Source of the DNA: Acidobacteriota bacterium
GTDB taxonomy: Bacteria; Acidobacteriota; Terriglobia; Terriglobales; Acidobacteriaceae
Reading direction: 5' to 3'
DNA: 48,055 bases
NCBI GenBank assembly: GCA_003225175.1
Contig: QIBA01000059.1
Span: 1 to 48,055, forward strand
Shown here: positions 1 to 48,055 of the stretch, in pieces
Layout of the letters: each line of letters starts with the position of its first letter
How positions within the stretch are numbered: position 1 is the first letter of the stretch
Program-made: the position numbers and the translations under genes
Notes under the pieces: model-generated
Database searches by the model: none
What the model saw: the letters and a program-made list of their open reading frames with translations, nothing else
What the model was told of the DNA's origin: nothing

Positions 1-17
1 TCCAGAGCACCGCCTGT

Positions 18-23
18 TATAAT
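18..23 (+). promoter_or_regulatory. -10 hexamer of the tRNA-His promoter
   Basis: A perfect TATAAT lies 33 nt upstream of the mature 5' end of the tRNA, a normal distance for a short 5' leader trimmed by RNase P. The matching -35 would fall at or beyond the left edge of the window and cannot be judged. Confidence 0.55.
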
Positions 24-56
24 CCAATTCTGCTCGCAACTCTTCTTTCCACATGT

Positions 57-133
57 GGTGGGTGTAGCTCAACTGGCAGAGCACCGGACTGTGGCTCCGG
101 ACGTTGTGGGTTCGATTCCCATCACCCACCCCA
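57..133 (+). tRNA. tRNA-His (anticodon GTG)
   Basis: A complete cloverleaf can be folded. The acceptor stem is GTGGGTG (58-64) with CACCCAC (123-129), the anticodon stem is CCGGA/TCCGG with GTG at 91-93, and the T arm is GTGGG-TTCGATT-CCCAT. The extra G at 57 faces C at 130, the G-1:C73 pair that histidyl-tRNA synthetase requires and that is unique to tRNA-His. The CCA end (131-133) is encoded in the DNA. The gene stands alone with its own promoter and no other RNA gene follows it. The 210 nt to the next gene hold no other gene that I can see. Confidence 0.97.
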
Positions 134-343
134 AGTTCTGCTTCACGCATACCGCGATTGGGTGATCTCCCTTTTCCTCCTCCGGGGTAGCTAAATACAC
201 TTCCATTGCCTGATGCCGTTCGATTGCGGCGTCTCAGTATTGAGACTAGAGTTGCGCGATCGGAATCTCGCATCGAATACATGCTGCAGAAAATCCCAAT
301 CGTTTACGAACGCTGAATCCTTTCATTTACAAGGGGGCACAGC

Positions 344-865
344 ATGATCCTCGGCATGAGCACAGCAACATATACCTTGCTCCACGTTTTGATAAGCTTG
401 GCGGGAATCGGGTCAGGATTGGTTGTCCTCTATGGGCTTATCACCGGCAAACGTCTCAACGGCTGGACTGCAGTGTTTCTCACGACTACTGCTCTGACGA
501 GCATAAGCGGATTCGGCTTCCCGTTTGACCATCTCCTGCCGTCGCACAAGGTCGGTATCATTTCCCTTGTGGTGCTGGCAGCGACGATCCCCGCCCGCTA
601 CCTGTTTCACATGGAAGGAAGCTGGCGTTCGGTGTACGTAATTGGATCGGCCCTGGCTCTCTACTTGAATGTGTTTGTGCTTGTCGTCCAATCGTTTATG
701 AAAGTGCCCGCACTGAAAGCGCTGGCTCCTACACAAAAGGAACCTCCATTCCTGGTTGCGCAGCTCGCGGTCTCGCTAGCCTTCATTTGGCTCACAATTC
801 TTGCCGCAAAGCGGTTCCGTATTGGGACTGCCCGAGCGGCAGCCTCCGGGACCTCTCTCTCTTAA
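344..865 (+). CDS. Small conserved-looking integral membrane protein, function unknown
   Basis: The 173-residue product is mostly hydrophobic, with about four to five predicted membrane segments (roughly residues 8-32, 41-61, 68-87, 96-118 and 137-155) and a basic, Ser/Ala-rich tail. The loop around residues 58-70 contains GFPFDHLLPSHK, which looks like a conserved polar turn. The ATG at 344 follows a purine-rich AAGGGGGC about 7 nt upstream; a second in-frame ATG five codons in is also possible. I recognise the general look of small membrane proteins annotated only as hypothetical in soil bacteria, but no named family. It is single and not obviously in an operon. Confidence 0.75.
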   Translation: MILGMSTATYTLLHVLISLAGIGSGLVVLYGLITGKRLNGWTAVFLTTTALTSISGFGFPFDHLLPSHKVGIISLVVLAATIPARYLFHMEGSWRSVYVIGSALALYLNVFVLVVQSFMKVPALKALAPTQKEPPFLVAQLAVSLAFIWLTILAAKRFRIGTARAAASGTSLS

Positions 866-1203
866 CCGAATCAGGCAGCGGCTTAAACAGCAGTCTAGGA
901 AGGGGAGATTCGCACTCGCGAGTCCCCCGTCCAAACACACCACGGAGACACGACGGAGGCCGGGGCGAGACTCTCCTCCTTCTTGCCATCGTGTCCTCAT
1001 TTTCATCCGCATGCGCAACAAGACTGTACCGGTTTAGCGTTCGTATGGTTCCCGATTTGGTTGCGTTTGGCTGCAAGCGGTCAGCAGCAAGAGACGCCGT
1101 AAATTTCGGGACTGATGCGATAAAGATTTCATTCAGCGAACTGCTTTGCTGTTCGAGGCGATCCGAAAACGAATAAGGTACACTCTTCCGGCTGAGGTCC
1201 GGA
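866..1203. other. Intergenic stretch with a fragment of a dispersed repeat
   Basis: No open frame here looks like protein. At 940-951 the sequence CCACGGAGACAC occurs; the same 12-mer recurs at 43612-43623 in a longer inverted repeat, so this is probably a decayed copy. A Shine-Dalgarno-like GAGG for the next gene sits at the right end. Confidence 0.5.
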
Positions 1204-2145
1204 ATGCTGAAATCATTGCTGGTATTGCTAGCGCTCGTGCCTTCCCTTTCTTCTGCGCTGGCCCAAATATCAGCACTTTCTGCCTGGCCGCCTAGTCAGA
1301 GCCACACAACGATTCCTTTGTGGCCCGGCGGCGCCCCTGGTGCATCCACCGCCAAAGGGCCTGAGCAAGACACTACGACCAGCAAAGACCGCCAGGTTGC
1401 CGGACGCCCAGTGATTCGCATCGGGAATGTTTCGCAGCCGACGATGACGTTATATCCCGCTTCGCCGAACAGCAATTCTGGACCTGCAGTCGTGGTCTTT
1501 CCCGGCGGAAGTTATCGCATCGTGGCGATCGACCTGGAGGGAACCGAGGTCTGTGACTGGCTGAACTCCATTGCGGTAAATTGTGTGCTCGTGAAGTATC
1601 GCGTGCCGGAGACTGGACCGTTTCCCAAATCGGTCGCCGCGCTGCAGGATGCGCAGCGTGCTATTGGCCTGCTGCGCCAGCACGCGGCTGAGTGGCACGT
1701 AGATCCTAAGCGCGTGGGGGTCCTCGGATTCTCCGCTGGGGGACATCTATCCGCGGCCGTCAGCACGCATTATGATCAGCGTCTCTATCCTGTAGCCGAT
1801 GCTGCCGATCAGCTGAGCTGCCGTCCCGACTTCGCCATTATTCTCTATCCAGGATATCTGGCTAGCGCGGACAAGAATTTCGAGTTCAACCCTGACATTC
1901 CAGTCGCAGCTTCGACTCCTCCGGCCTTTCTAGTGCAAGCAGAGGATGATTCCGTGCACGTCGAGAACGCTGTCGAGTACTTCATGGCACTCAAGAAAGC
2001 AGGCGTTCCCGCTGAGCTGCACACTTACGCGCAGGGCGGTCATGGATATGGCCTGCGTCCGACGGACAAGCCGGTCACGGAATGGCCAAAATTAGCCACG
2101 CGCTGGTTACATACCATTGGAGTTTTGCAAGGCGCAGCGGAATAA
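1204..2145 (+). CDS. Secreted alpha/beta-hydrolase, acetylxylan esterase-like
   Basis: The 313-residue product starts with a signal peptide (charged MLK, hydrophobic core to about residue 20, ALAQ cleavage site). An alpha/beta-hydrolase fold follows. The oxyanion region is VVVFPGGSY, the nucleophile elbow GFSAGGH carries Ser177, the acid is probably an Asp in QAEDDSVH, and the catalytic His is in GGHGYG near the C-terminus. This layout matches the BD-FAE/acetyl-esterase group that deacetylates plant polysaccharides such as xylan. The ATG at 1204 is preceded by GAGG with 8-9 nt spacing. Substrate is inferred from the family only; it could equally be a general carboxylesterase. Confidence 0.85.
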   Translation: MLKSLLVLLALVPSLSSALAQISALSAWPPSQSHTTIPLWPGGAPGASTAKGPEQDTTTSKDRQVAGRPVIRIGNVSQPTMTLYPASPNSNSGPAVVVFPGGSYRIVAIDLEGTEVCDWLNSIAVNCVLVKYRVPETGPFPKSVAALQDAQRAIGLLRQHAAEWHVDPKRVGVLGFSAGGHLSAAVSTHYDQRLYPVADAADQLSCRPDFAIILYPGYLASADKNFEFNPDIPVAASTPPAFLVQAEDDSVHVENAVEYFMALKKAGVPAELHTYAQGGHGYGLRPTDKPVTEWPKLATRWLHTIGVLQGAAE

Positions 2146-2215
2146 TGCCGATTCGGGCCTTGGAAGAAGATAGCTGAAGACCACTTGCGGCCCTTGATCC
2201 TGCATCTTCTTCCAA

Positions 2216-3151
2216 ATGGGGAAAAATGGTATTAGACGACGGACATGGAGAGAGCTGCTGCGGCTGCATCACCCTTTGCAACTTCCAGCAGCACACGATG
2301 CTCTGGCTGCCAGGCTCATTGAACAAGCAGGATTTCCGGCTTACCAGATTGGTGGCTTCGCGGTGGACGGAGCGCGTTTTGGGCTTCCTGATATTGACCT
2401 CACGCGATTTGCGGAGAAGTTCGCAGCGGTGCGTGAAATCATGGCGATCAGTGACCTCCCGGTATTGGTTGATGCCGATGATGGATACGGTGACGCCAAG
2501 AATGTAAGTCACACAATCCATCTCTACGAAAGCATCGGCGCTTCCGCTCTCTTCATCGAGGACCAGCAACCTCCGAAACGTTGCGGCCACATGGCGGGCA
2601 AGAAAGTCGTCGCTGCAGAATATATGGAAAACAAGATCCGTGCAGCCGTGGAGGCTCGCAAGAACCGCGAGAATCTCTTTCTGATTGCCCGCACGGATGC
2701 AATCGCGCCGCACGGGCTCAAAGACGCGTTGTACCGCGCAGAACGTTACCTCAAAGCGGGCGCTGATGCCTTGTATTTCGACGGAGTGCGTAACATGAAA
2801 GAACTGAAAAAAGTTGGAAGCCAGTTTCGCGGCACTCCACTGGTCACTACGATTCTCGAAGGTGGAGGCGAGACGCCATGGGTTCCACCGAAAGAATTGT
2901 ATGAAATCGGGTTCTCCATGATTCTCTATCCCACGACAATTCTCTTCCGGCTCACGAAGGCGATACAGCGAGCCTTGGCGGATCTAAAGGCAGGCAGGCA
3001 GATGCCGGAGAAAGATTCCGTCAGCATGCGCGAATTCGAAACCATTGTAGATCTCCCGTTTTGGGCTGTCATAGAAACTAAATTTCAGGGAGGCGGCAAA
3101 GAAGAAGGTGGCAGCCCAGTTCGCAAATTGATCGACAGCATCGCCGGTTGA
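2216..3151 (+). CDS. Isocitrate lyase/PEP mutase superfamily enzyme (2-methylisocitrate lyase or oxaloacetate decarboxylase type)
   Basis: The 311-residue protein is a TIM-barrel enzyme of the ICL/PEPM superfamily. Visible signatures are the N-terminal LPAAHDALAARL substrate region, DADDGYG (Mg2+-binding aspartates), the active-site loop KRCGH with the catalytic Cys characteristic of lyases of this family, and ARTDA. Enzymes with the KxCGH loop cleave C-C bonds in 2-methylisocitrate or related 2-hydroxy acids; those lacking it are mutases. No prpC/prpD neighbours are present, so a methylcitrate-cycle role is not supported by context. The ATG at 2216 has no clear ribosome binding site. Length fits the family (about 290-310 residues). 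Confidence 0.85.
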   Translation: MGKNGIRRRTWRELLRLHHPLQLPAAHDALAARLIEQAGFPAYQIGGFAVDGARFGLPDIDLTRFAEKFAAVREIMAISDLPVLVDADDGYGDAKNVSHTIHLYESIGASALFIEDQQPPKRCGHMAGKKVVAAEYMENKIRAAVEARKNRENLFLIARTDAIAPHGLKDALYRAERYLKAGADALYFDGVRNMKELKKVGSQFRGTPLVTTILEGGGETPWVPPKELYEIGFSMILYPTTILFRLTKAIQRALADLKAGRQMPEKDSVSMREFETIVDLPFWAVIETKFQGGGKEEGGSPVRKLIDSIAG

Positions 3152-3450
3152 ACTGATCCGCACTGTATCTATAACGAATTATCTATAAGAACCGCTCCGC
3201 GCCCTCGCCCGCGTTCTTTGCTTATGCCTGGAAGGATCTCTCGTGTCACGTTGCCCTAGGGTTTGTTGTTATAACTGTCCAAAACCCGCGCGGGGGACGC
3301 GCCGCGGTCCCTTTGTGAGACTAATTCCGAGATCGACGGGTACTCTCGGCAGCTCTGCGATCTTCAGAATTCTTTTCACAGTGACCCACCCAATTGGTCA
3401 GGCATCCTAAGGAGATAGCTTTCATCGAGACGGAACAAGAGGTGCGAACA

Positions 3451-4389
3451 ATGAGCCCTAAACTCAAGCCATCACTCTGGAAATTTGGAGGGCTCACACC
3501 CGTGAGCCTGGGCAGACAAGTCTGGGCACATATCGGAGAAGACGAAGTCACAGTACGATCTGCAGCGCTGGCCTACTACTTTGTACTGGCAGTGTTTCCG
3601 GCAATGCTGTTTCTGCTCTCGATACTGGGCTTCTTTGCAGGAGCAGGCACGCAGCTTCGCGACACGCTCTTCACGACGCTCGCCCGAGTACTCCCGGCGT
3701 CTGCTTCCGATCTGGTCCATAAGACTCTCGACGAAATCACCCGATCCAGCGGGGCCGGCAAGGCTGTCTTCGGCATCCTGGGCGCATTGTGGTCCGCTTC
3801 AAGCGGGGTTAGTGCAGTAATGGAAAGTCTCAACATCGCATATGACGTGAAAGAAGATCGTCCAATTTGGAAGCAGCGGGCCATCGCCATTGGCCTGACT
3901 ATTGCTTTGGCCGTTCTGGTCCTGGCCGCCCTCGGACTCACGCTCTATGGAAGCGATGCTGCGGACTGGCTGAGTTCACACATGGGACTCGGGCAATTCG
4001 CCGTCATTTCGTGGAAGATCGTGCAATGGCCACTGGTGCTGGCGTGCATGTTCCTTGCCTTTGCCACTACCTATTACTTCGCTCCCAATCTTGAAGAACC
4101 AGAATGGCACTGGATCACTCCCGGTTCGGCTCTCGGTTTGATTTTCTGGATCGTTGCTTCCCTGGGCTTCAAATTGTATTTGCATTTTTTTAACTCTTAC
4201 AGCAAGACCTACGGTTCAGTTGGCGCCGTGATGATTCTGTTGCTTTGGCTCTACATCACCGGCTTTGCCATCCTTGTGGGGGGCGAAGTCAACTCGGCTA
4301 TTGGAAGGGCGGCAGATGCCCAGCTGAAGGCTCAGCAGAAGGATGAGGAAAGGCAGAAGCGAATCGAAGCAGGCTTGAAAGCTGCCTGA
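3451..4389 (+). CDS. YihY/BrkB-family inner membrane protein
   Basis: The 312-residue membrane protein has the YihY/virulence factor BrkB pattern: an N-terminal stretch with SAALAYYFVLAVFPAML (first helix), five further hydrophobic segments, the SKTYGSVGAVMILLLWLYIT signature in the C-terminal half, GGEVNSAI, and a charged coiled tail rich in Lys/Glu. I placed the start at the ATG at 3451, which has AGAGGTG about 8 nt upstream, rather than at an in-frame TTG at 3394. The family was once called ribonuclease BN by mistake; its real role is uncertain. It stands alone on this strand. Confidence 0.88.
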   Translation: MSPKLKPSLWKFGGLTPVSLGRQVWAHIGEDEVTVRSAALAYYFVLAVFPAMLFLLSILGFFAGAGTQLRDTLFTTLARVLPASASDLVHKTLDEITRSSGAGKAVFGILGALWSASSGVSAVMESLNIAYDVKEDRPIWKQRAIAIGLTIALAVLVLAALGLTLYGSDAADWLSSHMGLGQFAVISWKIVQWPLVLACMFLAFATTYYFAPNLEEPEWHWITPGSALGLIFWIVASLGFKLYLHFFNSYSKTYGSVGAVMILLLWLYITGFAILVGGEVNSAIGRAADAQLKAQQKDEERQKRIEAGLKAA

Positions 4390-4599
4390 ATATGTCTAAC
4401 AGGCGCCGACTGACGGCCGTTCCGGGAGAAACGGGCGCTGGCTTGGAAGAAATCCCGGAAAAAGAAGGCGGGGCAATCCGAAGAAGGCGCGACCAGAAAC
4501 AGGAAAGAGTTGTAGGAGAGGAGCTCCGATAAGCTTAGCGGATCCGTTCCCAACCAGCAATCCGCCATCTTCAATTCCCGATCCGGGTGGCGATGCTTC

Positions 4600-4872
4600 T
4601 TAAGCAGTGCCTCGCGTGCTTAGCCGACCCTTCAGAGGCGCCTGCTTGCCTCCGGGGAGAAACATCTGCAGGTCCTCTTGGCCGTACTGCTGTTCGTAAC
4701 CGCACTCCGTGCATTCGAGCGAGGTCATTTGCACACCGCGGTTGAAAAGCTCGACGATAGCTTCGGATACATGCGGATCGGAAAGCCTCAGCCGGAAGTT
4801 ACACGCAGGGCATACAAATCCACAAAAATCTTTGCCCCGGTTTCCCTTTTCGCGTCTTGCTGGGCGTTTCAT
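4600..4872 (-). CDS. Small zinc-ribbon protein, function unknown
   Basis: The 90-residue product is basic at its start and carries two CxxC knuckles, C21-PA-C24 and C54-TE-C57, about 30 residues apart, the spacing of a zinc ribbon. A further Cys is at 17. The segment between the knuckles (HVSEAIVELFNRGVQMTSLE) looks helical. GAGG lies about 10 nt upstream of the ATG. It is transcribed in the same direction as tadA, which lies upstream, but about 165 nt separate them. Such ribbons bind nucleic acid or protein; nothing narrows this further. Confidence 0.6.
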   Translation of the reverse strand: MKRPARREKGNRGKDFCGFVCPACNFRLRLSDPHVSEAIVELFNRGVQMTSLECTECGYEQQYGQEDLQMFLPGGKQAPLKGRLSTRGTA

Positions 4873-5037
4873 GGCGCTTTGACCTCACATTACTTGGAAC
4901 AATTTCATTGCGGATCTGCATGGCCAAGAGCATACAGCCTCGAATGAACTCTGATTTAAGACTACTGAAGTTTGACGCAGGTATCATCTCCTTTGGTTTT
5001 ATTCGGGCAGCAGCGAAAAAGTGCGCCAATTTCTAAA

Positions 5038-5502
5038 TCATTCTGCTTCGACCCTTCGCGAACGGAAAAATGATTTCAGTAGCTCAGAACATTCTGCCTC
5101 CAAAACGCCGCCAATAACCTCCATCCTATGGTTCAGACGAGGATGATTCAGCACGTTCATCACGGAGCTCACAGCTCCCGCCTTGGGATCACTCGCGCCA
5201 TAGATCAGAGCTTTAAGACGCGCATGAACCAGAGCTCCGGCACACATCGCGCATGGTTCAATAATCACGTACATCTCGCATCCATCGAGCCGATGGTTTC
5301 CGAGCGCAGTTCCAGCAGCACGCAAGGCGACAATCTCTGCATGTGCGGAGGGGTCATGATCACGCAAGTTCCTATTTTCGCCAGCAGCGATCAGCTCATC
5401 GCTGCGGACAATGATGGCTCCTACCGGCACTTCGCCCACTAATTGCGCGGCTTTGGCTTGTTCAATAGCGCGCCTCATCCATGATTCGTGCTCGGAAGAC
5501 AT
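5038..5502 (-). CDS. tadA: tRNA-specific adenosine deaminase TadA
   Basis: The 154-residue product is a cytidine/deoxycytidylate deaminase-fold enzyme that converts A34 to inosine in tRNA-Arg(ACG), letting one tRNA read CGU, CGC and CGA. The zinc site is complete: H54-A-E56 (E56 the proton shuttle) and P-C84-AM-C87. The frame stays open upstream to 5796, but homology begins only near the ATG at 5502 (MSSEHESWMRRAIEQAK), so the extra 98 codons are rejected. No Shine-Dalgarno precedes this ATG; instead TACAAT ends exactly 7 nt before it, suggesting a leaderless mRNA. Confidence 0.93.
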   Translation of the reverse strand: MSSEHESWMRRAIEQAKAAQLVGEVPVGAIIVRSDELIAAGENRNLRDHDPSAHAEIVALRAAGTALGNHRLDGCEMYVIIEPCAMCAGALVHARLKALIYGASDPKAGAVSSVMNVLNHPRLNHRMEVIGGVLEAECSELLKSFFRSRRVEAE

Positions 5503-5509
5503 TGAGGCG

Positions 5510-5515
5510 ATTGTA
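5510..5515 (-). promoter_or_regulatory. -10 hexamer 7 nt from the tadA start (probable leaderless transcript)
   Basis: On the minus strand TTTACAAT is followed by exactly 7 nt and then the tadA ATG. With usual -10 to +1 spacing, transcription would begin at or next to the A of ATG. No clear -35 is visible. Confidence 0.5.
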
Positions 5516-6031
5516 AAGCGTGGTTCTGCCGCTCGCGTTGAAGAGTCCAGGAGCGTGGGCAAAACATTCGTGCCGGGCCTCGCGGCACCCAAACCGACGG
5601 CCAGCGCAGGAGGCGCCAAATCTGACAGCCAAACATGAAATGCTGGGTTGACGTGTATACAAGGCGAGCCCCGGAAGGACGACACATTCCCACCAGTAAG
5701 TGTCGTGCTTGAACAGGACTGAATTCCGGAACGCTGGATGTATATCGTGAGACGCGGCACTCCACACGCACGCAAACCCCATTGCCGCCAACGCATGTTA
5801 ACTCTCTATTAAACGGCAACAAACCAGCCCGATTCTCTGTAAACCAGCGAAATCCGCAGCTCTGCTCGCTGCTGGGCATAATTTCTAAATTTCATATGGA
5901 GGCAAACCCCGCTTTGGTAACTATTCTCTAACTGCCAATGGTGACAGTTCGCGTGCGCCACTCGGGCTGAATCACGCACCCACGATGTCCGGCAAAACCG
6001 GCCGGGCGAGAGAGATCAAGAGGAGTAGCTC
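5516..6031. other. Intergenic region between divergent tadA and the LPxTA-tailed protein gene
   Basis: About 515 nt without a convincing gene. It must hold the promoters of both divergent genes; the tadA -10 is at its left end and a good AGGAG site for the next gene is at its right end. Open frames on either strand here lack protein-like composition. Confidence 0.4.
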
Positions 6032-6736
6032 ATGAAGAAAATGTTCCTTACATGCTCTGCATTGCTGCTGTCTGCCGGCATCGCTATCGGCCAGACATCC
6101 AGTACAACCGACCCCAACAGTCAGAACCAAACACCGGCTGCGAGCAGTTCGACCAGTCAGAATCCATCGTCGACTTCGAGCACGACCCCATCGACGAGTA
6201 GCAGCAGCTCGGATATGAACCAGTCAGCTACGCCGTCGAGCACAAGCCAGTCCAGCGCAACGCCGACCAACACGGCGCCCAGCGCGACCTCTGGTCAGAC
6301 GTCGACGACCCCGGCTGCAACCGATCAGACTTCGAGCCAGGCGAATCCGACCGCGGCTCCTTCGAGCACAAGCGATCAGAGCGCAGCCACGGCTCCCAGC
6401 GCCACTTCGAGCTCAAGCTCGACCAGCGCAACGCCCAGCAGCAACGCTGCCGCGCCATCTGCTTCTTCATCTTCAACCAGCACAACCGATCAGACTGCGC
6501 CCGCTGCCTCCAGCACGACCACCGGCAGCAACGCTGCTGATCAGTCTGCCGCGAGCACGCAGTCGAACGCTGCCAGTGCAGATCAGAACGCTAATGCCAG
6601 TAACAACGCCAACTCCGCCAGCCAGAACGCCGGCAACACCAGCGGACTGCCACAAACGGCTTCTCCGCTCCCGCTGCTCGGCCTGCTCGGATTCGGCTCA
6701 TTCCTGACGGGACTAGTTGCACGTTTCCGTAAGTAA
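6032..6736 (+). CDS. Secreted Ser/Thr/Ala/Asn-rich low-complexity protein with LPxTA-like C-terminal sorting signal
   Basis: The 234-residue product has a clear signal peptide (MKKMFLTCSALLLSAGIAIGQ). About 180 residues of low-complexity Ser/Thr/Ala/Asn/Gln/Pro follow, with frequent SSTS and TPS strings and no recognisable fold. The C-terminus is tripartite: LPQTA at 206-210, a hydrophobic stretch PLPLLGLLGFGSFLTGLVA, and a basic end RFRK. This is the architecture of sortase or exosortase-type sorting signals, although the motif ends in A rather than G. AGGAG lies 7-8 nt before the ATG and a strong terminator follows the stop, so the gene is a monocistronic unit, probably well expressed. A stalk-like, possibly glycosylated surface protein is my inference. 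Confidence 0.8.
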   Translation: MKKMFLTCSALLLSAGIAIGQTSSTTDPNSQNQTPAASSSTSQNPSSTSSTTPSTSSSSSDMNQSATPSSTSQSSATPTNTAPSATSGQTSTTPAATDQTSSQANPTAAPSSTSDQSAATAPSATSSSSSTSATPSSNAAAPSASSSSTSTTDQTAPAASSTTTGSNAADQSAASTQSNAASADQNANASNNANSASQNAGNTSGLPQTASPLPLLGLLGFGSFLTGLVARFRK

Positions 6737-6754
6737 TGCGGATCACAAAACCAG

Positions 6755-6789
6755 AACGCCTGAGACGAAAGTCTCGGGCGTTATTTTTT
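6755..6789 (+). terminator. Rho-independent terminator of the LPxTA protein gene
   Basis: A 12-bp stem (AACGCCTGAGAC with GTCTCGGGCGTT, one G.U pair) is closed by a GAAA tetraloop and followed by ATTTTTT. It begins 18 nt after the stop codon and is one of the strongest terminators in the window. Confidence 0.92.
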
Positions 6790-6900
6790 GGGCTGACGCA
6801 CACTGAAATCCGGCATGCACATAATTCAACTCGCCGAATGGCGGTACTCTGTGTGGATTCCACGCCATGGCCTGCTCTAAATTCATGCCACAACTTGCTT

Positions 6901-6935
6901 CACCCAATCACTCGATGGCTCGATTACCCGATCCA
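6901..6935. repeat. Degenerate ATCACCCGAT-type repeat
   Basis: The stretch reads as imperfect copies of a ~10-nt unit (CCCAATCACTCGATGG, CTCGATTACCCGATCC). Better copies of the same unit occur at 30839-30873 and, inverted, at 30721-30737. It lies just upstream of the lysS -10 element. Confidence 0.5.
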
Positions 6936-6945
6936 ACTGACCCGA

Positions 6946-6951
6946 TATACT
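6946..6951 (+). promoter_or_regulatory. -10 hexamer 7 nt from the lysS start (probable leaderless transcript)
   Basis: TATACT is followed by exactly 7 nt and the lysS ATG at 6959, and there is no Shine-Dalgarno. The -35 region is not recognisable. Confidence 0.5.
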
Positions 6952-6958
6952 GCTTTCA

Positions 6959-8515
6959 ATGTCATTCGAAGAAAGTCAATATCAGCTCCGTCGCGAGAAG
7001 CTGAAGCAGATCGAGGCGCTGGGACAGCAGAGCTATCCTCGGAAATTTGAGTTCACGCATTCCATTCCGGAAATTGTTGCCAAGTATTCCGACTTCACCT
7101 GCGAGCAACTGGACCCCGATCGCGTCAATGTGCGCGTTGCGGGTCGACTTATGTCGATACGTGGACAAGGGAAGGCAGGATTCGCGCATCTGCAGCAGGC
7201 GGGCCAGCGGCTCCAAATCTACGTGAAGCTCGATTTTGTCGGCGAAAAGGGTTTTCAACTCTACAAGCTGCTCGACCTTGGCGACTTCGTTGGAGTCAGC
7301 GGTTATCTCTTCCGCACCAAAACGAATGAACTATCAGTGCACGTGGAACAGATCACATTTCTGGCGAAGGATCTGCTCCCGCTTCCGGAGAAGTATCACG
7401 GACTGTCGGATGTTGAACTGCGCTATCGTCAGCGCTACGTTGACCTCAATATGAATCCAGAGGTGCGCGATGTGTTCGTTGCGCGCAGCAAACTGGTGAA
7501 GGCGATTCGGTCGTTCCTCGATGCGCGCGGCTACATCGAAGTCGAGACGCCGATGATGCAACCGATTGCGGGCGGAGCAGTGGCGCGTCCCTTCATCACG
7601 CACCACAACACGCTCGATATCGACCTTTACCTGCGCATCGCGCCGGAACTCTATCTGAAGCGACTAATTGTCGGCGGGCTTGATCGCGTTTACGAGATCA
7701 ATCGCAACTTTCGCAACGAGGGCATCTCTACCCAGCATAATCCTGAATTCACGATGCTCGAGTTCTATCAGGCATACGCCGACTACCACGACTTAATGAC
7801 ACTCACCGAGCAGATGCTGGCGCATGTTGCGCGCGAGGTGAATGGGAGCACTGTGGTCCCTTATCAGGGACGGGAGATCGATTTCGGGAATTGGCAGCGC
7901 CTATCGATGAGAGAAGCGATCATCAAATTCTGGCCCGAAAGCTGTGCGCCTGCACCGCAGATGTTGGATTTTGCCGATGCCAGTTCAGTGCGAAAGCTAG
8001 TGGAACGGTTGAACGCCCGGCACGCTCCGCATATGCCGTACGATCCGACAGAACCGGCGGGGAAGAGCATCGGCAACATGTTCGAAGCGGTCGCCGAAGA
8101 ACATTTGTGGCAGCCGACGATTCTCTACGACTTCCCGGTCGCGATCTCCCCGCTATCGAAGAACAAGAAAGACGAACCCGACTGGGTAGAGCGTTTCGAG
8201 ATCTTCGTTGGCGGCCTGGAGATCGGAAATGCTTTCAGCGAGCTGAACGATCCTGAAGAGCAACGGCGCCGATTCGAGCAGCAGCTCTCGGAGAAAGCGC
8301 GTGGCGATGAGGAAGCTCACGCCATGGACGAAGATTACATTCGTGCGCTCTCGTATGGCATGCCCCCAACAGGCGGCGAAGGAATCGGCATTGATCGTCT
8401 GACGATGCTGCTGACCGATTCGAAATCGATCCGCGATGTGATCCTGTTCCCTCTTCTGAGGCCGCAGAAGCAGGAGGAAGATGTGTTGCAGGAAGCGACG
8501 GGCACGGGTGCCTAG
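6959..8515 (+). CDS. lysS: Lysine--tRNA ligase (class II)
   Basis: The 518-residue enzyme charges tRNA-Lys. The N-terminal OB-fold anticodon-binding domain (about residues 55-150, with [21 protein letters not shown]) is followed by the class II catalytic core: motif 1 around [20 protein letters not shown], motif 2 [20 protein letters not shown], and motif 3 [15 protein letters not shown] near the C-terminus. Length and domain order are standard for bacterial LysRS. The ATG at 6959 matches the usual start of the family; the mRNA may be leaderless. Confidence 0.97.
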
Positions 8516-8611
8516 TCGTACTTATTTCGAAGATGTTGAGTCTTCGGTATTGGGGAAGTGATTTCATGTGTGCCGTCGAGCCAAGGACAATAGTCTCTTT
8601 TTTGAGTTCAG

Positions 8612-8634
8612 CGGCTTCAGTCAGAAGCCGTTTT
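8612..8634 (+). terminator. Probable weak terminator after lysS
   Basis: A 7-bp hairpin, CGGCTTC with GAAGCCG around AGTCA, is followed by TTTT. The tract is short, so efficiency is uncertain. Confidence 0.5.
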
Positions 8635-8677
8635 AAAAGGAGATTAAGGTAAGCCTTCATTCGCACGGATACTATCC

Positions 8678-10180
8678 GTGCCTCTTGCTAGACCATTTAC
8701 ATTAATCAAGGACATTGCTAGCGTGGGCTTTGCGTTTGATTCTGAAACTCGACGACGACTTGGCTATCGGCTGATCGATCACATCGACCGCTACTTCGAG
8801 TCGCTGCCAACGCGTCCGGTGCAGCTGCCCGAAGAGCAACGCACGTTTAGTCAACTGACTAACATCCTGCCTGAATTTGGCGAGGATGCTGCGCAGGTGC
8901 TCGACGACGTTTGCGCGGAGCTCGTGGACAAAGGATTCCACGTTCCGGCAGCGAACTACTTTGGCCTGATGAACCCCACGCCGGCATATATGGCGGTTCT
9001 GGCCGAAGCATTCGTCGCTGCTATTAATCCGCAGCTTGCAACGCTTGCGCGTTCACAACTTGCCTCCAAGATCGAGCAAGAGATGGTTCGCTGGATCGGC
9101 GAGCGCGTCGGATGGAATCGTGCTTTCGGAGGAACCTTCACCAGCGGTGGCAACGAAGCCAACTTCTCTGCGTTGGCGCTGGCGTTAACAGCAAACTTTC
9201 CAAGTTTCGTGAACGACGGCGCCCGTTCAATCGGTGGAGCTCCCGTCGTTTATGCCTCCTCGGAAGCTCATCACTCGCTGGACAAATCGACCGGACTACT
9301 CGGCATTGGACGCAGGGCCGTGAGGCGCGTCGACGTCACCCATCGCATTCAGATGGACGTCGACCAGCTCGGGCGCGCGGTTCGCGAAGACTTGGCGGCG
9401 GGAAATCTACCCTTCTGCGTGGTCGCGACGGCAGGCACGACGAACTCCGGCGCTATCGACGATCTCCCAGCGATCGCCGAATTTTGCCGTGAGCACAAGT
9501 TATGGATGCACGTCGATGGGGCCTATGGCGCCGCAGCGATCTTCAGCGAGAAGCATCGCAGCATTGTGCGCGGAATCGAGCACGCAGACTCGGTTACAGT
9601 CGACCCGCATAAATGGCTGGCAATGCCGTTTGCCGCCGGAGTTGTCCTCACGTCGCATCCGGAGTTGCTGAAAGCGACCTTCAGTGTGACAACGCCCTAC
9701 ATGCCGAAGCTGAACACGCCGCTTCCACCGGAGAACTTCGCCATCAGCACGCAGTGGACCCGACGCATGAATTCCCTGAAGCTGTGGCTCACGCTCAAAG
9801 TCCATGGACGCGCGGCCTATGAAGAGCACATCGATCGCCAAATTGAACTCGCACGGTGGTTCGAGCGACAAGTCGCGGACTCCCCATACCTGAGGCTGTT
9901 CGCGCCGCCCATGCTACCAATATTTAACTTTTGCTTGAGAGAGCCAATGGAATCGGAAGCAGCAAATGCGCAAATACTTCAGGCGATTGTCGACGAAGTC
10001 ACCCGCGATGGCAGGCGGTGGATTTCAACCACCCTGGTCAACGGCGGAACAGTGATCCGCGTGATGATCATCAGCTACCTCACTGAGCAGAGCCACCTTG
10101 AGGAGCTGCTACAACGTCTGCATAAGGCCGCTGAAGCGAGCCTGCACGCTCGCAGGATCAGAACTCAGGCCATGCGCTGA
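8678..10180 (+). CDS. PLP-dependent amino acid decarboxylase (group II, aromatic/diaminobutyrate type)
   Basis: The product (500 residues from the GTG at 8678) is a fold-type I pyridoxal phosphate enzyme of the group II decarboxylase family, which turns L-amino acids into amines plus CO2. Visible features are SGGNEANFSAL (phosphate binding), SSEAHHSLDKSTGLLGIG (His stacking on PLP), ATAGTTNSGAIDDL, the HVDGAYGAA aspartate, and VDPHKW with the PLP lysine K312. Substrate cannot be told from sequence; candidates are aromatic amino acids, glutamate, aspartate or 2,4-diaminobutyrate. The start is uncertain: the GTG at 8678 has no close ribosome site, whereas an in-frame GTG at 8723 follows AAGGA and would give 485 residues. 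It converges with the MFS gene. Confidence 0.88.
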   Translation: MPLARPFTLIKDIASVGFAFDSETRRRLGYRLIDHIDRYFESLPTRPVQLPEEQRTFSQLTNILPEFGEDAAQVLDDVCAELVDKGFHVPAANYFGLMNPTPAYMAVLAEAFVAAINPQLATLARSQLASKIEQEMVRWIGERVGWNRAFGGTFTSGGNEANFSALALALTANFPSFVNDGARSIGGAPVVYASSEAHHSLDKSTGLLGIGRRAVRRVDVTHRIQMDVDQLGRAVREDLAAGNLPFCVVATAGTTNSGAIDDLPAIAEFCREHKLWMHVDGAYGAAAIFSEKHRSIVRGIEHADSVTVDPHKWLAMPFAAGVVLTSHPELLKATFSVTTPYMPKLNTPLPPENFAISTQWTRRMNSLKLWLTLKVHGRAAYEEHIDRQIELARWFERQVADSPYLRLFAPPMLPIFNFCLREPMESEAANAQILQAIVDEVTRDGRRWISTTLVNGGTVIRVMIISYLTEQSHLEELLQRLHKAAEASLHARRIRTQAMR

Positions 10181-10214
10181 AGAGCCAAGAGAATTGCTGA
10201 CTAAAGGACTTATG

Positions 10215-12709
<2,495 letters not shown>

Positions 12710-12751
12710 CGATCACAGACTTGCGCTTTACAATGGTCTTGGAGACCCCAA

Positions 12752-12991
12752 TTGCCTAAATTCGAAGAATGCCTGCAACAGCTCGAGAAGATCGTGGAAC
12801 AACTAGAGAAAGGAGACCTATCGCTCGAGCAATCTTTGAAGCTATTTGAAGAAGGAGTTCGTCTCTCGAACTCATGTCGTCAGGAGCTTGAGGCAGCCGA
12901 GGGTAAAGTTGAGATTCTGATGAAAAATGGTGGCAAGCTCCAACCGCAGCCTTTTGAAAGTGTAGGCGAGGACAGGTCAGCAGGAAAGTAG
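12752..12991 (+). CDS. xseB: Exodeoxyribonuclease VII small subunit
   Basis: The 79-residue product matches XseB throughout: FEECLQQLEKIVEQLEKGDL, SLEQSLKLFEEGVRLSNSCR and a Lys/Glu-rich helix. XseB coats the long helices of the XseA catalytic subunit in the nuclease that degrades single-stranded DNA from both ends. The start is a TTG with GGAG 7 nt upstream, and TACAAT at 12729-12734 could be its -10. xseA is not in the window; ispA follows, an arrangement common in many bacteria. Confidence 0.93.
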   Translation: MPKFEECLQQLEKIVEQLEKGDLSLEQSLKLFEEGVRLSNSCRQELEAAEGKVEILMKNGGKLQPQPFESVGEDRSAGK

Positions 12992-13145
12992 CTGCTTAGT
13001 CTTGTTGCGGCTGCCTCAGATGGCATTTTGATTCCTTTTCTGAGAGATTCTTACGTTGGAAATTAATCAAAAAACAGATTCGCGTGGTCTTGCGCAAGTA
13101 CCCGGCCGAGAGCGGCCGGAAGCGCCTAATGGAGATGCATCTTCG

Positions 13146-14048
13146 ATGTCATCCCTCCAAGAAACCCTCACCGCGGGTTGTGCCCTGATCGATGCAACAC
13201 TCGATCGGCTCTTGCCTCCTGAGACGCAAGTTCCTGTTTCGGTACACAAGGCCATGCGCCACAGCGTCTTTGCTGGTGGCAAACGGATTCGTCCAATCTT
13301 ATGCATAGAAGCAGCCAGGATGGTGCAGCGCGATCGCTCAAATGGCGAGCTGCCTCTGGGTGTTGAGGAGTTAGGCAGCGCATTAGAAATGCTGCACACG
13401 TACTCGCTTATTCACGACGATCTCCCGGCGCTCGACAATGATGATCTGCGTCGCGGCAAGCCGACCTGCCACGTAGTATTCGGCGAAGATCTCGCGATCC
13501 TCGCTGGCGACGCCCTACAGACATACGCGTATGAAGTTGTGAGCAAATTACCCTGTCTGTCGGAAGCGCGCATCAGGATCGTGGAGGAGATCGCCCACGG
13601 CACGGGCACAATCGACGGAATGATCGGCGGTCAGGTAATGGACCTCGAGGCGGAGAACACACGTGCAAACGCGGCTACGGTCGAATATATCCACCGTTCA
13701 AAGACAGGTGCATTGATTACGGCCAGCCTCACTAGCGGCGGCATTTATGCGGGAGGTATGGACGCCGAGATCGAGAAGCTGCGAGAGTTCGGCTCCGCTA
13801 TTGGCCTGGCATTCCAGATTGTAGATGACGTGCTTGATGTAACCAAGTCGTCAGAAGAGCTCGGAAAGACTGCCGGCAAGGACACTGCTTCGGACAAAGC
13901 AACGTATCCGGCGGTGTTTGGCATCGAGGAATCTCTTCGCCGTGCAGACTCGCTCATCGCTCGCGGATGTAATGCGCTAGATGGCTTCGGTGCTCGCGCT
14001 CAGACTCTGAAATCATTGGCGCACTTCCTGGTACAGCGTAAAAACTAA
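13146..14048 (+). CDS. ispA: Polyprenyl diphosphate synthase (farnesyl/geranylgeranyl diphosphate synthase)
   Basis: This trans-prenyltransferase condenses IPP with allylic diphosphates to make C15-C20 precursors for quinones, undecaprenyl phosphate and hopanoids or carotenoids. The first aspartate-rich motif is HDDLPALDNDDLRRG, the second is QIVDDVLDVT, and GGKRIRP binds diphosphate. I chose the ATG at 13146 (GGAG 11 nt upstream, about 300 residues, matching E. coli IspA). An in-frame TTG at 13056 would add 30 residues of atypical sequence. Product chain length cannot be fixed by eye. It follows xseB in the same direction and probably shares its transcript. Confidence 0.93.
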   Translation: MSSLQETLTAGCALIDATLDRLLPPETQVPVSVHKAMRHSVFAGGKRIRPILCIEAARMVQRDRSNGELPLGVEELGSALEMLHTYSLIHDDLPALDNDDLRRGKPTCHVVFGEDLAILAGDALQTYAYEVVSKLPCLSEARIRIVEEIAHGTGTIDGMIGGQVMDLEAENTRANAATVEYIHRSKTGALITASLTSGGIYAGGMDAEIEKLREFGSAIGLAFQIVDDVLDVTKSSEELGKTAGKDTASDKATYPAVFGIEESLRRADSLIARGCNALDGFGARAQTLKSLAHFLVQRKN

Positions 14049-14087
14049 CCACACCGCTTTACAGCTTCTGAAGATTTCACTCTCCGC

Positions 14088-14093
14088 TACAAT
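14088..14093 (+). promoter_or_regulatory. Candidate -10 of the fluoride-riboswitch transcript
   Basis: TACAAT lies 18 nt upstream of the riboswitch core, so transcription would begin just before it. A -35 (TTCTGA at 14066) is poor. Confidence 0.4.
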
Positions 14094-14106
14094 GTCGTTG
14101 TAATCC

Positions 14107-14160
14107 GTAAGGCGATGGAGTTCGCCTGAACCGCCGATCTCACGGCTGATGACTCCTACA
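14107..14160 (+). ncRNA. Fluoride riboswitch (crcB motif)
   Basis: The conserved core of the crcB RNA motif is present: GGCGATGGAGTTCGCC (14111-14126), the AACCGCC strand (14129-14135), then GGCTGATGACTCCTAC (14144-14159). The motif binds fluoride through Mg2+ ions and raises expression of fluoride-tolerance genes. A 7-bp hairpin (TTCCAGC/GCTGGAA, 14166-14182) follows without a T-tract, so the expression platform may act on translation, or termination may be weak. It lies 57 nt upstream of crcB, exactly where expected. Confidence 0.93.
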
Positions 14161-14216
14161 ATCTCTTCCAGCTTTGCTGGAACAAAAGTGGAAGTCTTTA
14201 GGACGGGACGAACTTC

Positions 14217-14591
14217 ATGCGAGCTTATCTCTGGGTTTCCGTGGGCGCTCTTTTCGGAGCCAATCTTCGTTACTTTGTCAGTCGTTTTGCCGCCAAGCTG
14301 GTTTCTCCGAATTTTCCTTACGGCACGTTGATCATTAATATTTCGGGCAGCTTTGTGCTCGGCTTGTTCCTTATCTGGACTACCGAGCGCGTGTTAGCTG
14401 ATGCCAGGTGGCGTTGGTTGATCGCGGTCGGCTTCTGTGGGTCTTATACGACCTTTTCAAGCTACGCCTTCGAGACGATTGCATATTTCGAGCAGGGACA
14501 CTGGAGTCTATTCGCCCTCAACGTCCTTACCAACAATCTGCTGTGTCTGGCAGCTGTGCTCGTTGGGGCGGCGCTGGCCCGATCGTTGTAG
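14217..14591 (+). CDS. crcB: Fluoride exporter CrcB/Fluc
   Basis: The 124-residue, four-helix membrane protein assembles as a dual-topology dimer and lets fluoride leave the cell. Signatures are GALFGANLRY at 10-19, the pore Asn in GTLIINISGSFVLGL, and GFCGSYTTFSSYAFE, whose Phe and Thr residues line the pore. Start at the ATG at 14217 gives standard length. Control by the upstream fluoride riboswitch makes the function nearly certain. A DUF190 gene follows, a pairing I associate with crcB loci. Confidence 0.96.
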   Translation: MRAYLWVSVGALFGANLRYFVSRFAAKLVSPNFPYGTLIINISGSFVLGLFLIWTTERVLADARWRWLIAVGFCGSYTTFSSYAFETIAYFEQGHWSLFALNVLTNNLLCLAAVLVGAALARSL

Positions 14592-14615
14592 CGCAGGACA
14601 CTGCGCAACCTCGTT

Positions 14616-14621
14616 TACAAT
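14616..14621 (+). promoter_or_regulatory. -10 hexamer 7 nt from the DUF190 start (probable leaderless transcript)
   Basis: TTTACAAT ends exactly 7 nt before the GTG at 14629 in the 37-nt gap after crcB. The octamer is the same as that upstream of tadA. This would let the DUF190-bshB1 pair be expressed without fluoride. Confidence 0.5.
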
Positions 14622-14628
14622 TTCGACC

Positions 14629-14946
14629 GTGGCCGTCCAAGTAACCATCTACCTGAACGAAGCCGACGAATATCAGCGCCGTCCGGCTCATCTCCAAATT
14701 CTCAACTACCTGCGGCAGCAGAATATCGCCAATGCCGTTGTCGTACACGCGGTGGCAGGATTCATCGGCCGCAGCCGCGTCAAAACCAGCACGTTGGTAG
14801 ACGCTGGCGGCAAGCTACCACTTGTTGTTCTTTTCGTGGATGAAGAAGAACACGTCAGTCGCGTGCTGCCAACTCTCAAGCAGATGTCCGGCACACGCCT
14901 CATTGTTCGAGAAAACGTTGTGGTGGAATCAGGGAGCATGGCTTAA
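14629..14946 (+). CDS. DUF190 (PII-like) protein
   Basis: The 105-residue product has the DUF190 pattern: a beta-strand start QVTIYLNEADEYQRRPAHLQ, a helix with ILNYLRQQNIANAVVVHAVAGFIG, and PLVVLFVDEEEHVSRVLPTLKQM. The family has a PII-like ferredoxin fold and is commonly found beside crcB; its biochemical role is not established. The frame is open upstream to 14437 through crcB in another frame, but homology begins at the GTG at 14629. The stop TAA overlaps the ATG of bshB1 by one nucleotide (TAATG), indicating translational coupling. Confidence 0.85.
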   Translation: MAVQVTIYLNEADEYQRRPAHLQILNYLRQQNIANAVVVHAVAGFIGRSRVKTSTLVDAGGKLPLVVLFVDEEEHVSRVLPTLKQMSGTRLIVRENVVVESGSMA

Positions 14947-15728
14947 TGCCTGCTCCGAGTTCGAAAATCACATCACAACTCGACATCCTCGCCATCGCCG
15001 CTCATCGCGATGACGTGGAACAAACTTGTGGCGGTACGCTGCTCAAGATGGCACAGAAAGGTCAGCGTACCGGGATCCTGGACCTTACACGTGGCGAAAT
15101 GGGAACGCGCGGCAGTGCCGCCGATCGCGAGCGCGAGGCGAATGCGGCCGGGCGGCTGATGCAAGTCCGCTGGCGTGAAGCACTCGATATTCCGGACGGC
15201 AGAGTCGAAAACAATTGGGCGAATCGCCTGAAGATCGCTCACGTAATTCGCCGCGCACGTCCTCGAGTTGTGATTCTCCCATATTGGAAGGGGCGCCATC
15301 CAGATCATTACACGTGTTCAACAGTGGGGTACGAAGCTTGTTTTCTTGCAGGACTACAGAAGTTAGAGATTGCGGCTAAGATGCGGGAAGAGGGATTGGA
15401 CATGGAGATCACTAACGACCTTCCTCCACATCGGCCCTTCAAGATCATCTATGCCACGCTGTATTACGACGTTCGTCCGACATTCGTCGTCGACATTAGC
15501 AATCAGTTCGAGGATAGATTCGCTGCGCTAATGGCATATAACTCCCAATTTGAGGATCGGCAGGAAGGCAGCGGACTCTTCCCTGCACGAGCCGATATTC
15601 GCGACCGCGTTCATTCGATGGCGCGCTTCTACGGCATGCTCGCCGGCGTGAAGTATGCAGAGCCGTTTGTGCAGAAGGAAGTAGGCCTCGTCGAGGACCT
15701 CACCGCAATTCCCGTGCAGTCGATCTAA
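14946..15728 (+). CDS. bshB1: BshB1-type N-acetylglucosaminyl malate deacetylase (PIG-L/LmbE family)
   Basis: The 260-residue zinc hydrolase removes the acetyl group from GlcNAc-malate in bacillithiol synthesis. The zinc-binding segment reads LAIAAHRDDVEQTCGGTL; most family members have AHPDD, so the variable position is Arg here. Other signatures are DLTRGEMGTRG, RHPDHYTCS (third zinc ligand) and YYDVRPTFVVDIS. The length and the DLPPH region fit BshB1. bshA and bshC are not in the window. It is translationally coupled to the DUF190 gene. Another LmbE-type deacetylase role cannot be excluded. Confidence 0.85.
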   Translation: MPAPSSKITSQLDILAIAAHRDDVEQTCGGTLLKMAQKGQRTGILDLTRGEMGTRGSAADREREANAAGRLMQVRWREALDIPDGRVENNWANRLKIAHVIRRARPRVVILPYWKGRHPDHYTCSTVGYEACFLAGLQKLEIAAKMREEGLDMEITNDLPPHRPFKIIYATLYYDVRPTFVVDISNQFEDRFAALMAYNSQFEDRQEGSGLFPARADIRDRVHSMARFYGMLAGVKYAEPFVQKEVGLVEDLTAIPVQSI

Positions 15729-15759
15729 GCTTCGTTAGCAGCTTGAAAGGGCATAGAAG

Positions 15760-16122
15760 ATGAATGTTGCTTCCTCCGTCGTGTTGCTCATTGGCATCCT
15801 CGCAGGAATTCTTGTAGGAATTACCGGCACAAGCGGCGCTTTTCTCATTCCCCTAATGACCCTCCTGTTCCGGGAAACGCAAGTTCGCGCTCAAGGGACC
15901 GCCTTGCTAATCGGAGCACTGCCAATTTATCTGGTTCCATTCACCCCCTACTTTCGCGCACATCATTACAATATGAAGCTGGCGCTCCTGCTTGCTGCTG
16001 GAATCATGATCGGTGGCTACTTCGGAGGCACTCTGGCGCAATCGCTGTCCATGCTCTATCTCAAGAGAATTTTCGGAGTGGTGCTGCTCACAGTCTCATT
16101 GCGGTTGATATTTGCGGCTTGA
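15760..16122 (+). CDS. Short TauE/SafE-like membrane protein
   Basis: The 120-residue product has four predicted membrane helices and resembles one half of a TauE/SafE (sulfite exporter) protein: GILAGILVGITGTSGAFLIPL followed by AQGTALLIGALPIYL and GGYFGGTLAQSL. Full-length members have about 240-260 residues in two such halves, so this is either a half-size form acting as a dimer or a naturally short subfamily. The reading frame is intact from start to stop, so it is not an obvious pseudogene. It lies 31 nt after bshB1 and could be the last gene of that unit. Confidence 0.78.
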   Translation: MNVASSVVLLIGILAGILVGITGTSGAFLIPLMTLLFRETQVRAQGTALLIGALPIYLVPFTPYFRAHHYNMKLALLLAAGIMIGGYFGGTLAQSLSMLYLKRIFGVVLLTVSLRLIFAA

Positions 16123-16151
16123 AAAGCTTCGGTGTTCGCGAGGACACGAAC

Positions 16152-16598
16152 TCATAGCCACCGCGTCATCAGATGCCGATCGTGATCCTTGAATCCGAGA
16201 CGCTTATAGAATTCGTGGCCCCGCGCATTGAAGTGATCAGCTTCCAAATGCATAGCCTTGATGCCGACTGCACGGCAAGTCTGGATGGCAAAATCCACGG
16301 CCGCCTTTCCGATGCCCTGCCCGCGTCGCTCGGGTCTCACGTAAAACTCGTCAATGAAACAGTCTCGTCCATGAAACTCAAGCGAGAACCCGAAGCCGAG
16401 AACCATGTAGCCGACCAGCTGTTGCGATTCTTCGAAAAGAATAAACCGTCCGAGATTCCCGTTTTTGCTTAGATCAGCCAGAAGGCGCCGCAATCGATCT
16501 TCGTCATAACTTAGCCGCTCGAAGGAATAGAAGTCTTGCATGAGCGGAAGAAGACGATCTATGTCTGAGATCTCACCGAAACGGAACGAGGCGTTCAT
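16152..16598 (-). CDS. GNAT-family N-acetyltransferase
   Basis: The 148-residue product has the GNAT fold: an N-terminal strand and helix (FRFGEISDIDRLLPLMQDFY), CFIDEFYVRPERRGQGIGKAA with the acetyl-CoA pyrophosphate loop RRGQGIG, and a C-terminal HFNARGHEFYKRLGF. It transfers acetyl from acetyl-CoA to an amine; the acceptor is unknown. It converges with the TauE-like gene and lies 44 nt downstream of the DedA gene on the same strand, so the three minus-strand genes may form one transcript. Confidence 0.9.
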   Translation of the reverse strand: MNASFRFGEISDIDRLLPLMQDFYSFERLSYDEDRLRRLLADLSKNGNLGRFILFEESQQLVGYMVLGFGFSLEFHGRDCFIDEFYVRPERRGQGIGKAAVDFAIQTCRAVGIKAMHLEADHFNARGHEFYKRLGFKDHDRHLMTRWL

Positions 16599-16602
16599 GC
16601 GC

Positions 16603-16619
16603 TAGAGACGCAGCATGCT
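16603..16619. repeat. Half copy of the TAGAGACGCAGCATGCT palindrome
   Basis: These 17 nt are identical to part of the perfect palindrome at 18501-18530. The second half is lost after the central GCATGC. Confidence 0.7.
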
Positions 16620-16641
16620 AGGTGGTTACCGTCTACTTCAC

Positions 16642-17265
16642 TCATGCTACGCGCACTCGGTGGCGCCAACGCGACCAGACAAACCAGATAATTACCAGCA
16701 TGATGACCGCACCGATGACCTTGTCGAATTCGTGGAAATATTTGCCCAGGTATTTCCAATTTTCTCCAGCCTTCATTCCCAGATAGGCAAGACTGAGGCA
16801 CCAAGGGAAAGATCCGACGAATGTGTACACATGAAATCGGAGACGGGGCATGCGAGCAATTCCTGCCGGGAGCGCTATGAAAGTGCGCACCACCGGCAGC
16901 ATGCGGCTGAGCAGAACGGTCAGATCGCCAAGTCTCGCAAAAAAACGATCAGCCCAATCGAGTTCGTTTTGAGTGATCAGGATGTAAGAGCCGTAGCGTT
17001 CAACCAATGGACGCCCACCGTAATAGCCGATCTCGTACGCGATTTCCGAACCCAAATTACATCCGATCGCTCCCGCCAGCGCAACGAGCCACAGATTGAA
17101 TTGTCCCGCGTAAACAAGATACCCAGAAAAAGGCATGATCACTTCCGAGGGCAGCGGGATGCATGCAGACTCAATAGCCATCAGCAACATGACTCCGAGA
17201 TATCCCATCGCGGAGATCACGGAAATAACAAATAGTCCTAAGCTTGCGATTAGTTTTTCGACCAA
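16642..17265 (-). CDS. DedA-family (SNARE-associated Golgi) membrane protein
   Basis: The 207-residue protein has the DedA pattern: ESACIPLPSEVIMPFSGYL with the conserved acidic residues of the re-entrant loop, GSEIAYEIGYYGGRPLVERYG, and SRMLPVVRTFIALPAGIARM with the essential arginines. DedA proteins are linked to recycling of undecaprenyl phosphate and other lipids across the inner membrane. The start is a TTG that abuts the TGA of the upstream gene, with AGGA 7 nt before it, a coupled arrangement. Confidence 0.92.
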   Translation of the reverse strand: MVEKLIASLGLFVISVISAMGYLGVMLLMAIESACIPLPSEVIMPFSGYLVYAGQFNLWLVALAGAIGCNLGSEIAYEIGYYGGRPLVERYGSYILITQNELDWADRFFARLGDLTVLLSRMLPVVRTFIALPAGIARMPRLRFHVYTFVGSFPWCLSLAYLGMKAGENWKYLGKYFHEFDKVIGAVIMLVIIWFVWSRWRHRVRVA

Positions 17266-17493
17266 TCAGAAGTCCTGCGCATCCTGGGTATAGGTGTAAC
17301 CGGGAAGAGTTGCGCCGTCGGAACCTTTTTGTACCTTGACTCGAATGGTATCGGAGTTAGCGGCATTGGCGTCGGCCTGGCGCAGGATGGCAAATTGCGT
17401 GAAGACTTCGTTATAGAGCTTGGTCACCAGATAATTGGATCCGTTCTCGTCGTTACGCCATACCTGTCCAAGCTGAATGGCTTTCACGGGCAT
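17266..17493 (-). CDS. Small protein of unknown function, coupled to the DedA gene
   Basis: The 75-residue product (MPVKAIQLGQVWRND..., ending YTYTQDAQDF) is soluble and mixed in charge, with alternating hydrophobic residues suggesting a small beta-rich fold (YLVTKLYNEVFTQFAIL, TIRVKV). I recognise no family. Its stop directly abuts the start of the DedA gene, the best evidence that it is real. TATCTT lies 6 nt before the ATG and no Shine-Dalgarno is visible. Confidence 0.6.
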   Translation of the reverse strand: MPVKAIQLGQVWRNDENGSNYLVTKLYNEVFTQFAILRQADANAANSDTIRVKVQKGSDGATLPGYTYTQDAQDF

Positions 17494-17641
17494 GAACTCA
17501 AGATATCAGAACCATCGAATCCCTCTGCCCTCGAGGCCTGAATGCGCGTTCCTGCATTGTCGAGGCATCCTAAGACCTGCAAGAATTCTCAGTTATTGGG
17601 AAGCTGAAATCTATCGCATTGTGGGGACTTTGGGGGTACGA

Positions 17642-18505
17642 ATGAAACAAACAAGCCGAATCACTCTAGCCTGCACGCTTTTGGTTGTGCTCGCGTGGGC
17701 TCAGGCGCCAAGCAAGTTCCGCCCTGGGTTCAACTTGTTTTCAAAAGAGCAAGACGTTCAAGTTGGACAGGAATCGGCCACGCAGGTGCGCAAACAGATG
17801 ACCATGCTCAAAGACCCGTTCCTGAATCAGTACGTCAGCAGCATTGGAAAGCGCTTGGCAAACGCACAAGAAGCGAAAGACAGCGGATTTCCGTTCACCT
17901 TCGAAGTAGTCGCCGATCCATCCATCAACGCCTTCGCGCTCCCTGGCGGACCGATGTTCATCAACAGCGGGCTGCTGAAAGCTGTCGATAACGAAGCGCA
18001 ACTAGCCGGAGTTATGGGACATGAGATGTCGCATGTGATTCTGCGTCACGGAACGAATCAGGCATCAAAATCGCAAATGATTCAGCTTCCGGCTGTCCTT
18101 GGCTCCAAAATGGCCGGTGGTTCGATGATGGGACAGCTCGCGCAGCTTGGAATCGGACTGGGAGCAAATAGCGTGCTGCTCAAGTTCTCCCGCGGGGCTG
18201 AGAGTCAGGCAGACCTGCTCGGTTCTCACCTTATGGCGGAATCGGGCTACGATCCAATCCAGATGGCGAAGTTCTTCCAGAAGCTGGAGGCGGACGGAGG
18301 CGCGCGAGGTCCGCAATTCTTCTCGGATCATCCGAATCCCGGCAACCGCCAGGCGGCGATTCAGCAAGAAAGCGCCAAAATGCCTCACCAGAGCTATACC
18401 TACCAAACGGGACAATTCCAACGCATGAAGCAGGTTGCCGCGGCCGTCAAGGAGCCGCCTCCCAAGCGGCCGGCACAGCAACAGCAGCAGCAACCACAAC
18501 GATAG
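17642..18505 (+). CDS. Secreted M48-family metalloprotease with Gln-rich tail
   Basis: The 287-residue product has a signal peptide (MKQTSRITLACTLLVVLAWAQA) and an M48 zinc peptidase domain: H127-E-M-S-H131 as HExxH, the third ligand in RGAESQADLLG, and LPGGPMFINSGLL. It resembles periplasmic BepA/LoiP/YcaL proteins that act in outer-membrane protein quality control. The C-terminus is Pro/Gln-rich (PAQQQQQQPQR). I chose the ATG at 17642 after GGGGG; the longer frame from 17477 has no signal peptide and is rejected. The stop codon lies inside a perfect 30-bp palindrome. Confidence 0.92.
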   Translation: MKQTSRITLACTLLVVLAWAQAPSKFRPGFNLFSKEQDVQVGQESATQVRKQMTMLKDPFLNQYVSSIGKRLANAQEAKDSGFPFTFEVVADPSINAFALPGGPMFINSGLLKAVDNEAQLAGVMGHEMSHVILRHGTNQASKSQMIQLPAVLGSKMAGGSMMGQLAQLGIGLGANSVLLKFSRGAESQADLLGSHLMAESGYDPIQMAKFFQKLEADGGARGPQFFSDHPNPGNRQAAIQQESAKMPHQSYTYQTGQFQRMKQVAAAVKEPPPKRPAQQQQQQPQR

Positions 18506-18530
18506 AGACGCAGCATGCTGCGTCTCTATC
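18501..18530. repeat. Perfect 30-bp palindrome overlapping the M48 protease stop codon
   Basis: The left half GATAGAGACGCAGCA is the exact reverse complement of the right half TGCTGCGTCTCTATC. The TAG stop of the protease gene is at 18503-18505. It could act as a bidirectional transcript-end hairpin, but no T-tract follows. A half copy is at 16603-16619, so it is a dispersed element. Confidence 0.9.
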
Positions 18531-18547
18531 CCACTCCTCGACATCTA

Positions 18548-18553
18548 TATAAT
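18548..18553 (+). promoter_or_regulatory. Candidate -10 of the ssrA promoter
   Basis: TATAAT lies 52 nt upstream of the mature tmRNA 5' end, allowing a processed 5' leader. The -35 region would overlap the palindrome and is poor. Confidence 0.4.
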
Positions 18554-18605
18554 TGAACTGACCACAGCCAGCAGAGATGTTGGTTTGGCCAGCTTCAGCC
18601 AATCC

Positions 18606-18974
18606 GGGGGCGTCACGGCTTCGACGGAAGTGCTTGCGGCTGAGAGGCATGCCGGGGTGCACACACCCGTAATCGCGTGCAAAACAACAATTGCCAATCA
18701 AAACCTGGCATACGCTGCTTAATTAATTAAGTAGCCGTCCTAGGCGGAAGGGCCCGCGGGCCGCCCAAGGACGTCATTTAGCGGGCTGGTCTCCGGCGCG
18801 CGGTCCGAGTGCCGGAGGCGAGATCATCGGACTAGCGGTTTGCGTTTCTTGTCCGCTCTGAGCGCCGGCTGCGAACGTTCCCGTAGAAGTACGGGAGCAT
18901 GAACGCGACTAAGCATGTAGTCTCTTCGCCAGTAACATTTTCGGACGCGGGTTCAACTCCCGCCGCCTCCACCA
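18606..18974 (+). ncRNA. ssrA: Transfer-messenger RNA (tmRNA)
   Basis: The gene rescues stalled ribosomes and tags their products for degradation. The 5' end GGGGGCG (18606-18612) pairs with CGCCTCC (18964-18970), followed by A and an encoded CCA. The T arm is GCGGG-TTCAACT-CCCGC, and the 5' part contains the usual CACGGCTTCGAC. The mRNA-like part begins at GCG (18675) preceded by TAATC, as TAGTC precedes the resume codon in E. coli. It reads ACKTTIANQNLAYAA and stops at TAA (18720-18722). One-piece architecture; I see no sign of permutation. Confidence 0.97.
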
Positions 18975-19396
18975 TTCCTCTCCCAATTTCATCCTCTTTT
19001 CCGGCAACGGCAAGGTTCGGCGCAAGCCCGCGTCGGACCAGAAGCCAACTCGGCTAATTCACTGAAAACGCATAACAGCGAATTTATCAGCGAATTTATC
19101 AGCGAATTTTTTCAAAGGGATTTGCGAGCGACGGATAATTTCGCGCAACCCTCCTGTCAACAATCGATTACAAAGATTGCAGCATTTGATGTCTCTGCTG
19201 GAACAGTGAATAACAGTGAATAAGCAGTGAATTCGGGAATTCGTCATCCGTTGCTCGCCTCACATCAGTGTTCCCAGAATGGGCCAAGTCCACTCCTCTC
19301 GAGCTGCAGTCGAGTACTTTTCACTTGACTTATTTTCCCACAATGGGCATAATAATCGTCTGTGCTCCTCGCCCGGAGCGGCCCCTGTGAGACTCA
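18975..19396. other. Intergenic region with two short tandem repeats
   Basis: No credible gene. A 12-nt unit AGCGAATTTATC is repeated at 19077-19088 and 19089-19100, with a third variant copy from 19101. A 10-nt unit AACAGTGAAT is repeated at 19202-19221, with a further AGCAGTGAAT. The region separates ssrA from the convergent end of glnD. Confidence 0.5.
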
Positions 19397-21994
19397 CTAT
19401 GTCTGCCCATCGCCCCTGAGCTTTTCCTGAAGCGCCTCGCGCACCGAATCCTGCAGCGTCTGGGGAAGCTTAGCCCCATTTGAGGTCAAGTAAAAGACGT
19501 CGAGGGCCATTTCCCCCTCGGTATCGATCAGGGCGATCTCAATGTTGCATTTCAACTCCGCCAGCGCCTCTGCCATGCGGTACAGCAATCCCGGACGATC
19601 CTGCGCGACCACTTCCAGCAGGGTGCTGTGAGTCGAGGATTCGTCGTCGATCGTGATCTTCGTTTCTATCTTCGTTCGCGCGCGATTGGTAGACTTGAAG
19701 CCGGATCGGGCGCGAATCAGGTGCTCCAGCGAACGGTCACCGCGTACTACTTCCGAAATATCTCTCTTGATCCTGTCGTGTTCCGAAGGATTCAGATCGA
19801 GGGTGCGGAAGCGATCCTTGAAATAGAAGCAGTCGATGACAGTGCCTTTGCTGTTGGAGAATGCATTTGCCTTCACAATCTCCATGCCCCAGGCCGAGAG
19901 CGCGCCGGCAAGGGTGGCGAACAGGAATGGCTTGTCCCGAGTGACAACCGTGAGCTCGTACAGGTTGCGATGAGGAGCTAAAACCAACTGCACGGGCTGC
20001 TGCCAAAGCCGCGAAGCCAGTTCCAGATGTTTGAGAACCTGCTCGGTTCCATAGGTCCGCAGGTAGCGTTGAGGTAAGCCATCAAGAAACGACTCCAAGT
20101 CCTTCATTAAGGACGGAGGAAGAGCTCCAAATCGAGCCAGAGACTGACCATCCAGAGTGCTATGAACGCGCTCTTCATCGACATGGCGATTGAGGAAATT
20201 GGAAGTTGCCACATAGACGTGCCAGAGGTTTTCAGCCTTCCATTCGGTCATGGCCTCGGGATTCACCGATGAGATGTCGCCATAAGTAAGCAAGGTCAGC
20301 ATCTTCAGCACCTCCGGTGTGCCGACTTTATCCGCGAACGCTCCCACAACCTTCGGCTCGAAAACATCTCGTCGCATAACGGCCGACATTTCAAGATGGT
20401 TCTGAATCAGGAACTCGACAGCCTCCCGCTCTTCCGGCGGGAGTCCCAGACGAATCAAGACCTGACGCGCAGTGGTGAGGCTCGCGGTCACATGGTTCTC
20501 GCCCTCCATTCCCTTCCCCACATCGTGCAGAAGCAACGACAGGAATAGCAGCTCCGGTCTCTCGAGCTCGCCCAAAATCTCGGCGAATCGTTTCTTCCAC
20601 TCCGCAGTGGCGGCGCGAAGAGTGTGCAGGGTTTCGATGGTTAGAAACGAATGCTCATCGACGGTGTAGCGATGAAAGAAATCGCGAATGACCAGAGCAT
20701 CGATCAACTTGAATTCCGGAATGACGGCGTCGAGCAGCCCACAGTCTCGCATCGCGCGCAAAGCATTCGCCGCATGTCTCGAGGTGAGTATGCGTCGAAG
20801 ATATGGCCACAAGGATTGCTCGGCTTCAGCGGCATTGAGTTGCGGAATCACCTGAATAATGGCTCGCTGCGCATCGATGCCCAGCCGTAAACCCTGTCGA
20901 GCCATACGGACAAAAACATTCAGCAGGGATGGATATTCATTCGTCGGATATGCCTTTGGAAGCACGATCGCGCCGGCGACAATCGACATATCGGTATTGG
21001 ACTTATGCGCTCGCCATCGACTCAGCGTCGTGGTGAAAGACGCTTTCTTCACAGGCAGTTCTTCGAGAAGTTGAATCGCGGCTCCAGCCACGAGTCGGGC
21101 ATGGCGGAAGTACACGCGCATCCACTGTGCGGTCTCCATGTCCTGACGACCGACTCCGATCCCACTCGCCGCAGCGGCATCCTGAGCTTCCCATGACAGG
21201 AGATTGTCATCGCGTCGGTGGCGGTAATGCAGAAAGCAACGAAGAGAAAACAGGAACTCTACGGCGGAGTTCAATTCGAACTGTAACCTCGGCTCGAACA
21301 AAGATCCGTCGTCGGGCCAGCTATTTGCATGGCGAAAGCGGCTCACTAAAGCAAGCCAGCACGCAAGGTTGTAGTCACGCAGGCCGCCCGGCGCCTCTTT
21401 TACGTTGGGCTCGAGGTGATAGATCGTGTTGGCGAACTTGTGATGACGCGAACGCGCAGATTCCGCGACGCTCATGAGCAGCCTTTGGCCCGACTTGCGG
21501 AGCAGGCCGGGCAAAGTCTTCGCCCGTACACGCTCAAACAATTCTCGGTCGCCTAGAAGAAAGCGGGAGTCGAGCGTTGAGACTGTGAACTCCATATTCT
21601 CGCGATCAAATCGCCCGCACTCGGCCACGGTTCGGGCTGTCGCACTGGCGCGTATCTTGAGATCCCACAAATCGAGATATACCCGGCTCAGCGCGTCTTT
21701 GTGAGCGGCTTCCTGTTTTGCATCCTTAAAAAGAAAGAGCAGGTCGACGTCGGAATGAGGAAAGAGTGTGTTTCGGCCATAACCGCCAAGCGCGATGACG
21801 GCCACACAATCTGCAGGGACAGACCTTTGCTCGACCAGATGTTCATAGCAGAGGCCGATTACCTGATCTACAAGCCGCGAGCGTCCCTGGACAACGGCGA
21901 TTCCGTTTCCCGACGCCTCGAATTGTTTCCGCAGCCTGGTCAGGCCGTCTTCATACGTTTCGCGCACCTCGCTGCTGGACAAAAGGACTGACAT
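19397..21994 (-). CDS. glnD: Bifunctional [protein-PII] uridylyltransferase/uridylyl-removing enzyme
   Basis: The 865-residue enzyme senses glutamine and adds or removes UMP on PII. The nucleotidyltransferase domain is N-terminal, with GGYGRNTLFPHSDVDLL at about 70-86 (metal-binding SDVD). The central HD domain (LLLHDVGKG) carries the uridylyl-removing activity, and two ACT domains near the C-terminus (ELTVVTRDKPFLFATLAGAL and LEVVAQDRPGLLYRMAEAL) bind glutamine. Length and domain order are standard. It lies downstream of amt and glnB on the same strand, separated from glnB by 377 nt that contain a repeat element, so it may have its own promoter. Confidence 0.97.
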   Translation of the reverse strand: MSVLLSSSEVRETYEDGLTRLRKQFEASGNGIAVVQGRSRLVDQVIGLCYEHLVEQRSVPADCVAVIALGGYGRNTLFPHSDVDLLFLFKDAKQEAAHKDALSRVYLDLWDLKIRASATARTVAECGRFDRENMEFTVSTLDSRFLLGDRELFERVRAKTLPGLLRKSGQRLLMSVAESARSRHHKFANTIYHLEPNVKEAPGGLRDYNLACWLALVSRFRHANSWPDDGSLFEPRLQFELNSAVEFLFSLRCFLHYRHRRDDNLLSWEAQDAAAASGIGVGRQDMETAQWMRVYFRHARLVAGAAIQLLEELPVKKASFTTTLSRWRAHKSNTDMSIVAGAIVLPKAYPTNEYPSLLNVFVRMARQGLRLGIDAQRAIIQVIPQLNAAEAEQSLWPYLRRILTSRHAANALRAMRDCGLLDAVIPEFKLIDALVIRDFFHRYTVDEHSFLTIETLHTLRAATAEWKKRFAEILGELERPELLFLSLLLHDVGKGMEGENHVTASLTTARQVLIRLGLPPEEREAVEFLIQNHLEMSAVMRRDVFEPKVVGAFADKVGTPEVLKMLTLLTYGDISSVNPEAMTEWKAENLWHVYVATSNFLNRHVDEERVHSTLDGQSLARFGALPPSLMKDLESFLDGLPQRYLRTYGTEQVLKHLELASRLWQQPVQLVLAPHRNLYELTVVTRDKPFLFATLAGALSAWGMEIVKANAFSNSKGTVIDCFYFKDRFRTLDLNPSEHDRIKRDISEVVRGDRSLEHLIRARSGFKSTNRARTKIETKITIDDESSTHSTLLEVVAQDRPGLLYRMAEALAELKCNIEIALIDTEGEMALDVFYLTSNGAKLPQTLQDSVREALQEKLRGDGQT

Positions 21995-22108
21995 GCAGGA
22001 ATGTTTACGGACTCAAAGTATGGCAGTTCAGAGTTAATGTAGACTCGTCGCTCTTAGATAGCCGCGTCAAAAGTAGGTCTTGCGTAGGCCGCCAGTCCCA
22101 CAAAACCT

Positions 22109-22284
22109 GTCATCCTGAGTCCGCCGCCGGCGGACGAAGGATCTCCCGGAATATTTCGGACTCGCTTGCCCTTTCCCGGCACTTTCACGATTGACTCGAA
22201 GTTCTTGGCCAAAGAGCCTGGACGCAGCATTCAAGACGATGCATCGCGGGAGATCCTTCGGCCAACGTCGGGCCTCAGGATGAC
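22109..22284. repeat. Dispersed inverted-repeat element (GTCATCCTGAG/GAAGGATCTC type)
   Basis: The left arm has GTCATCCTGAG (22109-22119) and CGAAGGATCTCCCG (22135-22148). The right arm has their exact complements, CGGGAGATCCTTCG (22247-22260) and CTCAGGATGAC (22274-22284). The two arms enclose about 100 nt. This is the known look of an intergenic repeat I associate with acidobacterial genomes. It fills most of the glnB-glnD gap. Confidence 0.85.
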
Positions 22285-22371
22285 AATTCATATTTGGCAG
22301 TAACGGCGCGGATGAATCCGTGCCCCTCCCTGGAACCACACGGTCGAGTCCGCAGCAACTGTGGAAACGCT

Positions 22372-22716
22372 CTACAGCGCCGTCACTCCGCGCTCATCGT
22401 TGCGAATTCGGACCGCATCGTCGATACGCGAGAGAAAGATTTTGCCGTCTCCAATGCGGCCTGTACGCGTGACGGAGACGATGGTCTGCACCGCACGATC
22501 TACCATCTCATCGGCCAGGACGAGTTCGAGTTTGATCTTGGGCAGGAGATCGACTGTGTACTCACGCCCGCGATAGATCTCGGTGTGTCCTTTTTGCCGT
22601 CCGTGGCCGCGGACTTCGAGGATGGTCATGCCCTCCACACCGATTTCTAGAAGCGCTTCCTTCACCGGTTCCAATTTTGACGGCTGAATGATCGCCTCAA
22701 CCTTCGTCATCGACAT
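22372..22716 (-). CDS. glnB: Nitrogen regulatory protein PII
   Basis: The 114-residue trimeric signal protein reports 2-oxoglutarate, ATP/ADP and uridylylation state. The T-loop RGREYTVDLLPK carries Tyr53, equivalent to the uridylylated Tyr51 of E. coli GlnB, and TGRIGDGKIFL is the B-loop/second signature. I chose the ATG at 22716, which has GAGGG 5 nt upstream; a longer frame begins at 22740 and a shorter one at 22710. It follows amt by 24 nt, the classical amt-glnK pairing, so glnK would be an equally good name. The presence of glnD agrees with Tyr uridylylation. Confidence 0.95.
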   Translation of the reverse strand: MSMTKVEAIIQPSKLEPVKEALLEIGVEGMTILEVRGHGRQKGHTEIYRGREYTVDLLPKIKLELVLADEMVDRAVQTIVSVTRTGRIGDGKIFLSRIDDAVRIRNDERGVTAL

Positions 22717-22740
22717 GTATGCCCTCACGTACCTGCTCAT

Positions 22741-24165
22741 CTAAGAAGCTGAAAGCTCCCAATAATAGCCTTCTTCACCATGTTGGCTCAGATCCAGCCC
22801 CTGCACTTCGTGATCGGCCGTGACACGCAAGCCGATGAGTAAGTCCACAACTTTGAGAATGATGAAGGTTCCAACAATTGCCAAGACCCAGGCAATCGCC
22901 ACCGCTACGAACTGATTTCCTAATTGAGCCCAGTTGCCATCGACAACTCCGGAAGGAAGCACATCGCCGCGAGCGTTATGGTAGATCGGATTGATGCTGC
23001 TGGTGGCGAAGATCCCGGTTAAGAGTGCTCCGATGGTTCCACCAGCTCCATGCACGCCGAACGCATCGAGCGAGTCATCGTATCCGAACCAGTTTTTAAC
23101 TTTGGCAACTATGAAATAGCAGAACGCGCCAGCAATGAGGCCAATTATCAAAGATGACATCGGCGTAACAAACCCGGCCGCCGGAGTAATTGCCACCAGT
23201 CCAGCGACCGCGCCGGAAATCGCGCCAAGAGCACTGGCTTTGCCATTACGCAGCCATTCTGCAACCCCCCATCCAACCGCCGCGGCAGCAGCTGCGAAAT
23301 GTGTGTTTACAAAGGCGCTGGTCGCAAGGCCGCTCGCCGCCAATGCACTTCCCGCATTGAAACCAAACCATCCAACCCACAGCAGGCAGGCTCCAACAAA
23401 GCTCAGAACCACGCTATGAGGGGGCATTGGTTCCTTGGGATAGCCGAGACGGCGTCCCAGGTATGTGGCGCAGACCAGCGCCGACACGCCTGAAGTAACG
23501 TGTACAACCGTACCGCCGGCAAAATCCAAACTGGGAAAATGCCCACCCAGCGCTGCGTTCAGAAACCCACCTTTACCCCATACCATGTGAGCCATGGGAG
23601 CATAAACAACCAGGCTCCAGAGCGTCATAAAGAGAAGCATGGCGCTGAACTTCATCCGTTCGGCAAAGGCGCCGGTGATCAGCGCCGGCGTAATGATCGC
23701 GAACATCAATTGATAGACCATGAAGGTCTGCGCGGGAATGGTGGCGGCGTAGTCCGTATCAGGTCGAAGTCCCACACCGTGAAGAAAAACGTTGTGCAGT
23801 CCACCGATGAAGCTGTTCCCTGCTCCAAATGAAAGGCTGTAGCCCACGATGGCCCAAATGACCGTAATCAGCGCCATCATGGCGAAGCTCTGGAGCATCG
23901 TGGCGAGCACATTCTTCTTGCGTACCAGACCGCCGTAGAAGAGCGCCAACCCGGGCCCGGTCATCAACAACACCAGTGCGGCGCTGACCAGCATCCAGGC
24001 ATTGTCCGCCGAAGATTGCGCGTTCTTCACCTGCAATTCGAGCTGTGCGATTCTGTCGGCCGGAGTCGCGGGCGAGGATTGCGCTGTGAGGTGACAACAG
24101 CTTGCAAGCAGGATCAAACAGAGAAAGAGAGCCCGTAGCTTACCGCGTGGAAAACGCCTCTTCAT
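22741..24165 (-). CDS. amt: Ammonium transporter (Amt/Mep/Rh family)
   Basis: The 474-residue product has a cleavable signal peptide (LRALFLCLILLASCCHLTAQ), a short periplasmic coiled segment, and eleven membrane helices. Visible signatures are TGPGLALFYGGLVRKKN, the conserved DFAGGTVVHVTSG with the first pore His, and FGVHGAGGTIGALLTGIFA with the second pore His. PII plugs the channel when ammonium is ample, in keeping with glnB being next. I chose the ATG at 24165 with AAGGA 9 nt upstream, instead of a TTG at 24183. Confidence 0.96.
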   Translation of the reverse strand: MKRRFPRGKLRALFLCLILLASCCHLTAQSSPATPADRIAQLELQVKNAQSSADNAWMLVSAALVLLMTGPGLALFYGGLVRKKNVLATMLQSFAMMALITVIWAIVGYSLSFGAGNSFIGGLHNVFLHGVGLRPDTDYAATIPAQTFMVYQLMFAIITPALITGAFAERMKFSAMLLFMTLWSLVVYAPMAHMVWGKGGFLNAALGGHFPSLDFAGGTVVHVTSGVSALVCATYLGRRLGYPKEPMPPHSVVLSFVGACLLWVGWFGFNAGSALAASGLATSAFVNTHFAAAAAAVGWGVAEWLRNGKASALGAISGAVAGLVAITPAAGFVTPMSSLIIGLIAGAFCYFIVAKVKNWFGYDDSLDAFGVHGAGGTIGALLTGIFATSSINPIYHNARGDVLPSGVVDGNWAQLGNQFVAVAIAWVLAIVGTFIILKVVDLLIGLRVTADHEVQGLDLSQHGEEGYYWELSAS

Positions 24166-24830
24166 GTGCTCCAATCCTTGCAACAGGAATGATTCAGCTT
24201 ACTGTGACCAGGCTTGCTTATCGCTCTCTGCAACAGATTGAAACTTTTGATGGTTTCCATCAGTTTTTCTTATTTGTGATCCAGCGGACTGATCCAGGGA
24301 TTTCATATTCCGCTTGACCGCCGCCGAATACAAAGCTTTGCGGTCGCAATTTGCGATCTCAAAAAAAGCATCCTTCTTGGTTGCTGCTCCCCTGCCCCTT
24401 GTCCCCTTTCTTCGTGAGCTGATCCAGTCGCGGCCCTGGTGATGGTTACCGATTATCGCAAAAGAAGGTCCGGCAGCAATTCAGTCCACGAGATGATGTG
24501 GCTCAATGATTTGGTTACGTGGTTCCGGCTACCCTCGGCCGGTAGTCGGCGTGAGTTCCCGCGCAGCTGAAAATGGTCCATGCTACTCGCACAGACCGGG
24601 TGATGTTTTGGAATACGTCTGCTGCGGGGAAATAAGTCAACAACATTCGTGTCGCAGACTTGATACCAGCCGAGGGCAGCCGGAACCACGTCATCGACTT
24701 CTGGAATGTTGCTCTTCCAGGTCTTGATAACAATCTTAACCTTCCACTAACATTTCCCACGATTTGTTAACGCAGCCCTCATACCAAACTCACTAACCGC
24801 AACAGACAACTTCTAAGAATCAGGAGATTT
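24166..24830. other. Long intergenic region between divergent amt and the Oar-like gene
   Basis: About 665 nt without a credible protein gene. It must hold the promoters of both genes. I see no sigma-54 (GG-N10-GC) site for amt that convinces me. The dominant structure is the inverted repeat at 24517-24691. A short hairpin CTGGAA/TTCCAG also occurs near 24702-24720, and AGGAG lies before the receptor start. Confidence 0.5.
24517..24691. repeat. 28-bp inverted repeat with 119-nt loop upstream of the receptor gene
   Basis: The left arm (24517-24544) begins ACGTGGTTCCGGCT. The right arm (24664-24691) is its reverse complement over 28 positions with only two differences. The loop also contains GTCTGC and GCAGAC in inverted order. 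No open frame or flanking target-site duplication is visible. It may be a structured 5' leader, a MITE-like remnant, or a DNA cruciform. Confidence 0.8.
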
Positions 24831-27800
24831 ATGGAAGTCCAAAAGAAATCATGGTTGCAATCGGTTGCCCTCTTGATGTGGGCGCTCGCCCTGACAGCAG
24901 TCGGGCTGGCGCAAGAGATTACCGGTACTATTCGCGGCACGGTGGCGGACAGCACCGGAGCGGTAATCTCCGGGGCCATAGTCAAAGTCACGAACACCGA
25001 TACCCACGCGGTCTTGCGCACCCTAACGACGAGCACTAGCGGAGATTATGTCGCGACCCTGTTACCTGTGGGGCGGTATTCTTTAGCGGTCACAGCTCCT
25101 AATTTCAAGAAGGTTGAGCGTTCCGGAATTGAACTGAACGTCAACGACCACCTTAGCTACAACTTTACCCTTCAACCCGGAGCACCGGAGCAGGTTGTAA
25201 ACGTCGAGTCCGAGCCGTTACAGGTACAACTGGAAGATGCGACGTCTGCAGGTTTGATCAACGGCACGCAGATTCGCGAGCTCTCCATTAATAATCGCAA
25301 CTACGAGCAGTTAGTTGCATTGCAACCTGGCGTTTCGTCGGGCGTTTCCGACCAGATCTATATCGGCGTTTCCAATCCCACCGGCTTATCGAATCAGATC
25401 AATTTTTCGGTCAACGGTAATCGTCCTACACAAAACAATTGGACCATCGATGGCGCCGACAACGTAGATCGTGGCGCTAATTTGACGCTTCTCAACTATC
25501 CCAGCGTTGATTCGATCGCAGAATTCAAGGTTTTACGCGGCGAATACAATCCGGAGTTCGGGCGCAGCTCCGCAGGCGAAGTGAATGTCATCACACGGTC
25601 TGGAACAAGCACATTTCACGGCGGAGTCTACGAGTTCTTCCGCAATGACGTGCTGAACGCTAATGGATTCTTTGACAAACGTTCCACTCCCGTTACTCCG
25701 CGCCCGCAACTTCGTTACAACGATTTTGGAGGGACGTTTGGTGGGCCTCTCTACATACCTCGCGTTTACAACACCGAACGCAACAAGACATTTTTCTTCT
25801 TCTCGGAAGAAGCGCGTCGCGTAATCACTTATTCCAACTTTTCCAGTTTAGAGGCTCCTACTCAGGCGGAACTCGCTGGCACGTTTCCAAAAGCGGTGTG
25901 TTTGAACGCAGCTTGCACCCAAACTGGCACTCAGGTTAGCGCAATCAATCCGATCGCGCAGGCCTACATTAAGGACATCTTTTCTAAACTGCCCTTCAAT
26001 CGGCTGCAGCCCGACAATACCTTCTTCTTCACCGCACCGAATGTCTTCAACGCCCGACAGGAGGTTTATAAGGTCGATCATCTGTTTGGTCAGAAATTCC
26101 AAATCTCGGGCAGGTTTGAGAATGACAATATTCCGACGGTGGAACAGGGTGGACTGTTTACCGGTTCGGCGCTGCCTGGTGTCGCTACTACCAATACCAA
26201 CTCCCCTGGAAAGACGTTCTCGGTACGAGGCACGATGAATATTAGTCCGACCTTCCTGAATGAAGTAGGCTATGCCTATTCTTACGGCGCTGTTCTCAGC
26301 ACTCCGGTCGGGCTGGGAGCCCTGGCCAACTCGCCGGATGTAACCCCAAAGCTGCCGTTTACTACGCAAATTCCGCGAGTTCCCAATCTTGCCTTCAATG
26401 ACGGCGAAGGAATTTTCGGATTTGGTCCTTACCGCGATTTCAACTACAACCACCAGATCTTCGACAATGTAAGCAAGATCCTGGGTCATCACAGCCTGAA
26501 GTTCGGCGGAACATTCATCTATTACCAGAAGAACGAGAATGACGCCGGCGGCGGCGGATCGAACAACGGCTCCTTCAGCTTCGATGATAGTTCCCCAAAT
26601 GGAAACGGTCCATCAGACGGCACCTTCCAGCAGGAGTTTGCGAATTTTCTGGAGGGCAATGTTGCCCAGTTTGCTCAAACCAATCAAGACTTCCACGCGC
26701 AGATCAGGCAAAAACAGTTTGAAGTCTATGGACAGGATGAATATCGGTGGAAGCCGAATTTCACTGTGACCTACGGTATCCGCTATTCGTATTTTCATGC
26801 GCCGTACGATGCTGGAAAATCGGCCGCCACTTTCGATCCGCGCGTCTACGATCCGGCAAAGGCCCCAGCCATCGATCCCAAAACCGGACTCTTGATTGCC
26901 GGCACGCAAACTCCAGTGCTGAACGGCGTTATTACTCCGCAAAATTCTCCCTATGGCAGCTCGGTGAATTACACTCCAGCACTGAACTTCGCTCCCCGTA
27001 TCGGTTTCGCGTGGGATCCATATGGGAAAGGACAGACCTCGATTCGTGCCGGATATGGGGTGTTTTTTGACTCGCCTGCGATCAACGCCCTCGAGCAGTT
27101 CGAATTCACGAATCCGCCGTTTGTACAGAACATAACAATTAGTGCCACTCGGCTTGACAACCCCGCGAGCGGCACCGCCGATGTGAACCTCGCTCCCGAG
27201 GCGCTGGGAGGACCGGCCGTGAATTGGAAGCAACCGTACGTGGAACAGTGGAGCCTCGACGTCCAGCAGGACTTCGGACACGGGTTTCTAGGTGACATGG
27301 GCTATTACGGCAGCAAGGGAACGCACCTGATCGGCGTGGTTGATATTAATGAACCGCTGCCAGGAGCGTACACGGCCCTTGCCGGGATCCCGATCCCACT
27401 GACTGCGGCAGCTACGGAAAGGTTAAATGCGGTTCGACCCTATAAGGGATACGACGCGATCAACATCTTCTCCCCAATCTTCGGCTCCAATTACCACTCG
27501 CTGCAGGCGCAGTTGCAGAAGCGTTTCACGGGAAACTCCACGATTGTCGCCAATTACACCTATTCGCATGCAAATACAGATGCCCAGAGTGATTTCCGTA
27601 CTCCCCAGAACACTTACGACATTCGTTCCGAATATGGTTCGGCGCAGTTCGACCGGCGGCACGTATTCACGGGCAGCTACATCTATGACTTGCCGTTTTT
27701 CAAGGATCAGCAGGGCTTTATCGGCCATGTGCTTGGAGGATGGGAGCTGTCAGGCATTGGATATTTGTGGTCGGGCCTGCCATTGACTGTGACGAACAGC

Positions 27801-28208
27801 AGCCCCAGTCGCGATCCCGCGGGACTGGGGCTTCTCGACGCCCTGAGCTTCGCAGGACGTCGACCGAATCAGATCGGAGACCCTAATGCTAATGCTCCGC
27901 ACACGGTCAGGCAGTGGTTCAATACCTCCGCATTCCAGAAGGCATATCCAGCCGGACAACTAACTCCAGGAAACGAGCGTCGCGGCACCGTTCGCGGACC
28001 CGGCCAGGAGCGCTGGGACGCCTCGCTGTTTAAGAATACAAAAGTCGGCGAGCGCCTAAACGTGCAGTTTCGAGCAGAAGCGTTCAACGTGCTGAATCAC
28101 ACGAACTTCGACGGGATCCGCACGAGCGCGAGTAGTGGCACCTTTGGACAGGTGATCAGCGCACGCGATCCGCGCACGCTGCAACTTGGACTTAAATTGA
28201 ACTTCTAA
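24831..28208 (+). CDS. Oar-like TonB-dependent receptor with carboxypeptidase regulatory-like domain
   Basis: The 1125-residue outer-membrane protein starts with a signal peptide ending ...LTAVGLAQ. A CarboxypepD_reg-like domain follows (about 28-115: ITGTIRGTVADSTGAVISGAIVKV, SGDYVATLLPVGRYSLAV), then a plug-like region (NFSVNGNRPTQNNWTIDGADN, IAEFKVLRGEYNPEFGRSSAGEVNVITRSG) and a long beta-barrel with many aromatic strands, ending TLQLGLKLNF with the terminal Phe expected for BAM recognition. Members are greatly expanded in acidobacteria and are thought to import oligosaccharides or other large substrates. AGGAG lies 6 nt before the ATG. Substrate unknown; no SusD or glycosidase neighbour. 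Confidence 0.92.
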   Translation: MEVQKKSWLQSVALLMWALALTAVGLAQEITGTIRGTVADSTGAVISGAIVKVTNTDTHAVLRTLTTSTSGDYVATLLPVGRYSLAVTAPNFKKVERSGIELNVNDHLSYNFTLQPGAPEQVVNVESEPLQVQLEDATSAGLINGTQIRELSINNRNYEQLVALQPGVSSGVSDQIYIGVSNPTGLSNQINFSVNGNRPTQNNWTIDGADNVDRGANLTLLNYPSVDSIAEFKVLRGEYNPEFGRSSAGEVNVITRSGTSTFHGGVYEFFRNDVLNANGFFDKRSTPVTPRPQLRYNDFGGTFGGPLYIPRVYNTERNKTFFFFSEEARRVITYSNFSSLEAPTQAELAGTFPKAVCLNAACTQTGTQVSAINPIAQAYIKDIFSKLPFNRLQPDNTFFFTAPNVFNARQEVYKVDHLFGQKFQISGRFENDNIPTVEQGGLFTGSALPGVATTNTNSPGKTFSVRGTMNISPTFLNEVGYAYSYGAVLSTPVGLGALANSPDVTPKLPFTTQIPRVPNLAFNDGEGIFGFGPYRDFNYNHQIFDNVSKILGHHSLKFGGTFIYYQKNENDAGGGGSNNGSFSFDDSSPNGNGPSDGTFQQEFANFLEGNVAQFAQTNQDFHAQIRQKQFEVYGQDEYRWKPNFTVTYGIRYSYFHAPYDAGKSAATFDPRVYDPAKAPAIDPKTGLLIAGTQTPVLNGVITPQNSPYGSSVNYTPALNFAPRIGFAWDPYGKGQTSIRAGYGVFFDSPAINALEQFEFTNPPFVQNITISATRLDNPASGTADVNLAPEALGGPAVNWKQPYVEQWSLDVQQDFGHGFLGDMGYYGSKGTHLIGVVDINEPLPGAYTALAGIPIPLTAAATERLNAVRPYKGYDAINIFSPIFGSNYHSLQAQLQKRFTGNSTIVANYTYSHANTDAQSDFRTPQNTYDIRSEYGSAQFDRRHVFTGSYIYDLPFFKDQQGFIGHVLGGWELSGIGYLWSGLPLTVTNSSPSRDPAGLGLLDALSFAGRRPNQIGDPNANAPHTVRQWFNTSAFQKAYPAGQLTPGNERRGTVRGPGQERWDASLFKNTKVGERLNVQFRAEAFNVLNHTNFDGIRTSASSGTFGQVISARDPRTLQLGLKLNF

Positions 28209-28232
28209 CTAGAGACTGTTTTTTATCAAAAC

Positions 28233-28260
28233 GGCCGCCCCATGGGCGGCCTTCCTCTTT
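28233..28260 (+). terminator. Rho-independent terminator of the receptor gene
   Basis: GGCCGCCC and GGGCGGCC form an 8-bp GC stem around CAT, followed by TTCCTCTTT. It begins 25 nt after the stop codon. Confidence 0.85.
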
Positions 28261-28407
28261 GGCGGCTAAGCGCCTCGGCCCACCCGCTACCCACATCAAC
28301 CGTCGCAAGAATCCAACCCCCACGGCACCACCCGCTACCGCAGGTGGTTCTGTGCATGGCACCAGGAATAGCGCGCACGGTTCTGCCCGGCCAAATGGCT
28401 AGCTGTG

Positions 28408-28438
28408 CCCTGTTGCCTGTAACCTGTACCCTATCCCT
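28408..28438 (+). repeat. CCCTGT-type repeat array directly before the ABC exporter start
   Basis: Degenerate ~8-nt units (CCCTGTTG, CCTGTAAC, CTGTACC, CTATCCCT) run right up to the ATG at 28439. Related arrays are at 32081-32160, 32243-32277 and 40191-40310. Confidence 0.75.
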
Positions 28439-30334
28439 ATGGCCACCGCTGTCGTCGCTCCAGCCAAGCCGAAGCCTCCTTCTCTGCAACAGCTGAAAGG
28501 CGCTCTGCCGGAGATTTGGGCTCTCGTTCGTCCGCGAAGGGGGCTGCTCGGTGTTGGCCTGCTTTTGATGGCCATCAACCGGGTGGCGGGATTGGTGCTG
28601 CCTGCATCCACGAAATTTCTGATCGACGATGTCATCGTGAAGCGCCACGTGTTTCGCCTTCAGCAGATTGTGGTTGCGGTGATCGCGGCCACCATCATTC
28701 AGGGCATTACTTCGTTCGCGCTCACGCAGTTATTGTCGAAGGCGGCACAGCGGCTGATTGCCGACATGCGGCGGCAGATTCAGGAGCACGTGGGACGCTT
28801 GCCCGTCGCTTACTATGATTCGACCAAAACGGGAACAACGGTGGCGCGCATCCTTTCGGACGTGGAGGGCGTGCGTAACCTGATCGGCACAGGGCTGGTT
28901 GATTTTCTTGGCGGACTGCTAACCGCGGTTCTCGCCTTCATCGTTTTGATACGCATCAGCGTGACCATGACGACGATCGCCTTCGTCTGCATCGCGATCT
29001 CTTCTCTGGCATTGCGGAAGGCGTTCAAGACGATTCGTCCGATCTTTCGCGAGCGCAGCAAGATCTACGCTGAGGTCAGCGGACGTCTCACCGAGTCCCT
29101 GGGCGGTGTGCGCGTCATCAAGGGTTACCACGCCGAGGAGCGGGAGCATGCGGTGTTTACCATGGGCGTACACCGTCTTCTGAGCAACGTCCTGCGCACT
29201 CTGACCGCAACTTCAGTCATGAGTCTCTCCTCGACCGTGCTGCTCGGGATCGTTGGCGCTGTAGTGATGTATCTCGGAGCACGGCAGATTCTCGCCGGAA
29301 GTCTGACGGTTGGCGGCTTCTTTATGTACACGATGTTCATGGGCTTCTTGATAGCCCCAATGCTGCAGGTGGTGGCGATTGGGACTCAGATTACAGAAGC
29401 GCTGGCCGGCCTGGAGCGTACGCGCGAAGTCTTGAACGAGAACCCCGAGGATGTCGATCCGCAGCGAACGATTATCCTCGCCGGCATCATCGGTAACGTC
29501 GAGTTCGAGAACGTCAGCTTCTCTTACGATCAGAACAAAGAGGTCCTGCACAACATTTCATTTCAATCCTCTTCGGGAACTGTCACCGCCCTGGTTGGTT
29601 CTTCCGGTTCCGGGAAGTCGACGATCATCGGGCTGCTCTCAGCGTTTTACAAGCCGCAGAGCGGGCGCATTCTCGTGGACGACGTGGACCTCAGCCATGT
29701 GCGTCTCGATTCGTATCGCACCAAGCTGGGCGTCGTGCTGCAGGAATCATTCCTGTTCGACGGAACCATTCGGGAGAACGTGGCTTTTTCCCGTCCGGAG
29801 GCCAGCGAAGAAGAGATTCTGCGCGCTTGCCGCATCGCGCGCGTAGACGAGTTTGCCGATCGCTTCGACAAGGGCTACGAGACGATTGTCGGCGAGCGTG
29901 GAGTGAAGCTTTCGGGTGGACAGCGCCAGAGAATCTCGATCGCGCGCGCAATCCTGGCCGATCCGCGAATTCTCATTCTCGACGAAGCTACGTCGAGCCT
30001 CGACTCAGAATCGGAAGCTCTGATTCAGGAAGGTCTGTCCTTCCTAATGCGCGGCCGAACAACTTTCGTCATCGCCCACCGCCTAAGCACGATTCGCCGC
30101 GCCGATCAGATCCTCGTAATTGAGAGCGGGAACCTGCTGGAGCGGGGCACACACGAAGAACTCTACGAGCGCGGCGGCCGCTATTTCGAGCTTTACACGA
30201 AGCAGCATGGGCTGGAGAAGAACCTCTTTCTGGCTCCAGGCGAGGGGGATGCCGTGGAAGAAACCGCGGAAGCACAGGCGCGCGGCGCACGCATTCCCAA
30301 TTCGGTAGACATCCTGCGCGGGAATGTGAGCTAG
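28439..30334 (+). CDS. ABC exporter, fused permease-ATPase (MsbA-like)
   Basis: The 631-residue half-transporter has a six-helix type I exporter domain (about 30-330, with YYDSTKTGTTVARILSDVEGVRNL) and a C-terminal ATPase. The ATPase carries Walker A GSSGSGKST, Q-loop VLQESFLFDGTIRENVAFS, signature LSGGQRQRISIARAIL, Walker B ILILDEATSSLD and H-loop VIAHRLST. It acts as a homodimer or heterodimer to move lipids, peptides or drugs outward; no partner gene is adjacent. No Shine-Dalgarno is visible, because the ATG abuts a CCCTGT repeat array. Confidence 0.94.
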   Translation: MATAVVAPAKPKPPSLQQLKGALPEIWALVRPRRGLLGVGLLLMAINRVAGLVLPASTKFLIDDVIVKRHVFRLQQIVVAVIAATIIQGITSFALTQLLSKAAQRLIADMRRQIQEHVGRLPVAYYDSTKTGTTVARILSDVEGVRNLIGTGLVDFLGGLLTAVLAFIVLIRISVTMTTIAFVCIAISSLALRKAFKTIRPIFRERSKIYAEVSGRLTESLGGVRVIKGYHAEEREHAVFTMGVHRLLSNVLRTLTATSVMSLSSTVLLGIVGAVVMYLGARQILAGSLTVGGFFMYTMFMGFLIAPMLQVVAIGTQITEALAGLERTREVLNENPEDVDPQRTIILAGIIGNVEFENVSFSYDQNKEVLHNISFQSSSGTVTALVGSSGSGKSTIIGLLSAFYKPQSGRILVDDVDLSHVRLDSYRTKLGVVLQESFLFDGTIRENVAFSRPEASEEEILRACRIARVDEFADRFDKGYETIVGERGVKLSGGQRQRISIARAILADPRILILDEATSSLDSESEALIQEGLSFLMRGRTTFVIAHRLSTIRRADQILVIESGNLLERGTHEELYERGGRYFELYTKQHGLEKNLFLAPGEGDAVEETAEAQARGARIPNSVDILRGNVS

Positions 30335-30383
30335 GACGGGTTAATGTAACCCAAAAGCCTCATGCAGCCTTACGCTTTGGCTG

Positions 30384-30617
30384 TTGTGGCTCCTGTCCGC
30401 GGGAGGAGTCATTTTCGCCGCTGTTCTCGGAAGGCTCAGATTGGCCCTCAGTCCCAAGAACCTTTTCGGAGAGACGAAGATAGCGGCGAATCAGGCCACT
30501 GGAGTCCTCTTGCACGTCGCGGCGAATTTTCTGCCAATGATTGCTTTCCTTCCCAGAGGCAGCATTGTCGGTCTTGCGACGGCCGTATGGCCTATTGGCG
30601 CGATAACTCATCAGTAA
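30384..30617 (+). CDS. Possible small membrane protein (uncertain)
   Basis: From a TTG at 30384 a 77-residue frame reads a hydrophobic start (LLSAGGVIFAAVLGRL), a mixed middle, then a second hydrophobic part (GVLLHVAANFLPMIAFLP, GLATAVWPIGAI). The composition looks like a two-helix membrane protein, but there is no ATG, no clear ribosome binding site and no family I recognise. It may be a remnant; overlapping frames on the other strand are hydrophilic and less likely. Confidence 0.25.
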   Translation: MWLLSAGGVIFAAVLGRLRLALSPKNLFGETKIAANQATGVLLHVAANFLPMIAFLPRGSIVGLATAVWPIGAITHQ

Positions 30618-30876
30618 ACAGTCGAATACTCATTCAGATGGGCAGAGAAAGCCAGAATGTTGCATGGTAACCAGGGCGGGATTACAGAGAGCGTTATCAA
30701 GAAGTAAACAGAGTAGAGGAATCGGGTGATCGGGTGAAGTAAAAGCGGCTATCGGCGGTCGGCAAACGGTTTTTGCGGAACCGCACTAAAAGCTAATTGG
30801 CTGAACGCCGACAGCCGAGAGCCGAGTGCCTGTTTTCACTCACCCCGATCACCCGATGGCCCGATCACCCGATCCC
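30618..30876. other. Noncoding tail region between the ABC exporter and moaA
   Basis: No gene is visible. Most of the stretch is the nested inverted repeat annotated at 30721-30873. Confidence 0.5.
30721..30873. repeat. Nested inverted repeat built from two short-unit families
   Basis: The outer arms are ATCGGGTGATCGGGTGA (30721-30737) and its near complement in the array ending at 30873 (units CGATCACC, CGATGGCC). The inner arms are CGGCTATCGGCGGTCGGC (30746-30763) and GCCGACAGCCGAGAGCCG (30807-30824), complementary with two mismatches. TGCGG-AA-CCGCA sits near the centre. The whole could fold into one long hairpin. Confidence 0.85.
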
Positions 30877-31869
30877 TCAGCCTCCTATATGCACCATGCT
30901 TCGTGAAGGCTGCATGAAGCCAGGTTCGCCGATATGGTGTCGGGCTTCCTTCTTCTCTACGACTGAGCGGATGTAATCGGCCATTTCGGCATCGTCTCCG
31001 CCGCGTTGCATTACAGCATAGAGATCGTGATCGAAGAGAGAGAAGAGGCAGGTCCGGATTTTGCCGTCGGAGGTGATGCGGATTCGGGAGCAGTGTCCGC
31101 AGAAGGGCTTGGAGACGGGAGCGATGATTCCGATTTCGCCCAAGCCATCTTCAAACGTATAGCGGCGCGCGGTTTCGCTGGCGACATTAGCCGGCAGCTC
31201 TCGTACCGCTTTCCATGATGAGAGCGTCTTCACGATTTCATCCAGAGTAACGACCACCTCTGGGCTCCACACGCGGTCCTCTTCCAGTGGCATGAATTCG
31301 ATGAACCGCACGATCACGCCTTGATCGCGGGAAAACTTGGCGAACTCGATAATCTGGTCCTCATTGAAACCGCGCAGCAGCACGCAATTCACCTTCACTG
31401 GATCGAGAGCTGCTCGCCGGGCTGCGCGAATGCCGGCGAGAACCCGCTCAAATCCGCCGGAGACACGCGTGATGCGCGCGAACTTTTCTCGATCGACGGC
31501 ATCCATGCTGACCGTGATGCGGCTCAGTCCTGCGTCCTTGAGCGGCTGGGCGAGATCCTCGAGCAGGTGCCCGTTTGTAGTGATCGCGATATCGGGTTTG
31601 TGCCCGCTCGTAGTGCGGAGTTGTGCTACTTCGCGAACAAATTCGACTACGCCACGGCGCAATAGCGGCTCACCGCCAGTAATTCGTACCTTCTCGATTC
31701 CCAGCGAGACCATGACCCGCACCATGCGCAGGTACTCTTCGAGCTTGAGATCTGCGTACTGCGCGCCCTCATTTCCGGTTCGACAATACACGCAGCGATA
31801 GTTGCACCGGTCCGTAATGGAAATGCGCAGATCGGTGATGGCGCGTCCGAATTTGTCTTGCAGCGGCAT
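30877..31869 (-). CDS. moaA: GTP 3',8-cyclase MoaA
   Basis: The 330-residue radical SAM enzyme starts molybdenum cofactor synthesis by rearranging GTP to 3',8-cyclo-GTP, which MoaC converts. The N-terminal [4Fe-4S] motif is C22-x3-C26-x2-C29 (CNYRCVYC). The C-terminal cluster site is CGHCSRIRITSDGKIRTC, and the protein ends in the essential Gly-Gly (HIGG). The start is not certain: the ATG at 31869 gives the usual length but has no Shine-Dalgarno, whereas a GTG at 31998 has GAGGG 5 nt upstream and would add 43 residues without family character. No other moa genes are nearby. Confidence 0.95.
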   Translation of the reverse strand: MPLQDKFGRAITDLRISITDRCNYRCVYCRTGNEGAQYADLKLEEYLRMVRVMVSLGIEKVRITGGEPLLRRGVVEFVREVAQLRTTSGHKPDIAITTNGHLLEDLAQPLKDAGLSRITVSMDAVDREKFARITRVSGGFERVLAGIRAARRAALDPVKVNCVLLRGFNEDQIIEFAKFSRDQGVIVRFIEFMPLEEDRVWSPEVVVTLDEIVKTLSSWKAVRELPANVASETARRYTFEDGLGEIGIIAPVSKPFCGHCSRIRITSDGKIRTCLFSLFDHDLYAVMQRGGDDAEMADYIRSVVEKKEARHHIGEPGFMQPSRSMVHIGG

Positions 31870-32080
31870 AGGCCAGTGAATGTTAGAGGCAAAACTCGCG
31901 TCGGCGGATTCGGAATTCAGTTGGAAGGGAAGACACGCCTGCGAACGGCGATTAGCGGGCGGTTTCCTTTCCAAAACGGGAGGCGCAAGCGTTTCCACTC
32001 ACACCCTCGGCCGAATCACTCCGGCACCGTCGCCACAACCAGGTATTCCACAGGTCGAGGCGATCGAAAACCTCTAACAA

Positions 32081-32160
32081 ATAGGGTACAGGGAATAGGG
32101 GACAGGGTACAGGGGGAAAAACAGGGGACAGGGGACAGGGACAGGGACAGGGATAGGGAA
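32081..32160. repeat. Array of ACAGGG units (inverted CCCTGT family)
   Basis: About ten units such as ATAGGGTACAGGG, GGGGACAGG and GGGACAGG are strung together. The array faces the opposite array at 32243-32277, and the pair could form a large stem. Both lie between moaA and the HhH protein gene. Confidence 0.85.
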
Positions 32161-32242
32161 AAGCATGCGCGTGGAGCAAATTCGATTGATGGAATCGGTT
32201 CAGCTGAGGAGCCGAGGAACAAAAAGGAGACAGTCGCTGTTG

Positions 32243-32277
32243 CCCTGTCCCCTGTAACCTGTTCCCTGTCCCCTATC
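32243..32277. repeat. CCCTGT array overlapping the end of the HhH protein gene
   Basis: CCCTGTCC, CCTGTAAC, CTGTTCC, CTGTCCCC and a terminal CTATC. The stop codon of the minus-strand gene at 32273 lies within its last unit. Confidence 0.8.
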
Positions 32278-32875
32278 TTTTCGCTGTGGTGCGATGCGCG
32301 ATGATCTGATCCTTGACTCCGTCATAGGTCGATTGCGGAATGATGTTTTTGCGGACGAGATCGTTTTTTGCATTGTACGGACGGCCATCGATGATCTTCT
32401 GTGAGTAGGCATCACCGATTCCGGGAAGCGCCTGGAGCTGCTCCTTGCTGGCCGTGTTGATGTCGAGTTTCTCGCTGGCGGCCTTTTTTCCCGTGACTGC
32501 TGATTTAGCGCCTCCTGCAACTTCTTTGCTCTTCGTTGCAGTTGTCCTGGCTGCGGTTTCGGTGCCATGAGCGGTGGCGGTTGCTGCCTTCTCAGTGCCG
32601 GTCTTTGTAGCGCTGGCGGCTTTTTCCGCGCCTGTCTTCGTGGCCGACGCAGCCTTTTTGGCGCCCTTCTTTGTAGCGGTGGCTGCCTTTTCAGATCCTT
32701 CTTTGACGTCGGAACCGGCCTCTTTTGTCTTCTGCTTTTTCGTTTTCTTGGTGGTTGTTGTGGTCGTGGTTGTGGTCTGGTCTGAATTGGAGCTGGGGGC
32801 CGATGCTTGCCCGTATCCCAGGACAGCAGCCAGCATCAGTGAAAAGAGCAAAGTGAAAAGCCGTTTTGCATTCAT
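32273..32875 (-). CDS. Secreted protein with Lys/Ala-rich 11-residue repeats and ComEA-like helix-hairpin-helix domain
   Basis: The 200-residue product has a signal peptide (MNAKRLFTLLFSLMLAAVLGYGQ) and a poly-Thr linker. Five 11-residue repeats follow at 60-114 (GSEKAATATKK, GAKKAASATKT, GAEKAASATKT, GTEKAATATAH, GTETAARTTAT), resembling histone H1 tails. The C-terminal helix-hairpin-helix domain (about 137-195) contains LDINTASKEQLQALPGIGDA, as in ComEA. HhH modules bind DNA without sequence preference; ComEA draws DNA into the periplasm. A role in DNA uptake or extracellular DNA binding is inference. AGGAG is found about 10 nt before the ATG. Confidence 0.82.
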   Translation of the reverse strand: MNAKRLFTLLFSLMLAAVLGYGQASAPSSNSDQTTTTTTTTTKKTKKQKTKEAGSDVKEGSEKAATATKKGAKKAASATKTGAEKAASATKTGTEKAATATAHGTETAARTTATKSKEVAGGAKSAVTGKKAASEKLDINTASKEQLQALPGIGDAYSQKIIDGRPYNAKNDLVRKNIIPQSTYDGVKDQIIAHRTTAKR

Positions 32876-33096
32876 AGTTTGGGTTCTCCTCTCCCGCGGA
32901 ATGACGCTGGCGAGTGTAACAGAATGATTCTAGAGGGAGCATCAGTGGCTCTTCTCTTGTTCCCCGGAAAGACCCGACCCAGGCATGCCCGGTTTTTGGG
33001 CCAATTTGGGTTAAGGCACTTATTGGCGCTTCCCAGTGGTTTTTCCTCTTGAAATGTAACATTCGTGTTGTATTCTCACCGAGCAAACTCCTGCAC

Positions 33097-33363
33097 ATGC
33101 CCGCGAAAGTTAAGAAGGTGAAGGCTCGTCCTAAGCGCACGATCCTGGCCAAAGACGACCATCCAGTTGGTTTGTGGATCGATAAAGAGCTGATCCGCAA
33201 GCACACGCAGCAGCAAACGCCGCGAACGATCATTCACGGCAGCTCTGAGGCCGCCGGAAATCGGTATCTGGAATTGGCCGACATCGCCCTCGGCAATCCC
33301 AAAAACAACAAGAAGAAGACCAACGGCAAAGCAAGCTATTCCAACGGCAAGACTAACCTGTAG
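33097..33363 (+). CDS. Small basic protein, function unknown
   Basis: The 88-residue product is Lys/Arg-rich at both ends (MPAKVKKVKARPKR..., NNKKKTNGKAS) with a short ordered-looking middle (HPVGLWIDKELIRKHT, NRYLELADIALG). I recognise no family; nucleic-acid binding is suggested only by charge. An in-frame TTG at 33049 is a less likely start. The stop codon is 2 nt before the -35 hexamer of the his promoter, so it is a separate unit. Confidence 0.5.
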   Translation: MPAKVKKVKARPKRTILAKDDHPVGLWIDKELIRKHTQQQTPRTIIHGSSEAAGNRYLELADIALGNPKNNKKKTNGKASYSNGKTNL

Positions 33364-33364
33364 T

Positions 33365-33394
33365 TTGACAGGGCGCCGCAAGGCCATGTATCGT
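33365..33394 (+). promoter_or_regulatory. Promoter of the his operon
   Basis: A perfect TTGACA (33365-33370) is followed after 18 nt by TATCGT (33389-33394). Transcription would start near 33401, about 8 nt before the leader peptide ATG. Confidence 0.65.
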
Positions 33395-33408
33395 AACCGG
33401 CAATAGAG

Positions 33409-33480
33409 ATGAGTACACTCCGCCATCATCGCCACCATCATCACGCGGCGAACGTGTCGGCGGAGCTCTCTAGCGACTAA
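33409..33480 (+). CDS. hisL: his operon leader peptide
   Basis: A 23-codon frame (ATG 33409, TAA 33478) contains R-H-H-R-H-H-H-H at codons 5-12, six His codons within seven positions. This is the hallmark of a histidine attenuator: when charged tRNA-His is short, the ribosome stalls on this run. It starts about 8 nt after the likely transcription start with no good Shine-Dalgarno, and lies directly between the his promoter and the attenuator hairpins. Confidence 0.93.
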   Translation: MSTLRHHRHHHHAANVSAELSSD

Positions 33481-33544
33481 ATACAGAAGCAATCATAGAG
33501 ATCAAGCCCGCTGACGCGAATCGCGTAGCGGGCTTTGTGTTTTT
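33418..33544 (+). promoter_or_regulatory. Histidine transcription attenuator (competing hairpins)
   Basis: Four segments can be assigned. A is CTCCGCC (33418-33424), within the leader codons just before the first His. B is 33456-33467 (GTCGGCGGAGCT). C is 33504-33515. D is 33527-33535. A pairs with B (7 bp, GGCGGAG). B pairs with C (11 bp with one G.U and one bulged A) to form the antiterminator. C pairs with D in the terminator. A ribosome stalled on the His codons covers A and frees B, so the operon is read through. Confidence 0.85.
33504..33544 (+). terminator. Attenuator terminator hairpin upstream of hisI
   Basis: AAGCCCGCT (33504-33512) pairs with AGCGGGCTT (33527-33535). An inner ACGCG/CGCGT stem closes around AAT. 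The tract TTGTGTTTTT follows. Confidence 0.9.
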
Positions 33545-33579
33545 GCGCGCACGCGAACGGGCCGAACGTGGAGATGAAG

Positions 33580-33924
33580 ATGGAAATCGATTTCAACAAG
33601 ATGGATGGCTTGGTGCCGGTAGTTGTCCAGGACAATGCCAAGGGCGACCTGCTGATGGTCGGCTTCGCCAATGCTGAAGCATACGAGAAGACGCTCGCGT
33701 CGGGATATGTGACGTTCTTCAGCCGCACGCGCCAGAAGCTGTGGATGAAGGGCGAGAGCTCTGGCAATCGCCTGCGCGTAATCTCGGCCGCCACTGATTG
33801 CGACAACGATTGCCTGCTCTTCCGTGTGGAGGTCGAAGGTGATGGGCTCGTCTGCCACGAAGGCACACGATCTTGTTTTACGAAGAGCATCGCGCTGAGT
33901 GAAGCGCCCGAGATAGTCGGATGA
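33580..33924 (+). CDS. hisI: Phosphoribosyl-AMP cyclohydrolase
   Basis: The 114-residue enzyme opens the purine ring of PR-AMP, the third step of histidine synthesis. The metal sites are visible: D73-C74-D75-N-D77 and C92...C99 in [12 protein letters not shown]. It carries only the cyclohydrolase domain; the PR-ATP pyrophosphatase (hisE) is neither fused nor in this cluster. I chose the ATG at 33580, with GGAG 6 nt upstream; another ATG two codons earlier is possible. It is the first gene after the attenuator and overlaps hisG by 4 nt. Confidence 0.95.
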
Positions 33925-34790
33925 AGATCCGCCTCGGAATTCCTAAAGGCAGCCTGCAGGACGCGACTGTCGCGCTGTTCGCGCGGGCCGGCTTCAACAT
34001 TTACGCGAATGGCCGCTCCTACTTCCCTTCCATCGATGATCCGGAGATTGAGTGCATGCTGATTCGCGCGCAAGAGATGGCGCGCTATGTCGAGCATGGA
34101 TTCCTCGACGCTGGGCTCACTGGCCGCGATTGGGTGCTGGAAAGCGGACTTGAGGTCGAGACCGTTACTGATCTGGTCTATGCGAAGCAGAGCCGTGGCA
34201 AGGTGCGCTGGGTGCTCGCGGTTCCGCAGGACTCCCGTTTTGAAAAAGCTGAAGATCTAAGCCATTGCATCATCGCCACGGAATTGGTGAACACGACCAA
34301 GAATTACTTCGCCTCGAAGAATGTTCCAGTGAAGGTTGAGTTCTCCTGGGGCGCTACCGAGGTGAAGCCACCGATTCTTGCCGACGCTATCGTCGAAGTT
34401 ACCGAAACGGGAAGTTCCTTACGAGCCAACCGGCTGCGCATCATCGAGACGGTTTGCGAGTCGCAGACTCAGCTGATCGCCAATAAGGCAGCATGGCAGT
34501 CAGCGGAGAAGCGCAAGAAGATCGAAAACATCGCGCTGATGTTGCGCGGCGCCATCGACGCTCAAGGACGCGTGGGGCTGATGCTCAATGTTCGCAAGCG
34601 TGATCTGAATAACGTGCTCGCAGTCTTGCCTGCATTGAACAGTCCGACGGTTTCTGAATTGAACGACCGCGACTGGGTGGCTGTGAACACGATCCTTGAA
34701 GAGAGCGTCGTGCGCGATGTAATGCCCAAGTTGAAAGACGCGAATGCGAGTGGGATTGTCGAATATCCCTTGAACAAGATCGTGATGTGA
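33921..34790 (+). CDS. hisG: ATP phosphoribosyltransferase, long form
   Basis: The 289-residue enzyme makes the first committed intermediate, PR-ATP. The catalytic domain begins [14 protein letters not shown] and contains [20 protein letters not shown] (PRPP loop). The C-terminal regulatory HisG_C domain (about 215-285, [19 protein letters not shown] and [11 protein letters not shown]) marks the long form, which is inhibited by histidine and does not need HisZ. ATGA overlap with hisI shows translational coupling. Confidence 0.97.
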
Positions 34791-34803
34791 CCAGGACAAG
34801 CGA

Positions 34804-36048
34804 ATGAAGCTCATCACCAGCAAACGCGGTACCGCAGTGCTCAATCGATTGGCAAATCGCGGCGCGCTCGATCTTGCACGCGTGGAGAAGACAGCTGCCA
34901 AGATTGTCGGCGAAGTGAGAACGAAGGGCGATTCGGGATTGCTTCGTTACAGCCGAAAGTTCGATGGCCTCGCGAGCAAGACATTCCGCGTCAGTCAGTC
35001 AGACATCGATGCCTCGTGGCGGCAGGTCAGCTCTGAGTTTCGCGCTGCACTTGAGAGCGCCGCGGAGAATATCCGGCGCTTCGCTGAGTGGCAGAAACCG
35101 CTGGAGTGGATGCGCGATGTGCAAACTGGCGTTCGACTCGGGCAAATGGTTCGTCCGCTCGAGTCCGTCGGATGCTATGTACCTGGTGGACGCCATCCTT
35201 TGCCTTCGACGCTGCTGATGACGGTGATTCCCGCGCAGATAGCGGGAGTACCGCGAATCGTGGTGGTGTCTCCGCGACCCGCGCCTGAAACCCTGGCAGC
35301 CGCTTCCCTGCTCGGGGTGAAGGAGTTTTATGCGATAGGCGGCGCGCAAGGGATCGCCGCACTTGCATACGGCACTCGCACGATTCCACGCGTTGACAAG
35401 ATCGTTGGACCCGGCAATGCCTTTGTGACTGCGGCCAAGAAGCTCGTCGCGTTCGACTGCGCAATCGATATGCTCGCGGGGCCGACGGAAGTCGTGATCG
35501 TGAGCGATTCGGGAAGCGCGGCGTTCATCGCAGCCGATCTCGTTGCTCAGGCCGAGCACGATCCCGACGCGCTCGCAGTCTTCATCACATCGAACGAGAA
35601 ACTTGCCAAGCAAGTACTAGACGAGACACAACGACAATCGGCTGCGAACCACACAGCGCGGCAGTCGCTCAAAAAGAATGGCTATGTGATCGTGACCTCG
35701 TCGCCTGGCGAGTCAATGCTTATCGCAAACCAGCTCGCTCCGGAGCACATCACGGTCGCATCGCAACGCGAAGTTTCTGAAATTCAATCCGCAGGATCCG
35801 TTTTTGTCGGAGACTATTCGCCGCAGGCCGCTGGCGATTACCTATCGGGTCCGAATCATGTCCTTCCCACAGGGGGAACAGCGCGTTTTCGCTCCGGACT
35901 CAGCGTGAACGATTTTGTAAAGCTGATTACTGTTCAGGAATTTACTGCCAGAGGCCTGCAGACGATCGCGCGCGAGGTGAGTACGCTCGCGCAGGCGGAA
36001 GGCCTGGTCGCACACGCGCATTCGATCGCAATAAGGATGGGGGCGTGA
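34804..36048 (+). CDS. hisD: Histidinol dehydrogenase
   Basis: The 414-residue zinc enzyme performs the last two steps, oxidising histidinol to histidine with two NAD+. Signatures include PGGRHPLPSTLLMTVIPAQIAGV, the VDKIVGPGNAFVTAAKK block, AGPTEVVIVSDSG, DLVAQAEHDPDA (zinc-binding Gln/His), NQLAPEHI (catalytic Glu-His) and GPNHVLPTGG. Length is normal. It follows hisG by 13 nt, and its TGA overlaps the hisC ATG by one nucleotide. Confidence 0.97.
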   Translation: MKLITSKRGTAVLNRLANRGALDLARVEKTAAKIVGEVRTKGDSGLLRYSRKFDGLASKTFRVSQSDIDASWRQVSSEFRAALESAAENIRRFAEWQKPLEWMRDVQTGVRLGQMVRPLESVGCYVPGGRHPLPSTLLMTVIPAQIAGVPRIVVVSPRPAPETLAAASLLGVKEFYAIGGAQGIAALAYGTRTIPRVDKIVGPGNAFVTAAKKLVAFDCAIDMLAGPTEVVIVSDSGSAAFIAADLVAQAEHDPDALAVFITSNEKLAKQVLDETQRQSAANHTARQSLKKNGYVIVTSSPGESMLIANQLAPEHITVASQREVSEIQSAGSVFVGDYSPQAAGDYLSGPNHVLPTGGTARFRSGLSVNDFVKLITVQEFTARGLQTIAREVSTLAQAEGLVAHAHSIAIRMGA

Positions 36049-37166
36049 TGGAGAAGACTCTGCAAGCCCGCAATGCAGTGCGCCGCATGAAGGAATATCA
36101 TCCGCCGCTCAGTGGGCGAAACGGTCTTCGGCTCGATTTCAACGAGAACACTGATGCTCCCTCTCCACGTGTTATGGAAGTTTTGAAACACATTGCCTGC
36201 GGCGAGCTCACGAAGTATCCGGAACGCGCTCCATCAGAAGGCCGGATGGCTGAGTTTCTTCGACTCAAACCCGACCAGGCGCTGCTCACGAATGGTGTAG
36301 ACGAGGCAATTCACTTACTATGCGAAACGTTTCTTGAGCCGGGCGATGAGGTACTGATCGTAGTGCCCACGTTCTCGATGTACGAGATTTACGCACAGAG
36401 CACAGGCGCAAGAGTAATCACGGTACAGGCGAACCCGGAGCGGGGATTTCGGTTTCCGATTGAGGTTCTCTTGAGTTCTATTACCGGAAAGACACGCATG
36501 ATTGCGCTCGCGAGTCCCAACAACCCCACGGGGGCGGTTGTCGCACGGGCGGATTTGCTGCGGATTGCGGATGCAGCTCCGGCAGCCGCGGTGCTGGTCG
36601 ACGAAGCTTATTACGACTTTTGGGGACAGACTGTGATTGATGCCGTCACGCGCTTTCCCAACCTCTTCGTAACGAGAACATTTTCGAAGGCGTATGGCCT
36701 GGCTGGTTTGCGCATAGGCGTACTCGCGGGCAACAGCATTCAGATGCCGATGGTTCGCAAGGTCGCGTCGCCCTATAACGTGAATGGAATCGCTCTTGCG
36801 TGCCTGCCGCACGCAATTGCCGACCGAGACTTCCTTGCGGACTATATTCAGCAGGTCCTGCAGGGGCGCGCGCGCCTGATGATTCAGCTTACGTGCCAGG
36901 GAGTTCCATATTGGATCAGCCAAGCGAACTTTGTGCTGGCGAAAATAGGCCCGCTACATCGGGAATTTGTTGCCGAGATGCGGAAGCGCGGCATCCTCGT
37001 GCGAGACCGCAGTAGCGATCCCGGCTGCAACGGCTGCGTCCGCATGACGGTAGGCACAACTGAGCATACGGAACGCCTGTTGATAGTTCTGCCTGAGGTA
37101 CTGAATACGATCGGCTGGATGGCAACGCAACAGGTTTCGGCTAGTCCTATTATGGGAAGCGTGTAA
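36048..37166 (+). CDS. hisC: Histidinol-phosphate aminotransferase
   Basis: The 372-residue fold-type I PLP enzyme transfers the amino group of glutamate to imidazole-acetol phosphate. Visible are [23 protein letters not shown] (substrate pocket Asn), VDEAYYDF (PLP-binding Asp and Tyr) and [14 protein letters not shown] with the PLP lysine K214. I use the ATG at 36048, overlapping the hisD stop; the GTG one codon earlier is an alternative. The stop TAA overlaps the hisB ATG. Confidence 0.96.
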
Positions 37167-37753
37167 TGAGGACCGCCAAGCTAAAGCGCAAGACGACGGA
37201 AACGCAGATCGGTCTTTCCCTAAACATCGATGGTCGCGGCAAGTACGAAGTCGCAACCGGCATCCGTTTCTTCGACCATATGCTGGAGCTGTTCGCGCGA
37301 CATGGAGCTTTTGATCTGCAGTTGCGTTGCAATGGCGACCTGGATGTCGACCAACATCACAGCGTTGAGGACGTGGGGATCGCGCTGGGCGAAGCTTTCG
37401 ACAAAGCGCTTGGCAATCGCAAAGGAATTCTGCGCGCCGGTTATTTTCTGATGACGATGGATGAAACTTTGGGAATGGCCGCGGTCGATCTGAGCGGTCG
37501 AGCGGTGGCAGTCGTGGATGCGAAGGTTCGTACGAGACTGGTAGGTGATTTTCAATCAGAGCTGGCGCATGACTTCTTCGAAGGCTTCGCGCGCGGTGCG
37601 CGGGCCAGCGTTCATGTAAAGACGCTGTATGGCCGCTCGAATCATCACAAGCTGGAAGCGTTGTTCAAAGCATTCGCTCGCGCGCTGCGTTTTGCCTGCT
37701 CGCGCGACAGGCGCCTGGCGAAGATGTTGCCCAGTACAAAGGGGCTGTTGTGA
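37166..37753 (+). CDS. hisB: Imidazoleglycerol-phosphate dehydratase
   Basis: The 195-residue manganese enzyme makes imidazole-acetol phosphate. The metal-binding repeats are visible: [20 protein letters not shown] and [19 protein letters not shown] in the first half, and [13 protein letters not shown] and [20 protein letters not shown] in the second. It lacks an N-terminal phosphatase domain, so histidinol phosphatase must be encoded elsewhere. TGA overlaps the GTG of hisH by 4 nt. Confidence 0.97.
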
Positions 37754-38343
37754 TCGCCATCATCGATTACAAAGCGGGCAATCTGGCATCGGTGAAGAAA
37801 GCTCTAGATCATCTCCAGGTTGAGGCTGTCGTGACTGACGATCCCAGGCTCGCGAGCCGCGCGGATAAAGTCATCCTTCCCGGCGTTGGACATTTCGCCG
37901 CGACAAAGGAATTGAGTCGTACTGGTTTATGCGAGGCCATCCGGGAGAGAATCGCTGCCGAAAAGCCATTTCTCGGAATTTGTGTCGGAATGCAATGGAT
38001 GCTAGCGGGCAGCAGCGAAGCTCCAGATGTTTCTGGATTGGGAGCTATCCGGGCAAACTGTGAGCGCTTTCAATCAAACGATCTGAAGGTGCCGCATGTC
38101 GGGTGGAACCAAATCGCAAAGGTGCGCGACTCCAGGCTCCTCGCTGGTATCGATTCGGGATCATTCGTTTATTACTCCCACTCTTACTATGTCCCGATGA
38201 ACGCTGAGACTGTGGCAACCTCGGAGTATTGCGGAACTTACTCCGCTGCATTAGAAAACGATCATCTGTTCGGAGTGCAGTTCCATCCTGAAAAATCGGG
38301 GCAGGTGGGGCTACGCGTACTCAAGAACTTCTGCGATCTCTGA
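37750..38343 (+). CDS. hisH: Imidazole glycerol phosphate synthase, glutaminase subunit
   Basis: The 197-residue class I glutamine amidotransferase supplies ammonia through a tunnel to HisF. The nucleophile is Cys78 in GICVGMQ, and the His/Glu pair is in [11 protein letters not shown]. The N-terminus ([18 protein letters not shown]) is typical. The start is a GTG inside the end of hisB. Its partner hisF is next, 22 nt downstream. Confidence 0.97.
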
Positions 38344-38365
38344 GGGGCTTAGTCTTTCTCCAGAA

Positions 38366-39133
38366 ATGCTGACTAAACGAATCATTGCGTGTCTGGACGT
38401 CGATGCCGGACGGGTCGTGAAGGGAACTAAATTCCTGAACCTGCGCGACGCCGGAGATCCTGCCGAACTCGCCCGAGCGCATGCCGAATCGGGAGCGGAC
38501 GAGATCGTTCTGCTCGACATTTCCGCCACGCATCAGAATCGTGGAACGCTTATCGACGCAGTCAAACGAGCGGCGAGTGAGCTGTTTATTCCCTTTACGG
38601 TTGGTGGGGGGATTCGTACGCTCGAGGACGCCGCAGCGATGTTCGACGCTGGCGCTGACAAGATCAGTATTAATTCCGCCGCAGTACGCGATCCAAGGCT
38701 CATCGAGCGAATTGCCTCCCGTTTTGGGTCGCAAGCCGTCGTGGTTGCAATCGATGCACAAAGAAATGGCGATGGTGAGAACTATAACGTGCTAGTCGCC
38801 GGAGGTCGCACCCCTACGGGACGCAAAGCTGTGGAGTGGGCGGTGGAAGCTGAGCGCCACGGCGCCGGAGAGATTCTGCTCACCTCCATGGATCGGGACG
38901 GTACTGGCGCCGGCTTTGACTGTTGCCTTACATCGGCGGTGAGTTCCTCAGTTGCCATCCCTGTGATTGCCTCCGGCGGCGCCGGCAGCAGCGATCATTT
39001 CGTTGAAGTCTTCGCTGCAGGCCGGGCGGATGCAGCTCTCGCTGCTTCTGTCTTCCATTTTGGAGTGCAGGACATTCGCGAGCTAAAAGTCATTTTGCGA
39101 TCGAAGAACATTCCGGTGAGGCCGCCGTGCTGA
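38366..39133 (+). CDS. hisF: Imidazole glycerol phosphate synthase, cyclase subunit
   Basis: The 255-residue TIM barrel joins PRFAR and ammonia to give imidazole glycerol phosphate and AICAR. The first catalytic Asp is D11 in [16 protein letters not shown]; the second is in VVVAIDAQ. Phosphate-binding loops [11 protein letters not shown] and [12 protein letters not shown] are intact, and [13 protein letters not shown] is typical. It overlaps hisA by 7 nt. Confidence 0.97.
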
Positions 39134-39801
39134 TTCCTTCCATCGACCTGATGGGCGGCAAGATCGTGCAGCTGGTGCAGGGCGAACGCAAGGCACTCGA
39201 GTTCGCCAACTTCGCTGAGTGGATGGATCGTTTCAGGAAATTTGCCATCGTTCAACTCATTGATCTCGATGCCGCCATGGGAGTTGGCAGTAATCAGGAG
39301 CTAGTGAAGGAATTCTGCGCTGAACTTCCTTGTCAGGTTGGTGGTGGCTTACGCACCGAAGGGAAAGCTCGTGCTGCGCTCGCGAACGGAGCACGGAAGG
39401 TGATCATCGGCTCGTCGCTGTTCGGAGAGGGCGGTGTGAATCTCAACTTTGCGAGAGCTCTTGCTCGGGAACTTGGATCGGAGCGACTGATCTTTGCAGT
39501 CGATTCGCGAGACGGGTTCGTTGCCGCAAAAGGATGGAAGCAGAGTACAGGATTGGGTCCCGCGGACGCCATGCGCGAACTCGATCCATTCTGCTCGGCG
39601 TTTCTCTACACTCACATTGAAACAGAGGGTCTCATGCAGGGATTCCCTTTTGAAATCCTTGCAGATTTGCGTCCAGCAACAAGCAGGAAGCTGATCGTCG
39701 CTGGCGGCATTGCGACACAAACCGAGATCGACCAGCTGGATGCGATGGGCATAGATGCCGTGGTTGGAATGGCCATCTACACCGGAATTCTTACTGTGTG
39801 A
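39127..39801 (+). CDS. hisA: ProFAR isomerase, divergent HisA
   Basis: The 224-residue TIM barrel should isomerise ProFAR to PRFAR. It has the N-terminal Asp ([17 protein letters not shown]), [17 protein letters not shown] and [15 protein letters not shown] phosphate loops. It is about 20 residues shorter than E. coli HisA, and the usual TDISRDGTLxG segment is replaced by [11 protein letters not shown], a divergence reminiscent of eukaryotic-type enzymes. Position as the last his gene, overlapping hisF, supports the assignment. The start is GTG. Confidence 0.88.
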
Positions 39802-39868
39802 CCCGCTCCGGATAAGGCCACAAAGGTCCTGCTTGCTGCCATCTTACTAATGACAGTAAGGAGGAAAG

Positions 39869-40189
39869 ATGGTGGGAAAAGAGCAGCAGGCTGAATCGAG
39901 AGAGCGTCAGAAGGAAAGTAAAGGAAGTGAGAAATACGGATCGGGTCCAGGGAGCAGTGGACCAGGAAACGTACGCGTTCAAAGTCACACTCCGGAGAAC
40001 CGAACTGGTGAAATCAATCCGTCAGCCCCGACGGATGCTACTGAAGGTCCCAGCACGAACTTAGTAGGAGATCAGGCCAGCCACGGTACCGGTCTCGGCG
40101 GCACCCGAGGAGAACCAGCCCGCGGCGAGACGAAGAGAAACGAAGGAACAATCAAGAAGCCTTCAGCAGAAAAGCACGAAGCAGCCTAA
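39869..40189 (+). CDS. Highly hydrophilic, probably disordered protein of unknown function
   Basis: The 106-residue product is rich in Glu, Lys, Gly, Ser, Arg and Thr, with almost no large hydrophobic residues (ESRERQKESKGSEKYGSGPG..., TGLGGTRGEPARGETKRNEG). It looks intrinsically disordered, similar in composition to stress-hydrophilin proteins, but I recognise no family. The start is strongly supported by AAGGAGG 5 nt before the ATG, the best ribosome binding site in the window. A CCCTGT-type repeat begins just after its stop. Confidence 0.6.
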   Translation: MVGKEQQAESRERQKESKGSEKYGSGPGSSGPGNVRVQSHTPENRTGEINPSAPTDATEGPSTNLVGDQASHGTGLGGTRGEPARGETKRNEGTIKKPSAEKHEAA

Positions 40190-40190
40190 A

Positions 40191-40310
40191 GATAGGGGAT
40201 GGGTTACAGGGAACAGGGGATAGCAAATTCCGCTTCGCTTTGAGTGTTCCCTGTCCCCTGGTTTTTAAATTCCGTTTTCCTGTTCCCTGTTCCCTGTTCC
40301 CTGTGCCCTG
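40191..40310. repeat. Paired CCCTGT-family arrays in inverted orientation
   Basis: The left arm (40191-40222) has GATAGGGGAT, GGGTTACAGGG and AACAGGGGAT. The right part (40246-40260 and 40277-40310) has TTCCCTGTCCCCTG and four tandem copies of CCTGTTC/CCTGTGC. AACAGGG and TTCCCTGT are complementary. The arrays fill the gap before cdd. Confidence 0.85.
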
Positions 40311-40341
40311 CTTTTTCTGTAGTCTTGTTTCGCGAACCTTA

Positions 40342-40770
40342 ATGAGCAAAGCAAGACAGGAACTCACCTCAAATCAACAAGACGAACTAGTCAGCGCCGC
40401 CAAACGCGCCTATCAAAACGCTCACGCTCCTTATTCCAATTTTCGCGTCGGCGCTGCTGTACTGCTGGACGGTGGAGAAGTTTTCGCAGGCTGCAACGTG
40501 GAGAACGCTTCGTATGGACTTACCAACTGTGCGGAACGGACGGCGATCTTCTCGGCTGTATCGGAACTCGGTCCAAAGAGAGTAAAGATTCGTGCGATTG
40601 CGGTCGTAAACGATCGCAACGTTGCCTGCTCTCCGTGTGGAGCTTGTCGTCAGGTGATCAGCGAATTCGGTCCGGACGCCGACATCTTCTATATAGGGCC
40701 AAAAGGCATCCAGCGCAGCTCGATGCGTGAGCTGCTGCCGAATTGTTTTAGCTCGGAATCGTTGACTTAA
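40342..40770 (+). CDS. cdd: Cytidine deaminase
   Basis: The 142-residue tetrameric zinc enzyme deaminates cytidine and deoxycytidine to uridine forms. The zinc site is C63-A-E65 in TNCAERTA with C99 and C102 in SPCGACRQ. PYSNFRVGAAV is the substrate-binding start and CNVENASYGL the ribose contact. I chose the ATG at 40342; the open frame to 40240 only translates the CCCTGT repeat. It is the first gene of a nucleoside-salvage cluster. Confidence 0.97.
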   Translation: MSKARQELTSNQQDELVSAAKRAYQNAHAPYSNFRVGAAVLLDGGEVFAGCNVENASYGLTNCAERTAIFSAVSELGPKRVKIRAIAVVNDRNVACSPCGACRQVISEFGPDADIFYIGPKGIQRSSMRELLPNCFSSESLT

Positions 40771-40828
40771 GCACAACTGTGATTTTGTGGGACAGACGCC
40801 CTCGCTTGTGTTGACTTTGAGCGGAGCT

Positions 40829-40847
40829 ACAGCCAGGGGGCGGCTGT
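40829..40847. repeat. Short palindromic repeat ACAGCC...GGCTGT
   Basis: ACAGCC (40829-40834) and GGCTGT (40842-40847) flank AGGGGGC. I recall similar hairpins as a common intergenic element in acidobacteria; only one copy is seen here. Confidence 0.4.
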
Positions 40848-40983
40848 GCCACGAGATTAATCGTTTCGCCAAGAAAACAACTTCAAACTGTTGAACACTC
40901 TATTCAGCGCCAGTTTGTTCCTGTAATCTTGCCTGTCACTTTCCACATTTATCTGGAGCTTCTGACGCCTCCGGGCGTATCGC

Positions 40984-42321
40984 ATGCGCATTGTCGACCT
41001 CATCCGCAAGAAGCGTGACGGGCACGAGCTCACGCGCGAAGAAATTCAGTTCACCGTTCGCAGCTACACCGAGGCGCAGTTTCCTGATTATCAAATGTCA
41101 GCCTGGCTCATGGCTGTATTGCTGCGCGGCATGACGGGGCAAGAGATCGCGGCGCTCACGGAAGCGATGGTGAATTCAGGCGTGACGCTGGACTGGTCTG
41201 ACCTGCCAGGGAAGAAAGTCGATAAACATTCCACCGGTGGCGTCGGCGACAAGACTTCCCTCATCCTCGCGCCCATCGTTGCTGCCGGCGGCCTGCTGGT
41301 ACCGATGATCAGCGGACGCGGCCTCGGGCACACTGGCGGCACGCTCGACAAGCTCGAGGCGATTCCCGGCTTCAACGTAAATCTCGCGCCTGACCGAATG
41401 CGCGAGGTGCTCTCCAGATGCGGAATGGTGCTGGTTGGGCAGACGGAAAAGATTGTCCCGGCTGACAAGAAGATGTATGCGCTGCGGGATGTGACGGGAA
41501 CGGTGGAGAGTCCGGCGCTGATCTGCGCGTCGATTATGAGCAAGAAGATCGCTGAGGGCATCAATGCGCTGGTGCTCGATGTGAAGACCGGCTCCGGCGC
41601 GTTCATGAAGAAAGAAGCCGATGCAGTACATCTGGCAGAGCTGATGGTTGAAACCGGAGTGCGCATCGGCAAGCGCGTGGTCGCGTTGATCACCGATATG
41701 GATCAGCCACTAGGGCGGTACGTTGGCAACGCGCTCGAAGTCGTCGAATGCATCGAGGTGCTCAAGGGTGGCGGACCCGCTGATCTCCGCGACCTCAGCG
41801 TTGAGCTTTCCGCGTGGATGTTCTATCTCGGCGACAAGACTGCTTCTCTGGACGAGGGCAGGAAGCTGGCTCAACAAAGCATCGCGAACGGCTCAGCATT
41901 TGAGAAGTTCTGCGAAGTCACGCAGCTTCAAGGAGGAAACGCGGATGCCTTGCGCGATCCGCGTGGGCTTCCAACCGCAAGAAATCGCCGGGAGATACGC
42001 AGTCAAAAGGCGGGTTATGTGCAGACGATTCAATGTGAACAGGTCGGAGTCGTGAGCCTTGTGCTCGGCGGCGGACGGGAGAAGAAGGAGGACAGCATCG
42101 ATCCCGCAGTGGGAATCGTCCTACATAAGAAAGTCGGAGACGCTATCGCCGAGAACGAGCCGATTTGCACGCTCCACTATAACTCCGATGCGCGTCTCGC
42201 CGAAGCCGAGTCACTCTTCCGATCCAGTTATGCAATTAGCGCATCCCGAACTTCGGCTCCCGCAAAACTGATTCGTCAAGTCATCGAAGGAAGCTCCAAA
42301 CCGGCTGCTCAAGGGTCATAG
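40984..42321 (+). CDS. deoA: Pyrimidine-nucleoside (thymidine) phosphorylase
   Basis: The 445-residue enzyme splits thymidine, and in the Pdp form also uridine, with phosphate. The signature block KVDKHSTGGVGDKTSLILAP binds phosphate. SGRGLGHTGGTLDKLEAIPG and DVKTGSGAFMK are typical of this glycosyltransferase family. An N-terminal all-helical lobe and a C-terminal alpha/beta lobe fill the usual length. DeoA and Pdp cannot be separated by eye. It follows cdd by 213 nt and precedes the transporter by 34 nt. Confidence 0.95.
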   Translation: MRIVDLIRKKRDGHELTREEIQFTVRSYTEAQFPDYQMSAWLMAVLLRGMTGQEIAALTEAMVNSGVTLDWSDLPGKKVDKHSTGGVGDKTSLILAPIVAAGGLLVPMISGRGLGHTGGTLDKLEAIPGFNVNLAPDRMREVLSRCGMVLVGQTEKIVPADKKMYALRDVTGTVESPALICASIMSKKIAEGINALVLDVKTGSGAFMKKEADAVHLAELMVETGVRIGKRVVALITDMDQPLGRYVGNALEVVECIEVLKGGGPADLRDLSVELSAWMFYLGDKTASLDEGRKLAQQSIANGSAFEKFCEVTQLQGGNADALRDPRGLPTARNRREIRSQKAGYVQTIQCEQVGVVSLVLGGGREKKEDSIDPAVGIVLHKKVGDAIAENEPICTLHYNSDARLAEAESLFRSSYAISASRTSAPAKLIRQVIEGSSKPAAQGS

Positions 42322-42355
42322 AGCTGTTCAATTCAGGGACAAGAGAAACGAGCGA

Positions 42356-43585
42356 ATGATTAGAGTCACGGGCTTGATTGGAATCGTCGGAATCGTGGGC
42401 CTGGCTTACTTATTCTCGACTGACCGCCGCGCAATTCGCCTGCGCACAATCCTGTGGGGACTTGGCCTGCAACTCATATTTGCCATCCTTGTTCTCCGCT
42501 GGACCTTTGGACAACGCATCATGGCCACCGCAGGTGGCGGCATTACGAAACTTCTGAGCTATTCGGCAGCGGGCGCGGAATTTGTCTTTGGGGCGCTCGG
42601 GAGACCCAGGCCTCCCACTGGATTCATCTTCGCCTTCCAGGTTCTGCCCACTATTATCTTTATCTCAGCGTTCTTTGCTCTGCTGTACTACCTCGGCATT
42701 ATGCAGCTCATCATCCGCTTCTTTGCCTGGCTGATGAAACGCACCATGCAGGTAAGCGGAGTGGAGTCGCTGGACGTAGCAGCTTCGATCTTCATGGGAC
42801 AGACCGAAGCTCCACTTACCATCCGTCCTTTCCTGCCCGAGTGCACGCGCTCGGAGCTGATGACGATTATGACCGCCGGAATGGCGCACGTTTCCGGCGG
42901 CATTATGGCGGCTTACATAGCGTTCGGCGTCGAGGCCAAGCATTTGCTCGCTGCGGTGATCATGACTGCTCCGGGGACAATCCTGATGGCGAAACTTCTT
43001 GTTCCCGAAACGGAAACGCCAAAGACGCAGGGCAAAGTGGAAATGTCAGAGCAGGACATGCACCGCGACGACAATATCCTTGCCGCTATCGCCCGTGGCA
43101 CCATCGATGGCGGACAACTTGCCTTCAATGTAGCGATCATGCTGATTTCGTTTCTTGCGTTGATCGCGCTGGTGAACGGGGTTTTCGGTGGCATTCACCG
43201 TTACGTGGGTATCTTCCCTATCAGCCTGGAGTCTCTGCTCGGGCACATCTTCGCTCCCGTGGCTTACGCGATTGGCATTCCCTGGAAAGATGCTGTGGGC
43301 GTCGGGAATCTGTTGGGAACCCGCATGGTGATCAACGAACTGGTTGCCTACCAGGCGCTCGGAGCTGCGAAGTCCCTGCTTGATCCGCGATCTGTGACGA
43401 TCGCGACCTTTGCGCTTTGCGGCTTCGCCAACTTCTCATCGATCGGAATTCAGATCGGAGGCATTGGCGCGTTGGCGCCCAATAAGCGCTCGGAGTTGGC
43501 CAAGCTTGGCTTTCGCGCAATGCTCGCGGGAACGATGGCGAATCTGATGTCGGCATCCATTGTGAGCCTTCTGGTGCAACATTGA
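42356..43585 (+). CDS. nupC: Concentrative nucleoside transporter (NupC/CNT family)
   Basis: The 409-residue inner-membrane protein has about ten helices. Visible CNT signatures are FIFAFQVLPTIIFISAFFALLYYLGIMQ, ASIFMGQTEAPLTIRP (nucleobase-binding GQTEAPL), AGMAHVSGGIMAAYI and CGFANFSSIGIQIGGIGALAP. It imports nucleosides with H+ or Na+. It lies between the two nucleoside phosphorylase genes, which agrees with salvage. No Shine-Dalgarno is evident at the ATG at 42356. Confidence 0.95.
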   Translation: MIRVTGLIGIVGIVGLAYLFSTDRRAIRLRTILWGLGLQLIFAILVLRWTFGQRIMATAGGGITKLLSYSAAGAEFVFGALGRPRPPTGFIFAFQVLPTIIFISAFFALLYYLGIMQLIIRFFAWLMKRTMQVSGVESLDVAASIFMGQTEAPLTIRPFLPECTRSELMTIMTAGMAHVSGGIMAAYIAFGVEAKHLLAAVIMTAPGTILMAKLLVPETETPKTQGKVEMSEQDMHRDDNILAAIARGTIDGGQLAFNVAIMLISFLALIALVNGVFGGIHRYVGIFPISLESLLGHIFAPVAYAIGIPWKDAVGVGNLLGTRMVINELVAYQALGAAKSLLDPRSVTIATFALCGFANFSSIGIQIGGIGALAPNKRSELAKLGFRAMLAGTMANLMSASIVSLLVQH

Positions 43586-43611
43586 TCGTCTTCAAGCGCA
43601 GAATCTGTCCA

Positions 43612-43691
43612 CCACGGAGACACAGAGACACCAAGGAGAGCTTGTGCTGATAGTTGCGATGAGCGTGTCTCCATCGTTTCGCCTCTCCGTG
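43612..43691. repeat. Inverted repeat of the CCACGGAGACAC family
   Basis: CACGGAGA (43613-43620) at the left end is complementary to TCTCCGTG (43684-43691) at the right, with inner GAGACAC/GTGTCTC pairing. The 12-mer CCACGGAGACAC also occurs at 940-951. It fills the gap between nupC and the purine nucleoside phosphorylase gene. Confidence 0.7.
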
Positions 43692-43714
43692 ACTTTGTAT
43701 GTCCGTTGCCAATT

Positions 43715-44554
43715 ATGAACTCTCAAGCGGCGGACCAATGGACGCTCGCCGGAGAGACGGCGGACTTCATTCTCAGGCAGACATCTTTGCGACCGCGCCT
43801 TGCTCTCGTCCTCGGTTCAGGATTAGGAGCGTTCGCTGACGATCTTGAGGAGCGCATCTCGCTTCCCTATTCCACAATCCCTCACTTTCCGGTTTCTAGC
43901 GCCGTTGGGCACGCAGGTAATTTGGTCGTAGGCGCAGTGGGAGCTGTCGCAGTGGCAGTCATGCAAGGCCGCGTGCACTACTATGAAGGCCATGCAATGT
44001 CGCGAGTCGCGTTCCCAATTCGGGTATTTTGCCGCATGGGAATCAAGGGCGTGCTGCTCACCAACGCTGCGGGCGGCATTGGCACGCAACTCAAGCCAGG
44101 ATGCCTGGCGGTGCTGAGCGACCACATCAACCTGCAAGGCACCAATGCTCTGATCGGGACCAACGAAGACCGCTTCGGCCCACGATTCCCGGATATGACC
44201 GAGGCCTACTCGAAACAATGGCGGAAGCTTGCACTGGCGGAAGGAAAGCGACTAGGGATTGATATCCACGAAGGTGTCTACGCCGCTGTACCTGGCCCAA
44301 GTTATGAAACGCCAGCTGAAATTGGATTTCTGCGAACCATCGGAGCGGACTTAGTCGGCATGTCAACGGTCGCTGAGGTTGTGGTCGCCCGCCATTGCGG
44401 CATGAAAGTGCTTGCGATTTCCGTGGTAACCAACATGGCTGCGGGGATTCTGGATCAGCCAATTAATCACGAGGAAGTACTGGAGATCGGCCAGCGCATC
44501 AAAGGACAGTTTTCTGCTCTTCTGAAGTCGCTGATTCCCAAGATGGAGCCCTGA
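43715..44554 (+). CDS. punA: Purine-nucleoside phosphorylase (trimeric, family 2)
   Basis: The 279-residue enzyme splits inosine and guanosine, or their deoxy forms, with phosphate. Signatures are LVLGSGLGAFAD, GRVHYYEGH, LLTNAAGGI, GVYAAVPGPSYETPAEIGFL and VGMSTVAEVVVARH, which mark the low-molecular-mass trimeric class. I use the ATG at 43715; a TTG nine nucleotides earlier is also in frame. It closes the cdd-deoA-nupC-punA salvage cluster. Confidence 0.95.
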   Translation: MNSQAADQWTLAGETADFILRQTSLRPRLALVLGSGLGAFADDLEERISLPYSTIPHFPVSSAVGHAGNLVVGAVGAVAVAVMQGRVHYYEGHAMSRVAFPIRVFCRMGIKGVLLTNAAGGIGTQLKPGCLAVLSDHINLQGTNALIGTNEDRFGPRFPDMTEAYSKQWRKLALAEGKRLGIDIHEGVYAAVPGPSYETPAEIGFLRTIGADLVGMSTVAEVVVARHCGMKVLAISVVTNMAAGILDQPINHEEVLEIGQRIKGQFSALLKSLIPKMEP

Positions 44555-44953
44555 AGGCCGCGTTTTTTCACGGTTAGCTCCGGGTGAACTCTTTCCATCC
44601 CAACCGCTGGCTGGGGCAACGACGCCCTGCGCAAGAACTGTTGCGAGCCAAAGCGGCAATTTCTTCGTCGATCCTGTGCAAGACTTTGCACATATTTGTA
44701 TGCCTTCCGATCGGGCGGCGCGCCAGTGACGTCCGGTACCTCTCCTCGCCGCCTTAAGAGATTCGCTGACAAGAGTTTAAGGGCCTTCATTGTCCCTTCA
44801 AATGCTGGGGCCAATGGCGGGGCAATTGCACGATATCTGGAGCCATGTGCCCGAATCAGTACTGGTGGCATTTGGTCGTGCAGCCAACGAAGGTTTGTCG
44901 AACGTCCGCAACCCTACAGATCCCCCCGAGTAGAAGATAGAGACCCAGTATTC
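44555..44953. other. Intergenic region before the Ig-like repeat gene
   Basis: About 400 nt in which no frame on either strand looks like protein. I see no clear terminator or promoter motif. Confidence 0.4.
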
Positions 44954-47900
44954 ATGTTTGGCAAGCAAAGAACCGCTAGCCGAAAAGCCATTGTCATAAT
45001 CGTGGGCCTGATCGTCTGGGCCGCCGGATGCGGAGGAGGAGGATCCAATAGCTTCTCGTCCAGCCCTGCACCTCCGCCAACGACAAGTAATACGGCGCCG
45101 GGAACGAATGTGTCCGTTCAACCCACAGATAGCACGGGCGCCTCGCCGGCAAAGCTAGTCTTCAGCAACGTAACGCAAGCAGGGATGACCACCCTCACCA
45201 TAGCAAACACCGGCGTCATGCCCCCAATCGGATTTCTTGTCGGCAGCCCCGCACAATATTTCGACTTGGCCACGACAGCCGTCTTTTCCGGCCCAGTCTC
45301 CGTTTGCATCAATTACTCAGGCGTAAGCTTCGTAAATTCCCCGCGGCTCTTTCACTACAACGGAAGCGCCTGGGTCGACGTGACCACCTCAGTCGACACA
45401 ACCAACCACTCAGTCTGCGGCAGCGTCACATCATTTTCTCCATTCGCAACATTTCAGTCCGGCACCGCGTCCGAGATTACCAGTGCCACCAGCACCGCAT
45501 TTAGCGTAAACACGGCGGGAACATTCACGGTAACCGCAACAGGGTTTCCAATGCCACTTCTCAGCGCCAGCGGAAGAGTACCGAGCGGAGTGAACTTCGA
45601 TGCATCGACTGGCGTGCTGAGTGGAACTCCGGCGACGAGCGGTACGTTTTCGCTCACATTCACGGCGCACAACGGCATTGGACCGGATGCAGCCCAGAAC
45701 TTCACGCTAAACGTCGCAGCGGCGACACAAACGCCGCTCTCGATCACCGGTCCGTCGTCCCTTGTCTACGGCATGACTGGAAGTGCGACGGTCTCTGGCG
45801 GGAGCGGAACTGGCGCAGTGACCTTCAGCGCTGGCACTTCAACGGGATGCTCGGTTAGCGACAGGACAATCTCAGTTACGAACGCAAGCGGCACGTGCAC
45901 GGTCGCCGCGACCAAAGCAGGCGACGAAAGCTACGCTCCAGCAACATCTGCACCCTTCTCAGTGATGTTGACTAAAGCAACGCCCACAATCAGCTGGGCA
46001 AATCCTGCCGCTATCACCTTTGGCGATGTGCTGAGTGCGACGCAGTTGAATGCTATCCCGAGTGTGCCCGGTACCTTCGTCTACTCCCCCGCGGCGGGCA
46101 CGGTACTGAATGCAGGAGCAAACCAGAGCCTCTCGGTTACATTCACTCCGACGGATACGAGCAACTACACAACCCAAACTGCGAGTGTCACGATCAGTGC
46201 CGACAAGGCCGATTCCGTGGTGACGGTGGACTGCACGGCGGGTGCGCCCTTCACCTATAGCGGTTTAGCGCTAACGCCGTGTACGGCAGTCGTAACCGGA
46301 GCCGGAAATCTGCACCAGTCCCTGACGATTAACTACACGAACAACGTCAACGCGGGCACGGCAACAGCAACAGCGAGCTTCGCAGGCGATGCCAATCACA
46401 GCGGCAGTTCGAACAGCGTCAACTTCACCATCGCCAAGGCCAGTTCCACGGTAAACGTGGACTGCACCACAGGCGCTCCGTTCACCTATACAGGTTCTCC
46501 GCTGACGCCGTGCACTGCAAACGCGACCGGAGTCGGGAACCTAAACGAATCGCTCACGGTCAACTACACCGGCAACGTCAACGCAGGCAGGGCAACAGCG
46601 ACGGCGAACTTCGGCGGCGATGCCAATCACAACGGCAGGACAGCCAGCAGCAGCTTCGTGATCGGAAAGACTACGCCCACGATCACCTGGACCAATCCGG
46701 CAGCCATCACCTACGGGACAGCGCTGAGTGCGACGCAGTTGAATGCCACCGCCAGCGTCTCCGGCACGTTCGTCTACTCGCCCGCCCCAGGCACGCTGCT
46801 GACCGCCAGTGCCAACCAGACGCTCTCGGTTACGTTCACTCCGACGGACACAAGCAACTACGCGACACAAACCGCGAGTATCCCGATTACTGTCAACAAA
46901 GCCGATTCCATTGTGATCGTCGACTGCACGGCCGGTGCCCCGTTCACGTACACGGGCTCGGCACTGACGCCCTGTACCGCGACTGCGACCGGGGTCGGGA
47001 ACCTGAACCAATCGCTCACGGTCAACTACACCGGCAACGTCAACGCAGGCACGGCAACAGCGACGGCGAACTTCGGCGGCGATGCCAATCACAACGGCAG
47101 GACAGCCAGCAGCAGCTTCGTGATCGGAAAGGCTACGCCCACGATCACCTGGACCAATCCGGCAGCCAGCACCTACGGGACAGCGCTGAGTGCGACGCAG
47201 TTGAATGCCACCGCCAGCGTGTCCGGCACCTTCGTCTACTCGCCCGCCCCAGGCACGCTGCTGACCGCCAGTGCCAACCAGACGCTCTCGGTTACGTTCA
47301 CACCCACCGACACAAGCAACTATGCGACGCAAACCGCGAGTGTCACGATCACTGTCAACAAAGCCGATTCCACTGTGACCGTCGACTGCACTTCCGGTGC
47401 TCCGTTCACCTATGCAGGTTCGGCACTGACGCCCTGTACCGCGACTGCAATCGGAGTCGGGAATCTGAACCAATCGCTCACCGTCAACTACACCGGCAAC
47501 CTCAACGCGGGCACGGCATCTGCGACGGCGAATTACGCTGGGGATTCCAATCACAACAGCAGTACCGGGGCTGGCAGCTTCGTAATCGGAAAGGCGACGG
47601 CCACGATCACCTGGACGAGCCCCGCAGCCATTACATATGGCACGGCGCTGAGCGGAACGCAGCTGAACGCCACCGCCAGTGTGCCAGGCAACTTCGCCTA
47701 CATACCCGCTGCTGGAACAGTGCTGAACGCGGGTAATCAGACGCTCTCAGTCACATTTACTCCAAGCGACACGACCAACTACACAACGCAAAATGTACCC
47801 GTGACCCTCAGCATCGGCAAAGCAGATTCCACGGTAACTGTGGACTGCACTGCCAGTGCGCCCTTCACCTACACGGGTTCGCCAGTCACAGCCTGCACCG

Positions 47901-48055
47901 CGAATGCAACCGGAGCTGGAAACCTGAACCAGTCGCTGACGGTGAACTACACGAACAACGTCAACGCGGGCACGGCAACAGCGACGGCGAACTTCGGCGG
48001 CGATGCCAATCACAACGGCAGCACAGCCAGCAGCAGCTTCGTGATCGGAAAGGCT
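44954..48055 (+). CDS. Giant Ig-like repeat lipoprotein (3' end beyond the window)
   Basis: From the ATG at 44954 the frame is open for 1034 codons to the last base, with no stop. The N-terminus is a lipoprotein-type signal (IIVGLIVWAAGC, Cys26) followed by GGGG and a Ser/Pro linker. After about 310 residues including a putative Ig-like domain, two alternating module types appear. Type A (KATPTISWANPAAITFG...) starts at 45974, 46667, 47129, 47591 and 48050. Type B (KADSVVTVDCTAGAPFTYSG..., two conserved Cys) starts at 46205, 46436, 46898, 47360 and 47819. All complete modules are 231 nt except one of 228. They resemble bacterial Ig-like/MBG repeats of surface adhesins; function is inferred. 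Confidence 0.88.
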   Translation, partial: MFGKQRTASRKAIVIIVGLIVWAAGCGGGGSNSFSSSPAPPPTTSNTAPGTNVSVQPTDSTGASPAKLVFSNVTQAGMTTLTIANTGVMPPIGFLVGSPAQYFDLATTAVFSGPVSVCINYSGVSFVNSPRLFHYNGSAWVDVTTSVDTTNHSVCGSVTSFSPFATFQSGTASEITSATSTAFSVNTAGTFTVTATGFPMPLLSASGRVPSGVNFDASTGVLSGTPATSGTFSLTFTAHNGIGPDAAQNFTLNVAAATQTPLSITGPSSLVYGMTGSATVSGGSGTGAVTFSAGTSTGCSVSDRTISVTNASGTCTVAATKAGDESYAPATSAPFSVMLTKATPTISWANPAAITFGDVLSATQLNAIPSVPGTFVYSPAAGTVLNAGANQSLSVTFTPTDTSNYTTQTASVTISADKADSVVTVDCTAGAPFTYSGLALTPCTAVVTGAGNLHQSLTINYTNNVNAGTATATASFAGDANHSGSSNSVNFTIAKASSTVNVDCTTGAPFTYTGSPLTPCTANATGVGNLNESLTVNYTGNVNAGRATATANFGGDANHNGRTASSSFVIGKTTPTITWTNPAAITYGTALSATQLNATASVSGTFVYSPAPGTLLTASANQTLSVTFTPTDTSNYATQTASIPITVNKADSIVIVDCTAGAPFTYTGSALTPCTATATGVGNLNQSLTVNYTGNVNAGTATATANFGGDANHNGRTASSSFVIGKATPTITWTNPAASTYGTALSATQLNATASVSGTFVYSPAPGTLLTASANQTLSVTFTPTDTSNYATQTASVTITVNKADSTVTVDCTSGAPFTYAGSALTPCTATAIGVGNLNQSLTVNYTGNLNAGTASATANYAGDSNHNSSTGAGSFVIGKATATITWTSPAAITYGTALSGTQLNATASVPGNFAYIPAAGTVLNAGNQTLSVTFTPSDTTNYTTQNVPVTLSIGKADSTVTVDCTASAPFTYTGSPVTACTANATGAGNLNQSLTVNYTNNVNAGTATATANFGGDANHNGSTASSSFVIGKA
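45974..48055 (+). repeat. Tandem 231-bp coding modules, composite period 462 bp
   Basis: Module order is A-B-B-A-B-A-B-A-B-(A). Blocks such as GATGCCAATCACAACGGCAG recur unchanged 462 nt apart (46619 and 47081), and again at 48002 after 921 nt. Long stretches differ by only a few bases, so homogenisation or recent duplication is likely. Confidence 0.92.

Follow-up and report, generated by a model that had tools for sequence, protein, structure and literature searches.

Histidine attenuation is familiar from enteric bacteria, in which hisG is the first gene of the his operon, and a second kind of leader, the T-box, acts by sensing tRNA. Comparative surveys of such systems reportedly come from the Gelfand and Lyubetsky groups. 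In the sections of a 2022 paper available to us, his attenuators are described in general as His codons in a leader combined with alternative hairpins and are placed in three Firmicutes lineages, and T-box riboswitches of the histidine type are given as controlling his genes by histidine supply (PMC9413887). In the accessible parts of three further papers, Acidobacteria are mentioned for the distance from a leader gene to the next gene (PMC4833913), go unmentioned in one that lists His leaders (PMC3766115), and figure as a soil phylum whose predicted attenuators are almost without assigned functions (Naville and Gautheret 2010, PMC2965389). Ribosome-mediated attenuation is a known kind of regulation, and a literature search that covered mostly papers open without subscription, so that an earlier mention is possible, returned no report of a his attenuator in Acidobacteria, as judged by title, abstract or accessible sections.

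Here we describe the leader of a his operon in an Acidobacteriota contig (QIBA01000059.1), of which the whole stretch of 48,055 nt was analysed and is referred to below as the window. The initial annotation, made from the letters alone, had read this leader as a histidine attenuator and its host as acidobacterium-like. The host assignment agrees with the closest named hisI loci among the matches listed, which are Acidobacteria MAGs with a best identity of 88%. As to function, we infer that the best explanation is, with high probability, a ribosome-mediated transcription attenuator of the his operon.

The region upstream of hisI in the window

The elements ahead of the his operon follow each other on the + strand in the order promoter, leader, antiterminator, T-tailed terminator and then hisIGDCBHFA. 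The sigma-70-type promoter (TTGACA-18-TATCGT, 33365–33394, with the -35 box at 33365–33370 and the -10 box at 33389–33394) has no second promoter-like site beside it between 33250 and 33650 (shuffle mean 0.2), and from the position of its -10 box a 5' UTR of about 7 nt is expected for the leader. The leader ORF (33409–33480), with 23 codons encoding MSTLRHHRHHHHAANVSAELSSD before the stop, is without a Shine-Dalgarno-like motif and has His at codons 6, 7, 9, 10, 11 and 12. The run taken to be regulatory, CAT CAT CGC CAC CAT CAT CAC (33424–33444), holds six His in seven codons.

The three pairings put forward in the initial annotation, A:B, B:C and C:D, each fold when checked, with z-scores of -2.8, -4.0 and -4.5, respectively. 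Segment A (33418–33424) forms 7 bp with 33459–33465 in a local fold of -25.9 kcal/mol that is not conserved across relatives. Segment B (33453–33463), the predicted 5' strand of the antiterminator, lies within the leader ORF, starting 8 nt past the last His codon and ending (its end taken as 33465) 13 nt ahead of the leader stop codon; over 11 bp it pairs with segment C (33508–33518; -29.8 kcal/mol), with which it covaries among relatives. Segment C is common to this antiterminator and to the predicted intrinsic terminator hairpin C:D (33504–33535; -23.6 kcal/mol), where 9+5 bp around one bulged G join 33504–33518 to 33522–33535 and lead into the T-rich tail TTTGTGTTTTT (33534–33544). A simple terminator scan with a loop limit of 8 did not list C:D, probably because the bulge gives the outer 9-bp stem a 14-nt loop. 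Promoter, 23-codon leader with its six His, 11-bp B:C helix and C:D with T-tract, all of them read directly from the letters beforehand, are indeed present in the window, with positions and counts as first given.

The first gene controlled would be hisI (33580–33924, + strand), which encodes phosphoribosyl-AMP cyclohydrolase (NF000768, 129.5 bits, cut-off 126). It is followed at close spacing by hisG, hisD, hisC, hisB, hisH, hisF and hisA (33921–39801, + strand), recognised by family profile matches; the best match of hisA, TIGR00007, scores 157.7 bits against a curated cut-off of 228.95. There is no hisE in the operon (33580–39801), and neither TIGR03188 nor PF01503 has a match across the 98.9% complete genome of the window, the same two profiles matching 13/14 and 14/14 control genomes, respectively. 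Another enzyme may carry out phosphoribosyl-ATP hydrolysis in this genome.

Neither RF00514 (His_leader, at its gathering score) nor the T-box RF00230 (by cmscan) was found in the window or in 20 relatives, and both are absent among the matches up to E=10 at 33340–33600. The Rfam families that do match up to E=10 (antisense Bp2_287, PyrG_leader, Trp_leader, Thr_leader and antisense P9) all lie below their gathering scores and were rejected. Elsewhere, the window holds a molybdenum cofactor riboswitch (RF01055, 60.3 bits, 31948–32081, - strand) before moaA (30877–31998), a riboswitch family seen also beside hisI in two relatives (L031 and L032), together with a fluoride riboswitch (RF01734, 62.3 bits, 14102–14165, + strand) and a tmRNA gene (RF00023, 186.1 bits, 18606–18974, + strand).

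His-rich leaders and alternative hairpins among relatives

A leader was defined as a short ORF (8–60 codons) in which His fills at least 4 of 8 codons, lying in relatives no more than 450 nt upstream of hisI. With the HisI of the window as query, 30 loci from relatives (47 with a match among 61 genomes) were combined with the best 80 of at least 542 confirmed named loci, and 104 distinct hisI loci remained after orienting them and dropping 6 duplicates. A His-rich leader stands upstream in 96 of the 104, and the His codons, whose lack in homologous loci the initial annotation had named as evidence against its reading, are therefore kept. Four of the other eight loci (L034, L096, L101 and L099, the last labelled Parabacteroides) have just 3 to 372 nt of upstream DNA, and the remaining four bear the labels Parabacteroides (L089, L098), Pacearchaeota (L109) and bacterium (L110). 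Three loci labelled Acidimicrobium/Actinobacteria (L100, L105 and L107) carry the His leader MLITHVAHHHVHHVTRRAHL and a terminator before hisI; either the device also occurs outside the phylum, or it was transferred, or the labels are off.

The leader was likewise present in 15/15 further members of the window's family and in 12/17 other members of its order or class. The five without it include a truncated locus (L149); in L151 the ORF has three His in 8 codons, one short of the threshold, and is accompanied by a promoter and a terminator, and the class members L155, L156 and L157 show no His leader upstream of hisI. Among the 30 best-scoring hisI loci from other classes (L111–L140), a leader upstream of hisI was found in L134 only.

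Scanned on both strands, the 48-kb window contains two His ORFs of this kind, the his leader and an unrelated one, and 191,948 bases (both strands) of 30 other loci of the phylum also contain two, one of which is the L134 leader, itself upstream of hisI. Such ORFs arise by chance roughly once per 100 kb of strand, which is the point in favour of chance, that is, of an ordinary terminator standing beside an accidental His-rich ORF. We give this account practically no credence: conservation and covariation in relatives and the linkage to his genes already refute it.

His is encoded in the 96 leaders by 378 CAT and 270 CAC codons (longest in-frame ORF counted). Use of both is expected if it is the identity of the amino acid that counts, as it would be in a working His-rich microprotein (metal-binding, for example) with hairpins that only end its transcript; attenuation predicts the same. 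Apart from its His run the peptide is highly variable, a microprotein leaves the B:C pairing unexplained, and the conserved peptide stretch of VSA type is accounted for by segment B, whose partner in covariation, C, lies beyond the stop codon. A microprotein function appears to us highly improbable, and the hairpins are considered below as parts of an attenuator.

A T-tailed hairpin lies 16–43 nt past the leader stop codon in 91/96 relatives; in the remaining five the T run behind the GC stem is shorter. Some dozen Bryobacter-type loci have just 10–20 nt between the end of the terminator hairpin and the HisI match, close enough for the hairpin to touch the ribosome site, and a T-tract is lacking after 3/12 leaders of other classes (L196, L204 and L205, before hisG or hisI), which may work by a route other than intrinsic termination. 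Both observations would suit a translational control in which the hairpin, or translation of the leader, governs ribosome access to hisI or re-initiation, with termination playing a minor part. However, T-tailed hairpins are the rule after the leader, and the window has 35 nt between T-tract and hisI, with a GGAG site belonging to that gene, so that we regard translational control as very unlikely and transcription attenuation as the best explanation.

Conservation of the helices was assessed in three sets of leaders: A1, an unfitted MAFFT alignment of 40 leaders chosen from the 68 with at least 60% HisI identity; A2, all 68 plus 15 family leaders, in 81 distinct rows; and A3, 24 distant, mostly Bryobacter-type leaders, consisting of L074 and L092, shared with A2, and of 22 leaders out of the 28 that fall under 60% identity. 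In A1, 90.8% of B:C cells are paired, against 22–56% when the strands are slid, with 5 doubly changed pairs (as many in 1/500 shuffles) and a covariation score found in 0/500. In A2, the B:C complementarity that the initial annotation had proposed to follow in related genomes is kept in 87.5% of cells over the 81 distinct sequences (30–43% slid), again with a covariation score at 0/500; there are 22 doubly changed cells as compared to 7.4 in shuffles (0/500) and 6 doubly changed pairs (14/500 shuffles). A slide of +1 does not lower the number of doubly changed cells (8 vs 8 in A1 and 27 vs 22 in A2), but then only 22% and 30% of cells, respectively, are paired. In the distant set A3, pairing reaches 83.3% (37–52% slid) and covariation is weak (double changes 30/500 and pair types 358/500 shuffles).

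The C:D hairpin is paired in 74.6% of cells over 14 pairs in A1 (0/500 shuffles) and in 90.7% over 9 pairs in A2, with 37 doubly changed cells against 8.5 in shuffles (0/500); in A3 it is paired in 94.0% at +1 from the named register and in 45.2% at the named register. An unaligned duplex test singled out B:C at p≤0.05 in only 50/96 loci. Judged from these alignments, the predicted antiterminator B:C and the predicted terminator C:D are conserved with compensatory changes and have segment C in common. With the His codons and the B:C pairing both kept among relatives, the core of the initial annotation, a histidine attenuator of an acidobacterial his operon, holds up well.

Segment A, which the initial annotation had placed right before the His run as a part of the device, is a different matter: the 7-bp A:B hairpin exists in the window, but comparison did not bear out its claim to be a general part. 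In the window register neither A1 nor A2 shows covariation beyond shuffles (434/500 and 373/500 as high, respectively). An alignment-free helix between the 5' part of the leader and B reaches p≤0.05 in 14/83 loci, where about 4 are expected; three of the 14 belong to the window's genus (L002, L031 and L032), L004 of that genus fails, and the window itself stands at p = 0.065. A wider, cruder test gives p≤0.05 in 35/96. A:B as a conserved helix was rejected on the lack of covariation and the few loci above shuffles, so that a segment A placed ahead of the His run does not emerge as a common part; by this comparison A:B, seen in the genus of the window, appears to be an addition of local extent outside the common device.

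The geometry of the leader offers a reason why such a hairpin could be dispensed with. In 71/83 loci, 8 or 11 nt lie between the last His codon and B, and B ends a median of 13 nt before the leader stop (range -4 to 25, n=83, the low extreme being probably a misalignment). A ribosome at the stop codon would, given the size of its footprint, cover part of B, and with B covered by a ribosome waiting there a protector hairpin would not need to be conserved. The relation between A:B strength and the B-to-stop distance is weak (Spearman 0.25, p 0.02).

The leader start was taken as the in-frame ATG nearest the His run, and longer in-frame alternatives in some leaders would change the gaps given here. 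A TAnnnT motif ends 5–11 nt before this start in 85/96 leaders (random positions, 126/4800), and a TAnnnT 5–14 nt before the start combined with a -35 box of at least 5/6 at 16–19 nt occurs in 64/96 vs 11/4800 at random. The gap from the -10 box to the start is 14 nt in the window and 8 to 14 nt within its genus. An SD-like motif precedes the leader in 4/96 loci and hisI in 52/96. As the -10-like element is close to the start and SD-like motifs are rare, the leader mRNA should be leaderless, or almost leaderless, in most relatives, the 5' ends being placed from the position of the -10 element.

Distribution of the his leader and arginine candidates

A covariance model, R1, was built from A2 with the B:C helix, and its training set includes the window's family. 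At E≤0.001 it has matches in 141/200 genomes of the class, 11 of them with two matches, and none in the other 59. Outside the window's family 102 class genomes are matched; we tested 40 of these, comprising 20 of the best and 20 weaker matches (E up to 6e-6), none of which overlaps the training set by exact sequence. A his gene lies downstream in the right orientation in 40/40, and 39/40 have a leader that reaches the threshold of 4 His in 8 codons. The R1 search is blind to genes, and the his linkage is therefore independent evidence of function. The gene concerned is hisI in 39 cases (within about 600 nt) and hisG in one; the hisI-first order of the window, singled out in the initial annotation as a departure from a hisG-first arrangement, is therefore the usual one in the class.

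Across a phylum-wide sample, R1 matched 35/199 genomes. Twenty of the 35 matches belong to the training set, and every one of these sits just ahead of hisI; 12 of the 15 non-training matches precede his genes. For one match in the class and eight in other classes, hisI comes shortly after, and three matches open a his operon elsewhere (at hisG in L194 and L196, and at hisD in L195, the genes being named from their sequences), so that in other classes hisG or hisD can come first after a His leader. All 11 his-linked matches in other classes have a His-rich leader. The last three of the 15 (L206, L207 and L208) are unrelated to his genes.

One of these stray matches, L208, adjoins a gene that we take, from its sequence, to be argC-like. 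Across argC-like loci of its order (L208 and L209–L218 among them) an Arg-rich leader, e.g. MLLPPAERPAARVRRAPCVRRVAAV, is present in 9/14, and in 9/14 loci a T-tailed hairpin follows 29–35 nt past the stop, before argC. The Arg-rich ORFs sit just after a TTGACA/TATnAT-like promoter, the -10 element ending 7–11 nt before the leader start in 7/9. Pairing of the B:C type reaches p≤0.05 in 4/9 of these leaders and fails clearly in two (L217 and L218, p about 0.7). The Arg-rich leaders before argC could represent arginine attenuation built on the same plan, of which a literature search by titles and the beginnings of abstracts found no description.

The window's own genome has no Arg-rich leader at argC, where the preceding ORF is presumably an arginine repressor gene, and shows no convincing runs of the matching codons within 600 nt before ilvB-, trpE-, hisS- and leuA-like genes (seven loci, of which L183 is without an upstream stretch). 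The nine Arg-rich leaders out of 14 argC-like loci in another order would point to reuse of the design for further amino acids. Such reuse would be part of a wider reading, a class of leaderless attenuators belonging to Acidobacteriota, with starts at a bare 5' end, a ribosome at the stop codon in place of the protector hairpin and use for several amino acids, a generalisation that we put forward tentatively and hold to be somewhat more doubtful than probable.

Proposed mechanism and comparison with known attenuators

In the mechanism that we propose for the his operon, transcription would start just ahead of the leader ORF, and ribosomes would load close to the 5' end with no Shine-Dalgarno sequence to guide them. 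When charged His-tRNA is short, the ribosome would stall in the His run, upstream of B, leaving B free to pair with C; the antiterminator would form and RNA polymerase would continue into hisIGDCBHFA. When His-tRNA is ample, the ribosome would reach the stop codon, some 13 nt beyond B, and its body would cover part of B, allowing C:D to form and transcription to end at the T-tract. In the window's genus, the extra A:B hairpin may occupy B when the leader is not translated.

Termination would leave a short, terminator-capped leader RNA of about 145 nt. This RNA might act in trans in addition to its part in attenuation, for which rnTrpL of Sinorhizobium meliloti is a precedent in the sections of the paper at hand (PMC7298713); we think such an added role unlikely for the his leader. 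If attenuation in cis operates as outlined, ribosome-mediated attenuation is likely to be the usual control of histidine synthesis in this class, which belongs to a large soil phylum whose members are mostly uncultured. R1 represents an RNA family that can be annotated and is without a match in Rfam 15, the his leader might serve as a read-out of histidine supply in soil transcriptomes, and the system would provide a natural test of attenuation with neither a protector hairpin nor a Shine-Dalgarno start.

Leader ORFs at the very 5' end of the transcript would be a feature shared with trpL of Sinorhizobium meliloti (PMC7298713) and with leuL, trpL, ilvL and others of Streptomyces lividans (PMC8079986), as described in the portions of those papers available to us. 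Those attenuators concern other amino acids and other phyla, and their 5' ends are reported whereas ours are placed from promoter positions, with a gap of 14 nt in the window. The candidates of PMC9413887, compared with the window by their description, have leader peptides with three to five consecutive His codons and terminator/antiterminator hairpins before his genes; they come from another phylum, and the main text of that paper is without Acidobacteria. The enteric his attenuator (hisL, RF00514) resembles the window in the run of His codons within a short leader ORF, in the alternative antiterminator and terminator and in the position before the his operon. In contrast to the enteric system, where hisG comes first, the type found in the window precedes hisI, has no conserved A:B hairpin and would begin with a leaderless or nearly leaderless start.
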